DNA of 64,000 nt from Clavibacter californiensis. Its GTDB lineage: Bacteria > Actinomycetota > Actinomycetes > Actinomycetales > Microbacteriaceae. The position numbers and the translations under genes are program-made. The notes beneath the pieces are model-generated. The model did not search any database. It was not told the DNA's origin and saw only the letters and a program-made list of their open reading frames with translations. Below, in pieces: positions 1 through 64,000 of the stretch; position 1 is the stretch's first letter, and each line of letters starts with the position of its first letter. The stretch is taken from positions 868,001-932,000 of the forward strand of contig NZ_CP040792.1 in the NCBI RefSeq assembly GCF_021952865.1. Reading direction: 5' to 3'.

Positions 1-1
1 A

Positions 2-2047
2 GGGCTGTTCGAGGTGACGAAGGACGTGAAGTACGCCGACTTCTACGAGGACGCCTACATCAACGGAATCCTCGCCTCACAGAACCCCGACACCGGCATG
101 GTCACCTACTTCCAGCCGCAGACCGCCGGCTACGCCAAGGTCTTCGGCAAGGAGCAAGACGAGTTCTGGTGCGACCACGGATCAGGCATCGAGAGCTTCA
201 CCAAGCTCGGCGACTCGATCTACTTCGAAGGCGAGCGCACGGTCTACGTGAATCTCTTCCGGTCATCGGTGCTCAAGTCGCCGGCGGCGAACATGAAGCT
301 CACGCAGACGGCCGACATACCCAACTCCGACACGGCGAGCTACACGATCGCGGCTCTCGACGGGGGCGCGGTCGCCGACGGCACGACGGTGCGCCTGCGC
401 ATCCCGTCATGGGTCGACGGAACTCCGACCCTCACGGTCAACGGCGCTGCACGCAGCATCGCCTCCCTCACTGAGGGCGGTTACGTCGTCGTCCCGGTCG
501 CCGCGGGAGACACCCTCTCCTGGAAGCTCCCGGCGAAGGTGACCGTCTCGGCCGAGACCGAGAACGCGAACTTCGCAGCCTTCAAGTACGGGCCTGTACT
601 GCTCGCGACCGAGCTGAACCGGAACAACGTCGAGGCGTCCTACCCCGCTGGCGTGCTCGTCCAGATGAGCGTCGCCGACAAGTCGGTGAACTCGAGCGTG
701 ACCGTCGCCGACGCGGCCGCCTGGAAATCCGGGATCCGCGACAACATGGTGCGACTGCCCAACGGCACCAACAACAACGGGGCGCAGACGATCCGGTTCG
801 GCATGAAGAACGTCGACACCGCCTCGGCAGCCCGCGTCTTCGAGCCCTACTACAGCCTCCACGACGCGCGTTACGCGACGTACCTCACGTTGATCGCTCC
901 CGACTCCCCGGAAGCGCAGGCTCTGATCCTCAAGGAGAAGCAGCAGCTGCGCACCGACGAGACGACGATCGACTCGCTGACCTCGTTCGACAACAACAAC
1001 AGCGAGGCCGACAAGAACTACAAGTCCAACAGATCCAGTGTGGGCACCTGGCAGGGAGAGGGCTACCGTGACGGGGAGCGTTCCCCGGAGGCCTACTTCC
1101 AGTACGACATGATCGTCGACCCGACGCTGGCGAAGAACTACCTTGGCGTCCGCTACTACGGCGGGGATGCGGGGCGCACCTTCGATGTCTACCTCAACGA
1201 CGTGAAGCTCAAGACCGAGGTGGTCTCGGGTGCGGCCGGATCGACGAAGTGGTACATCCAGTACGACGAGATCCCGAAGGCGGTCCTCGACGGGATCGTC
1301 GCGAAGGACAGCTACAAGCGCGACCAGGCCGGGAACTACGTGCTCGATGCGAAGGGCCAGAAGGTACCGGTCGTGACCGTGCGCTTCCAGGGGAACGGCA
1401 CCACGAGCAACGTCGGCGGTGTCTTCGGGGTCTACACCTCCGAGTCCACCTCGTTCGGGACGAACGCCGAGCTCACGAAGCTGACATCGGATGTCGGGAC
1501 CCTCGCGCCAGCCTTGGCAACGGGTGTGCGGGACCACACCCTCACAGTTCCGACCTCGACCACGAGTGTCTCGCTCGACATCGATCCGGCGGTCGCGAGC
1601 GGACTGGTCCGCGTCGATGGCGTGCTGATCGACGATGCCGAACGCAGGACCGTGCGCCTGGCGACGACGGGATCCACGACCGTCATGATCACCTCCTCCG
1701 CCCAGGACCACACGACCACGGCGACGTACAAGCTGCTGATAGTGAAGGAGAGCGCGCCAGCCCTGGCGACCAAGGCGTCGACTTCGTCTCGTTGCGTCTC
1801 TGGCAAGGTCGTCCTGACCGTGACAGCACGCAATGATGCAATGGTCCCGACGGACCTGACCATCGGCTCGCCGTTCGGCTCGAAGGCCTTCGCGAGCGTG
1901 GTTCCAGGCAAGACCGTGACCCACGCCTACACGACACGCGCAACGTCTATACCCGCGGGCACTGCGACGGTCACTGCGACGGCGACAGTGAACGGTGCGC
2001 CCGTCACCACGGCTACGACAACCAGTTACACGGCACGCAGCTGCTGA
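2..2047 (+). CDS. GH127/DUF1680-family glycoside hydrolase, C-terminal part
   Basis: The reading frame is open through the left window edge, so the true start lies upstream; the first in-window GTG (14) is internal. The segment starting GLFEVTKDVKYADFYE and the motif around WCDHGSGIE...GDSIYF match the catalytic (alpha/alpha)6 barrel of DUF1680/GH127-GH146 enzymes, which remove L-arabinofuranose. In most relatives this motif begins with two adjacent cysteines (nucleophile plus zinc ligand); here the second is Asp, which is unusual. A beta-rich region and a C-terminal domain of about 90 residues follow, ending in Cys and containing one other Cys, possibly a disulfide in a secreted protein. It is followed by a hairpin at 2061-2098 and is probably secreted like the enzyme at 10404. 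Confidence 0.8.
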   Translation, partial: GLFEVTKDVKYADFYEDAYINGILASQNPDTGMVTYFQPQTAGYAKVFGKEQDEFWCDHGSGIESFTKLGDSIYFEGERTVYVNLFRSSVLKSPAANMKLTQTADIPNSDTASYTIAALDGGAVADGTTVRLRIPSWVDGTPTLTVNGAARSIASLTEGGYVVVPVAAGDTLSWKLPAKVTVSAETENANFAAFKYGPVLLATELNRNNVEASYPAGVLVQMSVADKSVNSSVTVADAAAWKSGIRDNMVRLPNGTNNNGAQTIRFGMKNVDTASAARVFEPYYSLHDARYATYLTLIAPDSPEAQALILKEKQQLRTDETTIDSLTSFDNNNSEADKNYKSNRSSVGTWQGEGYRDGERSPEAYFQYDMIVDPTLAKNYLGVRYYGGDAGRTFDVYLNDVKLKTEVVSGAAGSTKWYIQYDEIPKAVLDGIVAKDSYKRDQAGNYVLDAKGQKVPVVTVRFQGNGTTSNVGGVFGVYTSESTSFGTNAELTKLTSDVGTLAPALATGVRDHTLTVPTSTTSVSLDIDPAVASGLVRVDGVLIDDAERRTVRLATTGSTTVMITSSAQDHTTTATYKLLIVKESAPALATKASTSSRCVSGKVVLTVTARNDAMVPTDLTIGSPFGSKAFASVVPGKTVTHAYTTRATSIPAGTATVTATATVNGAPVTTATTTSYTARSC

Positions 2048-2060
2048 GCGCACAGCGCTG

Positions 2061-2098
2061 ACGACGGCGGCCACCGGGGGATCCCCGGCGGCCGTCGT
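2061..2098 (+). terminator. Hairpin after the GH127-type gene
   Basis: ACGACGGC pairs with GCCGTCGT, enclosing a CCGGGG/CCCCGG inner stem with a small bulge. It begins 13 bases after the stop codon. There is no clear U tract, as is common for actinobacterial terminators. Confidence 0.6.
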
Positions 2099-2500
2099 TC
2101 GTCGGACCAACGCTGTCGGTCGATGAGTGGGTCCGGAAGTTCCCTCTGCCCTCCTACCTGCGCTGCGCGACGGCCATAGCTCGTAACGGCGGCGAGAGGT
2201 GGGCAGCGGCGTGGTGGGGGAGTGCCGAGGCGTAGACATGCAACGAAGTGCCTTAGCGGATGTGGGAGGAGGTTCGCACGGATCCTGCGGGTCTGAACGA
2301 CTACTAGATCTACCAACCTGACCTGCATATGGAGGTGCTGTTCTCCCACACGGGTCCGTTCGCGACGTCACTCGACCCGTCGCCGCGCTGGATCAACGTG
2401 CCGGAGGTACGGGTAAGTGGGTGTGGCAAGCCGAGCGGAGGGCGCTGGAGGATGGGTCCTCGAGCGTGGAGTAGTTGGTGGCTGACGCACGTGCGTGTGC
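2099..2500. other. Intergenic stretch without a recognisable gene
   Basis: About 400 bases between two convergent transcription units. Short open frames occur on both strands, but none shows a known domain or a good ribosome-binding site. No repeat, tRNA or transposase remnant was recognised. Confidence 0.5.
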
Positions 2501-3523
2501 CTACGCGCTGCGACGGGAGATGAGCGAGTGCTCGACGACGATCTCGCTCGGGTGCGTCGGTGGGCCGTTTCTGATGCGTTGGGCGAGGAGGTCGACTGCC
2601 GTCTTGGCGATCTGGCGGCTGCCGGGATCGATCGTGGTGAGGGCGGGTATCGCGTACGCGGCGGCGGTGACGTTGTCGAAGCCGACAACTGCGATGTCCT
2701 CCGGTACGCGGATGCCGCGGACGTGCAATGCGTGAAGTGCTCCGAAGGCCAGGGTGTCGTTGAAGCAGAAGACAGCGTCCAGAGGGACTCGGGAGTCGAG
2801 CAGCTGGGTCATCGCGACGGCACCGTCGGCTTGGTGCCACTCTGTGGCGACCGCGACGAGGGCGGGGTCGAACGGGATCGCGTTCGCCTTGAGGGCGCCG
2901 CGGTACCCGTCCAAGCGGAGTGCAGCGGCGCTGACGGATCCGCCGGCCGGGTTGCTGCCGATCGCGGCGATGCGCCGGTGTTGGCGGTCGATCAGGTACT
3001 GCGTGGCAGTGGCCGCGGCGGCGGTGTTCGCCATGGTCACGTGATCGACCGGGCCGTCGAAGATCCTGTCGCCCAGGAGAACGAGTGGTCGGTCGCCGAC
3101 GAGTACTTTCTCGTCTCCGGGGCCGAGGGCGTGGGGCTGGAAGATCAGTCCGTCGGACAGTTGACGGCTGGAGCCGGAGAGGACGGCGATCTCGGCGTCC
3201 CGGCGCGCTCCGGTCTGCTGGATGATCACGGTCCAGCCGTGCCGCTCGGCCTCCGACATGATGCCCGTCGCGAGCTGGCCGAAGTACTCGATTGCGAGAT
3301 CCGGGATCGCGAGGGTGATGAGCCCGGTCTGGCCGGTCCGTAGTCCGCGGGCGGAGACGTTGAGCTGGTACCCGAGATCGCGGACCGCCTTGAGGACGAG
3401 ATCGCGGGTCTCGGGTCTGACGTTGGCGTTACCGCTGAGCACGTTGGAGACCGTGCGAGCGGTGACACCGGAGGCAGCGCCAACATCGGCCATGGTCACC
3501 GGGCGAGTTCGTGACCGCGGCAT
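2501..3523 (-). CDS. LacI-family transcriptional regulator
   Basis: N-terminal helix-turn-helix (TMADVGAASGVTARTVSNVLSG) and hinge are followed by a periplasmic-binding-protein-like sugar-sensing domain with typical blocks (AIPDLAIEYFGQL, CFNDTLAFGALHAL, VVGFDN). About 340 residues is normal for the family. The start at 3523 is preferred because GGAGGG sits 9 bases upstream; the longer frame from 3541 has no such site. It lies directly downstream of the GH51 gene on the same strand and probably shares its transcript. It most likely represses the GH51 unit and the divergent ABC/GH127 operon through the TTCATCGATGAA palindromes at 5093 and 5214, with an arabinose-type sugar as inducer (inference). 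Confidence 0.9.
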   Translation of the reverse strand: MPRSRTRPVTMADVGAASGVTARTVSNVLSGNANVRPETRDLVLKAVRDLGYQLNVSARGLRTGQTGLITLAIPDLAIEYFGQLATGIMSEAERHGWTVIIQQTGARRDAEIAVLSGSSRQLSDGLIFQPHALGPGDEKVLVGDRPLVLLGDRIFDGPVDHVTMANTAAAATATQYLIDRQHRRIAAIGSNPAGGSVSAAALRLDGYRGALKANAIPFDPALVAVATEWHQADGAVAMTQLLDSRVPLDAVFCFNDTLAFGALHALHVRGIRVPEDIAVVGFDNVTAAAYAIPALTTIDPGSRQIAKTAVDLLAQRIRNGPPTHPSEIVVEHSLISRRSA

Positions 3524-3554
3524 CGGCATCACCCCTCCCATGAGCGTTTCCCGA

Positions 3555-5087
3555 TCATCCCACGTCGACGGTCGGCGAGAGGCGCACGATCACCCAGGCG
3601 ATGGCGGGGATCTGGAACGAGAGGACGCCGTCGGACAACGCGACGGCGAGGAGCTGCGGAGTGACGGTATGGGGGAGCTCCGCCGAGTTCGTCGCGAACG
3701 GGTTCTCGTGTCGGAGGATCAGCGCCTCCGTCACGGTGAGGGCGGGGAACGCGGTGAGGTCGACCGTGGTCGCCGTGACGCCGTCGGTCGCGCGGTTGAC
3801 GATCATCAGGTCGAGGGATCCGTCGACGTGCGCCGCTGCCGCGAAGGCGAGGATGGGAGCGGAGTCCTCGTTCTCTCCCATTCTGTCCGCCTCGACGACG
3901 GTCCGGAGCGCGGTTGCGCCGGCGGAGCGCCGTGCCTGGGCGAACGGCCAGAAGGTGCTCTGCCGCCAAGCGGGGCCGTCCGGCTCGGTCATGATCGGAC
4001 CAATGACGTTCACCAGCTGAGCCATGCTCGCCGCACGGACGATATCCGCTCTGTTGATCATGCTGATGAGCATGTCGCCCACGACGACGGCGTCCGCTGC
4101 CGTGTAGCGGTCCTCGAGGAGCCGGGGCGCCTCCTCCCACTCGAGCCCTCTGGTGACGCGCTCGTCGTGTGCGACGAAGTCCCACACGTTCCACTCGTCG
4201 AAGGAGATGGCGATCGGACGCTCTGATCGCGTCTGTGCTCGCACCTGTCCGATCGTGTCTGCGATGGCGGATATGAAGCGGTCCATCGCGACGCCGGAGG
4301 CGAGGAACGCGGGAAGGTCGCCGTCGTAGCGGAAGTACTGGTGGCACGACACGAAGTCGACGTGCTCGATCGTGTGCAGCAGCACCTCCTGCTCCCAGGC
4401 TCCGAAGGTGGCCATCCGATCGTTCGAGCTGCCGCAGACGATCAGTTCGAGGTCGGGGTCGAGTGCGCGCATGGCAGCGGCGGTCCGGGCGGCGAGACGC
4501 CCGTACTCGCCGGCGCTCAGGTGGCCGATCTGCCACGGCCCGTCCATCTCGTTGCCGATGCACCAGAGACGGATGCCGTGCGCCTCGTCGGCGCCGTTCG
4601 CGCGCCGCTCGTTCGAGAGAGTGGTGCCGCCGGGGTGGTTCGCGTACTCCAGCAGGTGCAGGGCCGAGCGGATTCCATCGGTCCCGAGGTTGAGCGCCAT
4701 CATCGGCTCAACGCGCGCCGCCCGGCACCAGCGGACGAACTCGTCGATCCCGAAGCGGTTCGGCTCGACGGTGTGCCAGGCCGGATCGAGCCGGACGGGA
4801 CGGTCCTCGACCGGGCCGATGCCGTCGCGCCAGTCGTAAGCCGAGACGAAATTACCGCCCGGGTAGCGGACGGTCGTGACCCCGAGCTCCTCGACGAGCG
4901 CGAGGACATCGGTGCGGAATCCCTCGGCGTCGGCACTCTCGTGCGAAGGATCGAGCAGGCCGCCGTACACGCCCCGGCCCAAGTGCTCCACGAACGATCC
5001 GAAGAGCCGCGGATCGATCGTCCCGACCGTGAAGGCGGGGTGCACGACGCCGTGCGCATGGTGGACGGGGTGCGTGGTCATGGCCAT
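3555..5087 (-). CDS. abfA: Alpha-L-arabinofuranosidase, GH51
   Basis: A 510-residue protein without signal peptide, so cytoplasmic. It hydrolyses terminal alpha-L-arabinofuranosyl residues from imported arabino-oligosaccharides. GH51 features are clear: GSFVEHLGRGVYGG near the N-terminus, acid/base Glu180 in the GNE motif and nucleophile Glu298 in SFDEWNVW, with a C-terminal beta domain. Two in-frame ATGs (5087, 5081) are possible; the ribosome-binding sequence is weak for both. A TTCATCGATGAA palindrome lies 6 bases upstream of the first ATG, so repressor binding would block initiation. It is co-oriented with the LacI gene, 31 bases apart from that gene's likely start. Confidence 0.93.
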   Translation of the reverse strand: MAMTTHPVHHAHGVVHPAFTVGTIDPRLFGSFVEHLGRGVYGGLLDPSHESADAEGFRTDVLALVEELGVTTVRYPGGNFVSAYDWRDGIGPVEDRPVRLDPAWHTVEPNRFGIDEFVRWCRAARVEPMMALNLGTDGIRSALHLLEYANHPGGTTLSNERRANGADEAHGIRLWCIGNEMDGPWQIGHLSAGEYGRLAARTAAAMRALDPDLELIVCGSSNDRMATFGAWEQEVLLHTIEHVDFVSCHQYFRYDGDLPAFLASGVAMDRFISAIADTIGQVRAQTRSERPIAISFDEWNVWDFVAHDERVTRGLEWEEAPRLLEDRYTAADAVVVGDMLISMINRADIVRAASMAQLVNVIGPIMTEPDGPAWRQSTFWPFAQARRSAGATALRTVVEADRMGENEDSAPILAFAAAAHVDGSLDLMIVNRATDGVTATTVDLTAFPALTVTEALILRHENPFATNSAELPHTVTPQLLAVALSDGVLSFQIPAIAWVIVRLSPTVDVG

Positions 5088-5092
5088 TCCGT

Positions 5093-5104
5093 TTCATCGA
5101 TGAA
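5093..5104. promoter_or_regulatory. Likely LacI operator before the GH51 gene
   Basis: Perfect 12-base palindrome TTCATCGATGAA with central CG, typical of LacI-family sites. The same core occurs at 5214-5229 before the divergent operon. It lies 6 bases upstream of the minus-strand gene's first ATG. Confidence 0.72.
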
Positions 5105-5167
5105 CTGGTGCGGCCAGTATGCACGCTCGACCGCCACACCGCGATACGACGGAGAAGACATTGAGTG

Positions 5168-5197
5168 TTGACGAGGCTGGCTCAGCGGCTTTACTAT
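5168..5197 (+). promoter_or_regulatory. Sigma-70-type promoter of the ABC/GH127 operon
   Basis: TTGACG at 5168-5173 and TACTAT at 5192-5197 are separated by 18 bases, close to the housekeeping consensus. The predicted transcript start near 5204 places the palindrome at 5214-5229 just downstream, a position suited to repression. Confidence 0.65.
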
Positions 5198-5213
5198 CCG
5201 ACAGCGGTCCTCG

Positions 5214-5229
5214 ATTTCATCGATGAAAT
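5214..5229. promoter_or_regulatory. Likely LacI operator before the ABC importer operon
   Basis: Perfect 16-base palindrome ATTTCATCGATGAAAT, sharing the 12-base core at 5093-5104. It lies about 10 bases after the predicted transcription start and overlaps the most upstream ATG of the downstream reading frame, which argues against that ATG being the real start. Confidence 0.78.
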
Positions 5230-5279
5230 GCCTGCGACAGGTGGCCGAGTCAACGAAGACAGTGAAAGCGAGGCACGTC

Positions 5280-6542
5280 GTGAGGCGTCACAGCACCCGG
5301 ATCAGCATCGTCGCAGCGGCCACAGCCGCCACTGCGGCCCTCCTCCTCAGCGGCTGCACGCCGTCGTCCGCAGGAGGCGCCTCGGCCGGGAACGGCGGCG
5401 ACACCCTGACCGTCTGGCACTACTACTCCGTCGACGGCCAGACTGCCGGACTCGAGGAGCTCGCATCGGACTTCGAGTCGACGCACGAGGGGGTTGCAGT
5501 CGAGAACGTCTACGTTCCGTTCGACCAGCTGACGAACAAGCTCGTGCAGGCCGCGGGAACGGGCACCGGCCCCGATGTGGTCGTCTACAACGCCGCCGAC
5601 ACGTACACCCTCACCGAAGCGAAGGCCATCGAGCCGATGAATGAGTGGTGGGACCAGTACGCCGACGCCGGGCAGTTCCCCGACGCCGTCGTGCAGAAGG
5701 TCGGCGACGACGTCATGGGCGTGCAGGGCTTCGTGAACCTGATCGGCCTCTGGTACAACCAGGACATCCTCACCGAGCTGGGTGTCGACGCTCCCACCAC
5801 GTTCGAGGAGCTCGAGGCGGATCTCGCCTTGGCTACGGCCGCCGGGAAGGACGGCATCACGCTGACCGGTAAGGCAAACTCCGAGGGCGAGTGGCAAGCG
5901 TTCCCGTGGCTCTCGCGTGCCGGGTGGGACTACGCCGCACCCGAGCAGCAGCCTCTGCAGGACGCGTTCGCGATGGTGCAGGACTGGACCTCGAAGGGCT
6001 ACCTGACCAAGGAGGCGGCGACGTGGGACCAGACGGTCCCCTTCCAGCAGTTTGCCGCGGGGAACACGGCCTTCGCCGTCAACGGCAACTGGCAGATCAC
6101 CTCGGCCGAGAAGGACGCCGCGTTCGAGTACGGGGTCGTGCCGATCCCCGTCGGTGACGGCGGCTCGGTCTACCTGGGCGGTGAGGTGCAGAACGTGGGC
6201 GCCTTCTCCGAGAACAAGGCGCTCGCACAGGAGTACCTCGAGCAGGAGTTCTTCTCGAAGCAGGGGCAGCTGACGCTGCTCGACGCCTTCGGCTCGATCC
6301 CCGCCCGTGCCGACGCGGCCGCCGACGAAAAGGTCGGCAGCGACCCGATCCTCTCCCAGTTCGCGGCGATCCTCCAGGACGACGGCCACACCTCGCCCGA
6401 CCCGGCGATCCCGTCCGAGAACGTCGCAAAGGTGCTGCAGACCGTCGGTGAGTCCTGGAGCGCGGCGGTCGCCGGTAGCGGGAGCCCCGAGCAGCTCTCG
6501 AACGACTTGATGACGACCCTGACGCCGCTGCTCCAGCAGTAG
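5280..6542 (+). CDS. Sugar ABC transporter substrate-binding lipoprotein
   Basis: Extracellular solute-binding protein family 1. The N-terminus has a basic stretch, a hydrophobic segment and the lipobox LLLSGC, so it is lipid-anchored outside the membrane. Body motifs such as DTLTVWHYYSVDGQTAGLEEL, LVQAAGTGTGPDVVVYN and NGNWQI are typical of carbohydrate binders. The frame extends to an ATG at 5223, but that lies inside the operator palindrome. GTG 5280 has GCGAGG seven bases upstream and gives a compact signal peptide; GTG 5262 is an alternative. First gene of the operon; it likely delivers arabino-oligosaccharides to the permeases downstream. Confidence 0.9.
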   Translation: MRRHSTRISIVAAATAATAALLLSGCTPSSAGGASAGNGGDTLTVWHYYSVDGQTAGLEELASDFESTHEGVAVENVYVPFDQLTNKLVQAAGTGTGPDVVVYNAADTYTLTEAKAIEPMNEWWDQYADAGQFPDAVVQKVGDDVMGVQGFVNLIGLWYNQDILTELGVDAPTTFEELEADLALATAAGKDGITLTGKANSEGEWQAFPWLSRAGWDYAAPEQQPLQDAFAMVQDWTSKGYLTKEAATWDQTVPFQQFAAGNTAFAVNGNWQITSAEKDAAFEYGVVPIPVGDGGSVYLGGEVQNVGAFSENKALAQEYLEQEFFSKQGQLTLLDAFGSIPARADAAADEKVGSDPILSQFAAILQDDGHTSPDPAIPSENVAKVLQTVGESWSAAVAGSGSPEQLSNDLMTTLTPLLQQ

Positions 6543-6570
6543 CAGATCCTGACAAGAGAACGGAGCGACC

Positions 6571-7470
6571 GTGAGCAGCACCTCGACCACGACCCGGAGA
6601 CGATCCGGCGTCGGCGGTGGCAGATTGGGCTTTGCCGCACCCGGAGGGGTGCTGCTCGCGGCGCTGTCGCTCTACCCCATCTACCTGCTGACGAGGATGA
6701 GCGTCAGCGAGGTCAGCTCCGGAACTCTCAACGGGGACTGGCCGTTCGTCGGAGTCCAGAACTTCCTCGCGCTGCTCCAGGGCTCCGACCTCGGCGGCGC
6801 CACGCTGCGCACCGGGGCCTTCGTGGTCCTGGTCACGGTTGTCGGGATCGTCGGAGGACTCGGAGCGGCGATCGCCCTACGGTCCTCCCGTCCGGGCAGT
6901 GCCTTCCTCCTGGGGATGATGGTCTTCATCTGGGCCATGCCGCCCGTAGTGAACGGCAGCATCTGGAAGTTCCTCCTCGCCGATCAGGGTCTGGTCAATA
7001 CGCTCGTCCGGGCGACCGGCCTCTCGGCGGAGGGCGTCCCCTTCCTCTACGACGCGAGATTCGCGCTGCTCTCGGTCGCGATCGTGAATGCCTGGGCTGT
7101 CATCCCCTTCAACGCGCTGGTCTTCCGGTCGGCTCTGCTTGGCATCGACCCCGAGATCCTCGAGGCGGCCTCGGTCGACGGAGCGAGCCGCTGGCAGGAG
7201 ATCCGGAGCATCCTCATCCCTGCAGCGCGGCCGACCGCCGTCATCCTGGCGATCCTGACCGTCGTCTACGCCTTCCGCAGCTTTGACTTCATCTACGTGA
7301 TGACCGCCGGCGGCCCCGGAGACGCGACGTCCACGCTGCCCTACCTCAGCTACTCCCAGGCCTTCGTCCAGCACGACTACGGACTGGGATCCGCGACGGG
7401 CATCATCGCCCTCGTCATCGTGGCGGTCCTCGCCGTCGTCTACGTCCGATCGACCAGGAGCGAGTCCTGA
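6571..7470 (+). CDS. Sugar ABC transporter permease (MalF/UgpA type)
   Basis: A 299-residue membrane protein with about six transmembrane segments and the cytoplasmic EAA loop (EAASVDGASRWQEIRSILIP) that contacts the ATPase. GTG start with GGAG five bases upstream. Its stop overlaps the next permease by one base (TGATG), so the two are translationally coupled. It forms a heterodimer with the 7470-8345 product. No ATP-binding subunit is encoded nearby; importers of this class in actinobacteria usually share an MsiK-type ATPase encoded elsewhere. Confidence 0.92.
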   Translation: MSSTSTTTRRRSGVGGGRLGFAAPGGVLLAALSLYPIYLLTRMSVSEVSSGTLNGDWPFVGVQNFLALLQGSDLGGATLRTGAFVVLVTVVGIVGGLGAAIALRSSRPGSAFLLGMMVFIWAMPPVVNGSIWKFLLADQGLVNTLVRATGLSAEGVPFLYDARFALLSVAIVNAWAVIPFNALVFRSALLGIDPEILEAASVDGASRWQEIRSILIPAARPTAVILAILTVVYAFRSFDFIYVMTAGGPGDATSTLPYLSYSQAFVQHDYGLGSATGIIALVIVAVLAVVYVRSTRSES

Positions 7471-8345
7471 TGAGCACCCTCACCGCCCCCCTGACCCGTC
7501 TGCGAGGCGGCGCTGCGACCCGCGTCGCGCGACCGTCCCGCACCCGCGAGCCAGTCGCCCTCACCGCCCGCATGGTGCTCTACGTCCTGTACGGGCTGCC
7601 CCTTGTCTGGATCGTGCTCACCTCCGTCAAGCGCCAAGGCGACGTGGTCGGCGGAGCGATCTTCTCGGCTCCCTCCTTCGACGCGTATGCGGACGTGCTC
7701 GCGAACCCCGCCCTCGCGACGGCGCTCGCGCAGTCGGCGCAGATCGCCCTCGGGACCACTGCACTAGTGCTCGCGCTCGGCGTCCCGTTCGCCTACGCGC
7801 TGCGCCGTGTCGACGGCGTCGTGTCCGGTCTCGTCCTCGGGCTGCTGATCTTTCTGCAGATGGTGCCGCAGACGGCGAGCATCATCCCCCTGTTCGCGAT
7901 CTTCAGCAGGCTTGGTCTGCTGGACACCACCGCGGGTCTCATCCTCGCGAATACGGCGATGCTGCTGCCGTGGGCCGTGCTGCTGCTGCGACCGTTCTTC
8001 GCCGCTGTGCCCGACGCCATCGAGGAGGCGGCCTCCATCGACGGGGCCGGTCGGCTGCGCATCTTCTTCGCCGTCGTCGTCCCGATCGTCCGAAACGGCA
8101 TGGCGACGGTCGGCTCCCTGATCTTCCTTGTCGCTTGGGGCGAGTTCCTCTTCGCGATCAACCTCTTCCTCTCTCCGATCAACTACCCGATCAGCGCTCT
8201 CATCGCGCAGCAGACGTCGGGGTACGGGATCGACTGGCCCGGGCTGATGGCTCTCGCGGTCATCTCCTCGCTGCCGCTGCTGGTCGTCTACGTGCTGTCA
8301 TTCCGACTGCTGCGTGAGGGCCTCGCCGTCGGCAGCGTCAAGTAG
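7470..8345 (+). CDS. Sugar ABC transporter permease (MalG/UgpE type)
   Basis: A 291-residue membrane protein with about six transmembrane segments and the EAA loop EEAASIDGAGRLRIFFAVVVP. The ATG shares its first base with the preceding stop codon. It pairs with the upstream permease to form the channel of the importer; substrate is inferred from the neighbouring arabinofuranosidases. Confidence 0.92.
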   Translation: MSTLTAPLTRLRGGAATRVARPSRTREPVALTARMVLYVLYGLPLVWIVLTSVKRQGDVVGGAIFSAPSFDAYADVLANPALATALAQSAQIALGTTALVLALGVPFAYALRRVDGVVSGLVLGLLIFLQMVPQTASIIPLFAIFSRLGLLDTTAGLILANTAMLLPWAVLLLRPFFAAVPDAIEEAASIDGAGRLRIFFAVVVPIVRNGMATVGSLIFLVAWGEFLFAINLFLSPINYPISALIAQQTSGYGIDWPGLMALAVISSLPLLVVYVLSFRLLREGLAVGSVK

Positions 8346-8391
8346 CCGCCCACCTCCCTCTCCTCCCACGCCGCTGTTGAAGGAATCCGTC

Positions 8392-10311
8392 ATGCCCTCC
8401 TCCCAAGCTCTGCCCGTCGACCCGACCGCTGGAACCCTGACACCCCTCGCCATCGATCAGGTCCAGCTGGACCCGGAGGGGTTCTGGGGACGCAGGGTCG
8501 CCGTCAACGCGACCGCCACCTTCGAGCACAACCTCGGCTGGCTGGAGCGCGCCGGATGGCTACGCAACTTCGACCTTGCCGTCGGGGGCGGACTCGCCGA
8601 AGGCCGTCGCGGACGCGAGTTCGCCGACTCCGAGGTCTACAAGACCCTTGAAGGGCTCTGTTGGCACACCGCCGGACGTCAGGACCCGGAGACCGAGTCG
8701 CTCATCCGCGGTCTCACCGCCCGCATCGTGAGCGCGCAGGAAAGCGACGGCTACCTCGGCACCCGCTTCGGCCGGCACGGTCAGGCCGAGCGTTATAGCG
8801 ACCTCGAGTGGGGCCACGAGCTGTACAACGCCGGACACCTCCTCCAGGCCGCGGTCGCGCGACTGCGCACCCACGGTGAGGACGAGTTCACGCAGGCTGC
8901 GCGCCGTCTCGCGGACCACATCTGCTCGGAGTTCGGGGCGAACGGCCGCCAGACAGTCTGCGGACATCCGGAAATCGAGGTGGGGCTCATCGAGTTCGCC
9001 CGCGCAACGGGGGAGGGACGCTACCTCGAGCAGGCCCGCCTGTTCCTGAACCGACGCGGCCACCAGAGCCTGGAAGACATCGAGTTCGGACGCGCCTACT
9101 TCCAGGACGACGTCCCGATCCGCGAGGCGGAGGTCCTGCGCGGACACGCGGTGCGCGCCCTCTACCTCACGTCCGCGGTGGTCGACGTCGCCGTGGACAC
9201 TGACGACGCCGAGCTGCTCGCGATCGTCGAGCGGCAGTGGGAGGCCACAGTCGCACGCCGCACCTACATCACCGGTGGAATGGGCTCGCATCACCAGGAC
9301 GAGGCATTCGGCGCCGACTTCGAGCTGCCCAACGACCGCGCGTACTGCGAGACCTGCGCCGGTGTCGGCTCGATCATGCTCTCGTGGCGGCTGCTGCTCG
9401 CTACCGGTCGCCCGCGCTACGCGGACCTGATCGAGCGCACTCTGTACAACATCATCGCCACCGCTGTCTCCGAGGACGGCCGCTCCTTCTTCTACGCGAA
9501 CACCCTCCACCGGCGCGAGCCGGGCGCCGCGTCCTCTCCGGATGAGCAGTCCAAGCGCGCGGACTCCAGTCAGCGAGCGGCGTGGTTCGACGTCGCCTGC
9601 TGCCCCAACAACCTCGCCCGCACCTTCGCCACGCTGTCCGGCTACCTCGCTAGCACGGACGCGAAGGGTGTGCAGCTGCACCAGTATGCGTCCGCCACGA
9701 TCTTCGCTGCTCTTCTCCAGGGAAACGTCTCGCTCGAGGTCTCCAGCGACCTGCCGGAGCGGGGGAGAGTCACCGTCACCGTCACGCGCACACCCGCCGA
9801 GCCGTGGACTCTGACGCTGCGGATCCCGACCTGGGCGACGAACGCGAACATCGTCGTCGTCTCCGCCGACGGGGAAGCTGCCGAGACGCCGACCGGACCA
9901 TTTCACGGCACGGTCCACCTCGAACGGCGTTTCCGCGTCGGCGACCGGATCGAACTCCACCTCCCCTTCGAACCCGTCATCGTGCAGCCCGACGAGAGGA
10001 TCGATGCCACCCGCGGCACCGTCGCCGTCCAGCACGGACCGGACATCCTCTGCCTTGAATCCGTCGACCTCCCCGCCGGGGCCCACGTCGACGACATCGC
10101 CTTGGACGCCCGAGCGGTCCCGATCGCACGAGGTGGGCGGGTGACCCTCGCCGGCAGCATCGCCGAACGCGACGAGCAAGAATGGCCCTTCTCCACACTC
10201 CCTCGAACCCCGCACCGGCGGCCGCTGACCGTGGCGCTCTCCCCGTACCGGTCATGGGGATCCCGAGGTCCCGTGTCGATGCGCATCTGGCTTGCCGTGA
10301 ACCACTCCTGA
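8392..10311 (+). CDS. Beta-L-arabinofuranosidase, GH127 (HypBA1-like)
   Basis: A 639-residue enzyme, close to the 658 residues of Bifidobacterium HypBA1. It should release L-arabinose from beta-1,2-arabinofuranosyl chains such as those on hydroxyproline-rich plant glycoproteins. The catalytic set is complete: Glu304 (general acid/base equivalent), zinc ligands Glu320 and Cys322 in YCETCAG, and Cys403-Cys404 in WFDVACCPNN, with Cys403 as nucleophile. The spacing of these residues matches HypBA1 closely. No signal peptide, so it acts on imported sugars. The start at 8392 has GAAGGA seven bases upstream; a longer frame from 8314 overlaps the permease and is unlikely. Confidence 0.93.
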   Translation: MPSSQALPVDPTAGTLTPLAIDQVQLDPEGFWGRRVAVNATATFEHNLGWLERAGWLRNFDLAVGGGLAEGRRGREFADSEVYKTLEGLCWHTAGRQDPETESLIRGLTARIVSAQESDGYLGTRFGRHGQAERYSDLEWGHELYNAGHLLQAAVARLRTHGEDEFTQAARRLADHICSEFGANGRQTVCGHPEIEVGLIEFARATGEGRYLEQARLFLNRRGHQSLEDIEFGRAYFQDDVPIREAEVLRGHAVRALYLTSAVVDVAVDTDDAELLAIVERQWEATVARRTYITGGMGSHHQDEAFGADFELPNDRAYCETCAGVGSIMLSWRLLLATGRPRYADLIERTLYNIIATAVSEDGRSFFYANTLHRREPGAASSPDEQSKRADSSQRAAWFDVACCPNNLARTFATLSGYLASTDAKGVQLHQYASATIFAALLQGNVSLEVSSDLPERGRVTVTVTRTPAEPWTLTLRIPTWATNANIVVVSADGEAAETPTGPFHGTVHLERRFRVGDRIELHLPFEPVIVQPDERIDATRGTVAVQHGPDILCLESVDLPAGAHVDDIALDARAVPIARGGRVTLAGSIAERDEQEWPFSTLPRTPHRRPLTVALSPYRSWGSRGPVSMRIWLAVNHS

Positions 10312-10403
10312 TTCCCGGGCCAGGTCCTGCCTTCGGGTGGACCCTCGCTCCTCCGCGGCGGCCACCGGTCACCGTATCCGCACTTCGATGAAGAAGGCAG
10401 AAC

Positions 10404-13400
10404 ATGTCCCTCACCTCACGCAGAGCCTCCCGGCTGCTCGCGGCACTCACGATCAGCGTAATCGCCGCAGCAGGATCGGTGGTGGTCGGCCAGACCGCCG
10501 ACGCCGCCACCAGCTACCCCTACAGGCTCGCCTCCGACAAGATCCGCGCGAGCTTCGCCGCGGACGGATCGATGCAGTCGCTCAAGATCGTCGGCGACCT
10601 GCACGACACCGAATACCTGATGAACCCGGACAGCGCTCCGGAGCAGGCCTCCGAGACCAACAGCAAGTACCGCCAGTGGTTCGGGAACCTGATGTTCTCT
10701 TACGCGAACGGCACGGGAGCAGTGTCGAGTACCGGTGTCGGCGCGAACCCCTGGAAGACCGCGTGGACCTCCCAGTCGGCCGACGGCCGCACCGTCTCGG
10801 CGACGTCGAGCAGTGTGACGGTCACCCACCAGAACTCCACCAACGCGGAAGGCGTCAAGGGCTTCACCGTCACCGAGACGTACTCCCTCGCCGCTGACGG
10901 GTCCCTGGTCTGGAAGCAGGACGTCAAGAACACCGCTGCCACGCAGCTCGTCATCGGCGACTGGGGTGTCCCCGTCCCCGGCAACGAGCTGTGGAAGCAG
11001 GGCGACTCGATCTACGAGACCCGCGTCCTCACGCACTCCTATGTGGGCAAGAACGGCTCCTACGTCACTCTCGAGCGTCCCAGCGGCCAGGGCCCGTTCA
11101 TCGCCATGACCGCCGACACCGCATCCGGCTCCGGATTCGAGTATCAGGACCGCTGGCGCACCGAGGAAGTCGGTAATACCTCCTGGGCCTGGAACTCGGC
11201 GAACGAGAGCTCGAACATCAAGGGCCTCAACATCTACTACCCGCACTCCACCGCGATCCAGAAGACCAACCGCGGCTACATCGGCTCCAGCAGTGTCGCC
11301 ATCGCGCCCGGCGCGACGAAGAGCTACACCTACCGCATCGGCAAGGTCGATGACGACGCGGCACTCAAGCAGACGATGTTCGATCGAGGGCTGCTCGACA
11401 CCACGGTGGTCCCCGGCCTCATCGTGCCCATCGACCGTCGCGCAGAGATGGCGTTCAGGATCAAAGGCACCATCACGTCGGTCACCGCGCGCAACCGCAA
11501 CGACCTCAAAGGGGCAGCGCCCACGAACCCCGTCGTGACGTTCTCCCGGAGCAACGGCGACTACCGGATCTACGGGATGACCTTCGACCGCACGCAGCTG
11601 GGCGCCAACGACGTCACCGTCTCGTACACGGACCAGACCGGCGCCGCACGGCAATCCGTCCTCCAGTTCTCCGTGATCGACAGTGTCGCGGGGCTCCTCG
11701 ACACGCACGCGAAGTTCATGGTCGAGAAGACCCAGTGGAAGCCGTCCGACGGGCTCCCAACAACCGACATCCGCAACTACACCTTCGACGACTGGATGAT
11801 GAACGCCCCCGACGGCAGCCTCGCCACCGCGACGAACGCCCCTCAGGGCCGCCGCAACGAATACGCCGGCTACTACGGGCTCGGCGACGACTGGGGACTC
11901 CCGCACGGCCAGTTCCTCGCGGAGAAGCTCGTCGCCCTGCCCGACACCACCCAGATCAAGGCCCTCGACGACTACCTCCAGAAGGCCGTCTGGGAGAACC
12001 TGATGGGCAACACCTCGCCCACCGCCGCACCGAAGTACACCGTCTACGACTTCTGGGAGCAGGGGAAGCCCGGCAGTCTGAACACCACACCCGGCTATCG
12101 CGGCTACGCCTACCCGCACGTCTACAACACGTTCTTCGGCATGTACAACATCGCCAAGCAGAACCCCTCAGCCATCACCTACGCCCACCCCGCGCAGTGG
12201 TACCTGACGACGGCCTATGGGATCTTCAAGGAGCTCTACGAGGGACCCGTCGCCTACAACTGGGAGACCGGACTCATGGGCGAGCTCTCGACCCCCGATC
12301 TCATCGCCGCACTGCGCGCCGAGGGACTGGACATGCAGGCCAACGACATCGAAGCGAAGATGGCGATCAAGTACGCCAACTTCTCCTCCAACGCCTACCC
12401 CTACGGATCCGAGTACAGCTACGACAACACGGGGGAGGAAGCGGTCTACACCCTCGCCAAGCTGAACGTGAACGACGACAAGGCGAACGCACTGCGCGTC
12501 ATGCGCGACATCGTCGCCAAGACGGAAGCCGCCCGCGGCCGCATGCCTGTCTGGTACTGGTACTCCGACCCCACCACCATCACGGGCGAGAACTGGTGGC
12601 AGTTCCAGTACAGCGCCTCCCTTGCCGGCTACACGATGGACGACTACATCAACCACACCTCGGCCCTCGAGACCGGAACCACGGCCATCACCGCCGCGCG
12701 CCGCGCCGAGCTGCAGCGTCTGAACTACGCCGGAAAGGTGGCAGGACTGGCGACCATCAACTCCGGCCAGATCAGCAACGCGCCGGCCAACATCGGAGCT
12801 GCATCGTGGTCCTACCAGGCCGAGCGCGGCAACCTCGGCACCCTCGGGGTCGGCGGAGGCCCGAACGTCAAGCTGAACAACGGCTGGCGCGGCATGACCG
12901 GCGAGAGCGATCTCGGACTGTGGGGCACCCTGCAGACCCTCAGCGCCGACGTCGTCACCGACGACCCGATCTTCGGAGTCGTCGGATACGGAGCGGACGT
13001 CTCGCGGGATGCCTACTCCACCACCGTCATCCCGAAGGACGGCCTGCAGCGCCGCCTCAACCTGGTCACTCAGCAGCTGTCGGTCGATCTTGAAAACGAC
13101 GCCTACTCGCAGGCGATCGTCGGCTCGAACAGCGCCGACCTGCGCCTGGATATGCTCAACCGCACCGGCACTGCACACTCCGGCATCGCCGAAGTCAGCG
13201 GGCTCGCCCAGGGCAGCTACGCGGTCATCGTGAACGGCGTACGCCAGCGCACCGTGAACGTCTACCGCCCCGCGTCCCTCGCAGGAACGCTTCCCGCTCC
13301 GATTCGCGTACCGTTCGATGCGCCCGCGGGCAGCACGTACATCGTCCACCTGGTCTCGACCGCCCCAGGCGCGAATGCGGCGCCGACCGTCAATGCCGGT

Positions 13401-14291
13401 CCGGACCAGACCGGGCTGTCCCTCGGACTCGATCCGATCCAGCTCAGCGGATCCGCCTCCGACGACGGACTCGGTTCGCCGAACGGAACCCTGACGACGC
13501 AGTGGAGCGTGCAGTCCGCCCCTGCCGGTGCGACCGCAACCTTTGCATCGCCGACAGCTCGCCGGACGTCTTCGTCGGTGAGTGCCGCCGGCACCTACGT
13601 GTTCGCACTCCGGGCCGGCGACGGTGCCCTCGCAAGCACTGACACGGTGTCCGTGACCGTTCAAGCGCTGCAGCCGCTCCCCGCCGACTGGGTGACCTAC
13701 ACCTTCGGGTCATCATCGAATGACACTGTGCCGGACAGCTCCGGCAACGGCAACGCGCTCGCACTCAAAGGGGCCGCGGCGACCGCCACCGACGGCACGG
13801 CGGGCGTGCTGCGGCTGAATGGAAGCGACGGCGCGTACGCCCAGCTGCCAGCGGACATCCTGTCGCGCTCAAAGGACCTGACCATCTCCATGAGGGTGAA
13901 GGTCGACTCGATCTCAACCTTCGGCCGGCTGTTCGACTTCGGCAGCAGCACCCAGAAGTACGTGTTCCTCACGCCGAAGTCGACTGACGGGAAGCTCGGG
14001 CTCGCCCTGACGACCTCCGGTAATGGAGCGGAGACACGGATCCCGACGAACTTCACGATGAACGCTGGGCAGTGGACCGACATCAAGGTGACGTTCAAGG
14101 CGAACGCGAACGGCACGACGACGGGAACGATCTTCGCCAATGGAGTGCAGGTCGGGCAGAACACCGCCATGCCGATCGCTCCGAAGGACCTCGGCCGCAC
14201 CAGCGGCAACTACCTCGGCAAGTCGCAGTTCCCCGACCCGTACCTCGCTGGCAGCTTCGACAGCTTCGAGATCGACGGAGTCGTGCGCTAG
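10404..14291 (+). CDS. Secreted DUF5695-like protein with PKD and LamG-type domains
   Basis: A 1295-residue secreted protein of unproven activity. It has a signal peptide (about 1-34), an N-terminal beta-sandwich-like region (to about 320), a central helical region (about 430-800) with many aromatic and acidic residues, a beta region, a PKD/REJ-like domain (about 992-1090, starting PTVNAGPDQT) and a LamG/concanavalin-like carbohydrate-binding domain (about 1092-1295). The layout beta-sandwich, (alpha/alpha) barrel, beta-domain is that of many glycosidases. I associate the core with DUF5695, with moderate certainty. As last gene of the arabinofuranosidase operon it is probably the extracellular enzyme that cleaves a plant glycan before import. 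Start supported by GAAGG six bases upstream. Confidence 0.7.
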   Translation: MSLTSRRASRLLAALTISVIAAAGSVVVGQTADAATSYPYRLASDKIRASFAADGSMQSLKIVGDLHDTEYLMNPDSAPEQASETNSKYRQWFGNLMFSYANGTGAVSSTGVGANPWKTAWTSQSADGRTVSATSSSVTVTHQNSTNAEGVKGFTVTETYSLAADGSLVWKQDVKNTAATQLVIGDWGVPVPGNELWKQGDSIYETRVLTHSYVGKNGSYVTLERPSGQGPFIAMTADTASGSGFEYQDRWRTEEVGNTSWAWNSANESSNIKGLNIYYPHSTAIQKTNRGYIGSSSVAIAPGATKSYTYRIGKVDDDAALKQTMFDRGLLDTTVVPGLIVPIDRRAEMAFRIKGTITSVTARNRNDLKGAAPTNPVVTFSRSNGDYRIYGMTFDRTQLGANDVTVSYTDQTGAARQSVLQFSVIDSVAGLLDTHAKFMVEKTQWKPSDGLPTTDIRNYTFDDWMMNAPDGSLATATNAPQGRRNEYAGYYGLGDDWGLPHGQFLAEKLVALPDTTQIKALDDYLQKAVWENLMGNTSPTAAPKYTVYDFWEQGKPGSLNTTPGYRGYAYPHVYNTFFGMYNIAKQNPSAITYAHPAQWYLTTAYGIFKELYEGPVAYNWETGLMGELSTPDLIAALRAEGLDMQANDIEAKMAIKYANFSSNAYPYGSEYSYDNTGEEAVYTLAKLNVNDDKANALRVMRDIVAKTEAARGRMPVWYWYSDPTTITGENWWQFQYSASLAGYTMDDYINHTSALETGTTAITAARRAELQRLNYAGKVAGLATINSGQISNAPANIGAASWSYQAERGNLGTLGVGGGPNVKLNNGWRGMTGESDLGLWGTLQTLSADVVTDDPIFGVVGYGADVSRDAYSTTVIPKDGLQRRLNLVTQQLSVDLENDAYSQAIVGSNSADLRLDMLNRTGTAHSGIAEVSGLAQGSYAVIVNGVRQRTVNVYRPASLAGTLPAPIRVPFDAPAGSTYIVHLVSTAPGANAAPTVNAGPDQTGLSLGLDPIQLSGSASDDGLGSPNGTLTTQWSVQSAPAGATATFASPTARRTSSSVSAAGTYVFALRAGDGALASTDTVSVTVQALQPLPADWVTYTFGSSSNDTVPDSSGNGNALALKGAAATATDGTAGVLRLNGSDGAYAQLPADILSRSKDLTISMRVKVDSISTFGRLFDFGSSTQKYVFLTPKSTDGKLGLALTTSGNGAETRIPTNFTMNAGQWTDIKVTFKANANGTTTGTIFANGVQVGQNTAMPIAPKDLGRTSGNYLGKSQFPDPYLAGSFDSFEIDGVVR

Positions 14292-14317
14292 CCGCACCCG
14301 AAGGACCAGCGCTCAAC

Positions 14318-14350
14318 CGGTCGTCGCCCCTCCTCGCGGGGCGACGACCG
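14318..14350 (+). terminator. Strong hairpin terminator of the arabinofuranoside operon
   Basis: Perfect 13-base stem CGGTCGTCGCCCC / GGGGCGACGACCG with a 7-base loop, 27 bases after the stop codon. It is followed by a moderately T-rich tail. Confidence 0.8.
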
Positions 14351-14553
14351 CTTCGGCGTTTCTTCCCGCGGACCGCCTCTGCGCGTCAGCCCCCAGCCCC
14401 GCTGGTGCCACCATGCCGAGACGGTGCATGTGGAGGACCACCGGCTCTCCGCCTGTGACGGCGGCATCGAGCGCAACGCGTGACAGCAGACCTCCTCCGG
14501 ATCAGAGGAACGCCGCGAATATCCTCGACCGAGGCCGGCTAGGTACTGGTCGC

Positions 14554-14820
14554 TCAGTCGTGGCAGCGTCGTGAGTGCAGCGGAACGGGGCACCTCCTCG
14601 TGAGCAGACGGACACGACCGAGCCCGCGCAGGAGCAGGGTGCGCAGCGTCCGGATCCCGTCGGGGAGCCACTTCGCGGTCTCCGCCGCCGACCGCTCGCG
14701 CGCACCCTCCGCCGGCCACAGGCCCGCCTCGACCTGGCGGGCCGCGTAGTCCTCGTCGGCGGCGGCCATCATCTCGGCGAACTCGGACGGGGTCATGGGG
14801 CGCACGGTCACGGAGGGCAT
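14554..14820 (-). pseudogene. GNAT acetyltransferase, N-terminal remnant at island edge
   Basis: The first 60 or so residues (VTVRPMTPSEFAEMMAAADE through AAETAKWLPDGIRT) look like the start of an actinobacterial GNAT acetyltransferase. After about residue 65 (near 14630) the similarity stops and the frame reads arginine- and cysteine-rich nonsense. The acetyl-CoA-binding motif is missing, so the gene is inactive. Codon use in the good part is core-like, whereas sequence below 14.6 kb is island-like, so the break probably marks the island junction. Confidence 0.65.
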
Positions 14821-14910
14821 GCAGCGCATGGTCGCAGGGGCGGGCGCGCCCGCGGCCGGGCTGTCCACGTCAGTCGCCGCGGCGGCGTTCCCCGGGAGCC
14901 GAGGCGAGCG

Positions 14911-15870
14911 TCAGCCGCGCGGGCGCAGCCCGTCGCGGATCCACGCGACCTCGGCGCGCAGCAGCTCGGCGCCCGGGCCGACGGGGGCGTGGTCGAGCTC
15001 GAGGGACGCGCGCGTGTCGAGCACGATCGGGTGCGCCGCGGCCCACGGGTGCGCGCCGCCGTCGACGCCGGCCTCGAGCGGGACGATGCGTCCGCGCCAG
15101 CCGAGCTCGTCGGCGATGACGGCGACGATCTCGGCGGCCGTCAGCGGATCCGGGTCGGCGGCGTTGAGGATCCGCGCGCCCGGCACGTCCGCGACCCGCG
15201 CGATGAGCGCCGCCGCGTTCGCCGCCGCGGTGAGGTGGTCGACGGACGCGCCGCGGTCGGCGAGCTCGATCGTCTCCGCGCCCGCGAGCATCCGCTCGGC
15301 GATGGCGCGCGTGCGGGCGTTCCTCGCCCACCGGCCGTGCACCTTGGACGGGCGGATCACGGTGACCGGCAGTCCGCCGTCGAGCGCCGCCCGCTCCACG
15401 GCGACCTTCGAGGGCGCGTATCCCTCGCGCGTGAACGGATCGGTGCCGTCGGCGGCGGGCGGCAGGGTCGCGTTGTCCTCGGGGATCGGCACGGGGAAGC
15501 GCGGCGGCTCGTCGCCGTTGATGTGGCGTCCAGCGTCGTCGACGTACACGGCGCGCGAGGACGCGACGACGACGGATCCGCTCGCCCGCATCACCGGCAG
15601 CAGCGCCTGGACGTCGGCCGCCGTGAACGCGACGAGGTCGACGAGCAGGTCGACGCCGTCGCTGGTCAGCCGCTCGATGCCGCGGGCGTCGGCGCGGTGG
15701 AGCGGGTGGAAGCGCACGCCGAGGTCCTGGAGCTCGGCGGGCATGAGGTCGGGATCGCGACCCGTCACGTCCACCGACCACCCTTCTCGGGCCAGCCGCT
15801 CGGCCGTCGCGCCGCCGATGGCTCCGGTGCCGCCGAGGACGAGGGCGCGACGCGAGGGGGAGGAGAGCAC
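14911..15870 (-). CDS. NAD-dependent epimerase/dehydratase family protein
   Basis: An extended short-chain dehydrogenase of about 319 residues. The Rossmann motif GGTGAIGG sits near the N-terminus, and YAPSKVAVE resembles the YxxxK catalytic block. The substrate is unknown, probably a nucleotide sugar or related compound. The start at GTG 15870 is chosen because TATGCT, a -10-like element, lies 8 bases upstream and the glycine-rich loop is then correctly near the N-terminus. The longer frame to 16170 only reads antisense through the cytidine deaminase remnant. Confidence 0.82.
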   Translation of the reverse strand: MLSSPSRRALVLGGTGAIGGATAERLAREGWSVDVTGRDPDLMPAELQDLGVRFHPLHRADARGIERLTSDGVDLLVDLVAFTAADVQALLPVMRASGSVVVASSRAVYVDDAGRHINGDEPPRFPVPIPEDNATLPPAADGTDPFTREGYAPSKVAVERAALDGGLPVTVIRPSKVHGRWARNARTRAIAERMLAGAETIELADRGASVDHLTAAANAAALIARVADVPGARILNAADPDPLTAAEIVAVIADELGWRGRIVPLEAGVDGGAHPWAAAHPIVLDTRASLELDHAPVGPGAELLRAEVAWIRDGLRPRG

Positions 15871-15889
15871 GGTCGTCGAGCATAGGGGC

Positions 15890-16108
15890 CCGCGCGGCCG
15901 CGTCGGCGTGGCGATGGCGGCGGTGGGCGACGGGGGTCGCGGGAGCGCCCCACCGTGCGGCCGGTGCCGCCAGGTGATGCTGGACCTCCAGCCCGGCATC
16001 CGCGTGGCCGTGCCCGGTGCGGATGGACCGGAGATGGTCGCGATCGGCGAGCTGCTGCCTGTCGCGTACGTGATGCCCGACGCGCAGGCGACCGCGAGCG
16101 TGCGATGA
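15890..16108 (+). pseudogene. Cytidine deaminase-like gene, C-terminal remnant
   Basis: A plus-strand frame ending at 16108 encodes the second half of a cytidine/blasticidin-S deaminase: the zinc motif PCGRCRQ (cysteines both present) followed by a VAVPG...ELLPVAYV tail. The N-terminal half carrying the first zinc ligand and the catalytic Glu (normally HAE) is absent; upstream the frame runs antisense through the epimerase gene. It is therefore a decayed fragment, truncated at about 15890. Confidence 0.7.
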
Positions 16109-16283
16109 GCACGTGTGCCGCGATGGCGGCGGATGGTGGAGAGCTCCGGAAATCGAACCAGACGAGGCACCCCGATAGGTGCGCTCCCCGAACGGATGAC
16201 AACCTAGCGGATCCGCCTGGGCTGCCGCACGTCGGCCGTCGCGCTGGGGACGCCGAGGTCGCGACGCGAGTGGGGAGGGGGCG

Positions 16284-17009
16284 TCAGGCGCCGACGGTCC
16301 GCACCCGGACCGTCTCGCCGTCGTCCTCCAGCTCGAACGTCAGCGTGGTGCCCAGGGGGAACGCGTCGCGGAGCTCCTGCGGCTGGTCGGCCGTGACGAC
16401 GAGCGCGGTGCGCGCGGGGACGGCGCCGGTCGCGCAGCCCTCGGGGCCCTCGACCGAGCCGTCCTGCTTCGCGGGGCCCGCCACCAGGCAGACCACCTCC
16501 TTACCTGTCATCGACTCGACCCTCGGCACGCGTCCGACCGAGATGCCGTGGAACGGCGCGAAGAGCGAGCCGGGGGCGATGGATCCCGTGTCCACCGAGA
16601 GGTAGGTCGCGTTGTCCGGCACCGGCGGCGGCTCGAGCGCGAGCATCGCGACGGTGCCGCGCTCGTCGCCGAGCCACCAGGCGGTGCCACCCGCGGCGGC
16701 GACCGCGACGATCACGAGGGAGGCGGCCCAGGTGGCGGCGAGACGCGGGCGGAGGCGGGTGCGCGCCCGTGTCCGCCGTGCCGCGGGTCGGTCGCCGCGC
16801 GGATGCCCGGCGGCCGGGGCTGCGGCGGCCGACGGGCCGGCCGAGCCGTCGTCCCGCGGGTCCACCGCAGCGACGCCCGGGCGCACCGTGTCCCGCCCCT
16901 CGAGCTCGCGCAGCCGCGCGAGCGAGGCGGCATCGCGCGGGTCGCGATCGGGCCCGAACACGCGCCGGCGCAGCTCCGCGATCTCCGCGCGCCGGTCGTC
17001 GTCGTCCAT
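16284..17009 (-). CDS. Hypothetical single-pass membrane protein
   Basis: A 241-residue protein. The N-terminus is charged (MDDDDRRAEIAELRRRVFGP) and followed by a Pro/Ala/Arg linker. One transmembrane helix (around 90-112, AATWAASLVIVAVAAAGGTAWWL) precedes an exported domain with two cysteines. The short motif IAELRRRVFGPD resembles the cytoplasmic tail of other actinobacterial one-helix proteins, but I recognise no function. ATG start; CACGAT six bases upstream may be the -10 of a leaderless transcript. Confidence 0.75.
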   Translation of the reverse strand: MDDDDRRAEIAELRRRVFGPDRDPRDAASLARLRELEGRDTVRPGVAAVDPRDDGSAGPSAAAAPAAGHPRGDRPAARRTRARTRLRPRLAATWAASLVIVAVAAAGGTAWWLGDERGTVAMLALEPPPVPDNATYLSVDTGSIAPGSLFAPFHGISVGRVPRVESMTGKEVVCLVAGPAKQDGSVEGPEGCATGAVPARTALVVTADQPQELRDAFPLGTTLTFELEDDGETVRVRTVGA

Positions 17010-17041
17010 CCCCGCATCGTGTCATGGGCGGGCGATCCCGC

Positions 17042-17926
17042 TCAGCAGGCCGCGTACGCGTATCCGTCCGCGCTCGCGGGCACGAGGTCGCGGTCGCGCA
17101 CGATGGCGCGGGGAGCGGGATCCAGCGCCAGGATCCGCGCGCACACCTCGTCGGCCGTGCCGCGCAGGTCGTCGGTGTACTCGACGTCGAGCACGTGCGG
17201 CCCGTAGACCGCCGTGTGGTCGGCGCACTCCTTCCAGCGGTCGCACTCCTCGGCGATGGCGAAGTCGAAGCCGGCCTCGTCGCGGCCGGGGGAGCCGATG
17301 TCGGTGGTGTTCTTCTGCGCGACGGCGAGGCCCCGGCTGTGCGCGTGATCCACGAGCAGCGTGGCGAGTGCCAGCGCGTCGTCCGCGTCGAGGGCGCCCT
17401 CGGACCGGTTCCACGAGTCGAGGTTGTCGAACTCGACGGCCTGGAAGCCGGCGTCGGCGCAGCGGTCGACCGTGGTCGCCTGCCGCGCCGCGACGGCCGT
17501 GCGCTTCGCGGCGGTCGAGGTGTCGAGGATGGACTCGTCGTCCCAGTTCGGATCCACCAGCGGGCCGTCGTCGCCCTGCACCAGCAGGTCGTCGGGCCAG
17601 GTCTCGCCTGGCTGGGTCTGGAAGCCGTTGACGTAGCAGATGCCGTACGCGCCCGCCGCGGGCTCGTCGGTGCTGTCGCGGACGACGATGCCCGCGCCCG
17701 CCGGCTCCGGCGAGGCACCGCCGAGCTGGTAGTCGAAGCCCGTGCCCACGGGCGGGAGGGTGATGCCCGCGGTGGTCTCCGCCGCGAGCACGCCGGTCGT
17801 CGCCGCGTCGGCCGCGTCGGCGGAGGCGCTGGTCGGCGCGGACGCCGGGCGCGGATCCGCCGCCGCGCAGCCGGAGAGGGCGACGAGGGCGGCGGTCGCG
17901 ACGGCGGCGGAGAGGAGGCGGCGCAT
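17042..17926 (-). CDS. GH114-type secreted lipoprotein (endo-alpha-1,4-polygalactosaminidase family)
   Basis: About 294 residues. A lipoprotein signal peptide with lipobox ALSGC is followed by a low-complexity Ala/Asp/Ser spacer and a TIM-barrel domain of the GH114/PF03537 type. Supporting blocks are FDYQLGG, AYGICYVNGFQ, a GFQAVEFDNLDSWNRS strand with acidic residues at the active-site position, and GLAVAQKNT. It acts outside the membrane on a galactosamine-containing polysaccharide if family assignment holds. The ATG at 17926 is preferred over GTG 17929 because TAGGGT lies exactly six bases upstream, the spacing seen in the window's other leaderless genes. Confidence 0.82.
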   Translation of the reverse strand: MRRLLSAAVATAALVALSGCAAADPRPASAPTSASADAADAATTGVLAAETTAGITLPPVGTGFDYQLGGASPEPAGAGIVVRDSTDEPAAGAYGICYVNGFQTQPGETWPDDLLVQGDDGPLVDPNWDDESILDTSTAAKRTAVAARQATTVDRCADAGFQAVEFDNLDSWNRSEGALDADDALALATLLVDHAHSRGLAVAQKNTTDIGSPGRDEAGFDFAIAEECDRWKECADHTAVYGPHVLDVEYTDDLRGTADEVCARILALDPAPRAIVRDRDLVPASADGYAYAAC

Positions 17927-17935
17927 CACCCGACC

Positions 17936-18365
17936 CTAGGCGGGTAGATCCGCCGCGCCCACCACCCGGAAGCGCTCCAGCACGACCTCGGTGTCGTCGT
18001 CGAGGCGGAACCCGTCGGGGAGCTCGGCCACGACCTCCGGCGACGTCCAGAACCCCTCGTGCCCGGCGCCACTCGGCGACGGTCGTGAAGCCATCGCCCT
18101 CGTCCAGCGCGTGCGCGAGCGGCGCGTCGGCCAGCCGCGCGATCTCCACGGCCGTCGTCTCGATCACGAGCACCGGCTCACCGGCGGAGTCGATGACGGT
18201 GCCTCGGGATCCGACGACCGGCAGCTCCTCGCCGTCGGCCGCGTACCCGATCAGCAGCGAGCTGGTGGAGGTCTTCTCGCCGGACACGATCGCCGCGACG
18301 AGCTGATCGCGTTGCGGCCCCGGGAACGCGAACTCGACGAGCGGGAGGTCGGGCTGGGCGGTCAT
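17936..18365 (-). pseudogene. ASCH-domain protein, frameshifted
   Basis: The first two thirds (LVEFAFPGPQRDQLVAAI, GEKTSTSSLLIGYA, VIETTAVEIARLADAPL, DEGDGFTTVAEWRR) match an ASCH RNA-binding-type domain. Near 18066 the frame breaks within CGCCGGGCACGAGG. The expected continuation (HEGFWTSPEVV ... VVLERFRVVGAADLPA, stop at 17936) is intact one frame over. A single indel therefore disrupts the gene; it may be a true mutation or a sequencing error in a G run. The start at 18365 follows TGCGAT by six bases. Confidence 0.75.
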
Positions 18366-18475
18366 GCCCCGATCGCAGAGCGGCGCCGTCAACCCCCTCC
18401 ACCCCACCGGACGCCGCGCGCCCGCCGGGCCAGGCTGGATGCGACCCCACGACCCTGAGAAGGAAGGCGCATCCC

Positions 18476-19384
18476 ATGAGCGAGATCCGCAACGGCGGCA
18501 ACCAGTACGAGATCCAGGACCCGATCGCGCAGTACCCGTCGCCGCCGTTCCCGCAGCAGGAGCAGACGGGCCCCGGCGACGAGCTGGAGTTCGAGCCGAC
18601 GCCCGACCACGGTCAGGGCAGCTACGTCGGCTTCGGCCGCCTGAAGGGCCGCAAGGTGCTCATCACCGGCGCCGACTCCGGCATCGGCAAGGCGGTCGCG
18701 ATCGCGTTCGCGCGCGAGGGCGCCGACATCGCGCTCAACTTCCTCGACGATGAGCTCGAGGACGCGCGCGACACCGCATCCACCATCGAGGCGGACGGAC
18801 GCACCGCCGCGCTCGTGCCCGGCGACATCTCCGACGAGACCGCGTGCCAGGACATCGTCCAGGCGTCCGTCGCGGCGCTCGGCGGCATCGACTGCCTGGT
18901 GATGGTCGCCGGCTACCAGCGCAACGAGGACGACATCCTCGACCTCGACTCCGAGCAGCTCGATCGCACCATGAAGACCAACGTCTACTCGCTGTTCTGG
19001 CTGAGCAAGGCCGTGATCCCGCACCTGCCCAAGGGCGGCAGCATCATCACGACGAGCTCGTCGCAGGCATACCAGCCGAGCCCCGACAAGATCGACTACG
19101 CCGTGTCGAAGGGCGCGATCCGGAACTTCACGCAGGGGCTCGCGCAGCAGCTCGCGCCGAAGGGGATCCGCGTCAACTCGGTCGCGCCCGGCCCGTTCTG
19201 GACCGTGCTGCAGCCCGTCGGCCAGTCGGCCTCGGACGTGGAGGAGTTCGGATCCCAGTCGGTCTACGGCCGCCCGGGCCAGCCGGCCGAGATCGCGGCG
19301 ACGTACGTGTTCCTCGCCAGCCAGGAGTCGAGCTTCACGAGCGGCGAGACGATCGCGGTGACGGGCGGCACGCCCGTCCACTGA
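18476..19384 (+). CDS. SDR-family oxidoreductase
   Basis: A 302-residue classical short-chain dehydrogenase of the YhdG/general-stress-protein-39 type. It has an approximately 55-residue N-terminal extension rich in Pro and Gln. The cofactor motif TGADSGIGKA lies at 64-73, Ser195 in ITTSSS, and Tyr208/Lys212 in YAVSK. It reduces or oxidises an unknown carbonyl or alcohol with NAD(P). GAAGGA upstream supports ATG 18476. It converges on the MOSC gene, with a shared hairpin between. Confidence 0.93.
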   Translation: MSEIRNGGNQYEIQDPIAQYPSPPFPQQEQTGPGDELEFEPTPDHGQGSYVGFGRLKGRKVLITGADSGIGKAVAIAFAREGADIALNFLDDELEDARDTASTIEADGRTAALVPGDISDETACQDIVQASVAALGGIDCLVMVAGYQRNEDDILDLDSEQLDRTMKTNVYSLFWLSKAVIPHLPKGGSIITTSSSQAYQPSPDKIDYAVSKGAIRNFTQGLAQQLAPKGIRVNSVAPGPFWTVLQPVGQSASDVEEFGSQSVYGRPGQPAEIAATYVFLASQESSFTSGETIAVTGGTPVH

Positions 19385-19411
19385 CCGGATGCGCGGGATC
19401 CGCGTCCGAGG

Positions 19412-19445
19412 CGGCGGGGCGCGTCAGAACAGGCGCGCCCCGCCG
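19412..19445. terminator. Bidirectional hairpin between SDR and MOSC genes
   Basis: CGGCGGGGCGCG pairs with CGCGCCCCGCCG over 12 bases with a 10-base loop. It overlaps the last codons of the minus-strand MOSC gene. Confidence 0.6.
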
Positions 19446-19999
19446 GCCCCGTCCTCGTCCCCATCGCCGAGCGGCCGCTCGGTGCGGAGCACGGCCGGGC
19501 CGACCGTGAGGATCCCGTCGCCGAGCGGCTCGCAGCGCACCCCGCCGCGGCCGCGGAGCGCGCGGAAGGCGCCGGGGGCGAGCATCACGTCCATCCACGC
19601 GCACGGGTTCGCCGGGCGGTGGCCCTGGAACTCGACCGGCCCGTGACCCGAGTCGATGCTGAAGCGCATGCCGCGCAGCCGGTCCACGTCCGCGCCGCGC
19701 AGCAGCACGTTGCGGCGCGTGTCGACGGGATCCAGCCCCGCCTCGACGCCGAGCTCCTGCGCCACGCGCTCCACGGACTCGACGGCCATCACCGTGACCG
19801 CCGCCGTGCGGTGCGCGCGCTGGGCGAAGTAGCGGTCGCCGACGATCCCGAGCCCCGCGCGCACGCGCACCGAGTCCCGCGACGGCGGCTCGCCCGGCTC
19901 GTCCCGCGGACCGTCGGACGGGCGTCCCTCCAGCCGGTGCACCGGCGAGGCGACGAGGAACGCGATCTCCACGCGGTGCTCGTGCGGGAGGTCGTCCAT
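19424..19999 (-). CDS. MOSC-domain protein
   Basis: About 191 residues containing the MOSC fold (molybdenum cofactor sulfurase C-terminal) found in Moco-dependent and stand-alone proteins: GLGIVGDRYF near the N-terminus, RRNVLLRGADVDRLRG, and GPVEFQGHRPANPCAWMD, in which the conserved cysteine is present. Substrate unknown. Start ATG 19999 follows TACGAT (20006-20011) by six bases, the leaderless arrangement used by many genes here. Upstream in-frame ATG 20020 lacks such a signal. Confidence 0.88.
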   Translation of the reverse strand: MDDLPHEHRVEIAFLVASPVHRLEGRPSDGPRDEPGEPPSRDSVRVRAGLGIVGDRYFAQRAHRTAAVTVMAVESVERVAQELGVEAGLDPVDTRRNVLLRGADVDRLRGMRFSIDSGHGPVEFQGHRPANPCAWMDVMLAPGAFRALRGRGGVRCEPLGDGILTVGPAVLRTERPLGDGDEDGAGGARLF

Positions 20000-20107
20000 C
20001 CGGGAATCGTACGGGCTCATACCACGGGGTACGTCAGCCCGGGGCAGTCGCTCCACTCGTGGCTATCATCGATGAGCGGGACGGTGTGACCGCATCCGGG
20101 GGGTCAC

Positions 20108-21808
20108 GTGGGCGAGCTTGCTCCCTCCGACGTGCGGCGCGATTCTGTGACCCGCGCGCAGGCCGTGCTCCGCAGCATGAGTCTCTCGAAGCCGCTGCAC
20201 GCGCAGCTGCCCTTCATCCTGAGCCTGGCCGTGGTCGGTCTCGCCGCGAGCACGGGCGACCTCGCCTCCGTCGCGGGTCCCCGGTTCGTGCTGGGCGCGG
20301 TGATCGCCGTGCTGGTCACGATCGCCGCGGCCGTCGTCCCGTGGGACCGCATCGACTCCGAGTGGGTCGCCATGCTGCCCATGCTCGACTTCGCGGCGCT
20401 CGCCCTCTGCCACGACGCGATCGCCGACCAGGTGCCGTCGACCTCGTTGCTCATCGTCTTCCCCGTCATCTGGCTCGCCTACGCGTTCGCGTTGCACGTG
20501 CTCTGGCTCGGCGCCCTCGGCACGGGGGCGGTGCTGGCGCTGCCGTACCTCCGCACGGGGAGGCTGCCGGAGGGCACGGTCGACTGGTCGCACCTCGTCG
20601 TCCTCCCCGTCGTGATGCTCCTCGTGGCCGTCGCCGTCAACCTCCTCGCGCAGCAGCTGTTCCGCCAGCACACGCGCCTCGAGGAGATCCAGCGCGAGCT
20701 GACGGGCACGCTCGGCGACCTGCGGGAGCGCAACTCGATCATCGACGGCGTGCTCGACGCGATCGACGACACGGTCATCGTGCTCGACGTGACGGGCCGC
20801 CCCATGCTGCACAACCGCGCGGCCGGCGAGCTCATGGCGCTCGCCGACCCCGTGGATCCGGACGACCCGATGCTCGGCCGCCTCGTCTACGAGGAGGACC
20901 GCGTGACGGTCGTGCCGCCCGAGCGCCAGCTCGTCGCCCGGGCCCGCGCCGGCGAGATCGTCGGGCGGGAGGTGCACTGGATCGGCGACGGCGGGGCGCA
21001 GAAGGCCGTGCTGTCCTCGCTGTCCCCGCTCGTGGACGACTCGGGCCGGATCTTCGGCACGGTCGTCGTCAGCACCGACGTCACGGCGCTCGCGCTCGCC
21101 GTCACCGAGCGCGAGGACTTCGTCGCGAGCGTCTCGCACGAGCTGAAGACGCCGCTGACCTCGATCCTCGGCTACGTCGAGCTCATCGCCGACGACCTCG
21201 AGGAGGACGACCTCGACGACCGGATCACCGCCGCCCGCCTCGCGATCGTCGAGCGCAACGCGCAGCGCCTCCTCGGCCTCATCGGCGACCTCCTCACGGA
21301 GGCGCAGCACAAGCTCGCCGTCAACCGCAACCTCGTCGACGTCGGTGAGATCGTCGAGAACGCGCTCGACGTGATCCGTCCCCACGCGCAGGCGAGCGGC
21401 GTCACCCTGATCGAGCCGGACTACGAGGAGCTGGTCGCGGAGGTCGACGCCGTGCGCATCGGCCAGGTGCTCGACAACCTGCTCAGCAACGCGGTGAAGT
21501 ACACGCCGGAGGGCGGCACGGTCATCACGGAGGTGGGGATCGACGGCGACCACTTCCGCCTGTGCGTGACCGACGACGGCGTGGGCATGTCGGCGGAGGA
21601 CACGTCGCAGCTGTTCACGCGCTTCTTCCGCACCAACTCCGCGCGCGCGAGCACGGTCGCGGGCGTGGGGCTCGGCCTCAGCATCACGCGCTCGATCGTG
21701 GAGGCGCACGACGGCTCCATCGAGGTGGAGAGCGCCGTCGGGAGGGGCACCACCATGCGGGTGCGGCTGCCCCTCCGCATAGGGCCTGCCACATCGCCGC
21801 AGACTTGA
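20108..21808 (+). CDS. Membrane sensor histidine kinase
   Basis: A 566-residue kinase. Several transmembrane helices occupy about 30-182, with little external sequence, so the signal is probably sensed in or at the membrane. A PAS-like region (about 205-330) follows, then HisKA with phospho-acceptor His344 in SVSHELKTPL, and a HATPase domain with N box (NLLSNAVKYTPEGG), G1 (DDGVGM) and G2 (GVGLGLSI). GTG start at 20108; TATCAT at 20064 may be its -10. Co-located with an Hpt-like gene and an OmpR-type regulator, its likely partners. Confidence 0.92.
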   Translation: MGELAPSDVRRDSVTRAQAVLRSMSLSKPLHAQLPFILSLAVVGLAASTGDLASVAGPRFVLGAVIAVLVTIAAAVVPWDRIDSEWVAMLPMLDFAALALCHDAIADQVPSTSLLIVFPVIWLAYAFALHVLWLGALGTGAVLALPYLRTGRLPEGTVDWSHLVVLPVVMLLVAVAVNLLAQQLFRQHTRLEEIQRELTGTLGDLRERNSIIDGVLDAIDDTVIVLDVTGRPMLHNRAAGELMALADPVDPDDPMLGRLVYEEDRVTVVPPERQLVARARAGEIVGREVHWIGDGGAQKAVLSSLSPLVDDSGRIFGTVVVSTDVTALALAVTEREDFVASVSHELKTPLTSILGYVELIADDLEEDDLDDRITAARLAIVERNAQRLLGLIGDLLTEAQHKLAVNRNLVDVGEIVENALDVIRPHAQASGVTLIEPDYEELVAEVDAVRIGQVLDNLLSNAVKYTPEGGTVITEVGIDGDHFRLCVTDDGVGMSAEDTSQLFTRFFRTNSARASTVAGVGLGLSITRSIVEAHDGSIEVESAVGRGTTMRVRLPLRIGPATSPQT

Positions 21809-22041
21809 GCTGATCTTGTCCCCACCTTGATCCGATCCGGCATGCGGCGGTGTCAGGCTCGAGCAACGGCGGGGCCACCCGTCCGACACGAGCGATCGAA
21901 GGACCGGATGATCCCCCACGACCACCCCGCGAGCGGCACCCGAGCCGCGCGCACCGGGTGCCGTACCGGGTCAACGGATGCGCGGCCGGTACCCGACGGC
22001 GGCCTCCCCGGTCCTTCCGATCGTCTCGTCGGCGGCCGAGC

Positions 22042-22725
22042 GTGAGCGCCCGAGCCGCCCGTGTCCCGCAGCTCCCCCCGCTCCTCGACGTCCGCGTCCT
22101 GGAGCAGCTGCTGGTCGAGCTGTCGGACGGGCCCGGCCCCGCCCGTCTGTCCGTCGTCCCCGCGACGGACGCCCCCGCTCCGCCCCTCGGTGTTCCCGCA
22201 CCGGAGGGCGTGACCCCGCCGCGCGGCCACCCCGAGCCGCGCCGCGGGACCCCGTCGTCCGGATCCCCCCGTCCGGACGACCGCCTCGCGACCCGTGGTG
22301 CCCCCGCACCCGGTCGCGGGCAGGCGCCGGCCGGATCCCCCCGTCCGGTCGGCGCCCTCACCTCCGCCCCTGCCGCCTCGGAGCCGACGTGCCCCGGAGC
22401 GCTCACCGACGGGCAGCACGCCTGCGTCGACTTCCTGCGCTTCTTCGTCGACCTGTGGCCGAGCCGCTGGGAGCGCCTCGACGTCGCCGTCCGCGCCGCC
22501 GACCGCCCGGCCGCGCTCGACGCGTGCCTGAGCGTGAAGAGCTCGGCGGCGATGGTGGGAGCGCTCCTGCTCAGCGACGTCGCGGCGCACCTCGAGCGGG
22601 CCATCCGCGCCGCCGACCACGCCCGTGCCGCGGCCATGCTGCCGGAGCTCGGCGAGGTGGGCGAGCGGAGCATGGACGCGATGCGCTCGTGGATCCGCGC
22701 GGAGGCGGGACACCCGCCCGACTAG
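22042..22725 (+). CDS. Hpt-like protein lacking the phospho-accepting histidine
   Basis: About 227 residues: a Pro/Gly/Arg-rich N-terminal half, then a helical domain from about 115 resembling histidine phosphotransfer (Hpt) domains (DACLSVKSSAAMVGALLLSDVAAHLERAIR, split here for reading). In canonical Hpt domains the motif is HxLKGSAAxxGA; here the residue three before the Lys is Leu and no His is near, so phosphotransfer by the usual residue is not possible. It may be a scaffold or docking decoy for the adjacent regulator. GTG 22042 is a compromise start; the frame is open further upstream to 21850. Confidence 0.65.
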   Translation: MSARAARVPQLPPLLDVRVLEQLLVELSDGPGPARLSVVPATDAPAPPLGVPAPEGVTPPRGHPEPRRGTPSSGSPRPDDRLATRGAPAPGRGQAPAGSPRPVGALTSAPAASEPTCPGALTDGQHACVDFLRFFVDLWPSRWERLDVAVRAADRPAALDACLSVKSSAAMVGALLLSDVAAHLERAIRAADHARAAAMLPELGEVGERSMDAMRSWIRAEAGHPPD

Positions 22726-22840
22726 ACCCGTGCGCGAGGCCGACCCGACGGCCGACGCGCACGCCCGACCGGCTCCCGCGACAGGCCGGTCGGAGGAACG
22801 GAGCGGGATCCCACCCGAGGGGACCCCGATCCACGGCGCA

Positions 22841-22872
22841 GCTGCCGCGGGACCCACCGGTCCCGCGGCAGC
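22841..22872. terminator. Bidirectional terminator between Hpt-like gene and response regulator
   Basis: Perfect 14-base stem GCTGCCGCGGGACC / GGTCCCGCGGCAGC with a four-base loop, between convergent genes. Confidence 0.8.
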
Positions 22873-22915
22873 CACCCAGCCACCCGATGGCCGTCGCAGA
22901 GCGGCGCCCGGCGCC

Positions 22916-23773
22916 TCAGCCGCGCGGCGGCGCGAGCCGGTAGCCGACGCCGCGCACCGTCTGGATCCACCGCGCCTCGCGCGGGTCGTCGTGCAGCTTC
23001 CGGCGCAGGTTGCCGAGGTGCACCTCGACCGCGCGCTCCTCCGGCTCGGTGGATGAGGCGACGGCGTAGGAGCCGCTGCGGATGTCGCGCACGAGGTCGC
23101 CCTTGGTGCGCACGCGTCCGCCGCTCGCGAGGATGGACGCGAGCAGGTCGAACTCGGTGCGCGTGAGGTCGACGGGCTCGCCGTCGACCGTGACGTGGCG
23201 GGTGCCCTCGTCGAGCTCGAGGCCGTTGTGGCGGAGGACGTCGGCGTCGTCCGGCGCGGCCTCGGTCGGCATCGCGGGCGAGACGACGTCCGTGGTGGCG
23301 AAGGCGGCGGGCTGCACCGGCTCGTCCGCGTCGGCGGCCGTGCCCGGGGCGTCGGCCGCGGCCGGGATCCCCGCGGCAGGCGTCGCCGTGACGTCCCCGC
23401 CGCCGCGCGGTCGGCGCATCATCGCCGAGATGCGGGCGCGGAGCTCGCGCGGGCGGAACGGCTTCACGATGTAGTCGTCGGCGCCGGCTTCGAGCCCGAG
23501 GAGGGTGTCGACCTCCTCGCCCTGCGCCGTGAGCATCACGATGTAGGCGTCGCTCACGAGGCGGATGCGGCGCGCGGCCTCGAAGCCGTCGAAGTCGGGC
23601 AGGCCCACGTCGAGCGTGATGACGTCGGGGGAGACCTCCTCGGCCAGCCGCACGCCATCGGTCGCGGTGCCGGCGGAGTGCACCTCGAAGCCGCCCTGGC
23701 GCAGGACCACCTCGAGCAGCTGGCGGATGTCGCCGTCGTCCTCGATGACCAGAGCCACACGTCCGCTGTCCAC
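22916..23773 (-). CDS. OmpR/PhoB-type response regulator with long linker
   Basis: 285 residues. Receiver domain 1-120 has the acidic pocket (Glu11-Asp12-Asp13), phospho-acceptor Asp55 in ITLDVGLPD, and Lys104 in VKPF. A roughly 65-residue Ala/Pro/Asp-rich linker (125-190) is much longer than usual, then a winged-helix DNA-binding domain ends in VRGVGYRLAPP. GTG 23773 has GAGGGGG five bases upstream; the frame is open to 24142 but the extension is nonsense. It converges on the histidine kinase and Hpt-like genes and is the probable output of that system. Confidence 0.93.
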   Translation of the reverse strand: MDSGRVALVIEDDGDIRQLLEVVLRQGGFEVHSAGTATDGVRLAEEVSPDVITLDVGLPDFDGFEAARRIRLVSDAYIVMLTAQGEEVDTLLGLEAGADDYIVKPFRPRELRARISAMMRRPRGGGDVTATPAAGIPAAADAPGTAADADEPVQPAAFATTDVVSPAMPTEAAPDDADVLRHNGLELDEGTRHVTVDGEPVDLTRTEFDLLASILASGGRVRTKGDLVRDIRSGSYAVASSTEPEERAVEVHLGNLRRKLHDDPREARWIQTVRGVGYRLAPPRG

Positions 23774-23901
23774 TACCGCCCCCTCGCATGCCGCATGCGC
23801 GGCCGTACCCCGGATCCGCGTCAGGCGCGCGGGACCTCCCACGCTAGCGGACCGCCGCACCCCCGCCTCCGCGGCGGCGCGCGGCCGGGTCGACGCGCGG
23901 A

Positions 23902-24513
23902 TCAGGTGATGGGGGAGGAGCCGGGCACCGCGACGAGCACGAGCACGGCGCCGAGGATGTACGCCGCGAGCGACGCCCCCACGCCGATGAGGAGCACCAG
24001 CCAGGGCCTCGTGCGCCCGCGGATCATGCCGACGAGCGCGACGATGGCGGCGATGCCCGTGAGGAACAGCGGGCCCGCGACGGCGATGCCGTAGCCGATC
24101 GTGAAGAGCGAGTCGCGGCAGACGTAGGTGTCCACGTCGCACGCGTCGGTGACGAAGATGAGGCCGAGACCCATGGCGGCGATGCTGCCGCCCACGACCG
24201 CGGCGACGAGCATCGAGACGAGCGTGGTGACGAGGATCCGGCGGTCGATCCGGCGGATCCAGCGCGGCACCCAGTCGGGGCCGGCGGGATCGTCGTCGCG
24301 GGCGGCGGAGCGGGCGGCGGCACGGGCGTCCGGGCGGGCGGGTTCGCCGGTCTCGGCGCGGTCGTCCGCGCGGCCGCGGCCGCGCGGCAGCGTCGGCAGG
24401 GTGATCTTCGGGACCTCCGGCAGGCGCCGGCGGCGGGCCGGCGGGGCGGCGGACCGGCGCCCGCGGGAGGCGCGGCGGCCGCGCTCCGGGGTCGCGTCGT
24501 CGTCGGGGGTCAC
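23902..24513 (-). CDS. Hypothetical membrane protein
   Basis: A 203-residue protein. The N-terminal 80 residues are very Arg/Pro-rich and probably cytoplasmic, followed by about three transmembrane helices (ILVTTLVSMLVAAVVGGSIA, GYGIAVAGPLFLTGIAAIVA, WLVLLIGVGASLAAYILGAV). Two cysteines lie in the short external loop ACDVDTYVC. No known family recognised. GTG 24513 follows TAGTCT (24520-24525) by six bases, indicating a leaderless transcript. Confidence 0.8.
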   Translation of the reverse strand: MTPDDDATPERGRRASRGRRSAAPPARRRRLPEVPKITLPTLPRGRGRADDRAETGEPARPDARAAARSAARDDDPAGPDWVPRWIRRIDRRILVTTLVSMLVAAVVGGSIAAMGLGLIFVTDACDVDTYVCRDSLFTIGYGIAVAGPLFLTGIAAIVALVGMIRGRTRPWLVLLIGVGASLAAYILGAVLVLVAVPGSSPIT

Positions 24514-24601
24514 GGCACGAGACTACGGGGCGCGTCCCGCCGGGCCGGAATCGGCGGGGTCGGCGGGAGGGCGAGCGGCCATGGCGGCGCGGGGCGGATG
24601 G

Positions 24602-25438
24602 TCAGAAGATCATCGGCCGGTCGTCGTCGAGCTCGGTCTCGACGTCGAGGTCCACGGCCACCGGCACGTGGTCGCTCGGCCCGTCGCCCTTGCGCTCGTC
24701 ACGGTGGATCCGGGGCGCGTCCACGAGCTCGGCGAACCGGTCGTTCCCGAGGATGAAGTCGATCCGCATGCCCTCGTCCCGCGGGAACCGCAGCTGCTGG
24801 TAGTCCCAGTACGTGTAGCCCTCGGGGATCGACGGCCGCACGACGTCCGCGAGCCCGGCGTCGAGAAAGGCGGCGAACGCGGCGCGCTCCGGCTCTGACG
24901 TGTGCGTCTTGCCCTCGAAGAGCGCGGGATCCCAGACGTCGGTGTCCAGCGGCGCCACGTTCCAGTCGCCCATGAGCGCGAGCGGGATGGCGGGATCCGC
25001 GGCGAGCCAGGCGCGCGTGTCGGCGGCCAGCGCCTGGAGCCACTCGAGCTTGTAGGAGTAGTGCGGGTCGTCGAGGGCGCGGCCGTTGGGCACGTACAGG
25101 CTCCAGAGGCGGACGCCCGCGACGGTCGCGCCCATCGCGCGGGCCTCGAGCGGCGACTGCCCGGAGGCGTCGGGCTTGCCGAAGCGCGGCATCCCCTCGA
25201 AGGTCGTCACGACGTCCTCGAGCGGCAGCCGGCTCGCGATCGCGACGCCGTTCCACTGGCTGAGGCCGTGCACGGCGACCTCGTATCCGGCCTCCTCGAA
25301 CGCCGCCATGGGGAACTGCTCGGGCTTGCACTTGATCTCCTGCATGGCCAGCACGTCGACGTCCTCGCGCACGAGCCAGTCGACGACGCGGCCCACGCGG
25401 GTGCGGATGGAGTTGACGTTCCAGGTGGCGACGCGCAT
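24602..25438 (-). CDS. xthA: Exodeoxyribonuclease III
   Basis: A 278-residue member of the exonuclease III/AP endonuclease family, which cleaves DNA 5' of abasic sites and trims 3' ends in base excision repair. Family blocks are complete: ATWNVNSIRTR, MQEIK (metal-binding Glu), LYVPNG, GDWNVAPLDTDVWDP, and the catalytic GPSDHVPV near the C-terminus. ATG 25438 follows TACCGT by six bases, a leaderless start. No operon partners. Confidence 0.96.
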   Translation of the reverse strand: MRVATWNVNSIRTRVGRVVDWLVREDVDVLAMQEIKCKPEQFPMAAFEEAGYEVAVHGLSQWNGVAIASRLPLEDVVTTFEGMPRFGKPDASGQSPLEARAMGATVAGVRLWSLYVPNGRALDDPHYSYKLEWLQALAADTRAWLAADPAIPLALMGDWNVAPLDTDVWDPALFEGKTHTSEPERAAFAAFLDAGLADVVRPSIPEGYTYWDYQQLRFPRDEGMRIDFILGNDRFAELVDAPRIHRDERKGDGPSDHVPVAVDLDVETELDDDRPMIF

Positions 25439-25506
25439 GCGTACACGGTACCGGGAGCGGGCGGCGCGGCCGGTCGCGCGCGGGACCGGCGCAGGGCCGT
25501 GGCCGG

Positions 25507-25905
25507 TCAGCCGATGCTGCCGACGCGCACCGTGACGGCCGCGCGCGCGGCGGCCTCGGGCCCCACCGATTCGGCGAGGCTCGCGCGGATCGCGTCGACC
25601 GCGGCGCGCGCGGTGCCGCTCGCGCGGCCCGACGCGTCCACCGCGATGGACGCCTCGACGAGCACGGTGCCCTCGCCGGTCTCGACGGTGACGAGCTGCT
25701 CGACGGCCGTGGAGGATCCGGCCACGACGCCCTCGACCACCTGCTGGGCGGCGAGCAGGATCGGGGAGCGCGGCGCGTAGACGTCGGCCACGCCCGCGAC
25801 GCCGCGGAGGACGGCGGTCAGGTCGCGCGACAGGTCGGCGGGCGCGGGGAGCGGCACGGGGACGGGCGCGGGCATGGCGGCCGATGCGTCATCGTCGAGG
25901 GTCAT
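25507..25905 (-). CDS. Small protein of the sigma/Asp23 operon
   Basis: 132 residues of unknown function. After a Pro-rich N-terminus, the blocks ADLSRDLTAVLRGVAGVADV and VYAPRSPILLAAQQVVEGVV are followed by a beta/alpha region (VLVEASIAVDASGRASGTAR AAVDAIRASL). The alternation GVAGVADVY ... VEASIAV resembles an Asp23-like fold at low similarity (inference). ATG 25905 overlaps the upstream gene by 17 bases and has GGAGGAGGCCGGAG in front, so it is the third coupled gene of the sigma operon. Confidence 0.78.
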   Translation of the reverse strand: MTLDDDASAAMPAPVPVPLPAPADLSRDLTAVLRGVAGVADVYAPRSPILLAAQQVVEGVVAGSSTAVEQLVTVETGEGTVLVEASIAVDASGRASGTARAAVDAIRASLAESVGPEAAARAAVTVRVGSIG

Positions 25906-26539
25906 CTCCGGCCTCCTCCTGCACGGGACGCGCCTGCACGTCCACCACGGTCACGTCGATCGCCTCGACGCGCAGCTCGGTGTGCCGGAGCAGGGCCGCG
26001 TGCACCCGCTCCCGCACGCGCTGCGCGATCTCGGGCAGCGGCTCCCCCCACACGACGCTCAGGGTGAGCGCCACCCGCACGGGCATGCCTGCGCGCGTGA
26101 CGTCGCCGTCGAGCGTGCAGCGGCCGACGAGGACGCCCGGCACCTCGTCGCCGGCCTGCCGCACCAGGGTGCGCACGGCGCCCTCGGTGAGCGCGAGGCG
26201 CACGGCCGGATCCGGGTGGGAGAGCGGGATGTCGCGGCCGGCGCGCGACTCGCGGCTGATGTGGGCGAGCACGCCGCGGAAGAAGTCGTCCCCGGGTGCC
26301 TCCTGCTCCTCGGCCTCGACCTGCACGAGCTCGCGGCCGAGGTCGCGCATGTGCTCGAGGGCGCGGAGCGCGTTGCGGATCTCGGGGTCGTCCTCGTAGG
26401 CGGCGATGCGCGGCGTGCGCCCGCGGTCGAGGTAGTCCGCGAGGGCGGCCATGTCGAGGGGCGCGCCGTCGGTGTCGAGCGCGGGTGCGGGATCCACGGG
26501 CAGGCGCTCCCCGGGATCGCCCGGTCCGGTGCCGCTCAT
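25889..26539 (-). CDS. Asp23-like protein coupled to ECF sigma factor
   Basis: 216 residues. The C-terminal half resembles Asp23/Gls24 envelope stress proteins (EVPGVLVGRCTLDGDVTR, then a VALTLSVVWGEPLPEIAQRV strand-helix and ELRVEAIDVTVVDVQ). The N-terminal 110 residues are acidic and helical without transmembrane segment. ATG 26539 overlaps the sigma-factor stop (ATGA) with GGAGG seven bases upstream, so equal production is expected. The position immediately after an ECF sigma gene is where anti-sigma factors usually sit; that role is a guess. Confidence 0.82.
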   Translation of the reverse strand: MSGTGPGDPGERLPVDPAPALDTDGAPLDMAALADYLDRGRTPRIAAYEDDPEIRNALRALEHMRDLGRELVQVEAEEQEAPGDDFFRGVLAHISRESRAGRDIPLSHPDPAVRLALTEGAVRTLVRQAGDEVPGVLVGRCTLDGDVTRAGMPVRVALTLSVVWGEPLPEIAQRVRERVHAALLRHTELRVEAIDVTVVDVQARPVQEEAGDDPRR

Positions 26540-27090
26540 CGCCATTCCTCCATGCTCGTCATCACGGTGGTGCGCGCCCGGGACAGCCGGCCGCGCACGG
26601 TCGAGGGCGTCGAGCCGAGCTTCTCGGCGATCTCCTCGTACGAGAAGCCTCCCACCTCGCGCAGCATCCACACCTCGCGCTGCTCGCGAGGCAGCGCGTC
26701 GAGGACAGCCGCCAGCGCGCGCATCTGCGACGACGTCTCCGCGTCGCGCTCGGGGGACGTGAGCCGGTCGGCGATCTCGATGTCGTCTATGTCGTCGGCG
26801 GGGCGGCGGGCGCGGATCCTGTCGATGGACTTCCGGCTGACGATCTGCAGGAGCCAGCTCTTGACGCGGTCGGGCTTCTCGAGCGTCGGCAGGCGGTCCC
26901 ATGCGGTGATGAGGGCCTCCTGCACGGCGTCGTCGGCGTCGGCGCGGGATCCGGTGAGCCGGATCGCGAACGCGCGCATGTAGGGGGTGTGCCGGCGGAC
27001 CAGCACCTCGAAGGCCCGGGCGTCGCCGTCGGCCGCGCGCTCGGCGAGGATGCCGTCGCCCGCGTCCTGCAACGAGGAGGAGAGGGCCAT
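26536..27090 (-). CDS. ECF RNA polymerase sigma factor
   Basis: A 184-residue group IV sigma factor. Region 2 (RAFEVLVRRHTPYMRAFAIR through DADDAVQEALITAWDRL and VKSWLLQIVSRKSIDRIR) and region 4 (LDALPREQREVWMLREVGG, FSYEEIAEKLGSTPSTVRGR) are complete and nothing else is present. It heads a three-gene operon with Asp23-like proteins and is divergent from another Asp23 gene at 27222, suggesting it controls an envelope-stress response. Confidence 0.94.
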   Translation of the reverse strand: MALSSSLQDAGDGILAERAADGDARAFEVLVRRHTPYMRAFAIRLTGSRADADDAVQEALITAWDRLPTLEKPDRVKSWLLQIVSRKSIDRIRARRPADDIDDIEIADRLTSPERDAETSSQMRALAAVLDALPREQREVWMLREVGGFSYEEIAEKLGSTPSTVRGRLSRARTTVMTSMEEWR

Positions 27091-27221
27091 GCCGTACCTC
27101 CGTGTGCGCTGGGAGACGAGGCGGATCCGGGAGCGATCCGTGACGGACCCTGCCGTCCGTGCGTCTCATCCATGATTATCACAGCAGCGCCCGGCGACCG
27201 GGCATCCACGAGGAGGAACCG
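27091..27221. promoter_or_regulatory. Divergent promoter region between sigma factor and Asp23 gene
   Basis: 131 bases between divergent starts. An inverted repeat ACGGAC-N6-GTCCGT lies at 27143-27160 and could be a binding site for a regulator of both units. AGGAGG just before 27222 is the ribosome-binding site of the plus-strand gene. No clear ECF-type -35 GGAAC was seen. Confidence 0.45.
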
Positions 27222-27695
27222 ATGAGCGACCAGAACCCCAGCACTCCCGCCGACGTCGTACGCGTCTCGCCCGCGAGCACCGGCGCCAGCACCGGGATCA
27301 CGGGGAGCGTCCTCGCGGAGGGCGACACCGTCGTCACCGACGCCGTCATCGCCAAGGTCGCGGGCCTCGCCGTCCGCGACATCCCGGGCGTGCACGCGCT
27401 GGGCGGCGGCGCCGCTCGCGTCATCGGCCAGCTCCGCGACCGCATCGGCCAGACCGACCTCACGCAGGGGATCGCCGTCGACGCCCAGGAGGCGGGCGTC
27501 GCGTTCGAGGTGACCCTCGTCGCCGAGTACGGCGTGCCGCTCCAGGACATCGCGGCCGGCGTGCGCGCGGCCATCTCCGACGCGGTGACCGAGCTCGTCG
27601 GCCGCCAGGTGACGCGCGTCGACGTCACTGTCGCCGACATCGTGCTGCCCGGCGAGGGCTCCGACGACGACCTGTCCGCGGCGCCCGCCGTCTGA
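27222..27695 (+). CDS. Asp23/Gls24 family envelope stress response protein
   Basis: 157 residues with the Asp23 fold: VTDAVIAKVAGLAVRDIPGV, a small Gly/Ala turn, GIAVDAQEAGVAFEVTLVAE YGVPLQDIAAGVRAAISDAV, and VDVTVADIVLP. Asp23 proteins accumulate at the membrane under cell-envelope or alkaline stress. ATG 27222 has AGGAGG six bases upstream; an upstream in-frame start at 27159 is not supported. Divergent from the ECF sigma gene. Confidence 0.92.
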   Translation: MSDQNPSTPADVVRVSPASTGASTGITGSVLAEGDTVVTDAVIAKVAGLAVRDIPGVHALGGGAARVIGQLRDRIGQTDLTQGIAVDAQEAGVAFEVTLVAEYGVPLQDIAAGVRAAISDAVTELVGRQVTRVDVTVADIVLPGEGSDDDLSAAPAV

Positions 27696-27714
27696 CCCAT
27701 CCCGCAGCGCCCGA

Positions 27715-27745
27715 CGGGCCGCCTGTCCTCGCGACGGGCGGCCCG
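27715..27745 (+). terminator. Hairpin after Asp23 gene
   Basis: CGGGCCGCC pairs with GGCGGCCCG over 9 bases with a 13-base loop, 19 bases after the stop codon. Confidence 0.55.
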
Positions 27746-27807
27746 CCGCCGTGTCCGGGCGGCGTCGCGTCTGCGGACCTCGCAGATCGCGGGCGTACCG
27801 TCGGGGC

Positions 27808-28743
27808 ATGACCGACGACACCGCTGCCGCGCCCGCATCCACCCCCGCATCCGACGGGCAGCCCCGCGTGGCGCTCCTCGGCACCGGCGTCATGGGGTCC
27901 GGCATGAGCCGCTCGATCCTCCGCGCGGGCCTGCCGCTCGCCGTCTGGAACCGCAGCGCCGACAAGGCCGCGCCCCTCGCCGACGCCGGCGCGACCGTCG
28001 CCCAGACCGCCGCCGACGCGGTGCGCGACGCCGACGTCGTGGTCGTGATGCTGTTCGACGCGGATGCCGTGCTCGAGGTCCTCGCCGAGGTCGCGCCCGC
28101 GCTCCGCCCCGACGCCGTCGTGCTCCAGTCCTCCACCGTCGGCGTCGAGGGCACCCGGCGGATCGCCGCGCTCGCCGCCGAGCACGGCGTCCGCTTCGTC
28201 GACGCGCCCGTCCTCGGCACGCGCGGTCCGGCCGAGCAGGGCCTCCTCGTGCACCTCGTCTCCGGATCCGCGGCCGACATCGCCGTCGCCCGCCCCGTCC
28301 TCGAGGCGACCGGCTCGCGCACCGTGGTCGCGGGGACGGACGCGGGACCGGGATCCGCCCTCAAGCTCGCGTGCAACGCGTGGATCGCCTCCATCACCGC
28401 CGCCACCGGCCAGTCGCTCGGCCTCGCGCGCCTGCTCGGCGTCGAGCCGGGCCTCTTCCTCGACGCGATCGCGGGCGGCGCGGCCGACACGCCGTACGCG
28501 CACCTCAAGGGCGGAGCGATGCTGTCCGGCGAGCTCGCGCCGTCGTTCGCGCTCGACGGCCTGCTCAAGGACGTGACGCTGATGCTCGCCGCGCTCGACG
28601 GCGCCGACGCGCACGACTTCGACACCGCGATGCTCGAGGCGCTCCGCGAGACGTACGCGGAGGCGTCTGCGGCCGGCCACGGCGGCGACGACGTGGCCGC
28701 GGTGGGCACGGTCTTCGGGCTGCCGACCGGGCCCGACGCCTGA
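27808..28743 (+). CDS. NAD(P)-dependent beta-hydroxyacid dehydrogenase family oxidoreductase
   Basis: About 311 residues. The N-terminal Rossmann motif LGTGVMGSGMSRSI is the 3-hydroxyisobutyrate/6-phosphogluconate dehydrogenase signature. The substrate-binding block DAPVLGTRGPAEQGLLVHLVSG, conserved Lys in GPGSALKLACNAW, and the all-helical C-terminal domain are present. The exact substrate is unknown. ATG 27808 follows TACCGT by six bases (leaderless). Upstream of pyrE but with its own and pyrE's separate promoters. Confidence 0.92.
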   Translation: MTDDTAAAPASTPASDGQPRVALLGTGVMGSGMSRSILRAGLPLAVWNRSADKAAPLADAGATVAQTAADAVRDADVVVVMLFDADAVLEVLAEVAPALRPDAVVLQSSTVGVEGTRRIAALAAEHGVRFVDAPVLGTRGPAEQGLLVHLVSGSAADIAVARPVLEATGSRTVVAGTDAGPGSALKLACNAWIASITAATGQSLGLARLLGVEPGLFLDAIAGGAADTPYAHLKGGAMLSGELAPSFALDGLLKDVTLMLAALDGADAHDFDTAMLEALRETYAEASAAGHGGDDVAAVGTVFGLPTGPDA

Positions 28744-28809
28744 TCCGGTCGGCGTCCCGCCCGCCCGTCGCACCGGCCCACGCCGTTCCCCGCCCGTAGG
28801 ATCGGCTGC

Positions 28810-29364
28810 GTGACGACCTCCGACGCCCGCCAGCAGCTCATCGCCCACATCAAGGAGGACGCCGTCTTCCACGGCGACTTCACCCTGACGAGCGGCAAGA
28901 AGGCCACCTACTACGTCGACCTCCGCCGCGTGAGCCTCGACCACCGCGTCGCGCCGCTCATCGGGCAGGTCATGCTCGACCTCATCGCGGACGTGCCCGA
29001 TGTGGCGGCGGTCGGCGGGCTGACGATGGGCGCGGATCCCATCGCCGCCGCGATCCTGCACCAGGGCGCCGCGGTCGGCCGCGGCTACGACGCCTTCGTC
29101 GTGCGCAAGGAGCCCAAGGACCACGGCCGCGGCCGCCAGGTCGAGGGCCCTGACCTGAAGGGCAAGCGCGTCATCGTCGTCGAGGACACCTCCACCACCG
29201 GCGGATCCCCGCTGAAGGCCATCGAGGCGCTCGAGAAGGTGGGCGCGGAGATCGCCGCGGTCGCCGTCGTGGTCGACCGCTCGACCGACGCACGTGAGGT
29301 GATCGAGGCCGCGGGGCACCGCTACCTGTACGCGATCGGCCTCGAGGACCTGGGGCTGGCCTAG
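28810..29364 (+). CDS. pyrE: Orotate phosphoribosyltransferase
   Basis: 184 residues. It joins orotate to PRPP in de novo pyrimidine synthesis. The PRPP-binding motif VIVVEDTSTTGGS and the flexible loop RKEPKDHGRGRQVEG are intact, as is FTLTSGKKATYYVDLRR at the N-terminus. GTG 28810 follows TAGGAT by seven bases. Its stop shares one base with the next GTG (TAGTG), so the following large protein is translationally coupled. Confidence 0.96.
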   Translation: MTTSDARQQLIAHIKEDAVFHGDFTLTSGKKATYYVDLRRVSLDHRVAPLIGQVMLDLIADVPDVAAVGGLTMGADPIAAAILHQGAAVGRGYDAFVVRKEPKDHGRGRQVEGPDLKGKRVIVVEDTSTTGGSPLKAIEALEKVGAEIAAVAVVVDRSTDAREVIEAAGHRYLYAIGLEDLGLA

Positions 29365-31535
29365 TGAGCGGGGCGCCCGGCGGCGGCACCGGATCCGGTC
29401 GCGACGACGACGACCCGTTCGCGGTCCGTCCGGCCACCGACGCCGACCGCGAGAGGCCCGCCCAGCCGCTCGCGCCCATCGGCTGGGGTCGCCCGGCCGG
29501 CCGCGAGCCCGTGCCCGCGGAGCAGGACGCCGCCGAGCAGGACGCCGCCGGGCAGACCGAGGGCGGCGTGGATCCCGCTCCCGCCGACGCGCCGCAGCCC
29601 CCGGACGCCGACATCCTCGCGGGCATCGTCCCGCGCGACCCGACCGAGGACGACGAGCGCGTCGCCCCGCTCGACCAGGTGGACGCGGACCAGGACGCCC
29701 ATGATCTCGACGCCGCCCTCGACGCGCCGGCGCCCGAGCCCCGCATCGCGGACGCCCCGGTCGACGCGGGCGACGTGGAGTTCCCCGGCGAGCCCGACCC
29801 CGGGTACGTGCCCGCCCCCGCGGCAGACGGAACGGGCGAGGTGCTGTCCGGCGAGGTCGAGACCGATCCCGCGCCGGTCGACGACGCGCCCGCCGAGCTG
29901 GTGCTCGAGCCGGTCGACGACGCGCAGGATGACGCGGCCCCGCCGGTCGTGCCCGCGGACGCGCCGGTCGTCGACGCCGAGCTCGTCGAGGATCCCGCCG
30001 TGCAGGCAGCCCCCGACGACGACCCGGTCCAGCTGACGCCGCTCCGGGACGACCGGATGGACGAGGACGCGGAGGTCGTCGACGATCCCGCGGACGATGC
30101 CGCGCATGAGGTCGAGCCGCAGGCGCTCGGCGGGGACGTCGACGCGTCCGCCGGCGCCGGCGCCGGTGCCGAGCGCGACGACGAGGATGCGGCTCCTGCG
30201 CCGCTCGCCCCCGCGGCCGCCGCGGCGCGTGCCGCCGCGATGGCGTGGGCATCCGGATCCGCGCCCGCTGCTGCGCCTGCCGCTGCTGCTGCCGCTCACG
30301 CCGAGCCTGCCGACGCCCCGCCGACCGCGGATCGCCCAGAGGCCGCACCCGAGCCGGAGGACGCACCCGAGCCGGAGGCCGCACCCGAGCCGGAGGCGGT
30401 GCCCGAGCCGGAGGCGGTGCCCGAGCCGGAGGCGGCCGTCCTGTCCTCGCCGGTCGTCGAGTCGTCGGACGCCGACCGCGCGCCCGAGCACGGTGCCGAG
30501 CCGCGGGACGAGGTCGCCCCGACCGCTCGCGTCCCCGATCCCGCCCCCAGCTCCTTCGCACCGCCGGACGCCTCCGCCGCCGAACCCGTCGACGCGATCT
30601 CCCTGCTCTTCGGCGACGTCGAGGCGGATCCCACGAACGAGCGCGCCGACGCCGACGCCGACGTGGAAGCCGACGCCGAGGACCGGCCCACGGCCCCCGA
30701 GGACGCGGACGACCGCACGCGGATCCTCCCCGCCTCCACCTCCGCCCCTGCCGCTGCCGCGCCGCGCCCCGACCGCGACGCCCCCACCGTCGCCGTCCCG
30801 GCCGCCTCCCCGCGTCCCGATCCGGCCCCGCGTCCCGCCCCGGTGCCCCCACCGTACGCGGCTCCGCCCGCACCCCGGGCGCCGGCGCCGCGCGCCCCCG
30901 TCCTCGACACGGCCCGGATCCCCGCGCCCGCCGCCGCACCACCGCGCGGACCCCGCGGCCCGCGTCGCACCGGCCTCTGGGTCGGCGGCGCGATCCTCCT
31001 GGTGCTGCTCCTCGTCGGCCTCTTCTACCTGGGCCAGCGGCTCGGATCCACCGCCGCACCCGATGCGGCCCCCGTCGCCACGCCGACGGCCGAGGCCACG
31101 CCGACCCCGTCGCCCACCCCGACCGATCCCGTGCAGGGCCCGGCCGCGGCAGGCGTCCAGGCGTGGGACGCGCTCCTCGGCGGCGAGTGCATCGACCCGT
31201 ACACGACGCCGTGGGAGGAGGAGTTCACGGTCGTCGACTGCGGCTCCGAGCACCACGCGCAGATGGTCGCCCGCGTCGCCCTGCCGCAGACCGGAGACAC
31301 GTTCCCCGGCGAGGAGGCCGTGCGCGACTCCGCCGACGAGCTCTGCATCGCCGACACCGTGATCGACTACGCGGCGGCTCGCGCCTACTCCGACGTGCAG
31401 TACCAGTCGGCGTACCCCATCACGCAGGACGAGTGGACGGCCGGCGACCGCGACGCCTACTGCTTCGTCTCGCGCGCCGGCGGCGGCACCTTCACGGGCA
31501 GCATCGGCGTCCCGCAGCCGCCCGTCGTGCCCTAG
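29364..31535 (+). CDS. Large acidic membrane protein with septum-formation-like C-terminal domain
   Basis: 723 residues. The first 535 are low-complexity, rich in Asp, Glu, Ala and Pro, with EPE/APEPEA repeats around 325-360. One transmembrane helix (about 538-560, LWVGGAILLVLLLVGLFYLG) follows a basic patch. The exported C-terminal domain has four cysteines (GECIDPY, VVDCGSEH, ELCIADT, AYCFVSR), a pattern resembling the septum-formation family. The long cytoplasmic acidic tail may act as a spacer or interaction region. The GTG start overlaps the pyrE stop by one base. Confidence 0.8.
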   Translation: MSGAPGGGTGSGRDDDDPFAVRPATDADRERPAQPLAPIGWGRPAGREPVPAEQDAAEQDAAGQTEGGVDPAPADAPQPPDADILAGIVPRDPTEDDERVAPLDQVDADQDAHDLDAALDAPAPEPRIADAPVDAGDVEFPGEPDPGYVPAPAADGTGEVLSGEVETDPAPVDDAPAELVLEPVDDAQDDAAPPVVPADAPVVDAELVEDPAVQAAPDDDPVQLTPLRDDRMDEDAEVVDDPADDAAHEVEPQALGGDVDASAGAGAGAERDDEDAAPAPLAPAAAAARAAAMAWASGSAPAAAPAAAAAAHAEPADAPPTADRPEAAPEPEDAPEPEAAPEPEAVPEPEAVPEPEAAVLSSPVVESSDADRAPEHGAEPRDEVAPTARVPDPAPSSFAPPDASAAEPVDAISLLFGDVEADPTNERADADADVEADAEDRPTAPEDADDRTRILPASTSAPAAAAPRPDRDAPTVAVPAASPRPDPAPRPAPVPPPYAAPPAPRAPAPRAPVLDTARIPAPAAAPPRGPRGPRRTGLWVGGAILLVLLLVGLFYLGQRLGSTAAPDAAPVATPTAEATPTPSPTPTDPVQGPAAAGVQAWDALLGGECIDPYTTPWEEEFTVVDCGSEHHAQMVARVALPQTGDTFPGEEAVRDSADELCIADTVIDYAAARAYSDVQYQSAYPITQDEWTAGDRDAYCFVSRAGGGTFTGSIGVPQPPVVP

Positions 31536-31550
31536 CCGCCTGCGGCCTGA

Positions 31551-32348
31551 TCAGAGCTCGGACTCGACGGGCTCCGGATCCAGCAGCTCGGTGACGCCCG
31601 ACAGCACCTCGTCGGGCCGGAACGGGTAGCGCTCGATCTCGGCCCGGTCGCTGATGCCCGTGAGCACGAGCACCGTGTGGAGCCCCGCCTCGATGCCCGC
31701 GATGATGTCGGTGTCCATGCGGTCGCCGATCATGCCGGTGCTCTCGGAGTGCGCGCCGATCTTGTTGAGCGCCGAGCGGAACATCATCGGGTTCGGCTTG
31801 CCCACGATGTACGGCTCCTTGCCCGTGGCCTTCGAGATGAGCGCGAGCACCGCGCCCGTCGCGGGCAGCACGCCCTCCGCGCTCGGTCCGGTCGCGTCGG
31901 GGTTCGTCGCGATGTAGCGCGCGCCGCCGTTGATGAGGCGGATCGCCCGCGTGATCGCCTCGAACGAGTAGTTGCGCGTCTCGCCGATGACCACGAAGTC
32001 GGGCTTCGTGTCGGTCATGATGAAGCCCGCCTCGTGCAGCGCGGTCGTGAGGCCTGCCTCGCCGATGACGAACGCGCATCCGCCGGGCATCTGCTGCTCG
32101 AGGAACGCGGCGGTCGCGAGCGCGGAGGTCCAGATCGACTCCTCGGGCACGTGCAGGCCGGACGCGCGGAGCCGGGCCGAGAGGTCGCGCGGCGTGAAGA
32201 TGCTGTTGTTGGTGAGCACGAGGAAGGGCTTGCCCTGGTCCTGCCACTGCTGGATGAGGGCCGCCGCGCCGGGCAGGGCCTGGTTCTCGTGCACCAGCAC
32301 GCCGTCCATGTCGGTGAGCCAGCAGTCCATCTCGTCGCGCGTCGCCAT
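31551..32348 (-). CDS. HAD-superfamily class IIA phosphatase (NagD-like)
   Basis: 265 residues. The nucleophile motif CWLTDMDGVLVHENQALPGA (Asp pair), LVLTNNS (motif II), and GKPNPMMFRSAL followed by GDRMDTDI (motifs III/IV) are in order, with the cap domain between as in NagD/PGP-type enzymes. It hydrolyses a small phosphorylated metabolite, not identifiable here. A GAGAGGG ribosome-binding site precedes ATG 32348. Converges on the gene ending at 31535. Confidence 0.93.
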   Translation of the reverse strand: MATRDEMDCWLTDMDGVLVHENQALPGAAALIQQWQDQGKPFLVLTNNSIFTPRDLSARLRASGLHVPEESIWTSALATAAFLEQQMPGGCAFVIGEAGLTTALHEAGFIMTDTKPDFVVIGETRNYSFEAITRAIRLINGGARYIATNPDATGPSAEGVLPATGAVLALISKATGKEPYIVGKPNPMMFRSALNKIGAHSESTGMIGDRMDTDIIAGIEAGLHTVLVLTGISDRAEIERYPFRPDEVLSGVTELLDPEPVESEL

Positions 32349-32475
32349 GGGGTTCCCTCTCGTCGTGGGACGAGGCTACCGCCGGGGATGCGCGGCCGTC
32401 GGTCCCGCGGGCGGCGTCACCCGATGTCCGCCCGCCGTCCCCCGCTGTGTCGGCCCGTCCCCGTAGGGTCGGCGC

Positions 32476-33381
32476 ATGCACGCACTGCCTCCCGGATCCC
32501 TGCGCCTCGTCCACCTCAGCGACACCCACCTCCTCCGCGACGGCGGCCTGCACCAGGGCGTCGTCGACACGGGCGCTGCCCTCGAGCGCGTCCTCGTCGA
32601 GGCCGACCGCGTCCCGCACGTCCGGCTCCTCGTCGGCTCGGGCGACTTCTCGGAGGACGGCACCGCCGAGTCGTACGCGCTCCTGAGCGAGCGGCTCGTG
32701 CCGTGGACCTCGTCGCGCGGCGCCGCGCTCGTGCTCACGCCCGGCAACCACGACGTGCGCTCCGCCTTCCGGCTCGTGCTCGGCGACGGACACGGCGCTC
32801 CCGGCACCGACGACGGACGCGATCCCGCGGCCGTGCCGCCCATCGACGGCGTCACGATCGTGGACGGCTGGCGCATCGCGACCCTCGACACCTCCGTGCC
32901 CGGCAAGGGCTACGGCGCCCTCCGCGAGCAGCAGCTCGACGGGCTCCGCGAGCTGCTCGCGACCCCGGCTGAGCACGGCACCGTGCTCGTGCTGCACCAC
33001 CCGCCGGTGCCCGCGCCCACGACGCTGCACGAGTCGCTCGCGCTGCAGGGCCCGGAGCGGCTGGCCGAGATCGTGCGCGGCAGCGACGTGCGGGTGATCC
33101 TCTCGGGGCACTACCACCACCACATCGTCGGGTCGCTGGCGGGCGTGCCCGTGCTGGTAGCGCCCGGAGTCGCGAACGAGACGGACGTGGCGGCGGAGGT
33201 CGGCACGGAGCGCATCGTGCGCGGATCCGGGTTCCTCGTGGTCGACGTCGACCCGGCGGGCGTCGTCACGTCGGTCGTGGTGCGGGCGCACGCGGAGGAC
33301 GACGGCGACGAGGTCGCGCTCCTCGACGCGGAGCTGGTGCAGCGGATCATCGCGGACTCGGGGGCTCCCGCCCTGCCGTGA
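32476..33381 (+). CDS. Calcineurin-like metallophosphoesterase
   Basis: 301 residues. Metal-binding motifs are in family order: HLSDTHL (Asp, His), GSGDFSEDG (Asp), GNHDVR (Asn-His), VLVLHHPP and SGHYHHH. Resembles cyclic-nucleotide phosphodiesterases of the Icc/CpdA type; substrate not certain. ATG 32476 follows TAGGGT by six bases (leaderless). A 17-base-stem terminator lies 18 bases after the stop. Confidence 0.93.
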   Translation: MHALPPGSLRLVHLSDTHLLRDGGLHQGVVDTGAALERVLVEADRVPHVRLLVGSGDFSEDGTAESYALLSERLVPWTSSRGAALVLTPGNHDVRSAFRLVLGDGHGAPGTDDGRDPAAVPPIDGVTIVDGWRIATLDTSVPGKGYGALREQQLDGLRELLATPAEHGTVLVLHHPPVPAPTTLHESLALQGPERLAEIVRGSDVRVILSGHYHHHIVGSLAGVPVLVAPGVANETDVAAEVGTERIVRGSGFLVVDVDPAGVVTSVVVRAHAEDDGDEVALLDAELVQRIIADSGAPALP

Positions 33382-33399
33382 CGACCGGGCCCGGGCATG

Positions 33400-33436
33400 A
33401 GGAGAGGCGGCGACCCCACGGGTCGCCGCCTCTCCT
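33400..33436. terminator. Bidirectional terminator, 17-base perfect stem
   Basis: Bases 33400-33416 (AGGAGAGGCGGCGACCC) pair fully with 33420-33436 around a CAC loop. It lies between the convergent phosphoesterase and CsbD genes. Confidence 0.88.
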
Positions 33437-33454
33437 GGCGCTGCTGGTCCGGCT

Positions 33455-33625
33455 CTACTTGAAGACGTCCTTGACGTTCTCGCCGGCCTTCTTGGCGGAC
33501 GCCGCGGCCTGGTCCTTCTGGCCCTCGGCCTTGAGGCTCTCGTCGCCCTTGTGCTCGCCGAGCGCCTCCTTGGCCTTGCCCGCGATGTCCTGAGCAGCGT
33601 TCTTGATCTTGTCGTCGAGACCCAT
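33455..33625 (-). CDS. CsbD-family stress protein
   Basis: 56 residues, Lys/Ala/Glu-rich, with the family start LDDKIKNAAQDIAGKAKEAL and the repeat-like GDESLKAEGQKDQ. CsbD proteins are small general-stress proteins of unknown mechanism. A strong ribosome-binding site (GAGGAGGAG) sits just before ATG 33625, suggesting high expression. Confidence 0.93.
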   Translation of the reverse strand: MGLDDKIKNAAQDIAGKAKEALGEHKGDESLKAEGQKDQAAASAKKAGENVKDVFK

Positions 33626-33809
33626 GATCTCCTCCTCACTGAGGCCACCGGGTGCGGCCCACGACTGGACTGTAGGACGGAGCGCTCCTGAACACCTGAC
33701 AGATGGGAGGTGCGTGTCCACTGAGCGAAACGCCGCCGCCCTGCACCCTCCGCGACGTCCGTGCAAGGGACTTCCGCCGGGCCCCGCGCCGCCCCTAGGC
33801 TCCCTGACC

Positions 33810-34229
33810 GTGATCCTCTTCGGGCTGCTCCCCCTCCTCGTGACCGTGTGCGCGCTCGTCGACGTCATCACCCGCCCGGACGACCAGGTCAAGCACCTGC
33901 CGAAGCTCGTCTGGATCCTGCTCATCGTCTTCCTGCCGCTCATCGGCAGCATCGTGTGGTTCTGCGTCGGCCACGACTGGGACGCGCGGCGCGAGCCCGT
34001 CGGCCCGCCGGACCGGAGCGCGGCCTACGAGCGCGCGGCAGCCGCGGACGACCTGCGCGTGCGGAGCACCGAGCAGCAGCTCGCCGACCTCGAGGAGGAG
34101 GAGCGGCACTACTCGGCGCTCGCGCGGATGAAGCAGCTCCAGGCCGAGCAGGCGGTGCGGGCCGCCCGGGCCGCGGGACCGGCGCGGGCGCCACGGGCCA
34201 TCGAGCCGGGATCCACCCCCGAGCGGTAG
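33810..34229 (+). CDS. PLDc_N-domain membrane protein
   Basis: 139 residues. Two transmembrane helices (ILFGLLPLLVTVCALVDVI and LVWILLIVFLPLIGSIVWF) match the phospholipase-D-nuclease N-terminal domain found alone in many actinobacteria. A charged coiled-coil-like tail (LADLEEEERHYSALARMKQL) follows. GTG 33810 gives a sensible N-terminus and follows TAGGCT by eight bases; the frame is open to 33603, but that part runs antisense through the csbD start region. Confidence 0.85.
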   Translation: MILFGLLPLLVTVCALVDVITRPDDQVKHLPKLVWILLIVFLPLIGSIVWFCVGHDWDARREPVGPPDRSAAYERAAAADDLRVRSTEQQLADLEEEERHYSALARMKQLQAEQAVRAARAAGPARAPRAIEPGSTPER

Positions 34230-34317
34230 TCCCTCCTCAGGTCGCGGGCCGCCGCGCCCTCCCTCCGTGGGGCCGCCGCGGGACGGCGGGGTCGGGGGCG
34301 GATGGGAGCATGGCCGC

Positions 34318-36507
34318 ATGCCCGACACCGCGACGCCACCCTCCTCCGCTGAGTCCTCCGCCGCTCCGACCTCCGACCTCCGGTCCGCCGCCCGCGAGCA
34401 CCTGTCCCGGCTCGTCGGCGTCGCGGGCGCCGACTTCCACGACGGGCAGTTCGAGGCCATCGAGGCCCTCGTGCAGGACCGCTCCCGCGCCCTCGTCGTG
34501 CAGCGCACCGGATGGGGCAAGTCGGCCGTCTACTTCGTCGCCACCCTGCTCCTCCGCCAGCAGGGCCTCGGCCCCACGCTCCTCGTCTCCCCGCTCCTCG
34601 CGCTCATGCGCGACCAGGTCGCCGCGGCCCGGCGTGCCGGCGTGCGCGCGGTCGCCATGAACTCGAGCAACGCCCACGAGTGGGACGACCTGCTGCGCGC
34701 GCTCGACGCCGACGAGGTCGACCTGCTCCTCGTGTCGCCCGAGCGCCTGAACAACCCGCGCTTCCGCGACGAGCAGCTGCCCGCGCTCCGGGCGCGGCTC
34801 GGCCTGCTCGTGGTCGACGAGGCGCACTGCATCTCCGACTGGGGCCACGACTTCCGGCCCGACTACCGGCGCCTCCGCGACCTCATCTCCTCCGTCGACG
34901 AGCGCGTGCCCGTGCTCGCCACCACCGCCACCGCGAACTCGCGCGTGGTGGCCGACGTCGAGGAGCAGCTGAGCGTCGGATCCGCCGGCGCGGGCGTCGT
35001 CGAGGCCGACCGCGTGCCCGTGGTCACCATCCGCGGACCGCTCGCCCGGCGCTCGCTACGGCTCGGCGTGCTGCGGCTCGAGAACAGCCGCGACCGGCTC
35101 GGCTGGCTCCTCAGCCACCTCGACGAGCTGCCCGGCAGCGGCATCATCTACGCGCTCACCGTCTCCGCCGCGCAGGACACCGCGCGGCTGCTGCGCGACG
35201 CCGGCCACGCGGTCAAGGCGTACACGGGGCGCGACGATCCGGCCGACCGCGAGCAGGCGGAGGGCGAGCTGCAGCGCAACGAGGTCAAGGCGCTCGTCGC
35301 CACCAGCGCGCTCGGCATGGGCTTCGACAAGCCCGACCTCGGCTTCGTCGTGCACCTCGGGGCCCCGTCGTCGCCCGTCTCCTACTACCAGCAGGTCGGG
35401 CGCGCGGGGCGCGGGTCCGCCGACGCGGACGTGCTGCTCCTGCCCGGCCGCGAGGATCCGGACATCTGGCAGTACTTCGCCACGGCCTCCATGCCGGACG
35501 AGCAGCAGGCGGCATCCGTCATCAAGGCGCTCGGCGACAGCGACCGGCCGCTGTCCGTGCCCGCGCTCGAGTCGCGGGTCTCGCTCTCGCGCAGCCGGCT
35601 CGACCTCCTGCTCAAGGTGCTCGACGTCGACGGGGCCGTGCGGCGGAACACCTCGGGCTGGTCGGCCACGGGCGTCCCGTGGGTCTACGACCGCGCCAGG
35701 TACGAGCAGGTCGCCGCGGCGCGCGTGCGCGAGCAGCAGGCGATGCTCGACTACGAGACCACGCTCGGCTGCCGGATGGAGTTCCTCCAGCGTCAGCTCG
35801 ACGACGACACCGCGGCCCCGTGCGGGCGCTGCGATCGGTGCGCGGGTGCGTGGTACCCGTCGTCGCTCGACCAGCGGGCGTCGGCCACGGCATCGCAGGC
35901 GCTCGACAGGGTCGGGCTGCCGATCGAGCCGCGGCTGCGCTGGCCCACGGGCGCGTCGACCGTCGGCGTGCCGCTCAGCGGCGCGATCGCGGCGAACGAG
36001 CAGGTGGACGAGGGCCGGGCGCTCGCGCGCCTCACCGACCTCGGCTGGGGCGGCCGCCTCCGCACCGTCTTCGCGGCCGGCGCGGAGGACGCGCCGGTCG
36101 ACGACGCGCTCGTCGCGGCATGCGTCCGCGTGCTCGCCGAGTGGGGCTGGGCCGAGCGTCCGCGTGCCGTCGTGCACGTGCCGTCGGCGAGCCGGCCGCA
36201 GCTCGTCGGCAGCCTCGCCCAGCGCATCGCCGAGGTCGGGCGGCTGCCGTTCCTGGGATCGCTCGACCTCGTGGATCCGGGCGCGCCCGGCGCCGCGCGC
36301 GGCAACAGCGTCTACCGGCTGGGGCGGGTGCACCCGCGGTTCCAGGTGCCCGCGCACCTCGCGGACGACCTCGCGGCGGATCCGCGTCCCGTCCTCCTCG
36401 TGGACGACCTGGTCGACACGCGGTGGACGCTCACGGTCGCCGGCCGTCTGCTGCGGAAGGCGGGGGCCACGCGCGTGCTGCCGTTCGCGCTCGCGCAGCA
36501 GGGGTAG
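34318..36507 (+). CDS. RecQ-family DNA helicase fused to a phosphoribosyltransferase-like domain
   Basis: 729 residues. Helicase motifs are present: Walker A TGWGKS (about 63-68), DEAH-type VVDEAHCISDWGHDFRPDY (about 166), TTATA, LGMGFDKPDL and QQVGRAGRG. The RQC zinc site follows (Cys in LGCRMEF and CGRCDRC, about 485-509). Instead of an HRDC domain, the C-terminus ends in a PRPP-binding-type motif VLLVDDLVDTRWTLT (about 691-705), as in ComF-like phosphoribosyltransferases. It unwinds DNA in repair; the role of the last domain is unknown. Confidence 0.92.
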   Translation: MPDTATPPSSAESSAAPTSDLRSAAREHLSRLVGVAGADFHDGQFEAIEALVQDRSRALVVQRTGWGKSAVYFVATLLLRQQGLGPTLLVSPLLALMRDQVAAARRAGVRAVAMNSSNAHEWDDLLRALDADEVDLLLVSPERLNNPRFRDEQLPALRARLGLLVVDEAHCISDWGHDFRPDYRRLRDLISSVDERVPVLATTATANSRVVADVEEQLSVGSAGAGVVEADRVPVVTIRGPLARRSLRLGVLRLENSRDRLGWLLSHLDELPGSGIIYALTVSAAQDTARLLRDAGHAVKAYTGRDDPADREQAEGELQRNEVKALVATSALGMGFDKPDLGFVVHLGAPSSPVSYYQQVGRAGRGSADADVLLLPGREDPDIWQYFATASMPDEQQAASVIKALGDSDRPLSVPALESRVSLSRSRLDLLLKVLDVDGAVRRNTSGWSATGVPWVYDRARYEQVAAARVREQQAMLDYETTLGCRMEFLQRQLDDDTAAPCGRCDRCAGAWYPSSLDQRASATASQALDRVGLPIEPRLRWPTGASTVGVPLSGAIAANEQVDEGRALARLTDLGWGGRLRTVFAAGAEDAPVDDALVAACVRVLAEWGWAERPRAVVHVPSASRPQLVGSLAQRIAEVGRLPFLGSLDLVDPGAPGAARGNSVYRLGRVHPRFQVPAHLADDLAADPRPVLLVDDLVDTRWTLTVAGRLLRKAGATRVLPFALAQQG

Positions 36508-36526
36508 CCGGGCGGGCGATCGCGGA

Positions 36527-37663
36527 TCAGTCGGCGACCGGATCCGGCTCCGGCTCCGTCTCCGGCTCGACGAAGACGGTGCCCCCGCCCGCGAGACGCG
36601 CGCGCATCACCTCGATGGCCTGCGGGTTCTCGTCCACCAGCACGAAGCGGCGGCCGAGCTCGCGGGCCGCTGCGCCCGTGGTGCCGGATCCCGCGAAGAA
36701 GTCGAGCACCCAGTCGCCGGGCCGGCTCGACGCCTGCACGATGCGGCGCAGCACGCCGAGCGGCTTCTGCGTCGCGTAGCCCGTCTTCTCGCGGCCGGTG
36801 GGGGAGACGATCGTGTGCCACCAGACGTCCGTCGGCAGCTTGCCGCGCTCGCGCTTCTCCGGGGTCACGAGGCCCGGCGCCATGTACGGCTCGCGGTCCA
36901 CGCCCTCGGAGTCGAAGCGGTAGCGGACGGGGTCCTTCACGTAGACGAGGATCGTGTCGTGTTTCGCCGGCCAGCGGCGGCGCGACTTCGCGCCGTAGTC
37001 GTACGCCCACACGATCTCGTTGAGGAACGAGCGGCGGCCGAAGAGCGCATCGAGCACGACCTTCGCGTAGTGCACCTCGCGGTAGTCGAGGTGGAGGTAG
37101 AGGGTGCCCGTGGGATCCAGGAGGCGCCACGCCTCGATGAGGCGCGGCTCGAGGAAGTCCCAGTAGTCGGCGAACGAGTCGTCGAATCCGTAGAGCATTC
37201 CCTTCACGGAGTCGTAGCTGCGGCCATGGAAGCCGAGGCGCGCCCCCGGCGGGCGGACCCGCTCGGGCGTCGCGGTGCTCGCGGGGGCGAGGGCGACGGG
37301 GGTGGCGGGCTCCGCGGCGGCGCCGGGTGCGGCGTCGGGGGCAGGGGCGAACGAGGTGTCGGGTGCGGCGTCGGGTGCGTGTGGCACGGCGGCGTCGAGC
37401 GTGGTGGCCGGAACGACCTCGGCCTCGGCGTCCGTGGCCGGATCGTCGGCTGCCTCGGACTCGGCGTCCGCGTCGGGATCGGCGGCCGGATCCGGCGTGC
37501 GGGTCACGGTGAGGTTCTGCCGCTCCTGCGTGCGGCCGGTGTTGAACGGCGGATCCAGGTAGATGAGCTGGAAGGCGCCGTCGGGGAGCGCGCGGACGGC
37601 CTCGAGGTTCTCCGCGTGGATCACGAGGTCGGGGCCGTCGGGGGTCCACGCGGGCTGGGGCAC
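36527..37663 (-). CDS. Site-specific DNA methyltransferase (beta-class order), solitary
   Basis: 378 residues. Motif IV LIYLDPPFNTG (37-40 DPPF) is near the N-terminus and the S-adenosylmethionine motif FFAGSGTTG (322-330) near the C-terminus, the beta-class order of N4-cytosine/N6-adenine enzymes. Between about 55 and 138 is an Ala/Asp/Pro/Glu-rich insertion absent from typical members. No restriction endonuclease gene is adjacent, so it is an orphan methylase. GTG 37663 follows TAACCT by six bases (leaderless). Target sequence not predictable. Confidence 0.92.
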   Translation of the reverse strand: MPQPAWTPDGPDLVIHAENLEAVRALPDGAFQLIYLDPPFNTGRTQERQNLTVTRTPDPAADPDADAESEAADDPATDAEAEVVPATTLDAAVPHAPDAAPDTSFAPAPDAAPGAAAEPATPVALAPASTATPERVRPPGARLGFHGRSYDSVKGMLYGFDDSFADYWDFLEPRLIEAWRLLDPTGTLYLHLDYREVHYAKVVLDALFGRRSFLNEIVWAYDYGAKSRRRWPAKHDTILVYVKDPVRYRFDSEGVDREPYMAPGLVTPEKRERGKLPTDVWWHTIVSPTGREKTGYATQKPLGVLRRIVQASSRPGDWVLDFFAGSGTTGAAARELGRRFVLVDENPQAIEVMRARLAGGGTVFVEPETEPEPDPVAD

Positions 37664-37809
37664 GCCCCGAGGTTAACGGACCTCCGCGGACGCGCGGCGC
37701 GCGCCGGGACGGGACGGACGGCTGCGCCCGCGGTGCACGACGCCCCCATTACGGGGCGGTTCGCGCACGGCCCTGCCGCGCGGGTGGCGCCCTCCGCTAT
37801 GAACGTCAC

Positions 37810-39162
37810 ATGAGCGATGACCGCGACCCCGGCCGGACCGACGGATCCCACCCCGACGAGCCGCGGGGCGAGGATCCGGCAGCCGGCGGCCCGGCCACCG
37901 GCGGCCCGGCCACCGGCGGCCCGGCCACCGGCGGCCCGGCCACCGGCGGTCCGGCCACCGACGGCTCGGCCCAGGGGGACGGATCCGCGGTGGGTGCCGT
38001 GGCGGATCCCGTCAGCCCCTACGGTCCGCCCGCCGTCCCGGCCGCGGCCGAGCCCGCCGCCGCGGGCGAGCCTGCCGCCGCAGCCGAGCCCGCCGCGGCG
38101 GCGGCGGAGCCTCAGCCCATGCCTGAGCCCGCCGACGTGCCCGAGCCCGCGGACGCGCCCGAGCCCGCGGACGCGCCCGCCCATCCCGCGCCGCCCCTGC
38201 CGCCGGTCGGATACGACGCCGGCGCGGGATCCGCCGGCCTCGGCGCCGGCTCCGGCGCCGCCCCGGGGCTCGCAGCGCCCGGCCCCTCCTACGCGCCGCC
38301 GGTCGGCGCCCCGCCCGCCGCCCCCGCGCCGCCCTACGTCTCCGGCCCACCGCCCCGCCCCCGCGGCGGCAAGGGCCTCGCCATCGCGGCGCTGGTCGTG
38401 GGCATCGCCGCGGTACTGGGCGCCTTCATCCCGTTCCTCAACTACGTCACGGCCATTCCCGCCCTGGTCGCGGCGGTGCTCGGCATCGTCTCGCTCGCCC
38501 GGCGGATGGACGGCAAGCCGCTGGCGCTGACGGGCCTCATCCTCGGCGCCGTCGGCTTCGTCCTCAGCATCGTGCTGGCGCTGGTCTACACGTTCGCGTT
38601 CGTGGGCTCGGTCACCGAGGCCCTGGAGACCGCGGGCCCCGGATCCGATACCGGCTTCGCCAGCCCCGAGCCGACCTCCGGCGAAGGCGACGACGACGCG
38701 ACGGCCCAGCCCGGCACGAGCCCCGACGACCCGCTGCCGATCGGCACCCCGGTCACGGGCGAGGGCATCGACGGGCCGGAGTGGCAGGTCACGCTGGGCA
38801 CGCCGATCCTCGACGCCACGGCAGCGGTCCTCGCGGCGGATCCGTCCAACGAACCGCCCGCGGCCGGCATGCAGTACGCGGTCGTCCCGGTCACCGCGAC
38901 GTACCTCGGGTCGAGCACGGGGGATCCGCTGTCCGAGCTGGCCGTGGGGTTCCTCGCCCCCGACGGCACGCAGTACTCGGCCGCCGACAGCTTCGCGCAG
39001 GCGCCGGCGCCCGCGTTCACGGATGCCTACGAGATGCTCGAGCCGCAGGGCACCGCGAGCGGGAACGTCGTCGTCGAGATCCCCATCGACGGCGCCGCCG
39101 ACGGCCTCTGGGCCACGGCGCCGGGGATGATCGCGGACGCGTACTACTTCCGGGCCGGCTAG
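37810..39162 (+). CDS. DUF4190/DUF4352-like membrane protein with low-complexity N-terminus
   Basis: 450 residues. The first 185 are Pro/Ala/Gly/Glu-rich and contain a five-fold GGPAT repeat (residues 26-50). Two or three hydrophobic segments with the DUF4190 pattern (GLAIAALVVGIAAVLGAF, AVLGIVSLARR, LTGLILGAVGFVLSIVLALV) follow. The exported C-terminal domain (about 310-450) looks like DUF4352 (WQVTLGTPI, MQYAVVPVTATYLG, FLAPDGTQY). Function unknown; probably cell-surface exposed. Confidence 0.8.
   Translation: MSDDRDPGRTDGSHPDEPRGEDPAAGGPATGGPATGGPATGGPATGGPATDGSAQGDGSAVGAVADPVSPYGPPAVPAAAEPAAAGEPAAAAEPAAAAAEPQPMPEPADVPEPADAPEPADAPAHPAPPLPPVGYDAGAGSAGLGAGSGAAPGLAAPGPSYAPPVGAPPAAPAPPYVSGPPPRPRGGKGLAIAALVVGIAAVLGAFIPFLNYVTAIPALVAAVLGIVSLARRMDGKPLALTGLILGAVGFVLSIVLALVYTFAFVGSVTEALETAGPGSDTGFASPEPTSGEGDDDATAQPGTSPDDPLPIGTPVTGEGIDGPEWQVTLGTPILDATAAVLAADPSNEPPAAGMQYAVVPVTATYLGSSTGDPLSELAVGFLAPDGTQYSAADSFAQAPAPAFTDAYEMLEPQGTASGNVVVEIPIDGAADGLWATAPGMIADAYYFRAG
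37885..37959 (+). repeat. Five tandem 15-base repeats
   Basis: Unit GGCGGCCCGGCCACC repeated five times (the last with one C-to-T change), in frame, encoding Gly-Gly-Pro-Ala-Thr. Repeat number could vary between strains without shifting the frame. Confidence 0.9.
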
Positions 39163-39260
39163 CCGGCCACCGGCTGGCCCGGATGCCGCCCGCGCGCGAC
39201 CGGGGCCTCGTCGGCGCGCGGGATCGCGGCGGCCTCCTGCGCGGAACGTAGGCTGCGGAC

Positions 39261-40505
39261 GTGACACCCGACGCGCGCGGCACCGACGCCCCCTCCCGCC
39301 CCATCCCGTCAGCCGCCGAGCTCGACGCCCGCGATCCGCTCGCGCGCTTCCGCGACCTGTTCGTGCAGGCCGACGACGTGGTCGCCTACCTCGACGGCAA
39401 CTCGCTCGGCCGGCCGACCCTCGCGAGCGTCGACCGCGTGGCCGACTTCGTGCGCGACCAGTGGGGCGGACGCCTCATCCGCGGCTGGGATGAGGACTGG
39501 CTCGCGATGCCGACGCGCATCGGCGACGACCTCGGCCGTGTCACCCTCGGGGCGGCGGCCGGCCAGACGTTCATCGGCGACTCGACCACGGTGATCCTCT
39601 ACAAGCTCGTGCGCGCCGCCGTCCGCGCGCGGCCAGGCCGCGACGAGCTCGTGATCGACACCGACAACTTCCCGACCGACCGCTTCGTGCTCGAGGGCGT
39701 CGCGGAGGAGTGCGGCATGACGATCCGGTGGATCGACGTCGCGCCCGACGCCGGGGTCACGCCGGAGCTCGTCGCGGAGGCGGTGGGGGAGCGGACCGCG
39801 CTCGTCGTGCTCAGCCAGGTCGCCTACCGCTCGGGGTTCCTCGCGGACGTGCCGGGGATCACGCGCATCGTGCACGACGCCGGCGCGCTCGTGCTCTGGG
39901 ACACCTGCCACTCGGTCGGCGTCGTGCCGACCGAGCTCGACGCGTGGGGCGTCGACCTCGCGGTCGGCTGCAGCTACAAGTACCTCGACGGCGGCCCCGG
40001 TGCGCCCGCGCACGGCTACGTGCGGGGCGATCTGCAGGCCGAGCTGCGGCAGCCGATCCAGGGCTGGATGGGCGCGCAGGACGTCTTCGCGATGGGGCCG
40101 GAGTACGTGCCGGCCGACGGGATCCGCCGCTTCCTCAGCGGCACGCCGCCCATCGTCGGCATGCTCGCGATGCAGGACATGATCGCGCTGATCGAGGAAG
40201 CGGGCATGGAGGCGATCCGCGCCAAGTCGCTCGCCCTCACCGGCTTCGCGCTCGACCTCGTCGACCGCGACCTCGTGCCGCTCGGCGCCCGCGTCGCGAG
40301 CCCGCGCGAGGAGGACCGCCGCGGCAGCCACGTGAGCGTCGACCACCCGCGGTTCCGCGAGATCGTCGGTGCCCTGTGGGCGGAGGGCGTGATCCCCGAC
40401 TTCCGCGCCCCGTCCGGCCTCCGCCTCGGGCTCAGCCCGCTGACGACGTCGTTCCGCGAGGTCGAGGTCGGCGTCGAGGCGATCCGGCGCCACCTGGCGG
40501 GCTGA
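39261..40505 (+). CDS. kynU: Kynureninase
   Basis: 414 residues of the PLP-dependent fold type I kynureninase family, which cleaves L-kynurenine to anthranilate and alanine. Recognisable blocks: YLDGNSLGRP, GDSTTVILYK, DTDNFPTDRF (135-142), VLWDTCHSVG (Asp214) and the PLP lysine Lys240 in GCSYKYLDGGPGAPA, with IQGWMG after it. No tryptophan dioxygenase or anthranilate genes are nearby, so the pathway partners lie elsewhere. GTG 39261 follows TAGGCT by six bases (leaderless). Confidence 0.95.
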   Translation: MTPDARGTDAPSRPIPSAAELDARDPLARFRDLFVQADDVVAYLDGNSLGRPTLASVDRVADFVRDQWGGRLIRGWDEDWLAMPTRIGDDLGRVTLGAAAGQTFIGDSTTVILYKLVRAAVRARPGRDELVIDTDNFPTDRFVLEGVAEECGMTIRWIDVAPDAGVTPELVAEAVGERTALVVLSQVAYRSGFLADVPGITRIVHDAGALVLWDTCHSVGVVPTELDAWGVDLAVGCSYKYLDGGPGAPAHGYVRGDLQAELRQPIQGWMGAQDVFAMGPEYVPADGIRRFLSGTPPIVGMLAMQDMIALIEEAGMEAIRAKSLALTGFALDLVDRDLVPLGARVASPREEDRRGSHVSVDHPRFREIVGALWAEGVIPDFRAPSGLRLGLSPLTTSFREVEVGVEAIRRHLAG

Positions 40506-40538
40506 TCCGCCCCGCCGCGCCCGAGCCGGGAGAGCGCG

Positions 40539-41633
40539 TCAGTCCGCCCACGCTCGCCGCGTGCTGCGGACCGGCTTCCCCGTGTCCGCGGCCTCGTGCA
40601 TGAGCAGCGCGAGGTGGTGGTCCTGCGACGCCTCCGCGAGCGAGTTCGTGGACGGGCCGCCTGCCGCGTGCGCGTGCATCTCGACGAGGCACTGCGCGAT
40701 CGCGATCTCGTCGTCCGCGAGCCGCCCGGGCGCGAAGGGGTTCTCGTAGACCCACTCGGATCCGAGCAGCAGGCCGCGCAGGTGGTGGCCCTCGAGGTTG
40801 CCGCCCTGCCCGGTCTCCACCCGCGTGATGTCCGCCCACGTGGGCGTCGTCGCGTCGAGCAGCCAGCTGACGTGCTCGTCGACGATCTCGCCGCGCTCGC
40901 CGCGGACGAGGAGCCGGTTGCGGCGGATCCAGGAGAAGTACTGCCGGTCGGAGAAGTCGTAGACGCCGAGGCGATCGCCGAAGTCGAAGCGCGCGGTGGT
41001 CTGCGCGGCCGTCACGACCTCCTCGCGCACGGGATCCCCGTCGCGGTCGGGCCCGGCGACGATCGGCGACGAGAAGCGGGCGGCCGTGATGGTCGCGTCC
41101 TCGAAGCCGATGCCGAGGGCCCGGCGCATCACGCGGACGCCGTGGTAGTCGTGGCACTGCGCGACGGTCGCCTGGCTGATCCGCCCGAGCCGGCCGCCGG
41201 CCGCGATCGCGAGCTGCGCGGCGAGCAGCGGCGAGAGCGGGTACTGCTCGGCCACCTCGATCCTGGCGCCCTGCCTCACGAGCGCGTCGAGCCGCTCGAG
41301 GTCAGCGACGGTCGCGCCGGGCGGCGTCTCGGTGAGCACGGCCACGCCGCGGTCGACGAGGTCGGCGATCACGTCGGGCGCGGCGGATCTGGGTACGGAG
41401 ACGACCGCGAACGACGGCGCCTCCGCGGCGAGCAGCTCGGCCGCGGTGCGGAAGGTGCGGATCCCCCACTCCTCCTCGAGCGCGCGGCCGGTGTCGGCGC
41501 TGCGGGTCACGAGCCCGGTGACGGCGAAGCGCTCCGGGAGGGCGCGCGCGATGCGCAGGAAGAAGGCGCTGCGCCAGCCGCTCCCCACGATGCCGAAGCG
41601 GATCTGCGGGGCGGGCGGCGCGGCGTGGGGCAT
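40539..41633 (-). CDS. Gfo/Idh/MocA family oxidoreductase
   Basis: 364 residues. Rossmann motif FGIVGSGWRSAFFLRIA, ETPPGATVADLERL (in the position of the EKP motif, with Thr replacing Lys), and a C-terminal alpha/beta domain with YHGVRVMRRALGIGFED. Because the EKP lysine is absent, activity or substrate may differ from sugar dehydrogenases of this family. ATG 41633 follows TACGCT by seven bases; the open frame to 43655 is antisense to the glycosyltransferase and not real. Confidence 0.88.
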   Translation of the reverse strand: MPHAAPPAPQIRFGIVGSGWRSAFFLRIARALPERFAVTGLVTRSADTGRALEEEWGIRTFRTAAELLAAEAPSFAVVSVPRSAAPDVIADLVDRGVAVLTETPPGATVADLERLDALVRQGARIEVAEQYPLSPLLAAQLAIAAGGRLGRISQATVAQCHDYHGVRVMRRALGIGFEDATITAARFSSPIVAGPDRDGDPVREEVVTAAQTTARFDFGDRLGVYDFSDRQYFSWIRRNRLLVRGERGEIVDEHVSWLLDATTPTWADITRVETGQGGNLEGHHLRGLLLGSEWVYENPFAPGRLADDEIAIAQCLVEMHAHAAGGPSTNSLAEASQDHHLALLMHEAADTGKPVRSTRRAWAD

Positions 41634-41843
41634 GGCGGCCAGCGTACGCGCGGGGTCGCGCGGGGTCGCGCGGGCCTCCCGCCGGGCGGCGTCCGGGCCG
41701 GCATCTCGGGCGCCCGGCTGGGTTCTCGCAGCAGACTGGGGAATACTCGCGAGGGCCGGGTGGCTGTCCCGGGGGCTCACGCTCCCGCGTGATGCGCCTC
41801 GCGGCTCCGCGTAGAGGAGCACGACCCGAGAAGGGGCACGAGC

Positions 41844-44078
41844 ATGGGGATCCAGACGAGCCTCGACCAGGTCGCGGAGGCCGCGCGCATCCTCGACGTG
41901 ATGCAGGAGGCCGACGAGCTCACGGTCGCCGCCAGTCGCGACGGCGGCGGACGCGCGGTGCGCCTGCTCGCACGGGCCGCCGCGGATCCCGCCGACCAGC
42001 TCACCGCCGTCGCCGCCATCCACGCGCTCGCCCAGGTCTTCGACGAGGCCGCCGACCTCGCGCTCGTCGCGCTCCTCGACCACGACACCCGGTGGATCCG
42101 CGAGCACGCCGCCTGGGCCTTCGGCACCCGCCTGCCGCGCTTCGACGCGGTCTCCGGCCTCGTCGCGATGGTCGTCGAGGGCGGCTTCCCCGGCATGCTC
42201 GCCCAGCGCACCCTGCAGCAGTGGGCCGGGTCGACGCCCGACCACGTCGCGCTGGCGCTCGAGAACGCCCTGCTCGGCGTGCAGGGCGACGGCCCCCGCT
42301 CGCGCCTCGTGGAGACCGTGGGCCTCGTGCCCGGCCGGATCCCCGAGCGCGTGCTCCTCCGCATCGCCCCCGCCGCCTCCGAGGGCCCGCTCACCCGGTC
42401 CGCCGCGGTCGCCGCGCTGGGCGACCGGCCCGCGGGCGAGGCGATCGCGACCCTCGTGGCCGACATCGCGCGCGGCGACGACGAGGTGGCCGCGGTCGCG
42501 CGACTGGCCGTGCTCGACATCGCGCGGCAGCACGGCGACCACCCGGCACCCCAGGAGCGGCCCGGCCTCACCGTCGTCCAGCTCTTCCTGCACGCCGACA
42601 TCGACGCCGGCCTCACGCACGTGGGCGCGGGCGACAACGGCGGCATCGCGACGCTGCTCGTGCGCCTCGGCGACGCGCTCGTGGATCCGGCGGGCACGGC
42701 CGGGCACGCCCCCGCGGCGCACGACATGACCTCGACGACGGTCCCCGACCGCCCGGTCGACCGCGTCATCACGCTCTCCCGCGGCACACCCGACCAGGCC
42801 CTCGCCTCCCTCGCCCGCGTCACCGCGGGCGACGACGGTCACGTCTTCGCGCACATCCCGATGCTCGGCGGCCCGCGCTCGCTGCCCGAGGCGTGGCCGC
42901 ACCGCGTCGAGGCCGAGCGGGGGATCCGCCGCGTGCTGCGCGCCGCCGGCCGCGTCGACGCCGTGCACCTCCGCATGGCCGACGTGGGCACGCTCGCCGC
43001 CTCCACGGTCGCGCGCGAGCTCGGCATCCCCGTCGTCTTCACGGTCGCGCCGGATCCGCACGGCGTGGTCGACGCGCTCGACCGGTCCGGCGCGCTCACC
43101 CGCGACCGCTTCGGCAGCGTCGACGAGCGCGAGCACTACTGGTTCCGCGTCCGGCTCGTGCAGCGCCTGGCCGCCGACGCCGCGCACACCGTCCTCTTCC
43201 CGCGTCCCGAGCTGAAGCGCGACATGCGCCGGCTCGTCGGCATCGACGTGGATGCGCACCCCGAGCGCCACAGCGTCGTCGCCGAGGGCATCGACGTGGC
43301 CGCCATCGAGCGCTCCCGCGACGACGCGATGCTCGGCGCCGACGCGGACGGATCCCCGGCCCGCGCCTTCGTCGAGCTCGACGACCTGCTCGCCGGCCTC
43401 CCCGAGGAGCGCCGCGGCCTGCCGCTCGTCATCTCGGTCGGCCGCCTCGCCCGCGTCAAGGGCATGGCATCGCTCGCGCACGTCTGGGCGGCGGATCCCG
43501 CGCTCCGGTCCCGCGCGAACCTCCTCATCGTGGGCGGCGACCTCGACGCGCCGAGCTCCGAGGAGCGCGAGCAGCTCGCGCGGATCCTCGACGCGGTCCC
43601 CGGTGCCGACGGCCCCGCCGACGCGGCCCGCCACGGCCTGCTCCTCGCCGGCCACCGCGGCAACGACACCGTCACGCGCTGGCTCGCCGCCGTCCGCTAC
43701 GGCCGCCCCGGGCTCACCGCGCCGGGCGGCGCGTACGCGTGCGCGAGCATCAAGGAGGAGTTCGGCGTCGCGCTCCTCGAGGCCATGTCGATGGGCCTGC
43801 CCGTCGTCGCGCCCGCGTCCGGCGGACCCGCGACCTACGTGGAGGACGGCGTGACGGGCCTCCTCGTCGACACGGCGGATCCCACGGCGCTCGGCACCGG
43901 CATCGCCCGCGCCCTGGACATCGCGGCCGGCCCCGATGCCGACGCCGCCGCCGATCGCGCGCGCGACATGGTCGCCCGCACCTTCACCATCCAGGCCATG
44001 GCGGGCACCCTGTCCCGCGTCTACCGCGACGTCGCCGCAGCCGACGACCGAACCCTCTGGGAGCTCAGCGCCTCATGA
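41844..44078 (+). CDS. HEAT-repeat/GT4 glycosyltransferase
   Basis: 744 residues. The first ~235 form helical HEAT-like repeats (AVAAIHALAQVFDEAADLAL, WIREHAAWAFGTRLPRFDAV). From about 250 a GT-B glycosyltransferase follows, with LTVVQLFLHADIDAG...GDNGGIATLLV, LPLVISVGRLARVKGMASL, and the donor-binding ASIKEEFGVALLEAMSMGLPVVAP. It transfers a sugar from a nucleotide donor; acceptor unknown. A GAAGGGG ribosome-binding site precedes ATG 41844. Its stop overlaps the next glycosyltransferase start (ATGA), so the two probably work on the same glycan. Confidence 0.9.
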   Translation: MGIQTSLDQVAEAARILDVMQEADELTVAASRDGGGRAVRLLARAAADPADQLTAVAAIHALAQVFDEAADLALVALLDHDTRWIREHAAWAFGTRLPRFDAVSGLVAMVVEGGFPGMLAQRTLQQWAGSTPDHVALALENALLGVQGDGPRSRLVETVGLVPGRIPERVLLRIAPAASEGPLTRSAAVAALGDRPAGEAIATLVADIARGDDEVAAVARLAVLDIARQHGDHPAPQERPGLTVVQLFLHADIDAGLTHVGAGDNGGIATLLVRLGDALVDPAGTAGHAPAAHDMTSTTVPDRPVDRVITLSRGTPDQALASLARVTAGDDGHVFAHIPMLGGPRSLPEAWPHRVEAERGIRRVLRAAGRVDAVHLRMADVGTLAASTVARELGIPVVFTVAPDPHGVVDALDRSGALTRDRFGSVDEREHYWFRVRLVQRLAADAAHTVLFPRPELKRDMRRLVGIDVDAHPERHSVVAEGIDVAAIERSRDDAMLGADADGSPARAFVELDDLLAGLPEERRGLPLVISVGRLARVKGMASLAHVWAADPALRSRANLLIVGGDLDAPSSEEREQLARILDAVPGADGPADAARHGLLLAGHRGNDTVTRWLAAVRYGRPGLTAPGGAYACASIKEEFGVALLEAMSMGLPVVAPASGGPATYVEDGVTGLLVDTADPTALGTGIARALDIAAGPDADAAADRARDMVARTFTIQAMAGTLSRVYRDVAAADDRTLWELSAS

Positions 44079-45400
44079 CCCTGCTCGTCATCAGCCCGGA
44101 CTACGCGTCCCATCTCTTCCCCCTCATCACGCTCGCGTCGGCCTGGCAGCAGGCCGGCGAGCGCGTGGTCGTGGCGACCGGATCCGCGACCGCCGGCATC
44201 GTCGAAGCCTCCGGCTTCGAGCGGGTCGACCTCCGCCTCGGCCGCGGATCCAACCCCGGCACCATCAAGGCCGAGGACCAGCCGACCGGCGAGGACGACG
44301 CCCTCCGCGGCTTCTTCGCCGCCACGCGCCGCGGCATGGTCGAGACCCTGCGCTTCCAGGCCGAGGCGCGCAGCGACGACCTGCTGTGGGAGCCGGTGGA
44401 GACCGCGCGCGCCGTGCAGCGGATCCTCGACGAGGTGCGCCCCGACCAGGTGATCGTCGACCACCTCGCCTTCAGCGCCCGCCTCGCGCTCCTCGCCTCG
44501 GGCACCCGTCACGCGGACGTCGTCCTCGGCCACCCGAGCGCGCTGCCCGTGGGCGACGAGGTCTACGGCTTCCCGCCCGCCTGGCCCGCCGCCTTCGAGC
44601 CCGAGGAGGAGGACCTCGACGAGCTGCACGCGCTGTGCGAGCGCGTCCGCGACCGCTTCACCGCGCAGTGGAACGACGCCCTCGCGATCCTCGCGCCGTC
44701 GATGCGCCCGAGCCGCGACGCGTTCGCGGAGGCCGGCGACGTGCTCCTGCTCAACTACCCCGAGGAGCTGCACGACCCCGACCGCTCCGAGCTCCTGCCG
44801 CCGCACGCGTTCATCGGCTCGGCCGTCCGTCGCGAGGCACCCGAGGCCGAGGTGCGGGACTGGATCGACGCGGGCGGCGACCCCATCGTCTACGTGTCGC
44901 TCGGCAGCTTCCTCTCCGTGCGCGGCGACGTGCTCGCGCGCATCGCGGCGGCCCTCCGCGACCTCGACGTGCGCGTGGCGCTCGCGACCGGATCCACCGA
45001 CCGGGCCGAGCTCGGCGACATCCCGTCGGACTGGCTCGTCCGCCCGTTCCTCCCGCAGGTGACGCTGCTCGCCCACGCCGACCTCGCGGTCACGCACGGC
45101 GGCAACAACTCCGTCACCGAGGCGGCGACCGCGGGCGTCCCGATGCTCGTGCTGCCGCTCTCGACCGACCAGTTCGCGGGGGCCGCGGCCCTCGAGGACG
45201 CGGGGCTCGGGATCGCGCTCGCCCCGAACGTCGCCACCGTCACCGAGCTGCGGCAGGCGGCCAAGCTCCTGCTCAACCCGTCGGGTGCGCAGCGCGCCGG
45301 CCTCGATGCCATCGCGGCGTCGCTCACGCGGTCGCCCGGTCCGCAGCGCGCGTACCAGGCGCTGGCCGGCGGGATCCGCCCGGAGCAGGCCGCGCGCTGA
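44075..45400 (+). CDS. GT1-family (UGT-like) glycosyltransferase
   Basis: 441 residues. GT-B fold with N-terminal SPDYASHLFPLITLASAWQQAG, VIVDHLAFSARLALL, and a donor-binding C-terminal half (IVYVSLGSFLSVRGDVLARI, LPQVTLLAHADLAVTHGGNNSVTEAATAGVPMLVLP) as in macrolide and UDP-sugar glycosyltransferases (quoted in parts). ATG overlaps the preceding stop by four bases, so it is coupled to the GT4 enzyme. Likely decorates a lipid or small molecule; no biosynthetic genes nearby tell which. Confidence 0.9.
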   Translation: MTLLVISPDYASHLFPLITLASAWQQAGERVVVATGSATAGIVEASGFERVDLRLGRGSNPGTIKAEDQPTGEDDALRGFFAATRRGMVETLRFQAEARSDDLLWEPVETARAVQRILDEVRPDQVIVDHLAFSARLALLASGTRHADVVLGHPSALPVGDEVYGFPPAWPAAFEPEEEDLDELHALCERVRDRFTAQWNDALAILAPSMRPSRDAFAEAGDVLLLNYPEELHDPDRSELLPPHAFIGSAVRREAPEAEVRDWIDAGGDPIVYVSLGSFLSVRGDVLARIAAALRDLDVRVALATGSTDRAELGDIPSDWLVRPFLPQVTLLAHADLAVTHGGNNSVTEAATAGVPMLVLPLSTDQFAGAAALEDAGLGIALAPNVATVTELRQAAKLLLNPSGAQRAGLDAIAASLTRSPGPQRAYQALAGGIRPEQAAR

Positions 45401-45528
45401 GCCGCTCGCCGGTTCCGGTCCTCCGGCCGGGCGACGCCCGTCCCGCGATCTCGTAGACTAGTGGGTGACCGCGTCCGCGCCCCGGCGCGACGGTCGCCCA
45501 CAGTCTCGGAAATGGATCAGGTGCCCTC

Positions 45529-45702
45529 GTGAACATCGTCGCTTTCATCATCGCGTTCGCCCTCTTCCTGGGCGGCATGGCGCTGTTCGCGTTCGCGTTC
45601 TACATCGAGGGCTTCGAGCTGCTGAGCTTCTTCGCCGGCATCCTGCTCGTCTCGGCGTCCATCGCCATCCCCGCGCACATCCTCAAGCGCACCGACGCCT
45701 GA
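45529..45702 (+). CDS. Small two-helix membrane protein
   Basis: A 57-residue frame from GTG 45529 to TGA 45702: two hydrophobic helices (VAFIIAFALFLGGMALFAFA and LLSFFAGILLVSASIAIPA) joined by YIEGFE, ending in a basic ILKRTDA tail. The composition and frame integrity make it a convincing gene despite its length. TAGACT near 45455 could be its promoter -10. Function unknown. Confidence 0.75.
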   Translation: MNIVAFIIAFALFLGGMALFAFAFYIEGFELLSFFAGILLVSASIAIPAHILKRTDA

Positions 45703-45725
45703 TCCGCGTCGCCTCCGCCCGCCGC

Positions 45726-45762
45726 GTCCGGTAACAAACCGGACACACGGCCCGGCTACGCT
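45726..45762 (+). promoter_or_regulatory. Inverted repeat and -10 element before the ATP-grasp operon
   Basis: GTCCGGT-N5-ACCGGAC at 45726-45744 lies where the -35 region would be, and TACGCT at 45757-45762 is six bases before the ATG. The repeat may be a regulator site, or a terminator of the small upstream gene. Confidence 0.5.
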
Positions 45763-45768
45763 CCGGGC

Positions 45769-47457
45769 ATGGGTGATCTGTTCGAGGGATACGGCACGCT
45801 CGCGGCCGCACGCCGCGCCTCCGGTGGCGCGATGCCGTTCGACGAGATGTTCCGGGATCCGCCCGCCGCCGGGGAGCCCGCCGTCGCGCGGGCGGCCTAC
45901 CGCGAGATCCACGCGGCCCTCTCCCGCATGACCAAGGAGGAGCTGAAGGACCGCACCGACGCGCTCGCCACCAGCTACCTCGCGCAGGGCGTCACCTTCG
46001 ACTTCGCGGGCGAGGAGCGGCCGTTCCCGCTCGACGCCGTGCCGCGCGTCATCGAGCAGGCCGAGTGGAGCCGGCTCGAGAAGGGCGTCGCGCAGCGGGT
46101 CCGGGCGCTCGAGGCGTTCCTCGCCGACGTGTACGGGCCGCAGCGCGCGATCCGCGACGGCGTGATCCCCGCCCGCCTGATCAGCTCGTCCAGCCACTTC
46201 CACCGCCAGGCCGCCGGCATCGACCCGGCCAACGGCGTCCGCATCCAGGTCTCCGGCATCGACCTCGTCCGCGACGAGGCCGGCGAGATGCGCGTGCTCG
46301 AGGACAACGTGCGCGTCCCGTCCGGCGTCAGCTACGTCATCTCCAACCGCCGCGTCATGGCGCAGACGCTCCCGGAGCTCTTCGTCTCGATGCGCGTGCG
46401 CCCCGTCGGCGACTACCCGAACAAGCTCCTGCAGGCCCTCCGCGCGAGCGCGCCCGACGGCGTCGAGGACCCGAACGTCGTCGTCCTCACGCCCGGCGTC
46501 TACAACAGCGCCTACTTCGAGCACACGCTGCTCGCGCGGCTCATGGGCGTCGAGCTCGTCGAGGGCCGCGACCTGTTCTGCTCCGGCGGCCGCGTCTGGA
46601 TGCGCACCACGGGCGGCCCCATGCGCGTCGACGTCATCTACCGCCGCGTCGACGACGAGTTCCTGGATCCGCTGCAGTTCCGCGCCGACTCCATGCTCGG
46701 CTCGCCCGGCCTCATGCTCGCGGCCCGCCTCGGCAACGTCACGATCGCGAACGCGGTGGGCAACGGCGTCGCCGACGACAAGCTCGTCTACACGTACCTG
46801 CCCGACCTCATCCGCTACTACCTGGCGGAGGACGCGATCATCCCGAACGTCGACACCTGGCGCCTCGAGGAGCCGGACTCGCTCGAGGAGGTGCTCGACC
46901 GGCTGCCGGAGCTGGTCGTGAAGCCCGTCGACGGATCCGGCGGCAAGGGCCTCGTGGTCGGCCCCGCCGCCAGCGCGGGCGAGCTCGCCGAGCTGCGCGC
47001 GCGGCTGCTCAAGGACCCGCGGGGCTGGATCGCGCAGCCCGTCGTGCAGCTCTCCACCATCCCCACGCTCGTCGAGGACGGGATGCGCCCGCGGCACGCC
47101 GACCTCCGCCCCTTCGCCGTGAACGACGGCCGCGACATCTGGGTGCTGCCCGGCGGGCTCACGCGCGTCGCGCTCCCCGAGGGCCAGCTCGTGGTGAACA
47201 GCAGCCAGGGCGGCGGATCCAAGGACACCTGGGTCGTGGGCGACGGCGGCTTCCCCGCGGCGACCCGCGAGCGCAGCGTGCAGACCCTCGTGGCCGACCA
47301 GGCCGCGGTCACCACGTCCATCCCGATCATCCAGAACGGGGAGAAGGCGCCCGACCAGTCGCCGCACGACCGGCCGCGCAACCGCGACCAGCACGAGCAG
47401 CAGCAGCAGGCCGCGGCGCCCGCCGGGCCCGACATCACGACCGAGGGGGACCGCTGA
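45769..47457 (+). CDS. Circularly permuted ATP-grasp protein (DUF404/DUF407)
   Basis: 562 residues, first gene of a conserved actinobacterial trio (homologues in Mycobacterium tuberculosis are Rv2411c-Rv2409c). Family blocks are clear: SSSHFHRQAAGIDPANGVRI, RVLEDNVRVPSGVSYVISNR, LVVKPVDGSGGKGLVVGP (ATP-binding) and LPGGLTRVAL. ATP-grasp enzymes ligate a carboxylate to an amine through an acylphosphate; the substrate here is unknown. The Gln/Asp/Pro-rich last 60 residues are dispensable-looking. ATG 45769 follows TACGCT by six bases (leaderless). Stop overlaps the next ATG by one base. Confidence 0.93.
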   Translation: MGDLFEGYGTLAAARRASGGAMPFDEMFRDPPAAGEPAVARAAYREIHAALSRMTKEELKDRTDALATSYLAQGVTFDFAGEERPFPLDAVPRVIEQAEWSRLEKGVAQRVRALEAFLADVYGPQRAIRDGVIPARLISSSSHFHRQAAGIDPANGVRIQVSGIDLVRDEAGEMRVLEDNVRVPSGVSYVISNRRVMAQTLPELFVSMRVRPVGDYPNKLLQALRASAPDGVEDPNVVVLTPGVYNSAYFEHTLLARLMGVELVEGRDLFCSGGRVWMRTTGGPMRVDVIYRRVDDEFLDPLQFRADSMLGSPGLMLAARLGNVTIANAVGNGVADDKLVYTYLPDLIRYYLAEDAIIPNVDTWRLEEPDSLEEVLDRLPELVVKPVDGSGGKGLVVGPAASAGELAELRARLLKDPRGWIAQPVVQLSTIPTLVEDGMRPRHADLRPFAVNDGRDIWVLPGGLTRVALPEGQLVVNSSQGGGSKDTWVVGDGGFPAATRERSVQTLVADQAAVTTSIPIIQNGEKAPDQSPHDRPRNRDQHEQQQQAAAPAGPDITTEGDR

Positions 47458-48392
47458 TGCCCATGCTGTCGCGCATCGCCGAGTCGCTCTTCTGGATCGG
47501 CCGCTACATCGAGCGGTCGGACGGCACCGCACGCATCCTCGACGTGCACCTGCAACTGCTCCTGGAGGATCCGTGGATCGACGAGGACACCGCCTGCCGC
47601 TCGCTCCTCAGCGTGATGGGCAGCGACGTGCCCTCCGAGGACGTGCTCGGGCGGGACGACGTGCTCGCGCTCCTCGCGGTGGACCGCACGCAGCCCGCCT
47701 CCATCGCCTACTCGCTCGGCGCCGCGCGGGAGAACGCCCGACGCGCCCGCGAGATCGTCTCGTCGGAGCTCTGGGAGTGCCTCAACACGACGCGCGCCCG
47801 CATGCCGCGGAAGATCGCCAACGACCGCGTGCACGAGTTCTTCGGCTGGGTGCGCGAGCGCTCGGCGCTCGCGGTCGGACTCGTCGAGTCGGGCACGAGC
47901 CGCGACGAGGCGTGGCAGTTCTTCACGCTCGGCCGATCCATCGAGCGCGCCGACATGACGGCCCGCCTCCTCGCGACCCGCGCCCTCACCGAGGCCAGCG
48001 GCCCGTCGTGGACCACGATCCTCCGCTCCTGCGGCGCCTACGAGGCGTACCTCCGCACGTACCGCGGCGTGCCGAGCGCACGCAACGCGGCCGAGTTCCT
48101 GCTGCTCGACCGGTTGTTCCCGCGATCGATCACGCACTCGATCCGCCGCGCCGAGCAGTGCCTGCACGACATCGAGCCGCGCACCGACCGCCTCGGGGTG
48201 TCCGACCAGGCGCAGCGGCTGCTCGGGCAGATCCGGAGCGAGCTGGAGTACCGGCCCATCCAGGAGGTCCTCGACGACCTCCCGCGCTTCATGGACGCCG
48301 TGCAGGAGGCGACATCCGCCACCAGCGAGGCCGTCCGCCAGCGCTACTTCCCCACCAACGCGGCACCCAGCTGGGTCGGAGAGAACTCGTGA
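47457..48392 (+). CDS. Alpha-E domain protein
   Basis: 311 residues, all-helical, matching the alpha-E family: MLSRIAESLFWIGRYIERSD at the N-terminus and EFLLLDRLFPRSITHSIRRA later. Always found with the circularly permuted ATP-grasp and transglutaminase-like proteins and probably forms a complex with them. ATG overlaps the preceding stop (TGATG), and its own stop overlaps the next GTG by four bases, so all three are translationally coupled. Confidence 0.93.
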   Translation: MPMLSRIAESLFWIGRYIERSDGTARILDVHLQLLLEDPWIDEDTACRSLLSVMGSDVPSEDVLGRDDVLALLAVDRTQPASIAYSLGAARENARRAREIVSSELWECLNTTRARMPRKIANDRVHEFFGWVRERSALAVGLVESGTSRDEAWQFFTLGRSIERADMTARLLATRALTEASGPSWTTILRSCGAYEAYLRTYRGVPSARNAAEFLLLDRLFPRSITHSIRRAEQCLHDIEPRTDRLGVSDQAQRLLGQIRSELEYRPIQEVLDDLPRFMDAVQEATSATSEAVRQRYFPTNAAPSWVGENS

Positions 48393-49234
48393 ACCGCCTG
48401 CGCATCACCCACCGGACCGGCTTCCACTACGAGGGCGAGGTGACGGCGTCGTACAACGAGGCGCGCATGCTGCCCGTCTCGAGCGAGAACCAGTTCGTCC
48501 TGTACTCGAACCTCGACATCCAGCCGAAGCCGGGGCACCACACCTACGTCGACTACTTCGGCACGCGGGTGTCCTCGTTCGAGATCCTCAGCCCGCACCG
48601 GTCGCTCGAGCTCACGGCGACGAGCCTCGTCGAGGTCCGGCCGCGCACGCACGAGCCGCACCAGCTCGGCTGGGACGACCTCGCGGTCGAGGTGGAGCGG
48701 GCCACCGAGCACGTGGAGCAGGTCGCGCAGACCGTGCGCACCGAGCCGCACGAGGAGGTCCGCGCGCTCGCGGAGGAGATCGCGGGCGGCGCGGGCACGC
48801 CGTGCGAGGCGGCCGCGGAGATCGCCCGCGCCATCGGCGAGAAGGTCGAGTACATGGCCGGCGTCACGAGCGTGCAGTCGACCGCGCGCGAGGCGTGGGA
48901 GCAGGGGCGCGGCGTCTGCCAGGACATCACGCACATCGTCATCGGGGCGCTCCGGCACGTCGGGATCCCCGCGCGCTACGTCAGCGGCTACCTGCACCCG
49001 AGGCCGAACGCGGCCGTCGGCGAGACCGTCACGGGCGAGTCGCACGCGTGGGTCGAGTGGTTCTGCGGCGAGTGGCGCGGCTGGGATCCCACGAACCTCA
49101 TCGACATCGGCGACCGGCACGTGCTCGTCGGCCGCGGCCGCGACTACCGCGACGTCGCGCCCCTGCGCGGCATCTACGCGGGGCCGTTCCGGTCGAAGCT
49201 GTTCGTGCGGGTCGAGATCACGCGGGAGTCCTGA
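48389..49234 (+). CDS. Transglutaminase-like cysteine protease-fold protein
   Basis: 281 residues. The N-terminal beta domain (LRITHRTGFHYEGEVTASYN EARM) is the bacterial transglutaminase-like N-terminal region; the catalytic triad is intact: Cys177 in RGVCQDITH, His219 in ESHAWVEW, and Asp233 in WDPTN. It may hydrolyse or form amide bonds together with the ATP-grasp ligase. GTG 48389 overlaps the previous stop. Last gene of the trio. Confidence 0.93.
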   Translation: MNRLRITHRTGFHYEGEVTASYNEARMLPVSSENQFVLYSNLDIQPKPGHHTYVDYFGTRVSSFEILSPHRSLELTATSLVEVRPRTHEPHQLGWDDLAVEVERATEHVEQVAQTVRTEPHEEVRALAEEIAGGAGTPCEAAAEIARAIGEKVEYMAGVTSVQSTAREAWEQGRGVCQDITHIVIGALRHVGIPARYVSGYLHPRPNAAVGETVTGESHAWVEWFCGEWRGWDPTNLIDIGDRHVLVGRGRDYRDVAPLRGIYAGPFRSKLFVRVEITRES

Positions 49235-49306
49235 TCCGGCGGGAGTCCTGACCGCGCGCGCCTCACGATCGGGGCTGGCGGGCGGACGCGCGCCTAGTCT
49301 GGGTCC

Positions 49307-50209
49307 ATGCCCGACGACGAGCGCTCCACCGGCGGAGCCGACCACCGCACCATCGTGGACGCGGAGGGCGTGACCCTCCACTACTACGTATGGGAGGCGG
49401 AGCGCCCACGGGCCGTCGTGCACATCGCGCACGGCGTCGGCGAGCACGCGCTGCGCTACATCCGGCTGGCGCACGAGCTCAACGCGGCCGGGTACACGGT
49501 CGCGGCCGACGACCATCGCGGCCACGGCGCCTCGGGGCTCGGGCACCTCGGCATCGGCGTCCTGGGGCCGAGGCGCCACCTCGCGGCGCTCGACGGGATC
49601 CAGCTGGTCAGCGAGCAGCTCCGGCGCGAGCACCCCGACCTCCCGCTCGTGCTCCTCGGCCACAGCTGGGGCGCGCTCCTCGCCCAGCGCATCGTCGCGC
49701 GGGCGTCGCATCTGTACGCGGGGCTCGTGCTGAGCGGGGCGTCGCTCGCGATGCCCGGCGTGATCAACACGGGCGACCTCAACAAGCGCTGGCGGTCTCC
49801 GGCGGCGTCCGGCTTCGAGTGGCTGTCGCGGGATCCGGAGGCGCAGCGCGCGTTCGGCGCCGACGACCGCAACTTCGACGTCAACGCGCTGAAGCCGTAC
49901 CGGATGCGCGACTCCGTGCAGATCATGGGCCGCCCGCCCCGGAAGCTCGCGACCGACCTGCCCGTGCTCATCCAGGGCGGCGAGGAGGACTCGCTCGGCG
50001 GCCGCCGGGGGATGCAGCTGCTCGCGCGCGACTACAACCGGCGCTCGCGCCTCAGCGACGTGCTGCTCATCGTGTACCCGGGCGCCAGGCACGAGATCTA
50101 CAACGAGACCAACCGCGACGAGGTGATCGCGGATCTGCGCAGCTGGCTGGGGTCGCGCATCTCGCCGACGGGGGCCGTGGCCGGGACACCGGGGGATCCG
50201 CGGGGATGA
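49307..50209 (+). CDS. Alpha/beta hydrolase (monoacylglycerol lipase type)
   Basis: 300 residues. HGVGEHALRY, the DDHRGHGAS block, nucleophile Ser120 in GHSWGALLA, and the His in YPGARHEIYNE are typical of the serine-aminopeptidase-S33/monoglyceride-lipase group. Cytoplasmic; likely hydrolyses lipid esters. ATG 49307 follows TAGTCT by six bases (leaderless). Its stop codon begins a 19-base sequence repeated exactly at the end of the GNAT gene (52105). Confidence 0.93.
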   Translation: MPDDERSTGGADHRTIVDAEGVTLHYYVWEAERPRAVVHIAHGVGEHALRYIRLAHELNAAGYTVAADDHRGHGASGLGHLGIGVLGPRRHLAALDGIQLVSEQLRREHPDLPLVLLGHSWGALLAQRIVARASHLYAGLVLSGASLAMPGVINTGDLNKRWRSPAASGFEWLSRDPEAQRAFGADDRNFDVNALKPYRMRDSVQIMGRPPRKLATDLPVLIQGGEEDSLGGRRGMQLLARDYNRRSRLSDVLLIVYPGARHEIYNETNRDEVIADLRSWLGSRISPTGAVAGTPGDPRG

Positions 50210-50213
50210 CGCA

Positions 50214-50247
50214 CGCCGCCCTCCGACCCAGGGGACGGAGGGCGGCG
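50214..50247. terminator. Bidirectional terminator, copy 1
   Basis: CGCCGCCCTCCG / CGGAGGGCGGCG, a perfect 12-base stem between convergent genes. The same stem recurs at 52112-52152. Confidence 0.82.
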
Positions 50248-50262
50248 CATCGGGTCAGCGGA

Positions 50263-51057
50263 CTACCTGGGCCGGCTCTCCCAGTAGTCCGGCAGGTGGA
50301 GCCAGAATCCCTTCTCCGCCCACCGGCTGTTCAGGAGCCAGGTGGTGAACGCCGTCCCGGCGGCGCCGATGAAGGCGCACGCGATCGCCCCGGCGACCGC
50401 GCAGAGCGCGCCCACCTCGAGCGAGGCCGCCGACGCGAAGATGATCTTCGCCACGGTGGGCGAGATGCTGAGGACGATGGACGGATGGGTGATGTGGTGC
50501 CAGAAGGAGCGCCAGCTGTCCGACGCGACGAGCGGATCCGAAGGGGAGGCCGCCGTGGCGCTCGCGCCGGAGGACGCATCGAGCGCGACGGCACCGCGTC
50601 CCGGCACGGTCGCCACGAGACGACCGGATGCATCGGCAACGACCGCGATCGTCTCGACTGACTGTTCGGGGCGGCTGAGCCGCAGCTCCGCCACCTGCTC
50701 CGTGGTCTCCCGCACGAGCTGCGCGCGCTCCGCCGCGCGGGCAGCGGGCGAGAGTCCGCGGGCTGCCCCGGAGGCGACCTCCGCGGCGTCGGCGAGCTGG
50801 TCGACGGTGATGCGCCCGGAGCGGATGTCGTCCTCTGCGGTGCCGGCTCGGACGGACGCCGCGAGCGCGGGTGGGATCGTGGGTCCGGCGGTGGCGGCCG
50901 ACCCCGTCGTGTGGCTCGCGGCCTGCGCGGGCGTGACCCCTGTGGCCGTCACACCGACCGAGGTGATGGCGATGAGGGTGAGGAGGAGCGTGCTCCTCCA
51001 CCGGCCAGGGAGTCTCGCCGGGCGATGAGCGGGTCGTGCGTGCGATCGGGTAGGCAT
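50263..51057 (-). CDS. Secreted protein with hydrophobic C-terminal domain, paralogue A
   Basis: 264 residues, no known family. Signal peptide 1-46 (AQAAS cleavage area), then a helical Ala/Arg-rich part, then a hydrophobic stretch (about 203-242, VGALCAVAGAIACAFIGAAG, glycine-zipper-like with two Cys) and an aromatic end (FWLHLPDYWESRPR). The motif EDDIRSGRITVDQLADAAE (75-93) matches EHDVKSGKITADQLATVATE in the protein at 57275, and the ends also align (F/Y-aromatic...P..W[EK]S), so they are paralogues. Start 51057 has GGAGGC six bases upstream. Divergent from a TetR remnant across a shared-type operator. A pore- or membrane-acting exported factor is possible (inference). Confidence 0.8.
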   Translation of the reverse strand: MPTRSHARPAHRPARLPGRWRSTLLLTLIAITSVGVTATGVTPAQAASHTTGSAATAGPTIPPALAASVRAGTAEDDIRSGRITVDQLADAAEVASGAARGLSPAARAAERAQLVRETTEQVAELRLSRPEQSVETIAVVADASGRLVATVPGRGAVALDASSGASATAASPSDPLVASDSWRSFWHHITHPSIVLSISPTVAKIIFASAASLEVGALCAVAGAIACAFIGAAGTAFTTWLLNSRWAEKGFWLHLPDYWESRPR

Positions 51058-51472
51058 CTTTGCCTCCAGTGTTCGGGTGTGCATGGTTGGGACGGGGATC
51101 CGGTCCTCCACGGGCGTGCTGCGACACGTCACTGTGTCCGAGCCGGGTAGATGGTTCGAGCGCACGGTACGACGTCGAGTCAGACGGTCGTCTGACTCGT
51201 GCACAGGTACAGGCACAGGCACGCGGGACGCGGGTTCGCGGCGACGTGCTGGAGCCACCCGCTCGGATCCCGGGACGGGAAGAGGCCGTGGGCGGATCAG
51301 GATCCGTGATGGCCGCGTCGGCGGAGACCGGCGGTGGGCCGCGCGCACCGGCTGCGGGGCGCGGTGACGACTGACGTCACCGGCCCCCACCCACCTGCTC
51401 GCCCGCGTCCTGTCGGCCTCCGCGGGCACCGCATCCCGTTACCCTCAGCTCAGGGGTGGGACGGAGCTGCGG
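51058..51472. promoter_or_regulatory. Divergent regulatory region of paralogue A
   Basis: 415 bases with no supported gene. It holds the ribosome-binding site of the minus-strand secreted gene, the inverted repeat at 51176-51199 and no other recognised element. Confidence 0.5.
51176..51199. promoter_or_regulatory. Probable TetR operator, copy 1
   Basis: CGAGTCAGACG-GT-CGTCTGACTCG: perfect 11-base arms with a 2-base spacer, 119 bases upstream of the secreted gene start. The inner GTCAGACG-NN-CGTCTGAC closely matches the site at 58087-58106 between the paralogous gene pair. Confidence 0.72.
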
Positions 51473-51610
51473 ATGGATCGGCGACAGGCGGGCGTGCACC
51501 GCCCGCGACGGGCGATCGCGGAGGCCGCCGGCTGCCGGTTCGGGGCCCACGGCCACGCCGGCACGTCGTGCTCGCGCGTGGTCGCGGCCGACGGCGAGGC
51601 GGCGCGATGA
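51473..51610 (+). pseudogene. TetR-family regulator, N-terminal remnant
   Basis: A 45-codon frame aligned without gaps to the first 45 residues of the intact TetR at 58218; about 25 positions are identical (RQA-V, RR-I-EAAG, F-AHG, GTS-SRV). The helix-turn-helix is cut after its first helix and the ligand domain is missing. The stop overlaps the ATG of the GNAT gene, which seems to have replaced the rest. It is not expected to bind DNA. Confidence 0.75.
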
Positions 51611-52107
51611 CGGACGCGCTGCCCGATGCGGCGCTCCGCCCGGCGCGCGCCGACGACCTCTCGTTCCTCGAGGACATGCTGGTGGCGTCGATGGACTGGC
51701 GCGACGACGGGTCGATGACACGCGAGCGCATGCTCGCGACGCCGGAGCTCGCGCACTACGTGGCCGGCTGGCCGCGCGCGGGCGACGTGGGCGTCGTCGC
51801 GGAGGTCGCCGGGGATCCGGTCGGCGCGGCGTGGGCCCGCCTCTTCGCCGATGACGACCGCGGCTACGGCTTCGTCGCCGCCGACATCCCCGAGCTCGGC
51901 ATGGCGCTCGTGCCGTCGGCGCGCGGCCGGGGCCTGGGGCGGCGGATGCTCGTGGCGCTCGTGGCTGCGGTGCGCGCATCCGGCGCGCCGGCCGTGAGCC
52001 TCAGCGTGGAGGACGGGAACGACCGCGCCCGCGCGCTCTACGAGTCGCTCGGCTTCGTGGCCGTGGGGCGCGAGGGCGGATCCGACGTGCTGCTGCTCCG
52101 CGGGTGA
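51607..52107 (+). CDS. GNAT-family N-acetyltransferase
   Basis: 166 residues with the full GNAT fold: LRPARADDLSFLEDMLVAS, then the acetyl-CoA-binding ELGMALVPSARGRGLGRRML and the C-terminal SLSVEDGNDRARALYESLGF VAVGR. Substrate unknown. ATG 51607 lies inside the end of a TetR remnant; no separate promoter is visible, so it may be read from the former TetR promoter. Terminator copy 2 follows immediately. Confidence 0.9.
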   Translation: MTDALPDAALRPARADDLSFLEDMLVASMDWRDDGSMTRERMLATPELAHYVAGWPRAGDVGVVAEVAGDPVGAAWARLFADDDRGYGFVAADIPELGMALVPSARGRGLGRRMLVALVAAVRASGAPAVSLSVEDGNDRARALYESLGFVAVGREGGSDVLLLRG

Positions 52108-52111
52108 CGCA

Positions 52112-52152
52112 CGCCGCCCTCCGGCCCGCGGGATGCGGGACGGAGGGCGGCG
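52112..52152. terminator. Bidirectional terminator, copy 2
   Basis: CGCCGCCCTCCG / CGGAGGGCGGCG with a 17-base loop, between the GNAT gene and the LPXTG-protein gene. The left arm plus upstream stop codon is identical over 19 bases to 50207-50225. Confidence 0.82.
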
Positions 52153-52170
52153 GCGGTGCGGTGCGCCCGG

Positions 52171-55077
52171 TCAGGGGCGCGCTGGGCGGCCCGTCCGCGC
52201 GCGTCGGCGGCGTCGGGCCTCGAGCGCGCCCGCGGATCCGACGATCAGCAGCAGGGCCGCGAGGGCGAGCGCCGACGCGGGTGAGGATCCCGTGCGCGGC
52301 AGCGAGCCGCGGAGGCTCGCGATCGCGCTCCCGCCCGAGGTGCCGGCCGGGCTCGATCCGTCGGCGGACAGGGCGCCGGGGGAGGCCGCCCCGCCCGTGC
52401 CGGCCGGCGACGACGCGGTTCCGCTGGACGAGGGCCCGCCGGGCGTCGTGCCGGTGCCACCCGGGTCCGCCGCCACCGCGGCCGTCGTGACCACGCCCGC
52501 GGACACGTCCGCGTCGAGCCCGGAGGCGTCGACAAGGTGCAGGCCGGTGACCGTGCGGGACGCGCCCGCGGTCACGTCCTCGGCGAGCACCGCGGATCCG
52601 CCGTCGGGCAGCGCGAACCGCGTGCCCGGCGCGATGTCGCCGGCCGCGAGCGGGGTGCCCGCGACGCTGCCGCCGTCGCTCGTGACGCGCGCCGTGCCGT
52701 CGGCGACCTCGACCCGGAGGCCCTGGATCCGGACGGCCAGTCGGCTGCCCGGGTACAGCGATACGTCGTCGAGGGCGGCGCTGCCGGACGCCGCGCTCGA
52801 GGTGAGGCGGACGCCGGTGGCGCGGATCTGGCCCGCGCCGCCGTCCCCGGCGATGGTGCCGGCATCGGTCGCGGCGGCCGGCGCTGCGGTCGACGCGGCG
52901 GCGGCGTCGGACGCGGCCACCGCGCGCGGGGTGCCGAGCGTGTCCGGCGCGAGCGCGGACGGCGGGGCCGCGGACGGCGAGGCCGCGGACGGCGAGGCCG
53001 CGGACGGCGAGGCCGCGGACGGCGAGGCCGCGGACGGCGAGGCCGCGGTCGTGCCGGCCGGGCCCGCCTCGTCGGCCGGCCGCGCCACGGGCGTCGCCGC
53101 GACCGCGCTCGGCCCGGTCGCCCGGATCCCGTACGCCGACCATCCCGCAGGCGCGGAGTCCGGCACGATCGGGACGGGCGTCGGCGACGGATCCGGCGCG
53201 GGCGTCGTCGAGCCGCCCGCCGCCACGGTCACGACGCCCAGCCGCACCTCGGGGTGGCGGCCGGTGAGGTCGCGGTAGTGCAGCGCGGTGAGCGTCACCG
53301 TGCCGTCCGCGGCGACCGTCCGCTCGCCGAAGCGCACCTCGACGCGCGGGGTGCCCTGCTCGTCGACGCCCGTGTAGAGGTCGGTCGTGGTGTCGATCCA
53401 CACGCCGTTCACGAACACCGCGTTCCCCGCGTCAGCGAAGGACACGGTCATGGCGCCGGCGGCGGAGACGGCCGCGTGCAGGCCGGCGACCCGGAGGGCG
53501 GGCCAGCGGTAGTCGGCGAGCGGATCCGTCGAGGCGCCCGGCACCTGACGGAACGCGCCCACGTCGACGGTCGCGGTGCCCGCGGCGTCGCCCGTGCCGA
53601 GGTCGACGGCGACGGCCGACGCGGTGTCGGGATCCGTCCCCGTGCCGGCCACGGCGTCGGCCGACGCGTGCGGCGCGGCGACGGTCGCGGCCGGCTGCGG
53701 CGCGACGAGCACCGTGCCGTCGGCCGCGGTGACCCCGACGCCGTACGCGCCCACGACCTGCCCGGCCGCGGGCGGCACGACGACCGTGCCGAGACGCACG
53801 TCCGGGTGCGCGCCCGTGAGGTCGCGGTAGTGCACGGCGGTGACCGTGACGGTGCCGTCGGCCGCCGTCTCGTGCTCGCCGAACGCGACGGTGACGCGGG
53901 GTGCGCCCTGCTCGTCGACGCCCGTGTAGAGGTCGGTCGTGGCGTCGATCCAGCGGCCGTCCACGAAGACCGCGCTGCCGGGATCCGCGAACTCGGTCGA
54001 AACGGCGCCCGCGGGCGTGATCGTGGCGGTGAGGCCGTAGACCCGGAACGCCGTCCAGCGGTACTCGGCGAGCGGGTCGGCGGTGGATCCCGGCAGCTGC
54101 TCGAACGAGCCGACACCGACCGTGGTCGTGCCGTCCGCGCCGGTCTCGACGCGGACGGACGCGGCGTGCTCCGGGGATCCGTCCGACGCGGTGAGGGAAT
54201 CGGCGGTGGCGGAGCGGTCGAGGCCGTCGACGCGCGGCTGCCCGTCGATCACGCGCGTGCCGTCGGGAGACGTGACGGTGACGCCCGTCGCGACGCGGCC
54301 GGATGCGGGGGCCGGCGCGGGATCCGGCGCGGGGGTCGGGCCGGGGGCCGTCGTCGGATCCGGGTCCGGCGCGGGCGTCGGCGAGGACGCGGCCGACGGC
54401 GTCGGCACCGGTACGGCGGCGGCCGCCGCGCACGTCACGGATCCGGCGCGCACACGCCAGATCTCCGACGCCCCGGCCTCCGCCTCCACGTCGATGCCGA
54501 CGGTGGTGGCGGATCCGTCGTCGCCCGTCGCGGTGGACCCCACGATGACGCGGGTCGCGCCGTAGACCGACTCCGGCAGGTCGCGCGACCAGCCCGGCGT
54601 CGCGTTCGCGTCCGCGGTCACGTCCACGCCGCCGATGGTGAGCCGGTCGACGTGCACGGCGGGCGTGCCACCCGGCGTGCACGACACGGCGAGGCCCGAG
54701 AAGACGATCGCCGGCCGGTCGCGGAGCGTGAGCTCGCCGGTCGCGATGGCGCTGGACGCGCCCGTCGGACCCGCGGTCGAGGAGAGGCCGGTCGTCCGCG
54801 TGGTGTTCAGCTTCAACACGTCGCCGGTGGACGCGGCGGTGCGCGTCACCGCGGCGCCCGCGGACCACTCGGCCAGGGGCGTCGGCGCGGTGAGCGTGTC
54901 GCCGTCGATGTCGATGATCTCCACGCCGGACGCGCGCGCGAGCGCGACGTCGGCCGCGTGCGCCGCGAGGGGCGCGAGCCCGCCGAGCGCGAGGAGCGTC
55001 GCGAGGGCGACGGCGCCGGTCGCGCCGACGAGGCCGAGGGATCCGCGCGAGGAGGATCCGCGCATCGCCCGGCTCAT
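52171..55077 (-). CDS. LPXTG-anchored repeat-containing surface protein
   Basis: 968 residues. Signal peptide to about 41, an N-terminal beta domain, and two tandem homologous domains (about 322-428 and 509-615) each with PG[SA][ST][AT]DPLA[ED]YRW, TDLYTGVDEQG[AT]PRV and HYRDLTG[AR]HP[DE]VRLG. Then come a Pro/Ser/Ala-rich region with SPSAA repeats (about 678-707), a third beta domain, and a sorting signal LPRTG (about 926) plus hydrophobic helix and Arg-rich tail. So it is sortase-linked to the wall. The repeats may be adhesive or ligand-binding; no confident family. ATG overlaps the S53 protease stop by four bases, so the two are coupled. Confidence 0.85.
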   Translation of the reverse strand: MSRAMRGSSSRGSLGLVGATGAVALATLLALGGLAPLAAHAADVALARASGVEIIDIDGDTLTAPTPLAEWSAGAAVTRTAASTGDVLKLNTTRTTGLSSTAGPTGASSAIATGELTLRDRPAIVFSGLAVSCTPGGTPAVHVDRLTIGGVDVTADANATPGWSRDLPESVYGATRVIVGSTATGDDGSATTVGIDVEAEAGASEIWRVRAGSVTCAAAAAVPVPTPSAASSPTPAPDPDPTTAPGPTPAPDPAPAPASGRVATGVTVTSPDGTRVIDGQPRVDGLDRSATADSLTASDGSPEHAASVRVETGADGTTTVGVGSFEQLPGSTADPLAEYRWTAFRVYGLTATITPAGAVSTEFADPGSAVFVDGRWIDATTDLYTGVDEQGAPRVTVAFGEHETAADGTVTVTAVHYRDLTGAHPDVRLGTVVVPPAAGQVVGAYGVGVTAADGTVLVAPQPAATVAAPHASADAVAGTGTDPDTASAVAVDLGTGDAAGTATVDVGAFRQVPGASTDPLADYRWPALRVAGLHAAVSAAGAMTVSFADAGNAVFVNGVWIDTTTDLYTGVDEQGTPRVEVRFGERTVAADGTVTLTALHYRDLTGRHPEVRLGVVTVAAGGSTTPAPDPSPTPVPIVPDSAPAGWSAYGIRATGPSAVAATPVARPADEAGPAGTTAASPSAASPSAASPSAASPSAASPSAAPPSALAPDTLGTPRAVAASDAAAASTAAPAAATDAGTIAGDGGAGQIRATGVRLTSSAASGSAALDDVSLYPGSRLAVRIQGLRVEVADGTARVTSDGGSVAGTPLAAGDIAPGTRFALPDGGSAVLAEDVTAGASRTVTGLHLVDASGLDADVSAGVVTTAAVAADPGGTGTTPGGPSSSGTASSPAGTGGAASPGALSADGSSPAGTSGGSAIASLRGSLPRTGSSPASALALAALLLIVGSAGALEARRRRRARTGRPARP
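52955..53044 (-). repeat. Six tandem 15-base repeats
   Basis: Unit GCGGACGGCGAGGCC on the plus strand, six copies (first with one change), in frame in the surface-protein gene and encoding a repeating Ser-Pro-Ser-Ala-Ala. Likely a length-variable stalk. Confidence 0.9.
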
Positions 55078-57098
55078 CGTCCCGCCTCCGCGCCGAGGCC
55101 CTCGATGAACGCTCGGCCCGCGGGCACGCCGGCCCCGGTCACGTCGTCCCAGCCGGGGCCGGAGCGGAGCCCCTGCCTCCCCGTGTCCCAGAGGAAGAGC
55201 GTCTCGGGCCACAGCGCTCCTGCCGACGGGCCCTTCGGGGACCACGTCGCGGCGGAGGCGGGCTGCACGTCGCGCAGCGCGCCCGTGCCCATCAGCGCGT
55301 AGAGCGCGGGGCTCGCGAGCCCGAAGCGCCGGCCGGTGACGGCCTTGGAGATCGCGACCATGGACGCGACCATCGGCGTCGCGAGGCTCGTGCCGCCGTG
55401 CGCCGCGTACCGGGTGCTGCCCTTGTGCGGGCCGTACGTGATGAAGCCCGTGTCCGGATCCCCGAGCGACGCCACGTCCGGCAGCAGCCGCCCGGTGCCC
55501 GCGACCGCGAGCCGGTCAGCCTGCCAGGTGGGGCGCGCGTACTCCGCGGACTGACCGCCGCCCGCGCCGAACGCGAAGCCCGGCGGGATCAGCGCGCCGT
55601 TGCGCGCGAAGCGCGTCTCGGTCTCCCAGCCCGCCTCGACGGCGATGGATCCGTCCTGGGCGAGGCCGGTGCTCGTCGCGCCGACCGCGGTGACGTACGG
55701 GCTCGACGCGGGCGACGCCACGGTCGCGTTCCCGCCGTGGTCGCCGACGCCGCTGTAGTCGCCGTCGTTGCCCGTGGACGCGAAGACCGACACGTCGCGT
55801 GACGCCGCCTCCACGAGCACGCGGTTCAGCAGCTCGCGGTCGTCCGCCGTGTCGAGGCCCTCCATCGCGCCGAAGGACAGGCTGATCACGTCGGGCCCGT
55901 CCTCGGCGGCGTCGAGGATCCGCGTGTAGAGGCTCGTGCTCGTGCAGTCGTCCGCGCCCCAGTAGGAGACGGCCGCGTCGGGCGCCATCGCGTGGACCGC
56001 CTGCACGTCGAGGTGCTGCTCGTCGGTCCATGCGGTGGGTCCGCCGCAGATGCCGGTGCGCGGCGAGGCGGACGGGTGGTCGCGGTACTGGCCGGCCGTG
56101 AAGGCGGGTTCGCCGACCGCGCGGGAGTAGGTGTCGGTGTCCGCCCGGGTGTCCGGGTCGTCGTAGGCGGCGACGATCGCGATGGTGGCGCCTGCTCCGC
56201 GGTCCTCGGCGGGCACGTCGTCGACGCGCCGCAGCTGCGCCGGGCCGTAGCCGCACAGCGAGTTCGAGCGGTGGGCCACGTCGACGGACGCAGGCCACGC
56301 GTCGGTGAGGCGCTGGCCCCACCAGGCCGCGCACGTGCCGTCGTCGGCGGAGGAGGCGGGGGATCCGCCGGTCGCCTGCCCGGGGATCGGCGCGGGGACG
56401 GGGTCCGTGGCGTCGGGCGCCTGCGCATCGCCGGCGGCCCGCGCATCGCCCGCCTGCGCCGCGTCCGGCTCCGTGTCCGACGGCATGAGCACGTCGCCCT
56501 GCACGGTGCCGGCGACGCCGCGCACGGCGTCCAGGGCGGCGGGCACGGCGAGGGTCCGCTCCGGGGCGACGACCTCCCGGCCGGCGACGCGGAACCGGGC
56601 GAACCCGGTGTCGAATGCGTGCGACGCGAGCGCCAGCGTGCCGGAGACGGGCAGCGCGGACACATCGTCGCGCGCGTCGCCCACGTCGAGGCCGCTGTCG
56701 CGCAGCCAGGCGGCGACGGCCGGCGCGGCGTCGGGGCGGGCCGGATCCAGCAGCACCGTGAGCGCGACCGTCGCGTCCGCGGGTGCGTCGCCGACCCGGA
56801 CGGCGGAGGTGCCGGCGGGCCACGACGGGGCAGACCCGTCGATCGCGCGGAGCCCGGCGGCGACGCGCGCGGCGGTCGGGTCGCCGCCGGCGGTGGCGGA
56901 CTCGGATCCGGTGCCCGCGAGCGCGCTCGCGACGAGCGCCGCGACGGCGACGAGGGCGACGGCGCCCGTGCCGAGGGCGACGGATCGCGCGCGCGACGAC
57001 GGGCGCCGGACGAGGGCGCGGATCCGGCCCTCCGTCGGCGGGCGCGCGGCGGGCCCTCGGGCCTCGACGGGTGGGAGGGACGAGGGGTGTGAGGGCAT
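55074..57098 (-). CDS. S53-family serine-carboxyl protease (sedolisin)
   Basis: 674 residues. An N-terminal signal anchor (about 38-62) is followed by a pro-kumamolisin-type prodomain, then the catalytic domain. The Glu/Asp pair fits the ExxxD spacing in DEQHLDVQAVHAMAP (about 361/365), the nucleophile is Ser in HGGTSLATPMVASM (about 572; usual motif SGTS), and DVTGAG near the C-terminus is the calcium-binding region. It should be an exported, acid-active protease after propeptide removal. A TGAGAAC-G-GTTCTCA box lies 63 bases upstream of the start. It is coupled to the LPXTG protein downstream, perhaps its anchor or substrate. Confidence 0.9.
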   Translation of the reverse strand: MPSHPSSLPPVEARGPAARPPTEGRIRALVRRPSSRARSVALGTGAVALVAVAALVASALAGTGSESATAGGDPTAARVAAGLRAIDGSAPSWPAGTSAVRVGDAPADATVALTVLLDPARPDAAPAVAAWLRDSGLDVGDARDDVSALPVSGTLALASHAFDTGFARFRVAGREVVAPERTLAVPAALDAVRGVAGTVQGDVLMPSDTEPDAAQAGDARAAGDAQAPDATDPVPAPIPGQATGGSPASSADDGTCAAWWGQRLTDAWPASVDVAHRSNSLCGYGPAQLRRVDDVPAEDRGAGATIAIVAAYDDPDTRADTDTYSRAVGEPAFTAGQYRDHPSASPRTGICGGPTAWTDEQHLDVQAVHAMAPDAAVSYWGADDCTSTSLYTRILDAAEDGPDVISLSFGAMEGLDTADDRELLNRVLVEAASRDVSVFASTGNDGDYSGVGDHGGNATVASPASSPYVTAVGATSTGLAQDGSIAVEAGWETETRFARNGALIPPGFAFGAGGGQSAEYARPTWQADRLAVAGTGRLLPDVASLGDPDTGFITYGPHKGSTRYAAHGGTSLATPMVASMVAISKAVTGRRFGLASPALYALMGTGALRDVQPASAATWSPKGPSAGALWPETLFLWDTGRQGLRSGPGWDDVTGAGVPAGRAFIEGLGAEAGR

Positions 57099-57160
57099 GC
57101 GGGATCCGTATTCGATTCAGGGGGGAGTGCGCGAGGGCGCGTGCGGATGCTATCCCTGAA

Positions 57161-57175
57161 TGAGAACGGTTCTCA
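57161..57175. promoter_or_regulatory. Zur/Fur-type box before the S53/LPXTG operon
   Basis: TGAGAAC-G-GTTCTCA, a perfect 7-1-7 inverted repeat fitting the actinobacterial Zur/Fur pattern TGAnAAnnnTTnTCA. It is 63 bases upstream of the protease start codon. Confidence 0.6.
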
Positions 57176-57195
57176 CCACCTGTGGAGGGTGGGCG

Positions 57196-57243
57196 GCCTC
57201 GTCGGCATGCGACGAGGCGGCGGGCTGGAGATCCAGCCCGCCG
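57196..57243 (-). terminator. Tandem hairpins after paralogue B
   Basis: CGGCGGGCTGG / CCAGCCCGCCG (57218-57243) is adjacent to GCCTCGTCG / CGACGAGGC (57196-57218; they share one base). They follow the minus-strand gene ending at 57275 and insulate it from the protease operon. Confidence 0.7.
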
Positions 57244-57274
57244 CCCCGTCCCGGTCAGGAGACCGGATCGGGTG

Positions 57275-57979
57275 TCATCCGCCGCAGTGCGACTTCCAGA
57301 CCTTCGGGAAGTCGAAGTAGTAGCCCTGGCCGCAGGTCCAGCTCTTGATGAACTCGCCGAGGCCGCCCACGACGACGCCCAGCGCGAGGCAGGAGAGCTT
57401 GCTCAGGTCGAGCGTGATGCACATGGTGCCGATGTAGACGGCCACGCCCACCGTGATGGCCGTCTTGATGATGTAGCCGGGGATGTGCCACTCGTGGTTG
57501 CTCCAGAACCACTTCGATTCGGTGATGGTGCCCGCGCTGCCCTGCGCGACGACGTCCGCCTTGGTGACCGCTCGGCCGTCCTTCGAGTCGAGCGTCTGCT
57601 GGATCGCCGCGTTCTCCACCGCGTTCGCGTGGGAGGAGGCGGTGTTCTGGATCTCCGCGCGGATCTCGGCGGCGGCCTGCGCGTGGCTCTCGCCCTTCGC
57701 GGCCCACGCGGGGATGTGCTGGCCGGCGACGACGGTGCCTTCGGTCGCGACGGTGGCGAGCTGGTCGGCGGTGATCTTGCCGCTCTTCACGTCGTGCTCG
57801 AACGTGCCGTTGAGGAGGGAGGACGCCACGACCGACTGGTCGAGGTGGGCGGGGGCGGCCTGGGCGGCGTCGCCGGCGCCCATCCCGAAGAGGGCGACCG
57901 CGGTGACGGTCGCGGCGGCCGCGAGCAGGCGGACGGAGCGGCGGGAGGGGGCCGGGACCGTGGGTGATGCGAGGGACAT
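57275..57979 (-). CDS. Secreted protein with hydrophobic C-terminal domain, paralogue B
   Basis: 234 residues, no known family. Signal peptide 1-42 (AQAA), the motif EHDVKSGKITADQLATVATE (61-80) shared with the 50263 protein, a helical Ala-rich part, then a hydrophobic C-terminal half (IIKTAITVGVAVYIGTM, LALGVVVGGLGEF) with four Cys and an aromatic end (YYFDFPKVWKSHCGG). The layout suggests an exported, disulfide-stabilised membrane-active protein; that is inference. GGAAGG seven bases before ATG 57979. It is divergent from an intact TetR gene, with an inverted repeat between them. Confidence 0.82.
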   Translation of the reverse strand: MSLASPTVPAPSRRSVRLLAAAATVTAVALFGMGAGDAAQAAPAHLDQSVVASSLLNGTFEHDVKSGKITADQLATVATEGTVVAGQHIPAWAAKGESHAQAAAEIRAEIQNTASSHANAVENAAIQQTLDSKDGRAVTKADVVAQGSAGTITESKWFWSNHEWHIPGYIIKTAITVGVAVYIGTMCITLDLSKLSCLALGVVVGGLGEFIKSWTCGQGYYFDFPKVWKSHCGG

Positions 57980-58086
57980 GACTGGCCTTCCGTATCGAGG
58001 GGCGACCATCGCCCCGCGAGCACGGTAGGGGCGCGATGCCCCCGTTCCGGGGTCGAACGGGTACCTCCGCATGAACGACGCATGTC

Positions 58087-58106
58087 CGTCAGTCGCTCGT
58101 CTGACG
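58087..58106. promoter_or_regulatory. Probable TetR operator, copy 2
   Basis: CGTCAGTCG-CT-CGTCTGACG, 9-base arms with one mismatch, 108 bases upstream of paralogue B and 112 upstream of the TetR gene. Matches 51176-51199 in the core GTCAG[AT]CG-NN-CGTCTGAC. Confidence 0.7.
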
Positions 58107-58217
58107 AAGGCCTCCCGACATGGCCGCCGCTCCGTCCGTTCATCCCGGCGTGGGACTCCCGTCGATCGGGACGGGTAGTCTTCCTCGACTCCCGGACGGG
58201 GAAGGAACAGGAGCGAC

Positions 58218-58949
58218 ATGAACCAGCGGCAGGCGGCGGTGTCCCGGGCACGGCGCGAGATCATGGAGGCGGCGGGCGCGCAGTTCGCGGCCCACGGCTA
58301 CGAGGGCACGTCGTTCTCGCGCGTGGCCGAGGCGATGGGCAAGCCCAAGTCCGCCATCGGGTACCACCTCTTCGCATCCAAGGAGAGCCTCGCGGGCGCG
58401 GTGGTCGAGGCCCAGGAGGACCGCTGGCTCCGCATCGAGGCGGCGCTCGACCGGCCGGGGTCGCTGCACGAGCTCATCGTCTTCCTCCTCACGGGTGCCA
58501 GCACCGTGGAGGTCTGCCCCGTCGCCGCGGGTGCCATCCGGCTCCTGCAGGACATGCCCCGGCTCGGCCTCGCCGTCGAGCGCCGCTTCGACGTGTGGGG
58601 GTTCACCCGGAAGCACCTGGAGGCGGAGCTCGCGGTCCGGGACATCCGCGCCCCCGATCTCGACGCCGTCGTCGACATCCTGCTGAGCGCGACCTTCGGC
58701 GTGCTCTCCTACCGCTCACCGCGGCTGGCCGAGCCCGACTCCGCGGAGCGCCTGCGCAGCCTCTGGATCCCGCTCCTGGTCGGCATCGGGATCGACGACG
58801 CGGACGCCGTCGTGCGCGCCGCCCGGCCACTCGACCTGGAGCTCGTGGAGGCCGGGCGCCCGGACGCCTCCGAGGCGCTCGACGGCTCGGCGCGCGGCCC
58901 GAAGGACGCTGACGCCGCCACCGCGGAGGACAGCCGCGCCCGCGCCTGA
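58218..58949 (+). CDS. TetR-family transcriptional regulator
   Basis: 243 residues. N-terminal helix-turn-helix: RREIMEAAGAQFAAHGYEGT, SFSRVAEAMGKPKSAIGYHL, followed by the helical ligand-binding domain (VVEAQEDRWLRIEAALDRPG and beyond). The acidic C-terminal tail (about 215-243) is unusual. A strong ribosome-binding site (AAGGAACAGGAG) precedes ATG 58218. Divergent from the secreted protein at 57275, it most likely represses itself and that gene through the site at 58087, and perhaps the paralogous gene at 50263 whose own TetR is truncated. Confidence 0.92.
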   Translation: MNQRQAAVSRARREIMEAAGAQFAAHGYEGTSFSRVAEAMGKPKSAIGYHLFASKESLAGAVVEAQEDRWLRIEAALDRPGSLHELIVFLLTGASTVEVCPVAAGAIRLLQDMPRLGLAVERRFDVWGFTRKHLEAELAVRDIRAPDLDAVVDILLSATFGVLSYRSPRLAEPDSAERLRSLWIPLLVGIGIDDADAVVRAARPLDLELVEAGRPDASEALDGSARGPKDADAATAEDSRARA

Positions 58950-58961
58950 CCCGCCCCGCGC

Positions 58962-59007
58962 ACGACGACGCCGGCCGGACCCCCACGGGGCCGGCCGGGG
59001 TCGTCGT
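58962..59007. terminator. Bidirectional terminator between TetR and phospholipase genes
   Basis: ACGACGACGCCGGCCGG pairs with CCGGCCGGGGTCGTCGT over 17 positions with one mismatch; an inner CCCC/GGGG stem lies in the loop. Confidence 0.8.
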
Positions 59008-59020
59008 CCGATCGGAGCCG

Positions 59021-61198
59021 CTACTCCACGCGACCCGCGTACCGGTACCGGAACCCGGCCCCGTCGGTGACCACCACGTCGTAGTAGCCCCACTCGTCCA
59101 CCGGCCAGTTCACCGTCGTGCTGCGTCCGGGCTTCACCGTCTCGTGGCGCTCGCGCGTGATGAAGTCGTTGGCCGTCAGCGTGTAGTGCACCGAGGGCGT
59201 CCCGTCGTTCGCGAGCGTGAGCCGCAGCACGCCCTTGCCGCCGGGGATCGTCTCGGCCGAGACCCGCGGGACGGGCACGTCGGTCGTCCCCGCCGCGATC
59301 ACGGTGCCGGCGAAGCGGCGCAGGAACCGGTCGGGCCCGTAGAGGCTGAAGTCGTACGCGCCCTCGTGCGCCGAGCTCTCCCACGTGTAGGCCGCCTTCC
59401 TGCGCGGCGCCACGGTGAAGGGCGTCGATGCGAACGGCAGCGCGATGTTGGGGAACACCTGGTGCGAGACGCCCTGCTTGCCCTGGTTGCGCATCGTCAG
59501 CGTCACTCGGCCGCTCGCGCGGTCGACGGCCACGTCGGCGTCCTGCCGGTAGGGGAGCGGGCGGTGGCGCATGCTGCCCGCCTCCTGCTCGGGCATCCGC
59601 TGCGCGCCCACGGCGGGCTCCTGCACGGGCGGCTTCGCCATGTCGGCGTCGGCGGCCGCGACGAGTGCCTGCGTCGCGCTCATCGGCAGCACCTCGTCGG
59701 CGGACGGGATGGAGAAGTCCGGGTGCGCGAAGTCGAAGCACGAGGTGAGGTCGCCGGAGATCGCGCGGCGCCAGGCGGAGATGTTCGGCTCGTGCACGCC
59801 CGTCCACGTCTCGAGGAACCGGATCACGGAGGTGTGGTCGAACACCTGCGAGTCGACCCAGCCGCCGCGGCTCCACGGCGAGACGACCGTCATCGGGACG
59901 CGCGTGCCGTAGCCGACGGGCAGGCCGTCGACGTACTCGTCGGCCGTCCCGGGCTCGGCGAGCGGCGGCAGCTGGTGGTCGAAGTAGCCGTCGTTCTCGT
60001 CGTAGTTCAGCAGCAGCACGGTGCTCGCCCACGTGTCCGGGTTGCTCATGAGCGCCTGGATCACGGCGTTCGTGTAGTGCGCGCCGTAGTCCGGGCTGGC
60101 CTTGGGATGCTCGCTCCACCCGTACGGGGCCACGACGTACGACACGGCCGGCAGCGTGTTCGCCGCGGCGTCCTTCCCGAACTCCTCGAGCAGGTGCGTG
60201 ACGTCGAGGCCCTTGCCCGAGTCCGGCTTCCACCCGTCGTGCAGGCCGCCGTCGAGCGCGAGCTGACGAGTCCGGGGATCCGAGGACGCGAGCGCCTCGT
60301 GGTACTGGTGGAACAGCCACAGCGGGTTGTCGCCGTAGTCGCCCACGTAGGGGTGCGTGCCGTCGTCGCCGACCTCGTCGTTGGCGTACGTCTTCCACGT
60401 GACCCCTGCCTCCCGGAGGCGCTCGGGGTACGTCGTCCACGCGAAGACGGGCGCATAGTCGTCGGGGTTGTCGATGGCGGGGCCGCCGGCCTTCCCGCGG
60501 GCGTCGATCGTGCCGGTCCACTGGAACAGGCGGTTCGGGGTCGTCGGGCCGATGAGCGAGCAGTGGTAGTGGTCGGCGATCGTGAACGCTGAGGCCAGGG
60601 CGTGGTGGAAGGGGAGGTCGTCCTTCGTGAAGTAGCCCATGGTCTGCTCGCTCTTCGCGACGACCCAGTTGTCCCACGCGCCCTTGTTCCAGGCCTGGTG
60701 CCCGCCCTTCCAGGAGTGGTCGAGGCCGCCGGCGCCCTGCGCGTTGAAGCGGGACGAGTCGAGCGGGAAGGGCAGCATGTGCCCGCCGTCGGGACGGCTC
60801 GAGTCGGGCTGGGCGAACACCGACCCGCCGCCGGGGTACTCCACGGCCTGCTTGTCGCTGAAGCCGCGGACGCCCGGCAGCGTGCCGAAGTAGTGGTCGA
60901 ACGAGCGGTTCTCCTGCATGAGGATCACGACGTGCTCCACGTCCTCGATCGAGCGGGTGAGGTTCCGGCGCGCGGCGGCGGTCGCGGCGGTGGCGCTCGC
61001 GGTGCCGGAGCCGGCGGCGGATCCCGCGGCGACGCCCGCCATGATCGCGGCCGCGCCGCCCATCAGGACCGTGCGGCGGCTGATGCCGGGGCGGACGGCG
61101 CCGCGGTACTGGCGCGAGGGGTCGAGCGGGGGCGCGGCGTCGACGCCGGCCGCGAGGTCGACGTCCGGGGCGTGCCCTTCGGGCTTGGAGGTGCTCAC
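59021..61198 (-). CDS. Tat-exported phospholipase C (phosphocholine-specific type)
   Basis: 725 residues, the usual size of actinobacterial non-haemolytic phospholipases C. A twin-arginine signal (SRRTVLMGG, Arg41-Arg42) and the phosphoesterase domain are present: HVVILMQENRSFDHYFGTLPGVRGF, LIGPTTPNRLFQWTGTID, LLLNYDENDGYFDH and a C-terminal tandem DUF756-type beta region ending RYAGRVE (quoted in parts). It hydrolyses phosphatidylcholine or sphingomyelin outside the cell, a possible virulence or nutrient-scavenging role. GTG 61198, with AAGGACA upstream. An inverted repeat GCGTCAC-N5-GTGACGC lies at 61437-61455, about 240 bases upstream. Confidence 0.92.
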   Translation of the reverse strand: MSTSKPEGHAPDVDLAAGVDAAPPLDPSRQYRGAVRPGISRRTVLMGGAAAIMAGVAAGSAAGSGTASATAATAAARRNLTRSIEDVEHVVILMQENRSFDHYFGTLPGVRGFSDKQAVEYPGGGSVFAQPDSSRPDGGHMLPFPLDSSRFNAQGAGGLDHSWKGGHQAWNKGAWDNWVVAKSEQTMGYFTKDDLPFHHALASAFTIADHYHCSLIGPTTPNRLFQWTGTIDARGKAGGPAIDNPDDYAPVFAWTTYPERLREAGVTWKTYANDEVGDDGTHPYVGDYGDNPLWLFHQYHEALASSDPRTRQLALDGGLHDGWKPDSGKGLDVTHLLEEFGKDAAANTLPAVSYVVAPYGWSEHPKASPDYGAHYTNAVIQALMSNPDTWASTVLLLNYDENDGYFDHQLPPLAEPGTADEYVDGLPVGYGTRVPMTVVSPWSRGGWVDSQVFDHTSVIRFLETWTGVHEPNISAWRRAISGDLTSCFDFAHPDFSIPSADEVLPMSATQALVAAADADMAKPPVQEPAVGAQRMPEQEAGSMRHRPLPYRQDADVAVDRASGRVTLTMRNQGKQGVSHQVFPNIALPFASTPFTVAPRRKAAYTWESSAHEGAYDFSLYGPDRFLRRFAGTVIAAGTTDVPVPRVSAETIPGGKGVLRLTLANDGTPSVHYTLTANDFITRERHETVKPGRSTTVNWPVDEWGYYDVVVTDGAGFRYRYAGRVE

Positions 61199-61436
61199 GG
61201 TGGCTGTCCTTCTTCCTGTCGTGCCTGGCGTCGCGCGCAGGCGGTGACCCGACGCTCGGGGAGGGCCCGGGCGCGGCGGGGGATGCGGGTTCGATGGAGC
61301 GTGGCGGTGCGGATCCCGGGCGCCGGGGATGGCGGTACCGCCCGGGCGCCGGCACGACCGGGGATGACGACCAGGTGCGGATCGCGCGGGGACGACGCCG
61401 TGCCAGGCGCGAGTATGCGGCCGCCGTCGGAACAGC

Positions 61437-61455
61437 GCGTCACCTGGCGTGACGC
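61437..61455. promoter_or_regulatory. Inverted repeat upstream of phospholipase C
   Basis: GCGTCAC-CTGGC-GTGACGC, perfect 7-base arms. The left half recurs before the phospholipase remnant. Regulator unknown. Confidence 0.5.
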
Positions 61456-61484
61456 GGGTGGGAACGATCCCTGAACAGGCAGGG

Positions 61485-61518
61485 GCGTCGCCCGCGCTCC
61501 CCGGAGCGCGGGCGACGC
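61485..61518 (-). terminator. Strong hairpin after phospholipase remnant
   Basis: GCGTCGCCCGCGCTCC / GGAGCGCGGGCGACGC, a 16-base perfect inverted repeat directly after the stop of the minus-strand remnant (61521). Confidence 0.8.
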
Positions 61519-61520
61519 GG

Positions 61521-61681
61521 CTACTCGACGCGGCCGGCGGCGCCGCTCGTGAGGAGGGTGCGGCGGCTCACGCCGGGGCGGATCCCGCCGCGGTAGGGGT
61601 GCGGGGGATCCAGGGGCGGCGTCGGTGCCGGTGCTCCCCGGCGTGGTCGTCGGGGCGCTGGTCGGGGTGGGAGGTGCTCAC
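61521..61681 (-). pseudogene. Phospholipase C paralogue collapsed to signal peptide and C-terminus
   Basis: Starts with the same GTGAGCACCTCC as the intact gene at 61198. After a frameshift, the frame PPLDPPHPYRGGIRPGVSRR followed by TLLTSGAAGRVE and a stop aligns with PPLDPSRQYRGAVRPGISRR TVLMGGAA of the intact enzyme and then directly with its last residues AGRVE. Nearly 680 internal codons are missing. The copy is dead, but its promoter-proximal sequence and terminator remain. Best explained by tandem duplication followed by internal deletion. Confidence 0.82.
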
Positions 61682-61955
61682 GGGGCGATGTCCTCCTTCC
61701 ACGCGCGGTCGCGTGACGGCGGGCGCGCGGACGGGATCACGGTGCGGGCGACGCGTCCCGGGCACGTGACGGGGAGGGATGCGGCGGAGAGGGTGGTGCG
61801 GCGAGCGTGGTGCGGAGATGCGTCGCGGGGAGGGCGGCGACGGGGCATCGCTGTCGTCGGCGAGCATGCGCGCCGAGGGGGAACGGCGCGTCACCTCCGG
61901 TCATCGCCCGGGGAGCCCCCCTGAACCGGGGGTGGAGCGGCTCGGGCCTCGCGCG
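61682..61955. other. Intergenic region before the phospholipase remnant
   Basis: 274 bases with no gene; contains GGAGGACA, the former ribosome-binding site of the remnant, and sequence related to the upstream region of the intact phospholipase gene. A C/G hairpin near 61915-61935 may end alkB transcription. Confidence 0.45.
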
Positions 61956-62588
61956 TCAGGCGGGCCAGACCGGCCGGAACTGGATGCTGATGCGCGGCCC
62001 GACGGCCTTCTGCGTCTTGAGGATGGCGTGCTCGTGCGTGCGCTGCGCGCTGCCGCCCATGACGACGAGGTCGCCGTGCCCGAGCGGGAACCGCCGCACC
62101 TCGCCGCCGCCCTTCGGCCGCAGCGACAGCGTGCGCGCCGCGCCCACCGAGACGATGGCGACCATGGTGTCGCGGTCGATGGCGCGCCCCACGCGGTCGC
62201 CGTGCCACGCGACGCTGTCGTTGCCCGTGCGGTAGAAGCACAGCCCCGCGGTCTCGAGCACCTGCCCGGGCGGGCGGCCGTAGTGCTCGTTCAGCGCGTC
62301 GCGCGCCTCGACGAGCACGGGCGCGGGCAGGGGCGCGCGCGGGCCGAACCACGACAGGAGGCGCGGCACCTCCACGGTGCGGCCGTGCATGAGCCGCGTG
62401 TCCGCGGTCCACTCCACGTCCTCCACGAGGCGCTCGAACAGCGCGTCGGAGTCGCTGACCCAGCCGGGCCGGATGTCGAGCCACGCACCCTGCCCCAGGT
62501 CTAGCCGCTCGACCTCCGCGCCGAGCGCGCCGAGGCCGGGATCCGCCTGGAGGTCGTCGAAGAGGGAGGCCTGGAATGCGATGCTCAT
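61956..62588 (-). CDS. alkB: AlkB-family alpha-ketoglutarate-dependent dioxygenase
   Basis: 210 residues. It removes alkyl groups from bases in DNA by iron- and 2-oxoglutarate-dependent oxidation. Iron ligands His129 and Asp131 (WHGDRVG) and the distal His in the THEHAI segment (187), and 2-oxoglutarate Arg199 (PRISIQFR, with Arg205), are all present, with LCFYRTGNDSVAWHGD typical of the family. ATG 62588. A perfect SOS box lies 23 bases upstream, so it is probably LexA-regulated. Confidence 0.95.
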   Translation of the reverse strand: MSIAFQASLFDDLQADPGLGALGAEVERLDLGQGAWLDIRPGWVSDSDALFERLVEDVEWTADTRLMHGRTVEVPRLLSWFGPRAPLPAPVLVEARDALNEHYGRPPGQVLETAGLCFYRTGNDSVAWHGDRVGRAIDRDTMVAIVSVGAARTLSLRPKGGGEVRRFPLGHGDLVVMGGSAQRTHEHAILKTQKAVGPRISIQFRPVWPA

Positions 62589-62610
62589 GCCGCGAGCTTA
62601 GCCCGGATGT

Positions 62611-62626
62611 TCGAACGCATGTTCGA
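62611..62626. promoter_or_regulatory. LexA (SOS) box before alkB
   Basis: TCGAAC-GCAT-GTTCGA, an exact match to the actinobacterial/Bacillus-type LexA consensus CGAAC-N4-GTTCG with extended arms. It lies 23-38 bases upstream of the alkB start codon. Confidence 0.85.
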
Positions 62627-62652
62627 ACGACGACCGGCTGGGGAGGGCCCGA

Positions 62653-63348
62653 TCAGGCCGCAGGAGCGCGGGGCGCGCGACGGCCGGCCCACGTCAGGAG
62701 GAGCGTCAGTCCGCAGATCAGCGCCGCGATGACGAGCACCCAGACCGCGACCGTCCCGTATCCGCCGCCGCCCGTCGCGGGATCCAGGAAGGGGTACGGG
62801 TAGTACGTCGCCGCCCCCGTCACCTGGTTGCCCGTGAACGGCCCGCGCGCGAGCGTGACGGCGACCCACACGAGCGGGAAGACCACGACGCGGCCGACCG
62901 CGCCGTAGCCGAGCGCCCGGCGGTCGGGCGCGAGCAGCCAGTCGGCGAGCACGAGCAGCGGCACGGCCACGTGCAGCACCTCGTTCGACCACGGGAGGTT
63001 GCCGCCGGGGATCGTCGGCAGGCCGCGCAGCAGCAGGTTGTAGACGATGCCGGTCGTGACCATGTACGTGGTCGCCGCCAGCCGGAGCGTCGTCCAGCCG
63101 CGTCCGGGCGCGGGCGCCCGCCCCAGCAGCCGCACCGCGCCGACCGCCATCACGGCGGCCGCCAGCAGGTTCGACTCGATCGTGAAGTACATGAGGAAGT
63201 CGACCGTCTTGCCCCAGATGCCCTCGACCCCGATGCTCCGCCAGTACGAGGAGCTCACGACGTACTGGCTCGCGACGGCGACCAGCACGGTCAGGGCGGT
63301 GAGGAGGCGGATGGCAGCCCAGGTGATGCGCACGCTCCACCGTCCCAC
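62653..63348 (-). CDS. Pr6Pr-family membrane protein
   Basis: 231 residues with about six transmembrane helices. Conserved family features are FTIESNLLAA, TTGIVYNLLLRG, EVLHVAVPLLVLADWLL and PLVWVAVTLARG, ending with YYPYPFLDP. The family is of unknown function; some members are FAR-17a/AIG1-like hydrolases, but the catalytic residues are not certain here. GTG 63348 is the furthest start; GTG 63333, with GGTGGAGC before it, is also possible. Confidence 0.88.
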   Translation of the reverse strand: MGRWSVRITWAAIRLLTALTVLVAVASQYVVSSSYWRSIGVEGIWGKTVDFLMYFTIESNLLAAAVMAVGAVRLLGRAPAPGRGWTTLRLAATTYMVTTGIVYNLLLRGLPTIPGGNLPWSNEVLHVAVPLLVLADWLLAPDRRALGYGAVGRVVVFPLVWVAVTLARGPFTGNQVTGAATYYPYPFLDPATGGGGYGTVAVWVLVIAALICGLTLLLTWAGRRAPRAPAA

Positions 63349-63412
63349 ATCGCCACAGGCGGCGGTGATCCGGGATCCGTGCGCGGCCGATGGCGCGGCC
63401 TAGGCTGGGTGG

Positions 63413-64000
63413 ATGCATGGTGAGTACAAGGTCCCCGGCGGCAAGCTCGTCGTGGTCGACCTGGACGTGACCGACGGGCGCATCTCCGGCTTCCGCCTGG
63501 CGGGCGACTTCTTCCTCGAGCCGGACGACGCGCTCGAGGCCATCGACGGCGCGGTGAACGGACTCCCGGAGGACAGCGACGCCAACGCGATCGCCGCCGC
63601 CATCCGTCGCGCGCTCCCGCCGCAGGCCGTGCTCCTCGGCTTCTCGCCCGAGGCCGTCGCCGTGGCGATCCGACGCTCGCTCGCCCGCGCCACGAACTGG
63701 GGCGACTACGAGTGGGAGGTCATCCACGACCGCGCCTACCGGCCCGTCGAGCAGATGGCGCTCGACCAGGTGCTCGCCGAGGAGGTCGGCGCCGGTCGCC
63801 GGAACCCCACGCTGCGCATCTGGGAGTGGGAGCAGCCGGCCGTCGTGATCGGCAGCTTCCAGTCGCTCCGCAACGAGGTCGACGCCGAGCAGGCCGCGGC
63901 CCACGGCTTCGACGTCGTGCGCCGCGTCTCGGGCGGAGGCGCCATGTACATGGAGGCCGGCGCGGTCATCACCTACTCGATCTACGCGCCCGTCGACCTC
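63413..64000 (+). CDS. lplA: Lipoate-protein ligase A, N-terminal part (runs off window)
   Basis: 196 residues visible, open at the right edge. The first ~95 residues (YKVPGGKLVVVDLDVTDGRI, AGDFFLEPDD) are the lipoate-ligase accessory domain that is C-terminal in Escherichia coli LplA. The catalytic domain starts after it with the expected blocks RIWEWEQPAVVIGSFQS and RRVSGGGAMYMEAGAVITYS (substrate-binding RRxSGGG). It attaches lipoate to the E2/GcvH subunits. ATG 63413 follows TAGGCT by six bases (leaderless). Confidence 0.9.
   Translation, partial: MHGEYKVPGGKLVVVDLDVTDGRISGFRLAGDFFLEPDDALEAIDGAVNGLPEDSDANAIAAAIRRALPPQAVLLGFSPEAVAVAIRRSLARATNWGDYEWEVIHDRAYRPVEQMALDQVLAEEVGAGRRNPTLRIWEWEQPAVVIGSFQSLRNEVDAEQAAAHGFDVVRRVSGGGAMYMEAGAVITYSIYAPVDL

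What the first reader, a model, noticed from the sequence alone, without database searches (positions are those of the whole stretch)
50263..58949. Duplicated module: hydrophobic secreted protein plus divergent TetR, flanking a protease/surface-protein operon
The proteins at 50263 and 57275 share SG[RK]IT[VA]DQLA, a signal peptide, a hydrophobic Cys-containing C-terminal half and a similar aromatic end. Each faces a TetR gene (45-codon remnant, and intact), and each intergenic region has the same inverted repeat. I recognise no family for the secreted pair. Glycine-zipper-like, Cys-containing exported ends suggest a membrane-active factor or bacteriocin/effector. Between them lies a coupled S53 protease and LPXTG protein, which could process or display them. 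This is the best candidate in the window for an undescribed system.
Basis: partly seen in the sequence, partly recalled or inferred. Interest (0 to 1): 0.85.

Follow-up and report, generated by a model that had tools for sequence, protein, structure and literature searches.

The report
TetR regulon of unknown secreted proteins
A plant-associated bacterium carries an undescribed family of exported proteins, spread over its genome and apparently switched on together by one repressor that reads the same short DNA palindrome in front of each gene.

The parts
57275..57979 (-). secreted protein, copy 1 (234 aa; signal peptide, SGKITADQLA, four Cys, hydrophobic helical hairpin, C-terminal WKSHC)
   Evidence: nothing above cut-off in Pfam/NCBIfam, nothing credible in PDB sequences
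50263..51057 (-). secreted protein, copy 2 (264 aa; SGRITVDQLA; last two Cys of the family lost)
   Evidence: 94% identical protein in G017
58088..58105 (.). operator-like palindrome GTCAGTCGCTCGTCTGAC, 109 bp from the copy 1 start and 113 bp from the TetR start
51179..51196 (.). operator-like palindrome GTCAGACGGTCGTCTGAC, 122 bp from the copy 2 start
58218..58949 (+). TetR-family regulator, CprB/AvaR1-like over residues 4-190
51473..51610 (+). TetR N-terminal remnant (45 aa, ends before the presumed recognition helix); 98.6% identical DNA in G017
55074..57098 (-). S53-type (pro-kumamolisin) protease: neighbour, not shown to belong
   Evidence: PF09286 and PF00082 above cut-off
52171..55125 (-). 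LPXTG surface protein overlapping the protease gene: neighbour, not shown to belong
   Evidence: TIGR01167 16.8 bits, cut-off 15.9; Pfam anchor PF00746 below its cut-off

Best explanation
The window holds the regulator and two target genes of a small dispersed regulon of exported proteins. Shown by sequence: three paralogous secreted genes and one other small exported gene in this genome each carry the palindrome or its core about 80-125 bp before the start; TetR orthologues in three genera keep the presumed recognition helix and lie near the same core palindrome. Inferred: TetR 58218 binds the palindrome as a dimer and represses these genes (and here perhaps itself, since the site lies midway in the divergent 240 bp); a small ligand, perhaps butenolide-like and made by another organism because no AfsA synthase was found in the genus, releases it; the proteins are exported by Sec, form two disulfides, and the C-terminal hydrophobic hairpin acts at a membrane or surface outside the cell. 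Most likely role: niche or host-interaction exoproteins, because several other operator-bearing genes encode exported enzymes or enzyme-like proteins (secreted chorismate mutase, trypsin-like, beta-helix and peptidoglycan-binding proteins).
For: Exact operator 3 times in 3.24 Mb, each before a paralogue; 13 exact sites in 10 of 18 Clavibacter genomes, 13 of 13 upstream of a family member (one of them broken), reversed control 1 site. 24 of 68 family matches have a site scoring 13 or more of 16 between 450 bp upstream and 60 bp inside, against 2.5% of 3000 random 510-bp stretches of the same loci. Such members occur in 15 of the 17 genomes with TetR; the one genome without TetR has none. PKSAIGYHLF (presumed recognition helix, placed from knowledge of the TetR fold) is the same in 17 of 17 TetR orthologues of Clavibacter; of two second TetRs (42-43% identical) facing a family member with a palindrome, one has it and one differs by A to V; it is the same in G574, G537 and G021. 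G021: CAGACGATCGTCTG 71 bp before its TetR. G574: palindrome, small ORF, chorismate mutase (PF01817, 52.7 bits, cut-off 27), TetR; G537: palindrome, chorismate mutase, TetR. Own genome: core site at 595315, 82 bp before a 177-aa exported protein.
Against: No binding or expression data. Where TetR stands without copy 1 in Clavibacter no operator scoring 13 or more lies beside it, so self-repression is not general. G001 and G005 have TetR and no such operator-bearing member; 44 of 68 family matches lack a good site. The looser core YAGWCGNNCGWCTR is not enriched: 119 sites against 139 for the reversed control over 21 genomes (G000 8 against 5, G021 5 against 13). Some symmetric core sites do not precede an exported gene: Sua5-like gene in G537 and G574, a site inside a reading frame in G015, and four sites in G537/G574 not resolved. 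Models are weak (pLDDT 55 full, 71 for the C-terminal part; no PDB match with E<0.001).
Confidence: 0.7

Rival explanations
1. The secreted proteins are bacteriocin-like: exported proteins that kill close relatives through the Cys-braced hydrophobic hairpin, with the regulon as a competition response.
For: Raised dN/dS (0.24-0.73 over 15 pairs of copy 1 orthologues; TetR 0.18-0.42 over 15 pairs, so the ranges overlap; S53 0.19-0.25 over 10 pairs); replacement of copy 1 in G017 by a protein 26% identical to it while flanking S53 and TetR stay at 89% and 93%; up to 10 matches per genome (some pieces of one gene), broken and truncated copies, plasmid copies; C. michiganensis is reported to produce a new type of antimicrobial protein (Liu et al. 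2013; only its title was seen, in the reference list of PMC7259588; its 14-kDa size and narrow spectrum are recalled).
Confidence: 0.3
2. The secreted proteins are apoplastic effectors or colonisation factors acting on the plant.
For: Family found in Clavibacter, one further genus of the same family and Curtobacterium flaccumfaciens plasmids (poinsettia among the listed sources); operator-bearing secreted chorismate mutase, trypsin-like (below Pfam cut-off) and beta-helix (just below cut-off) proteins.
Against: No host-target evidence; which of these strains are pathogenic was not looked up; the chorismate mutase and trypsin-like genes were seen in the other genus, not as operator-bearing genes in Clavibacter.
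Confidence: 0.4
3. Another regulator reads the palindrome; the TetR next door is incidental. (The published TetR-family virulence regulator Vatr1 may be this TetR or another one; untested.)
For: The palindrome goes with secreted genes at loci and on plasmids without a TetR beside them, and is missing beside TetR when copy 1 is absent.
Against: Same core palindrome by the TetR orthologues of G021, G574 and G537, and second TetRs with a palindrome; conserved helix.
Confidence: 0.15
4. The S53 protease and LPXTG protein process or display the secreted pair.
For: They lie between the two copies.
Against: Each is present without the other at this locus in several genomes.
Confidence: 0.05

Closest known systems
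ArpA/ScbR/CprB/AvaR1 butyrolactone- and butenolide-receptor TetR proteins
   Same: Near full-length match to CprB (E 5e-8) and AvaR1 (E 7e-8) in the PDB; a Trp aligned with CprB Trp127 (its ligand-pocket role is recalled)
   Different: 72 bits against a 150-bit ScbR cut-off; no AfsA match in any of 18 Clavibacter genomes; targets seen here are exported proteins
Vatr1, TetR-family virulence regulator of C. michiganensis (PMC12455917: passages and one section read; Savidor et al. 2014 seen only as a reference)
   Same: TetR family, Clavibacter, acts on an exported enzyme gene (xysB)
   Different: No locus tag or sequence was found in the passages read, so identity is untested
CmmAMP-I of C. michiganensis (Liu et al. 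2013, not held; the name is recalled)
   Same: Antimicrobial protein of Clavibacter, called a new type in the title
   Different: Sequence not available; membership untested
Michiganin A (actagardine-like lantibiotic by the title cited in PMC11521342, passages read)
   Same: Clavibacter antibacterial
   Different: A ribosomal, modified peptide; no comparison was run

Membership tests
ScbR/ArpA-type autoregulator receptor | Over the curated NF041196 score | tested here: not met
   71.8 bits, cut-off 150
ScbR/ArpA-type autoregulator receptor | Similarity to solved receptors over both domains | tested here: met
   CprB residues 3-192, AvaR1 14-201
ScbR/ArpA-type autoregulator receptor | AfsA-type synthase in the genome | tested here: not met
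   0 of 18 Clavibacter genomes; 1 of all 40 searched, below cut-off
ScbR/ArpA-type autoregulator receptor | Ligand-released repression | not testable with these tools
   needs experiment
TetR family | TetR_N DNA-binding domain | tested here: met
   PF00440 34.9 bits, cut-off 24
Known secreted protein family (Pfam, NCBIfam, PHROGs, PADLOC, PDB sequences) | Credible profile match of family members | tested here: not met
   Only weak or sub-cut-off single matches for copies 1 and 2 and the 18 members of A1, the best being one PHROGs match at E 9e-4 of unknown function
Bacteriocin with dedicated immunity | Recurrent immunity gene beside the structural gene | tested here: inconclusive
   none noticed at the loci read; small genes not searched systematically
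CmmAMP-I family | Sequence homology to CmmAMP-I | not testable with these tools
   paper and sequence not held
S53 peptidase (neighbour) | Pro-kumamolisin activation domain | tested here: met
   PF09286 30 bits, cut-off 23.5

The most novel reading that the evidence does not exclude
An undescribed class of exported, disulfide-braced, membrane-active proteins has radiated in Clavibacter (up to 10 matches in one genome, present on plasmids and swapped at a fixed locus) and part of it is fired as a set by a butenolide-receptor-like TetR with no cognate synthase, that is, by eavesdropping on a signal from the host plant or from other bacteria.
Probability: 0.2. Interest if true: 0.8.

Novelty: new variant of a known kind. 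Interest (0 to 1): 0.55.

Why it matters
It gives a concrete regulator, an 18-bp site and a short list of target genes for a family of exported proteins that none of the searched libraries names, in a genus of crop pathogens. The site alone predicts further secreted factors (for example the 177-aa protein near 595315 of this genome) and ties them to a secreted chorismate mutase in a related genus.

Tried and rejected
Rejected: recent duplication (about 25-31% identity); chance similarity; S53/LPXTG as part of the system. No sign of phage origin: no match in 50,697 phage records, 57 pattern hits but no relative in viral contigs; no defence profile at E 0.01. Led nowhere: Rfam (nothing at gathering score); structure of the full protein (pLDDT 55) and a fold search with the C-terminal model (31 matches, best E 3.4); PDB profile search (4 matches, best E 2.1); searches for the CmmAMP-I paper; a gamma-butyrolactone/Microbacteriaceae/receptor paper search (0 papers); Clavibacter with TetR and palindrome or operator (939 papers with at least 3 of 4 terms, 15 listed, listing only, none on this) and with promoter motif (26 papers, 20 listed; passages read in three of them: PMC12455917, PMC7839047, PMC4748050). 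That this regulon is not in print rests only, most of them seen as listings. Papers of which passages were read: PMC12089995, PMC11521342, PMC4059874, PMC7259588, PMC11639067, PMC4626563, PMC7839047, PMC12455917, PMC4748050, PMC10264788, PMC5217389, PMC10049144. Dropped rows: family hits that overlap the GNAT gene come from the frame-broken G015 query and were discarded. Genomes outside Clavibacter were sampled (297, 398 and 396 genomes, Clavibacter included) with at most 9 or 6 best candidates scored in each, so absence there is soft. The site list was cut off, so looser sites of several genomes were not seen.

Full report
What is there. The window lies at 868001-932000 of the larger contig of a two-contig, 3.24-Mb genome. 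The species was not determined. The order on the window is alpha/beta-hydrolase, secreted copy 2 (50263-51057, minus), operator (51179-51196), TetR remnant (51473-51610), GNAT, LPXTG protein, S53-type protease, secreted copy 1 (57275-57979, minus), operator (58088-58105), TetR (58218-58949), phospholipase C.

Distribution. The profile gives 68 matches, some of them pieces of one gene, in 17 of 18 Clavibacter genomes. Outside, it was found in two genomes of one other genus of the same family (G537, G574) and weakly in G285, and in no other non-Clavibacter genome among the samples (297 genomes; 398; 396), all with shallow scoring. By protein search 10 Curtobacterium flaccumfaciens plasmid records carry a 43% relative, and two Clavibacter records a 28% one; I read one of each. 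The Curtobacterium plasmid read has a second, 32% relative without a site near it.

The repeat. GTCAGWCGNNCGWCTGAC occurs exactly three times in the genome, before each of the three paralogues; the slightly looser GTCAGNCGNNCGNCTGAC has no further site at 0 or 1 mismatch and 27 at 2. Expected exact sites by chance: 0.003 to 0.03. In 18 Clavibacter genomes there are 13 exact sites in 10 genomes and each lies before a family member, one of them broken; the reversed pattern occurs once. With a softer score 24 of 68 family matches have a site, against 2.5% of random stretches. Palindromes also lie before the relatives in G574 (14 of 16) and, weaker (12), in G537 and on the Curtobacterium and C. 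insidiosus plasmids; a score of 12 is reached by 4% of random stretches.

The regulator. Of 26 genomes searched, TetR 58218 has a match at E 1e-12 or better in 20: 17 of 18 Clavibacter, G537, G574, and G021 of a third genus; not in G009, G018, G019, G020, G023, G285. It resembles CprB and AvaR1 over both domains but falls below the ScbR cut-off, and no AfsA match was found in 18 Clavibacter genomes. PKSAIGYHLF, the presumed recognition helix, is the same in all three genera. In G021 the core palindrome CAGACGATCGTCTG stands 71 bp before TetR. In G574 a palindrome precedes a small ORF, a secreted chorismate mutase and TetR in a row, and in G537 a chorismate mutase and TetR; there the exported family member is elsewhere in the genome. 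In Clavibacter the regulator stands divergently beside a family member in 9 of 17 genomes, one truncated and one broken; a second TetR (42-43% identical) faces a family member in G003 and G014, again with a palindrome. These repeated pairings are the best evidence that this TetR subfamily reads this site.

Other targets. Symmetric core sites outside the family mostly precede exported proteins: a 2-Cys protein of about 165-180 aa in G004, G011, G002 and, in the own genome, near 595315; another 2-Cys protein in G002 and G011; a beta-helix protein in G008 (PF13229 just under cut-off); an amidase divergent from a family-like gene in G012; in G537 and G574 trypsin-like proteins (under cut-off), in G574 a peptidoglycan-binding, Rv2525c-like protein, in G537 an exported protein of no family. 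Against a strict rule: a Sua5-like gene carries a site in G537 and G574; a site in G015 lies inside a reading frame; sites at G574:C10:1022856 and G537:267930, 437124 and 3113804 were not resolved. The five asymmetric sites of G574 and G537 that I read lie inside long reading frames and look like chance. The loose pattern as a whole is not enriched over its control (119 against 139 sites in 21 genomes).

What does not belong. At this locus the S53/LPXTG pair stands without copy 1 in G001, G003, G005, G006, G007 and G012, and a secreted gene stands without S53 in G002 and G009. So I do not accept that the pair processes or displays the secreted proteins.

Mechanism. Likely a ligand-released TetR repressor controlling a dispersed set of exported proteins; the ligand is unknown. 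The proteins are probably disulfide-braced and act outside the cell, perhaps at membranes. Copy 1 has raised dN/dS (0.24-0.73; TetR 0.18-0.42, S53 0.19-0.25), and in G017 a different family member, closer to copy 2 (42%) than to copy 1 (26%), sits at the same place. That pattern fits host-directed factors and bacteriocins alike. The company of exported enzymes leans to the first; the report of a new type of Clavibacter antimicrobial protein (Liu et al. 2013, seen only as a reference) keeps the second alive.

Noticed in passing
L173:8977-9171 (G574) and L175 about 10080-10300 (G021): A short ORF with a C-x-C-D/S...DH motif lies next to the palindrome near TetR in two genera; a possible further partner of this TetR outside Clavibacter.
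   Followed up: partly
L153 (G009:C16:353726-357437): The one Clavibacter genome without this TetR has its family member directly beside the phospholipase gene, as if TetR, operator and promoter had been lost together.
   Followed up: partly
window 59021-61198 and loci L147, L160, L161: The phospholipase C gene next to TetR has a second copy beside it in three of the Clavibacter loci read.
   Followed up: no
L182:3881-4900, L187:5080-6135: Exported trypsin-like proteins with the palindrome in G574 and G537; the G537 one has distant relatives on Clavibacter, Curtobacterium, Streptomyces and other plasmids (83 records).
   Followed up: no
L095:6239-8555: On plasmid pCI3 a family member lies beside an MFS transporter and a non-ribosomal peptide synthetase gene.
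   Followed up: no
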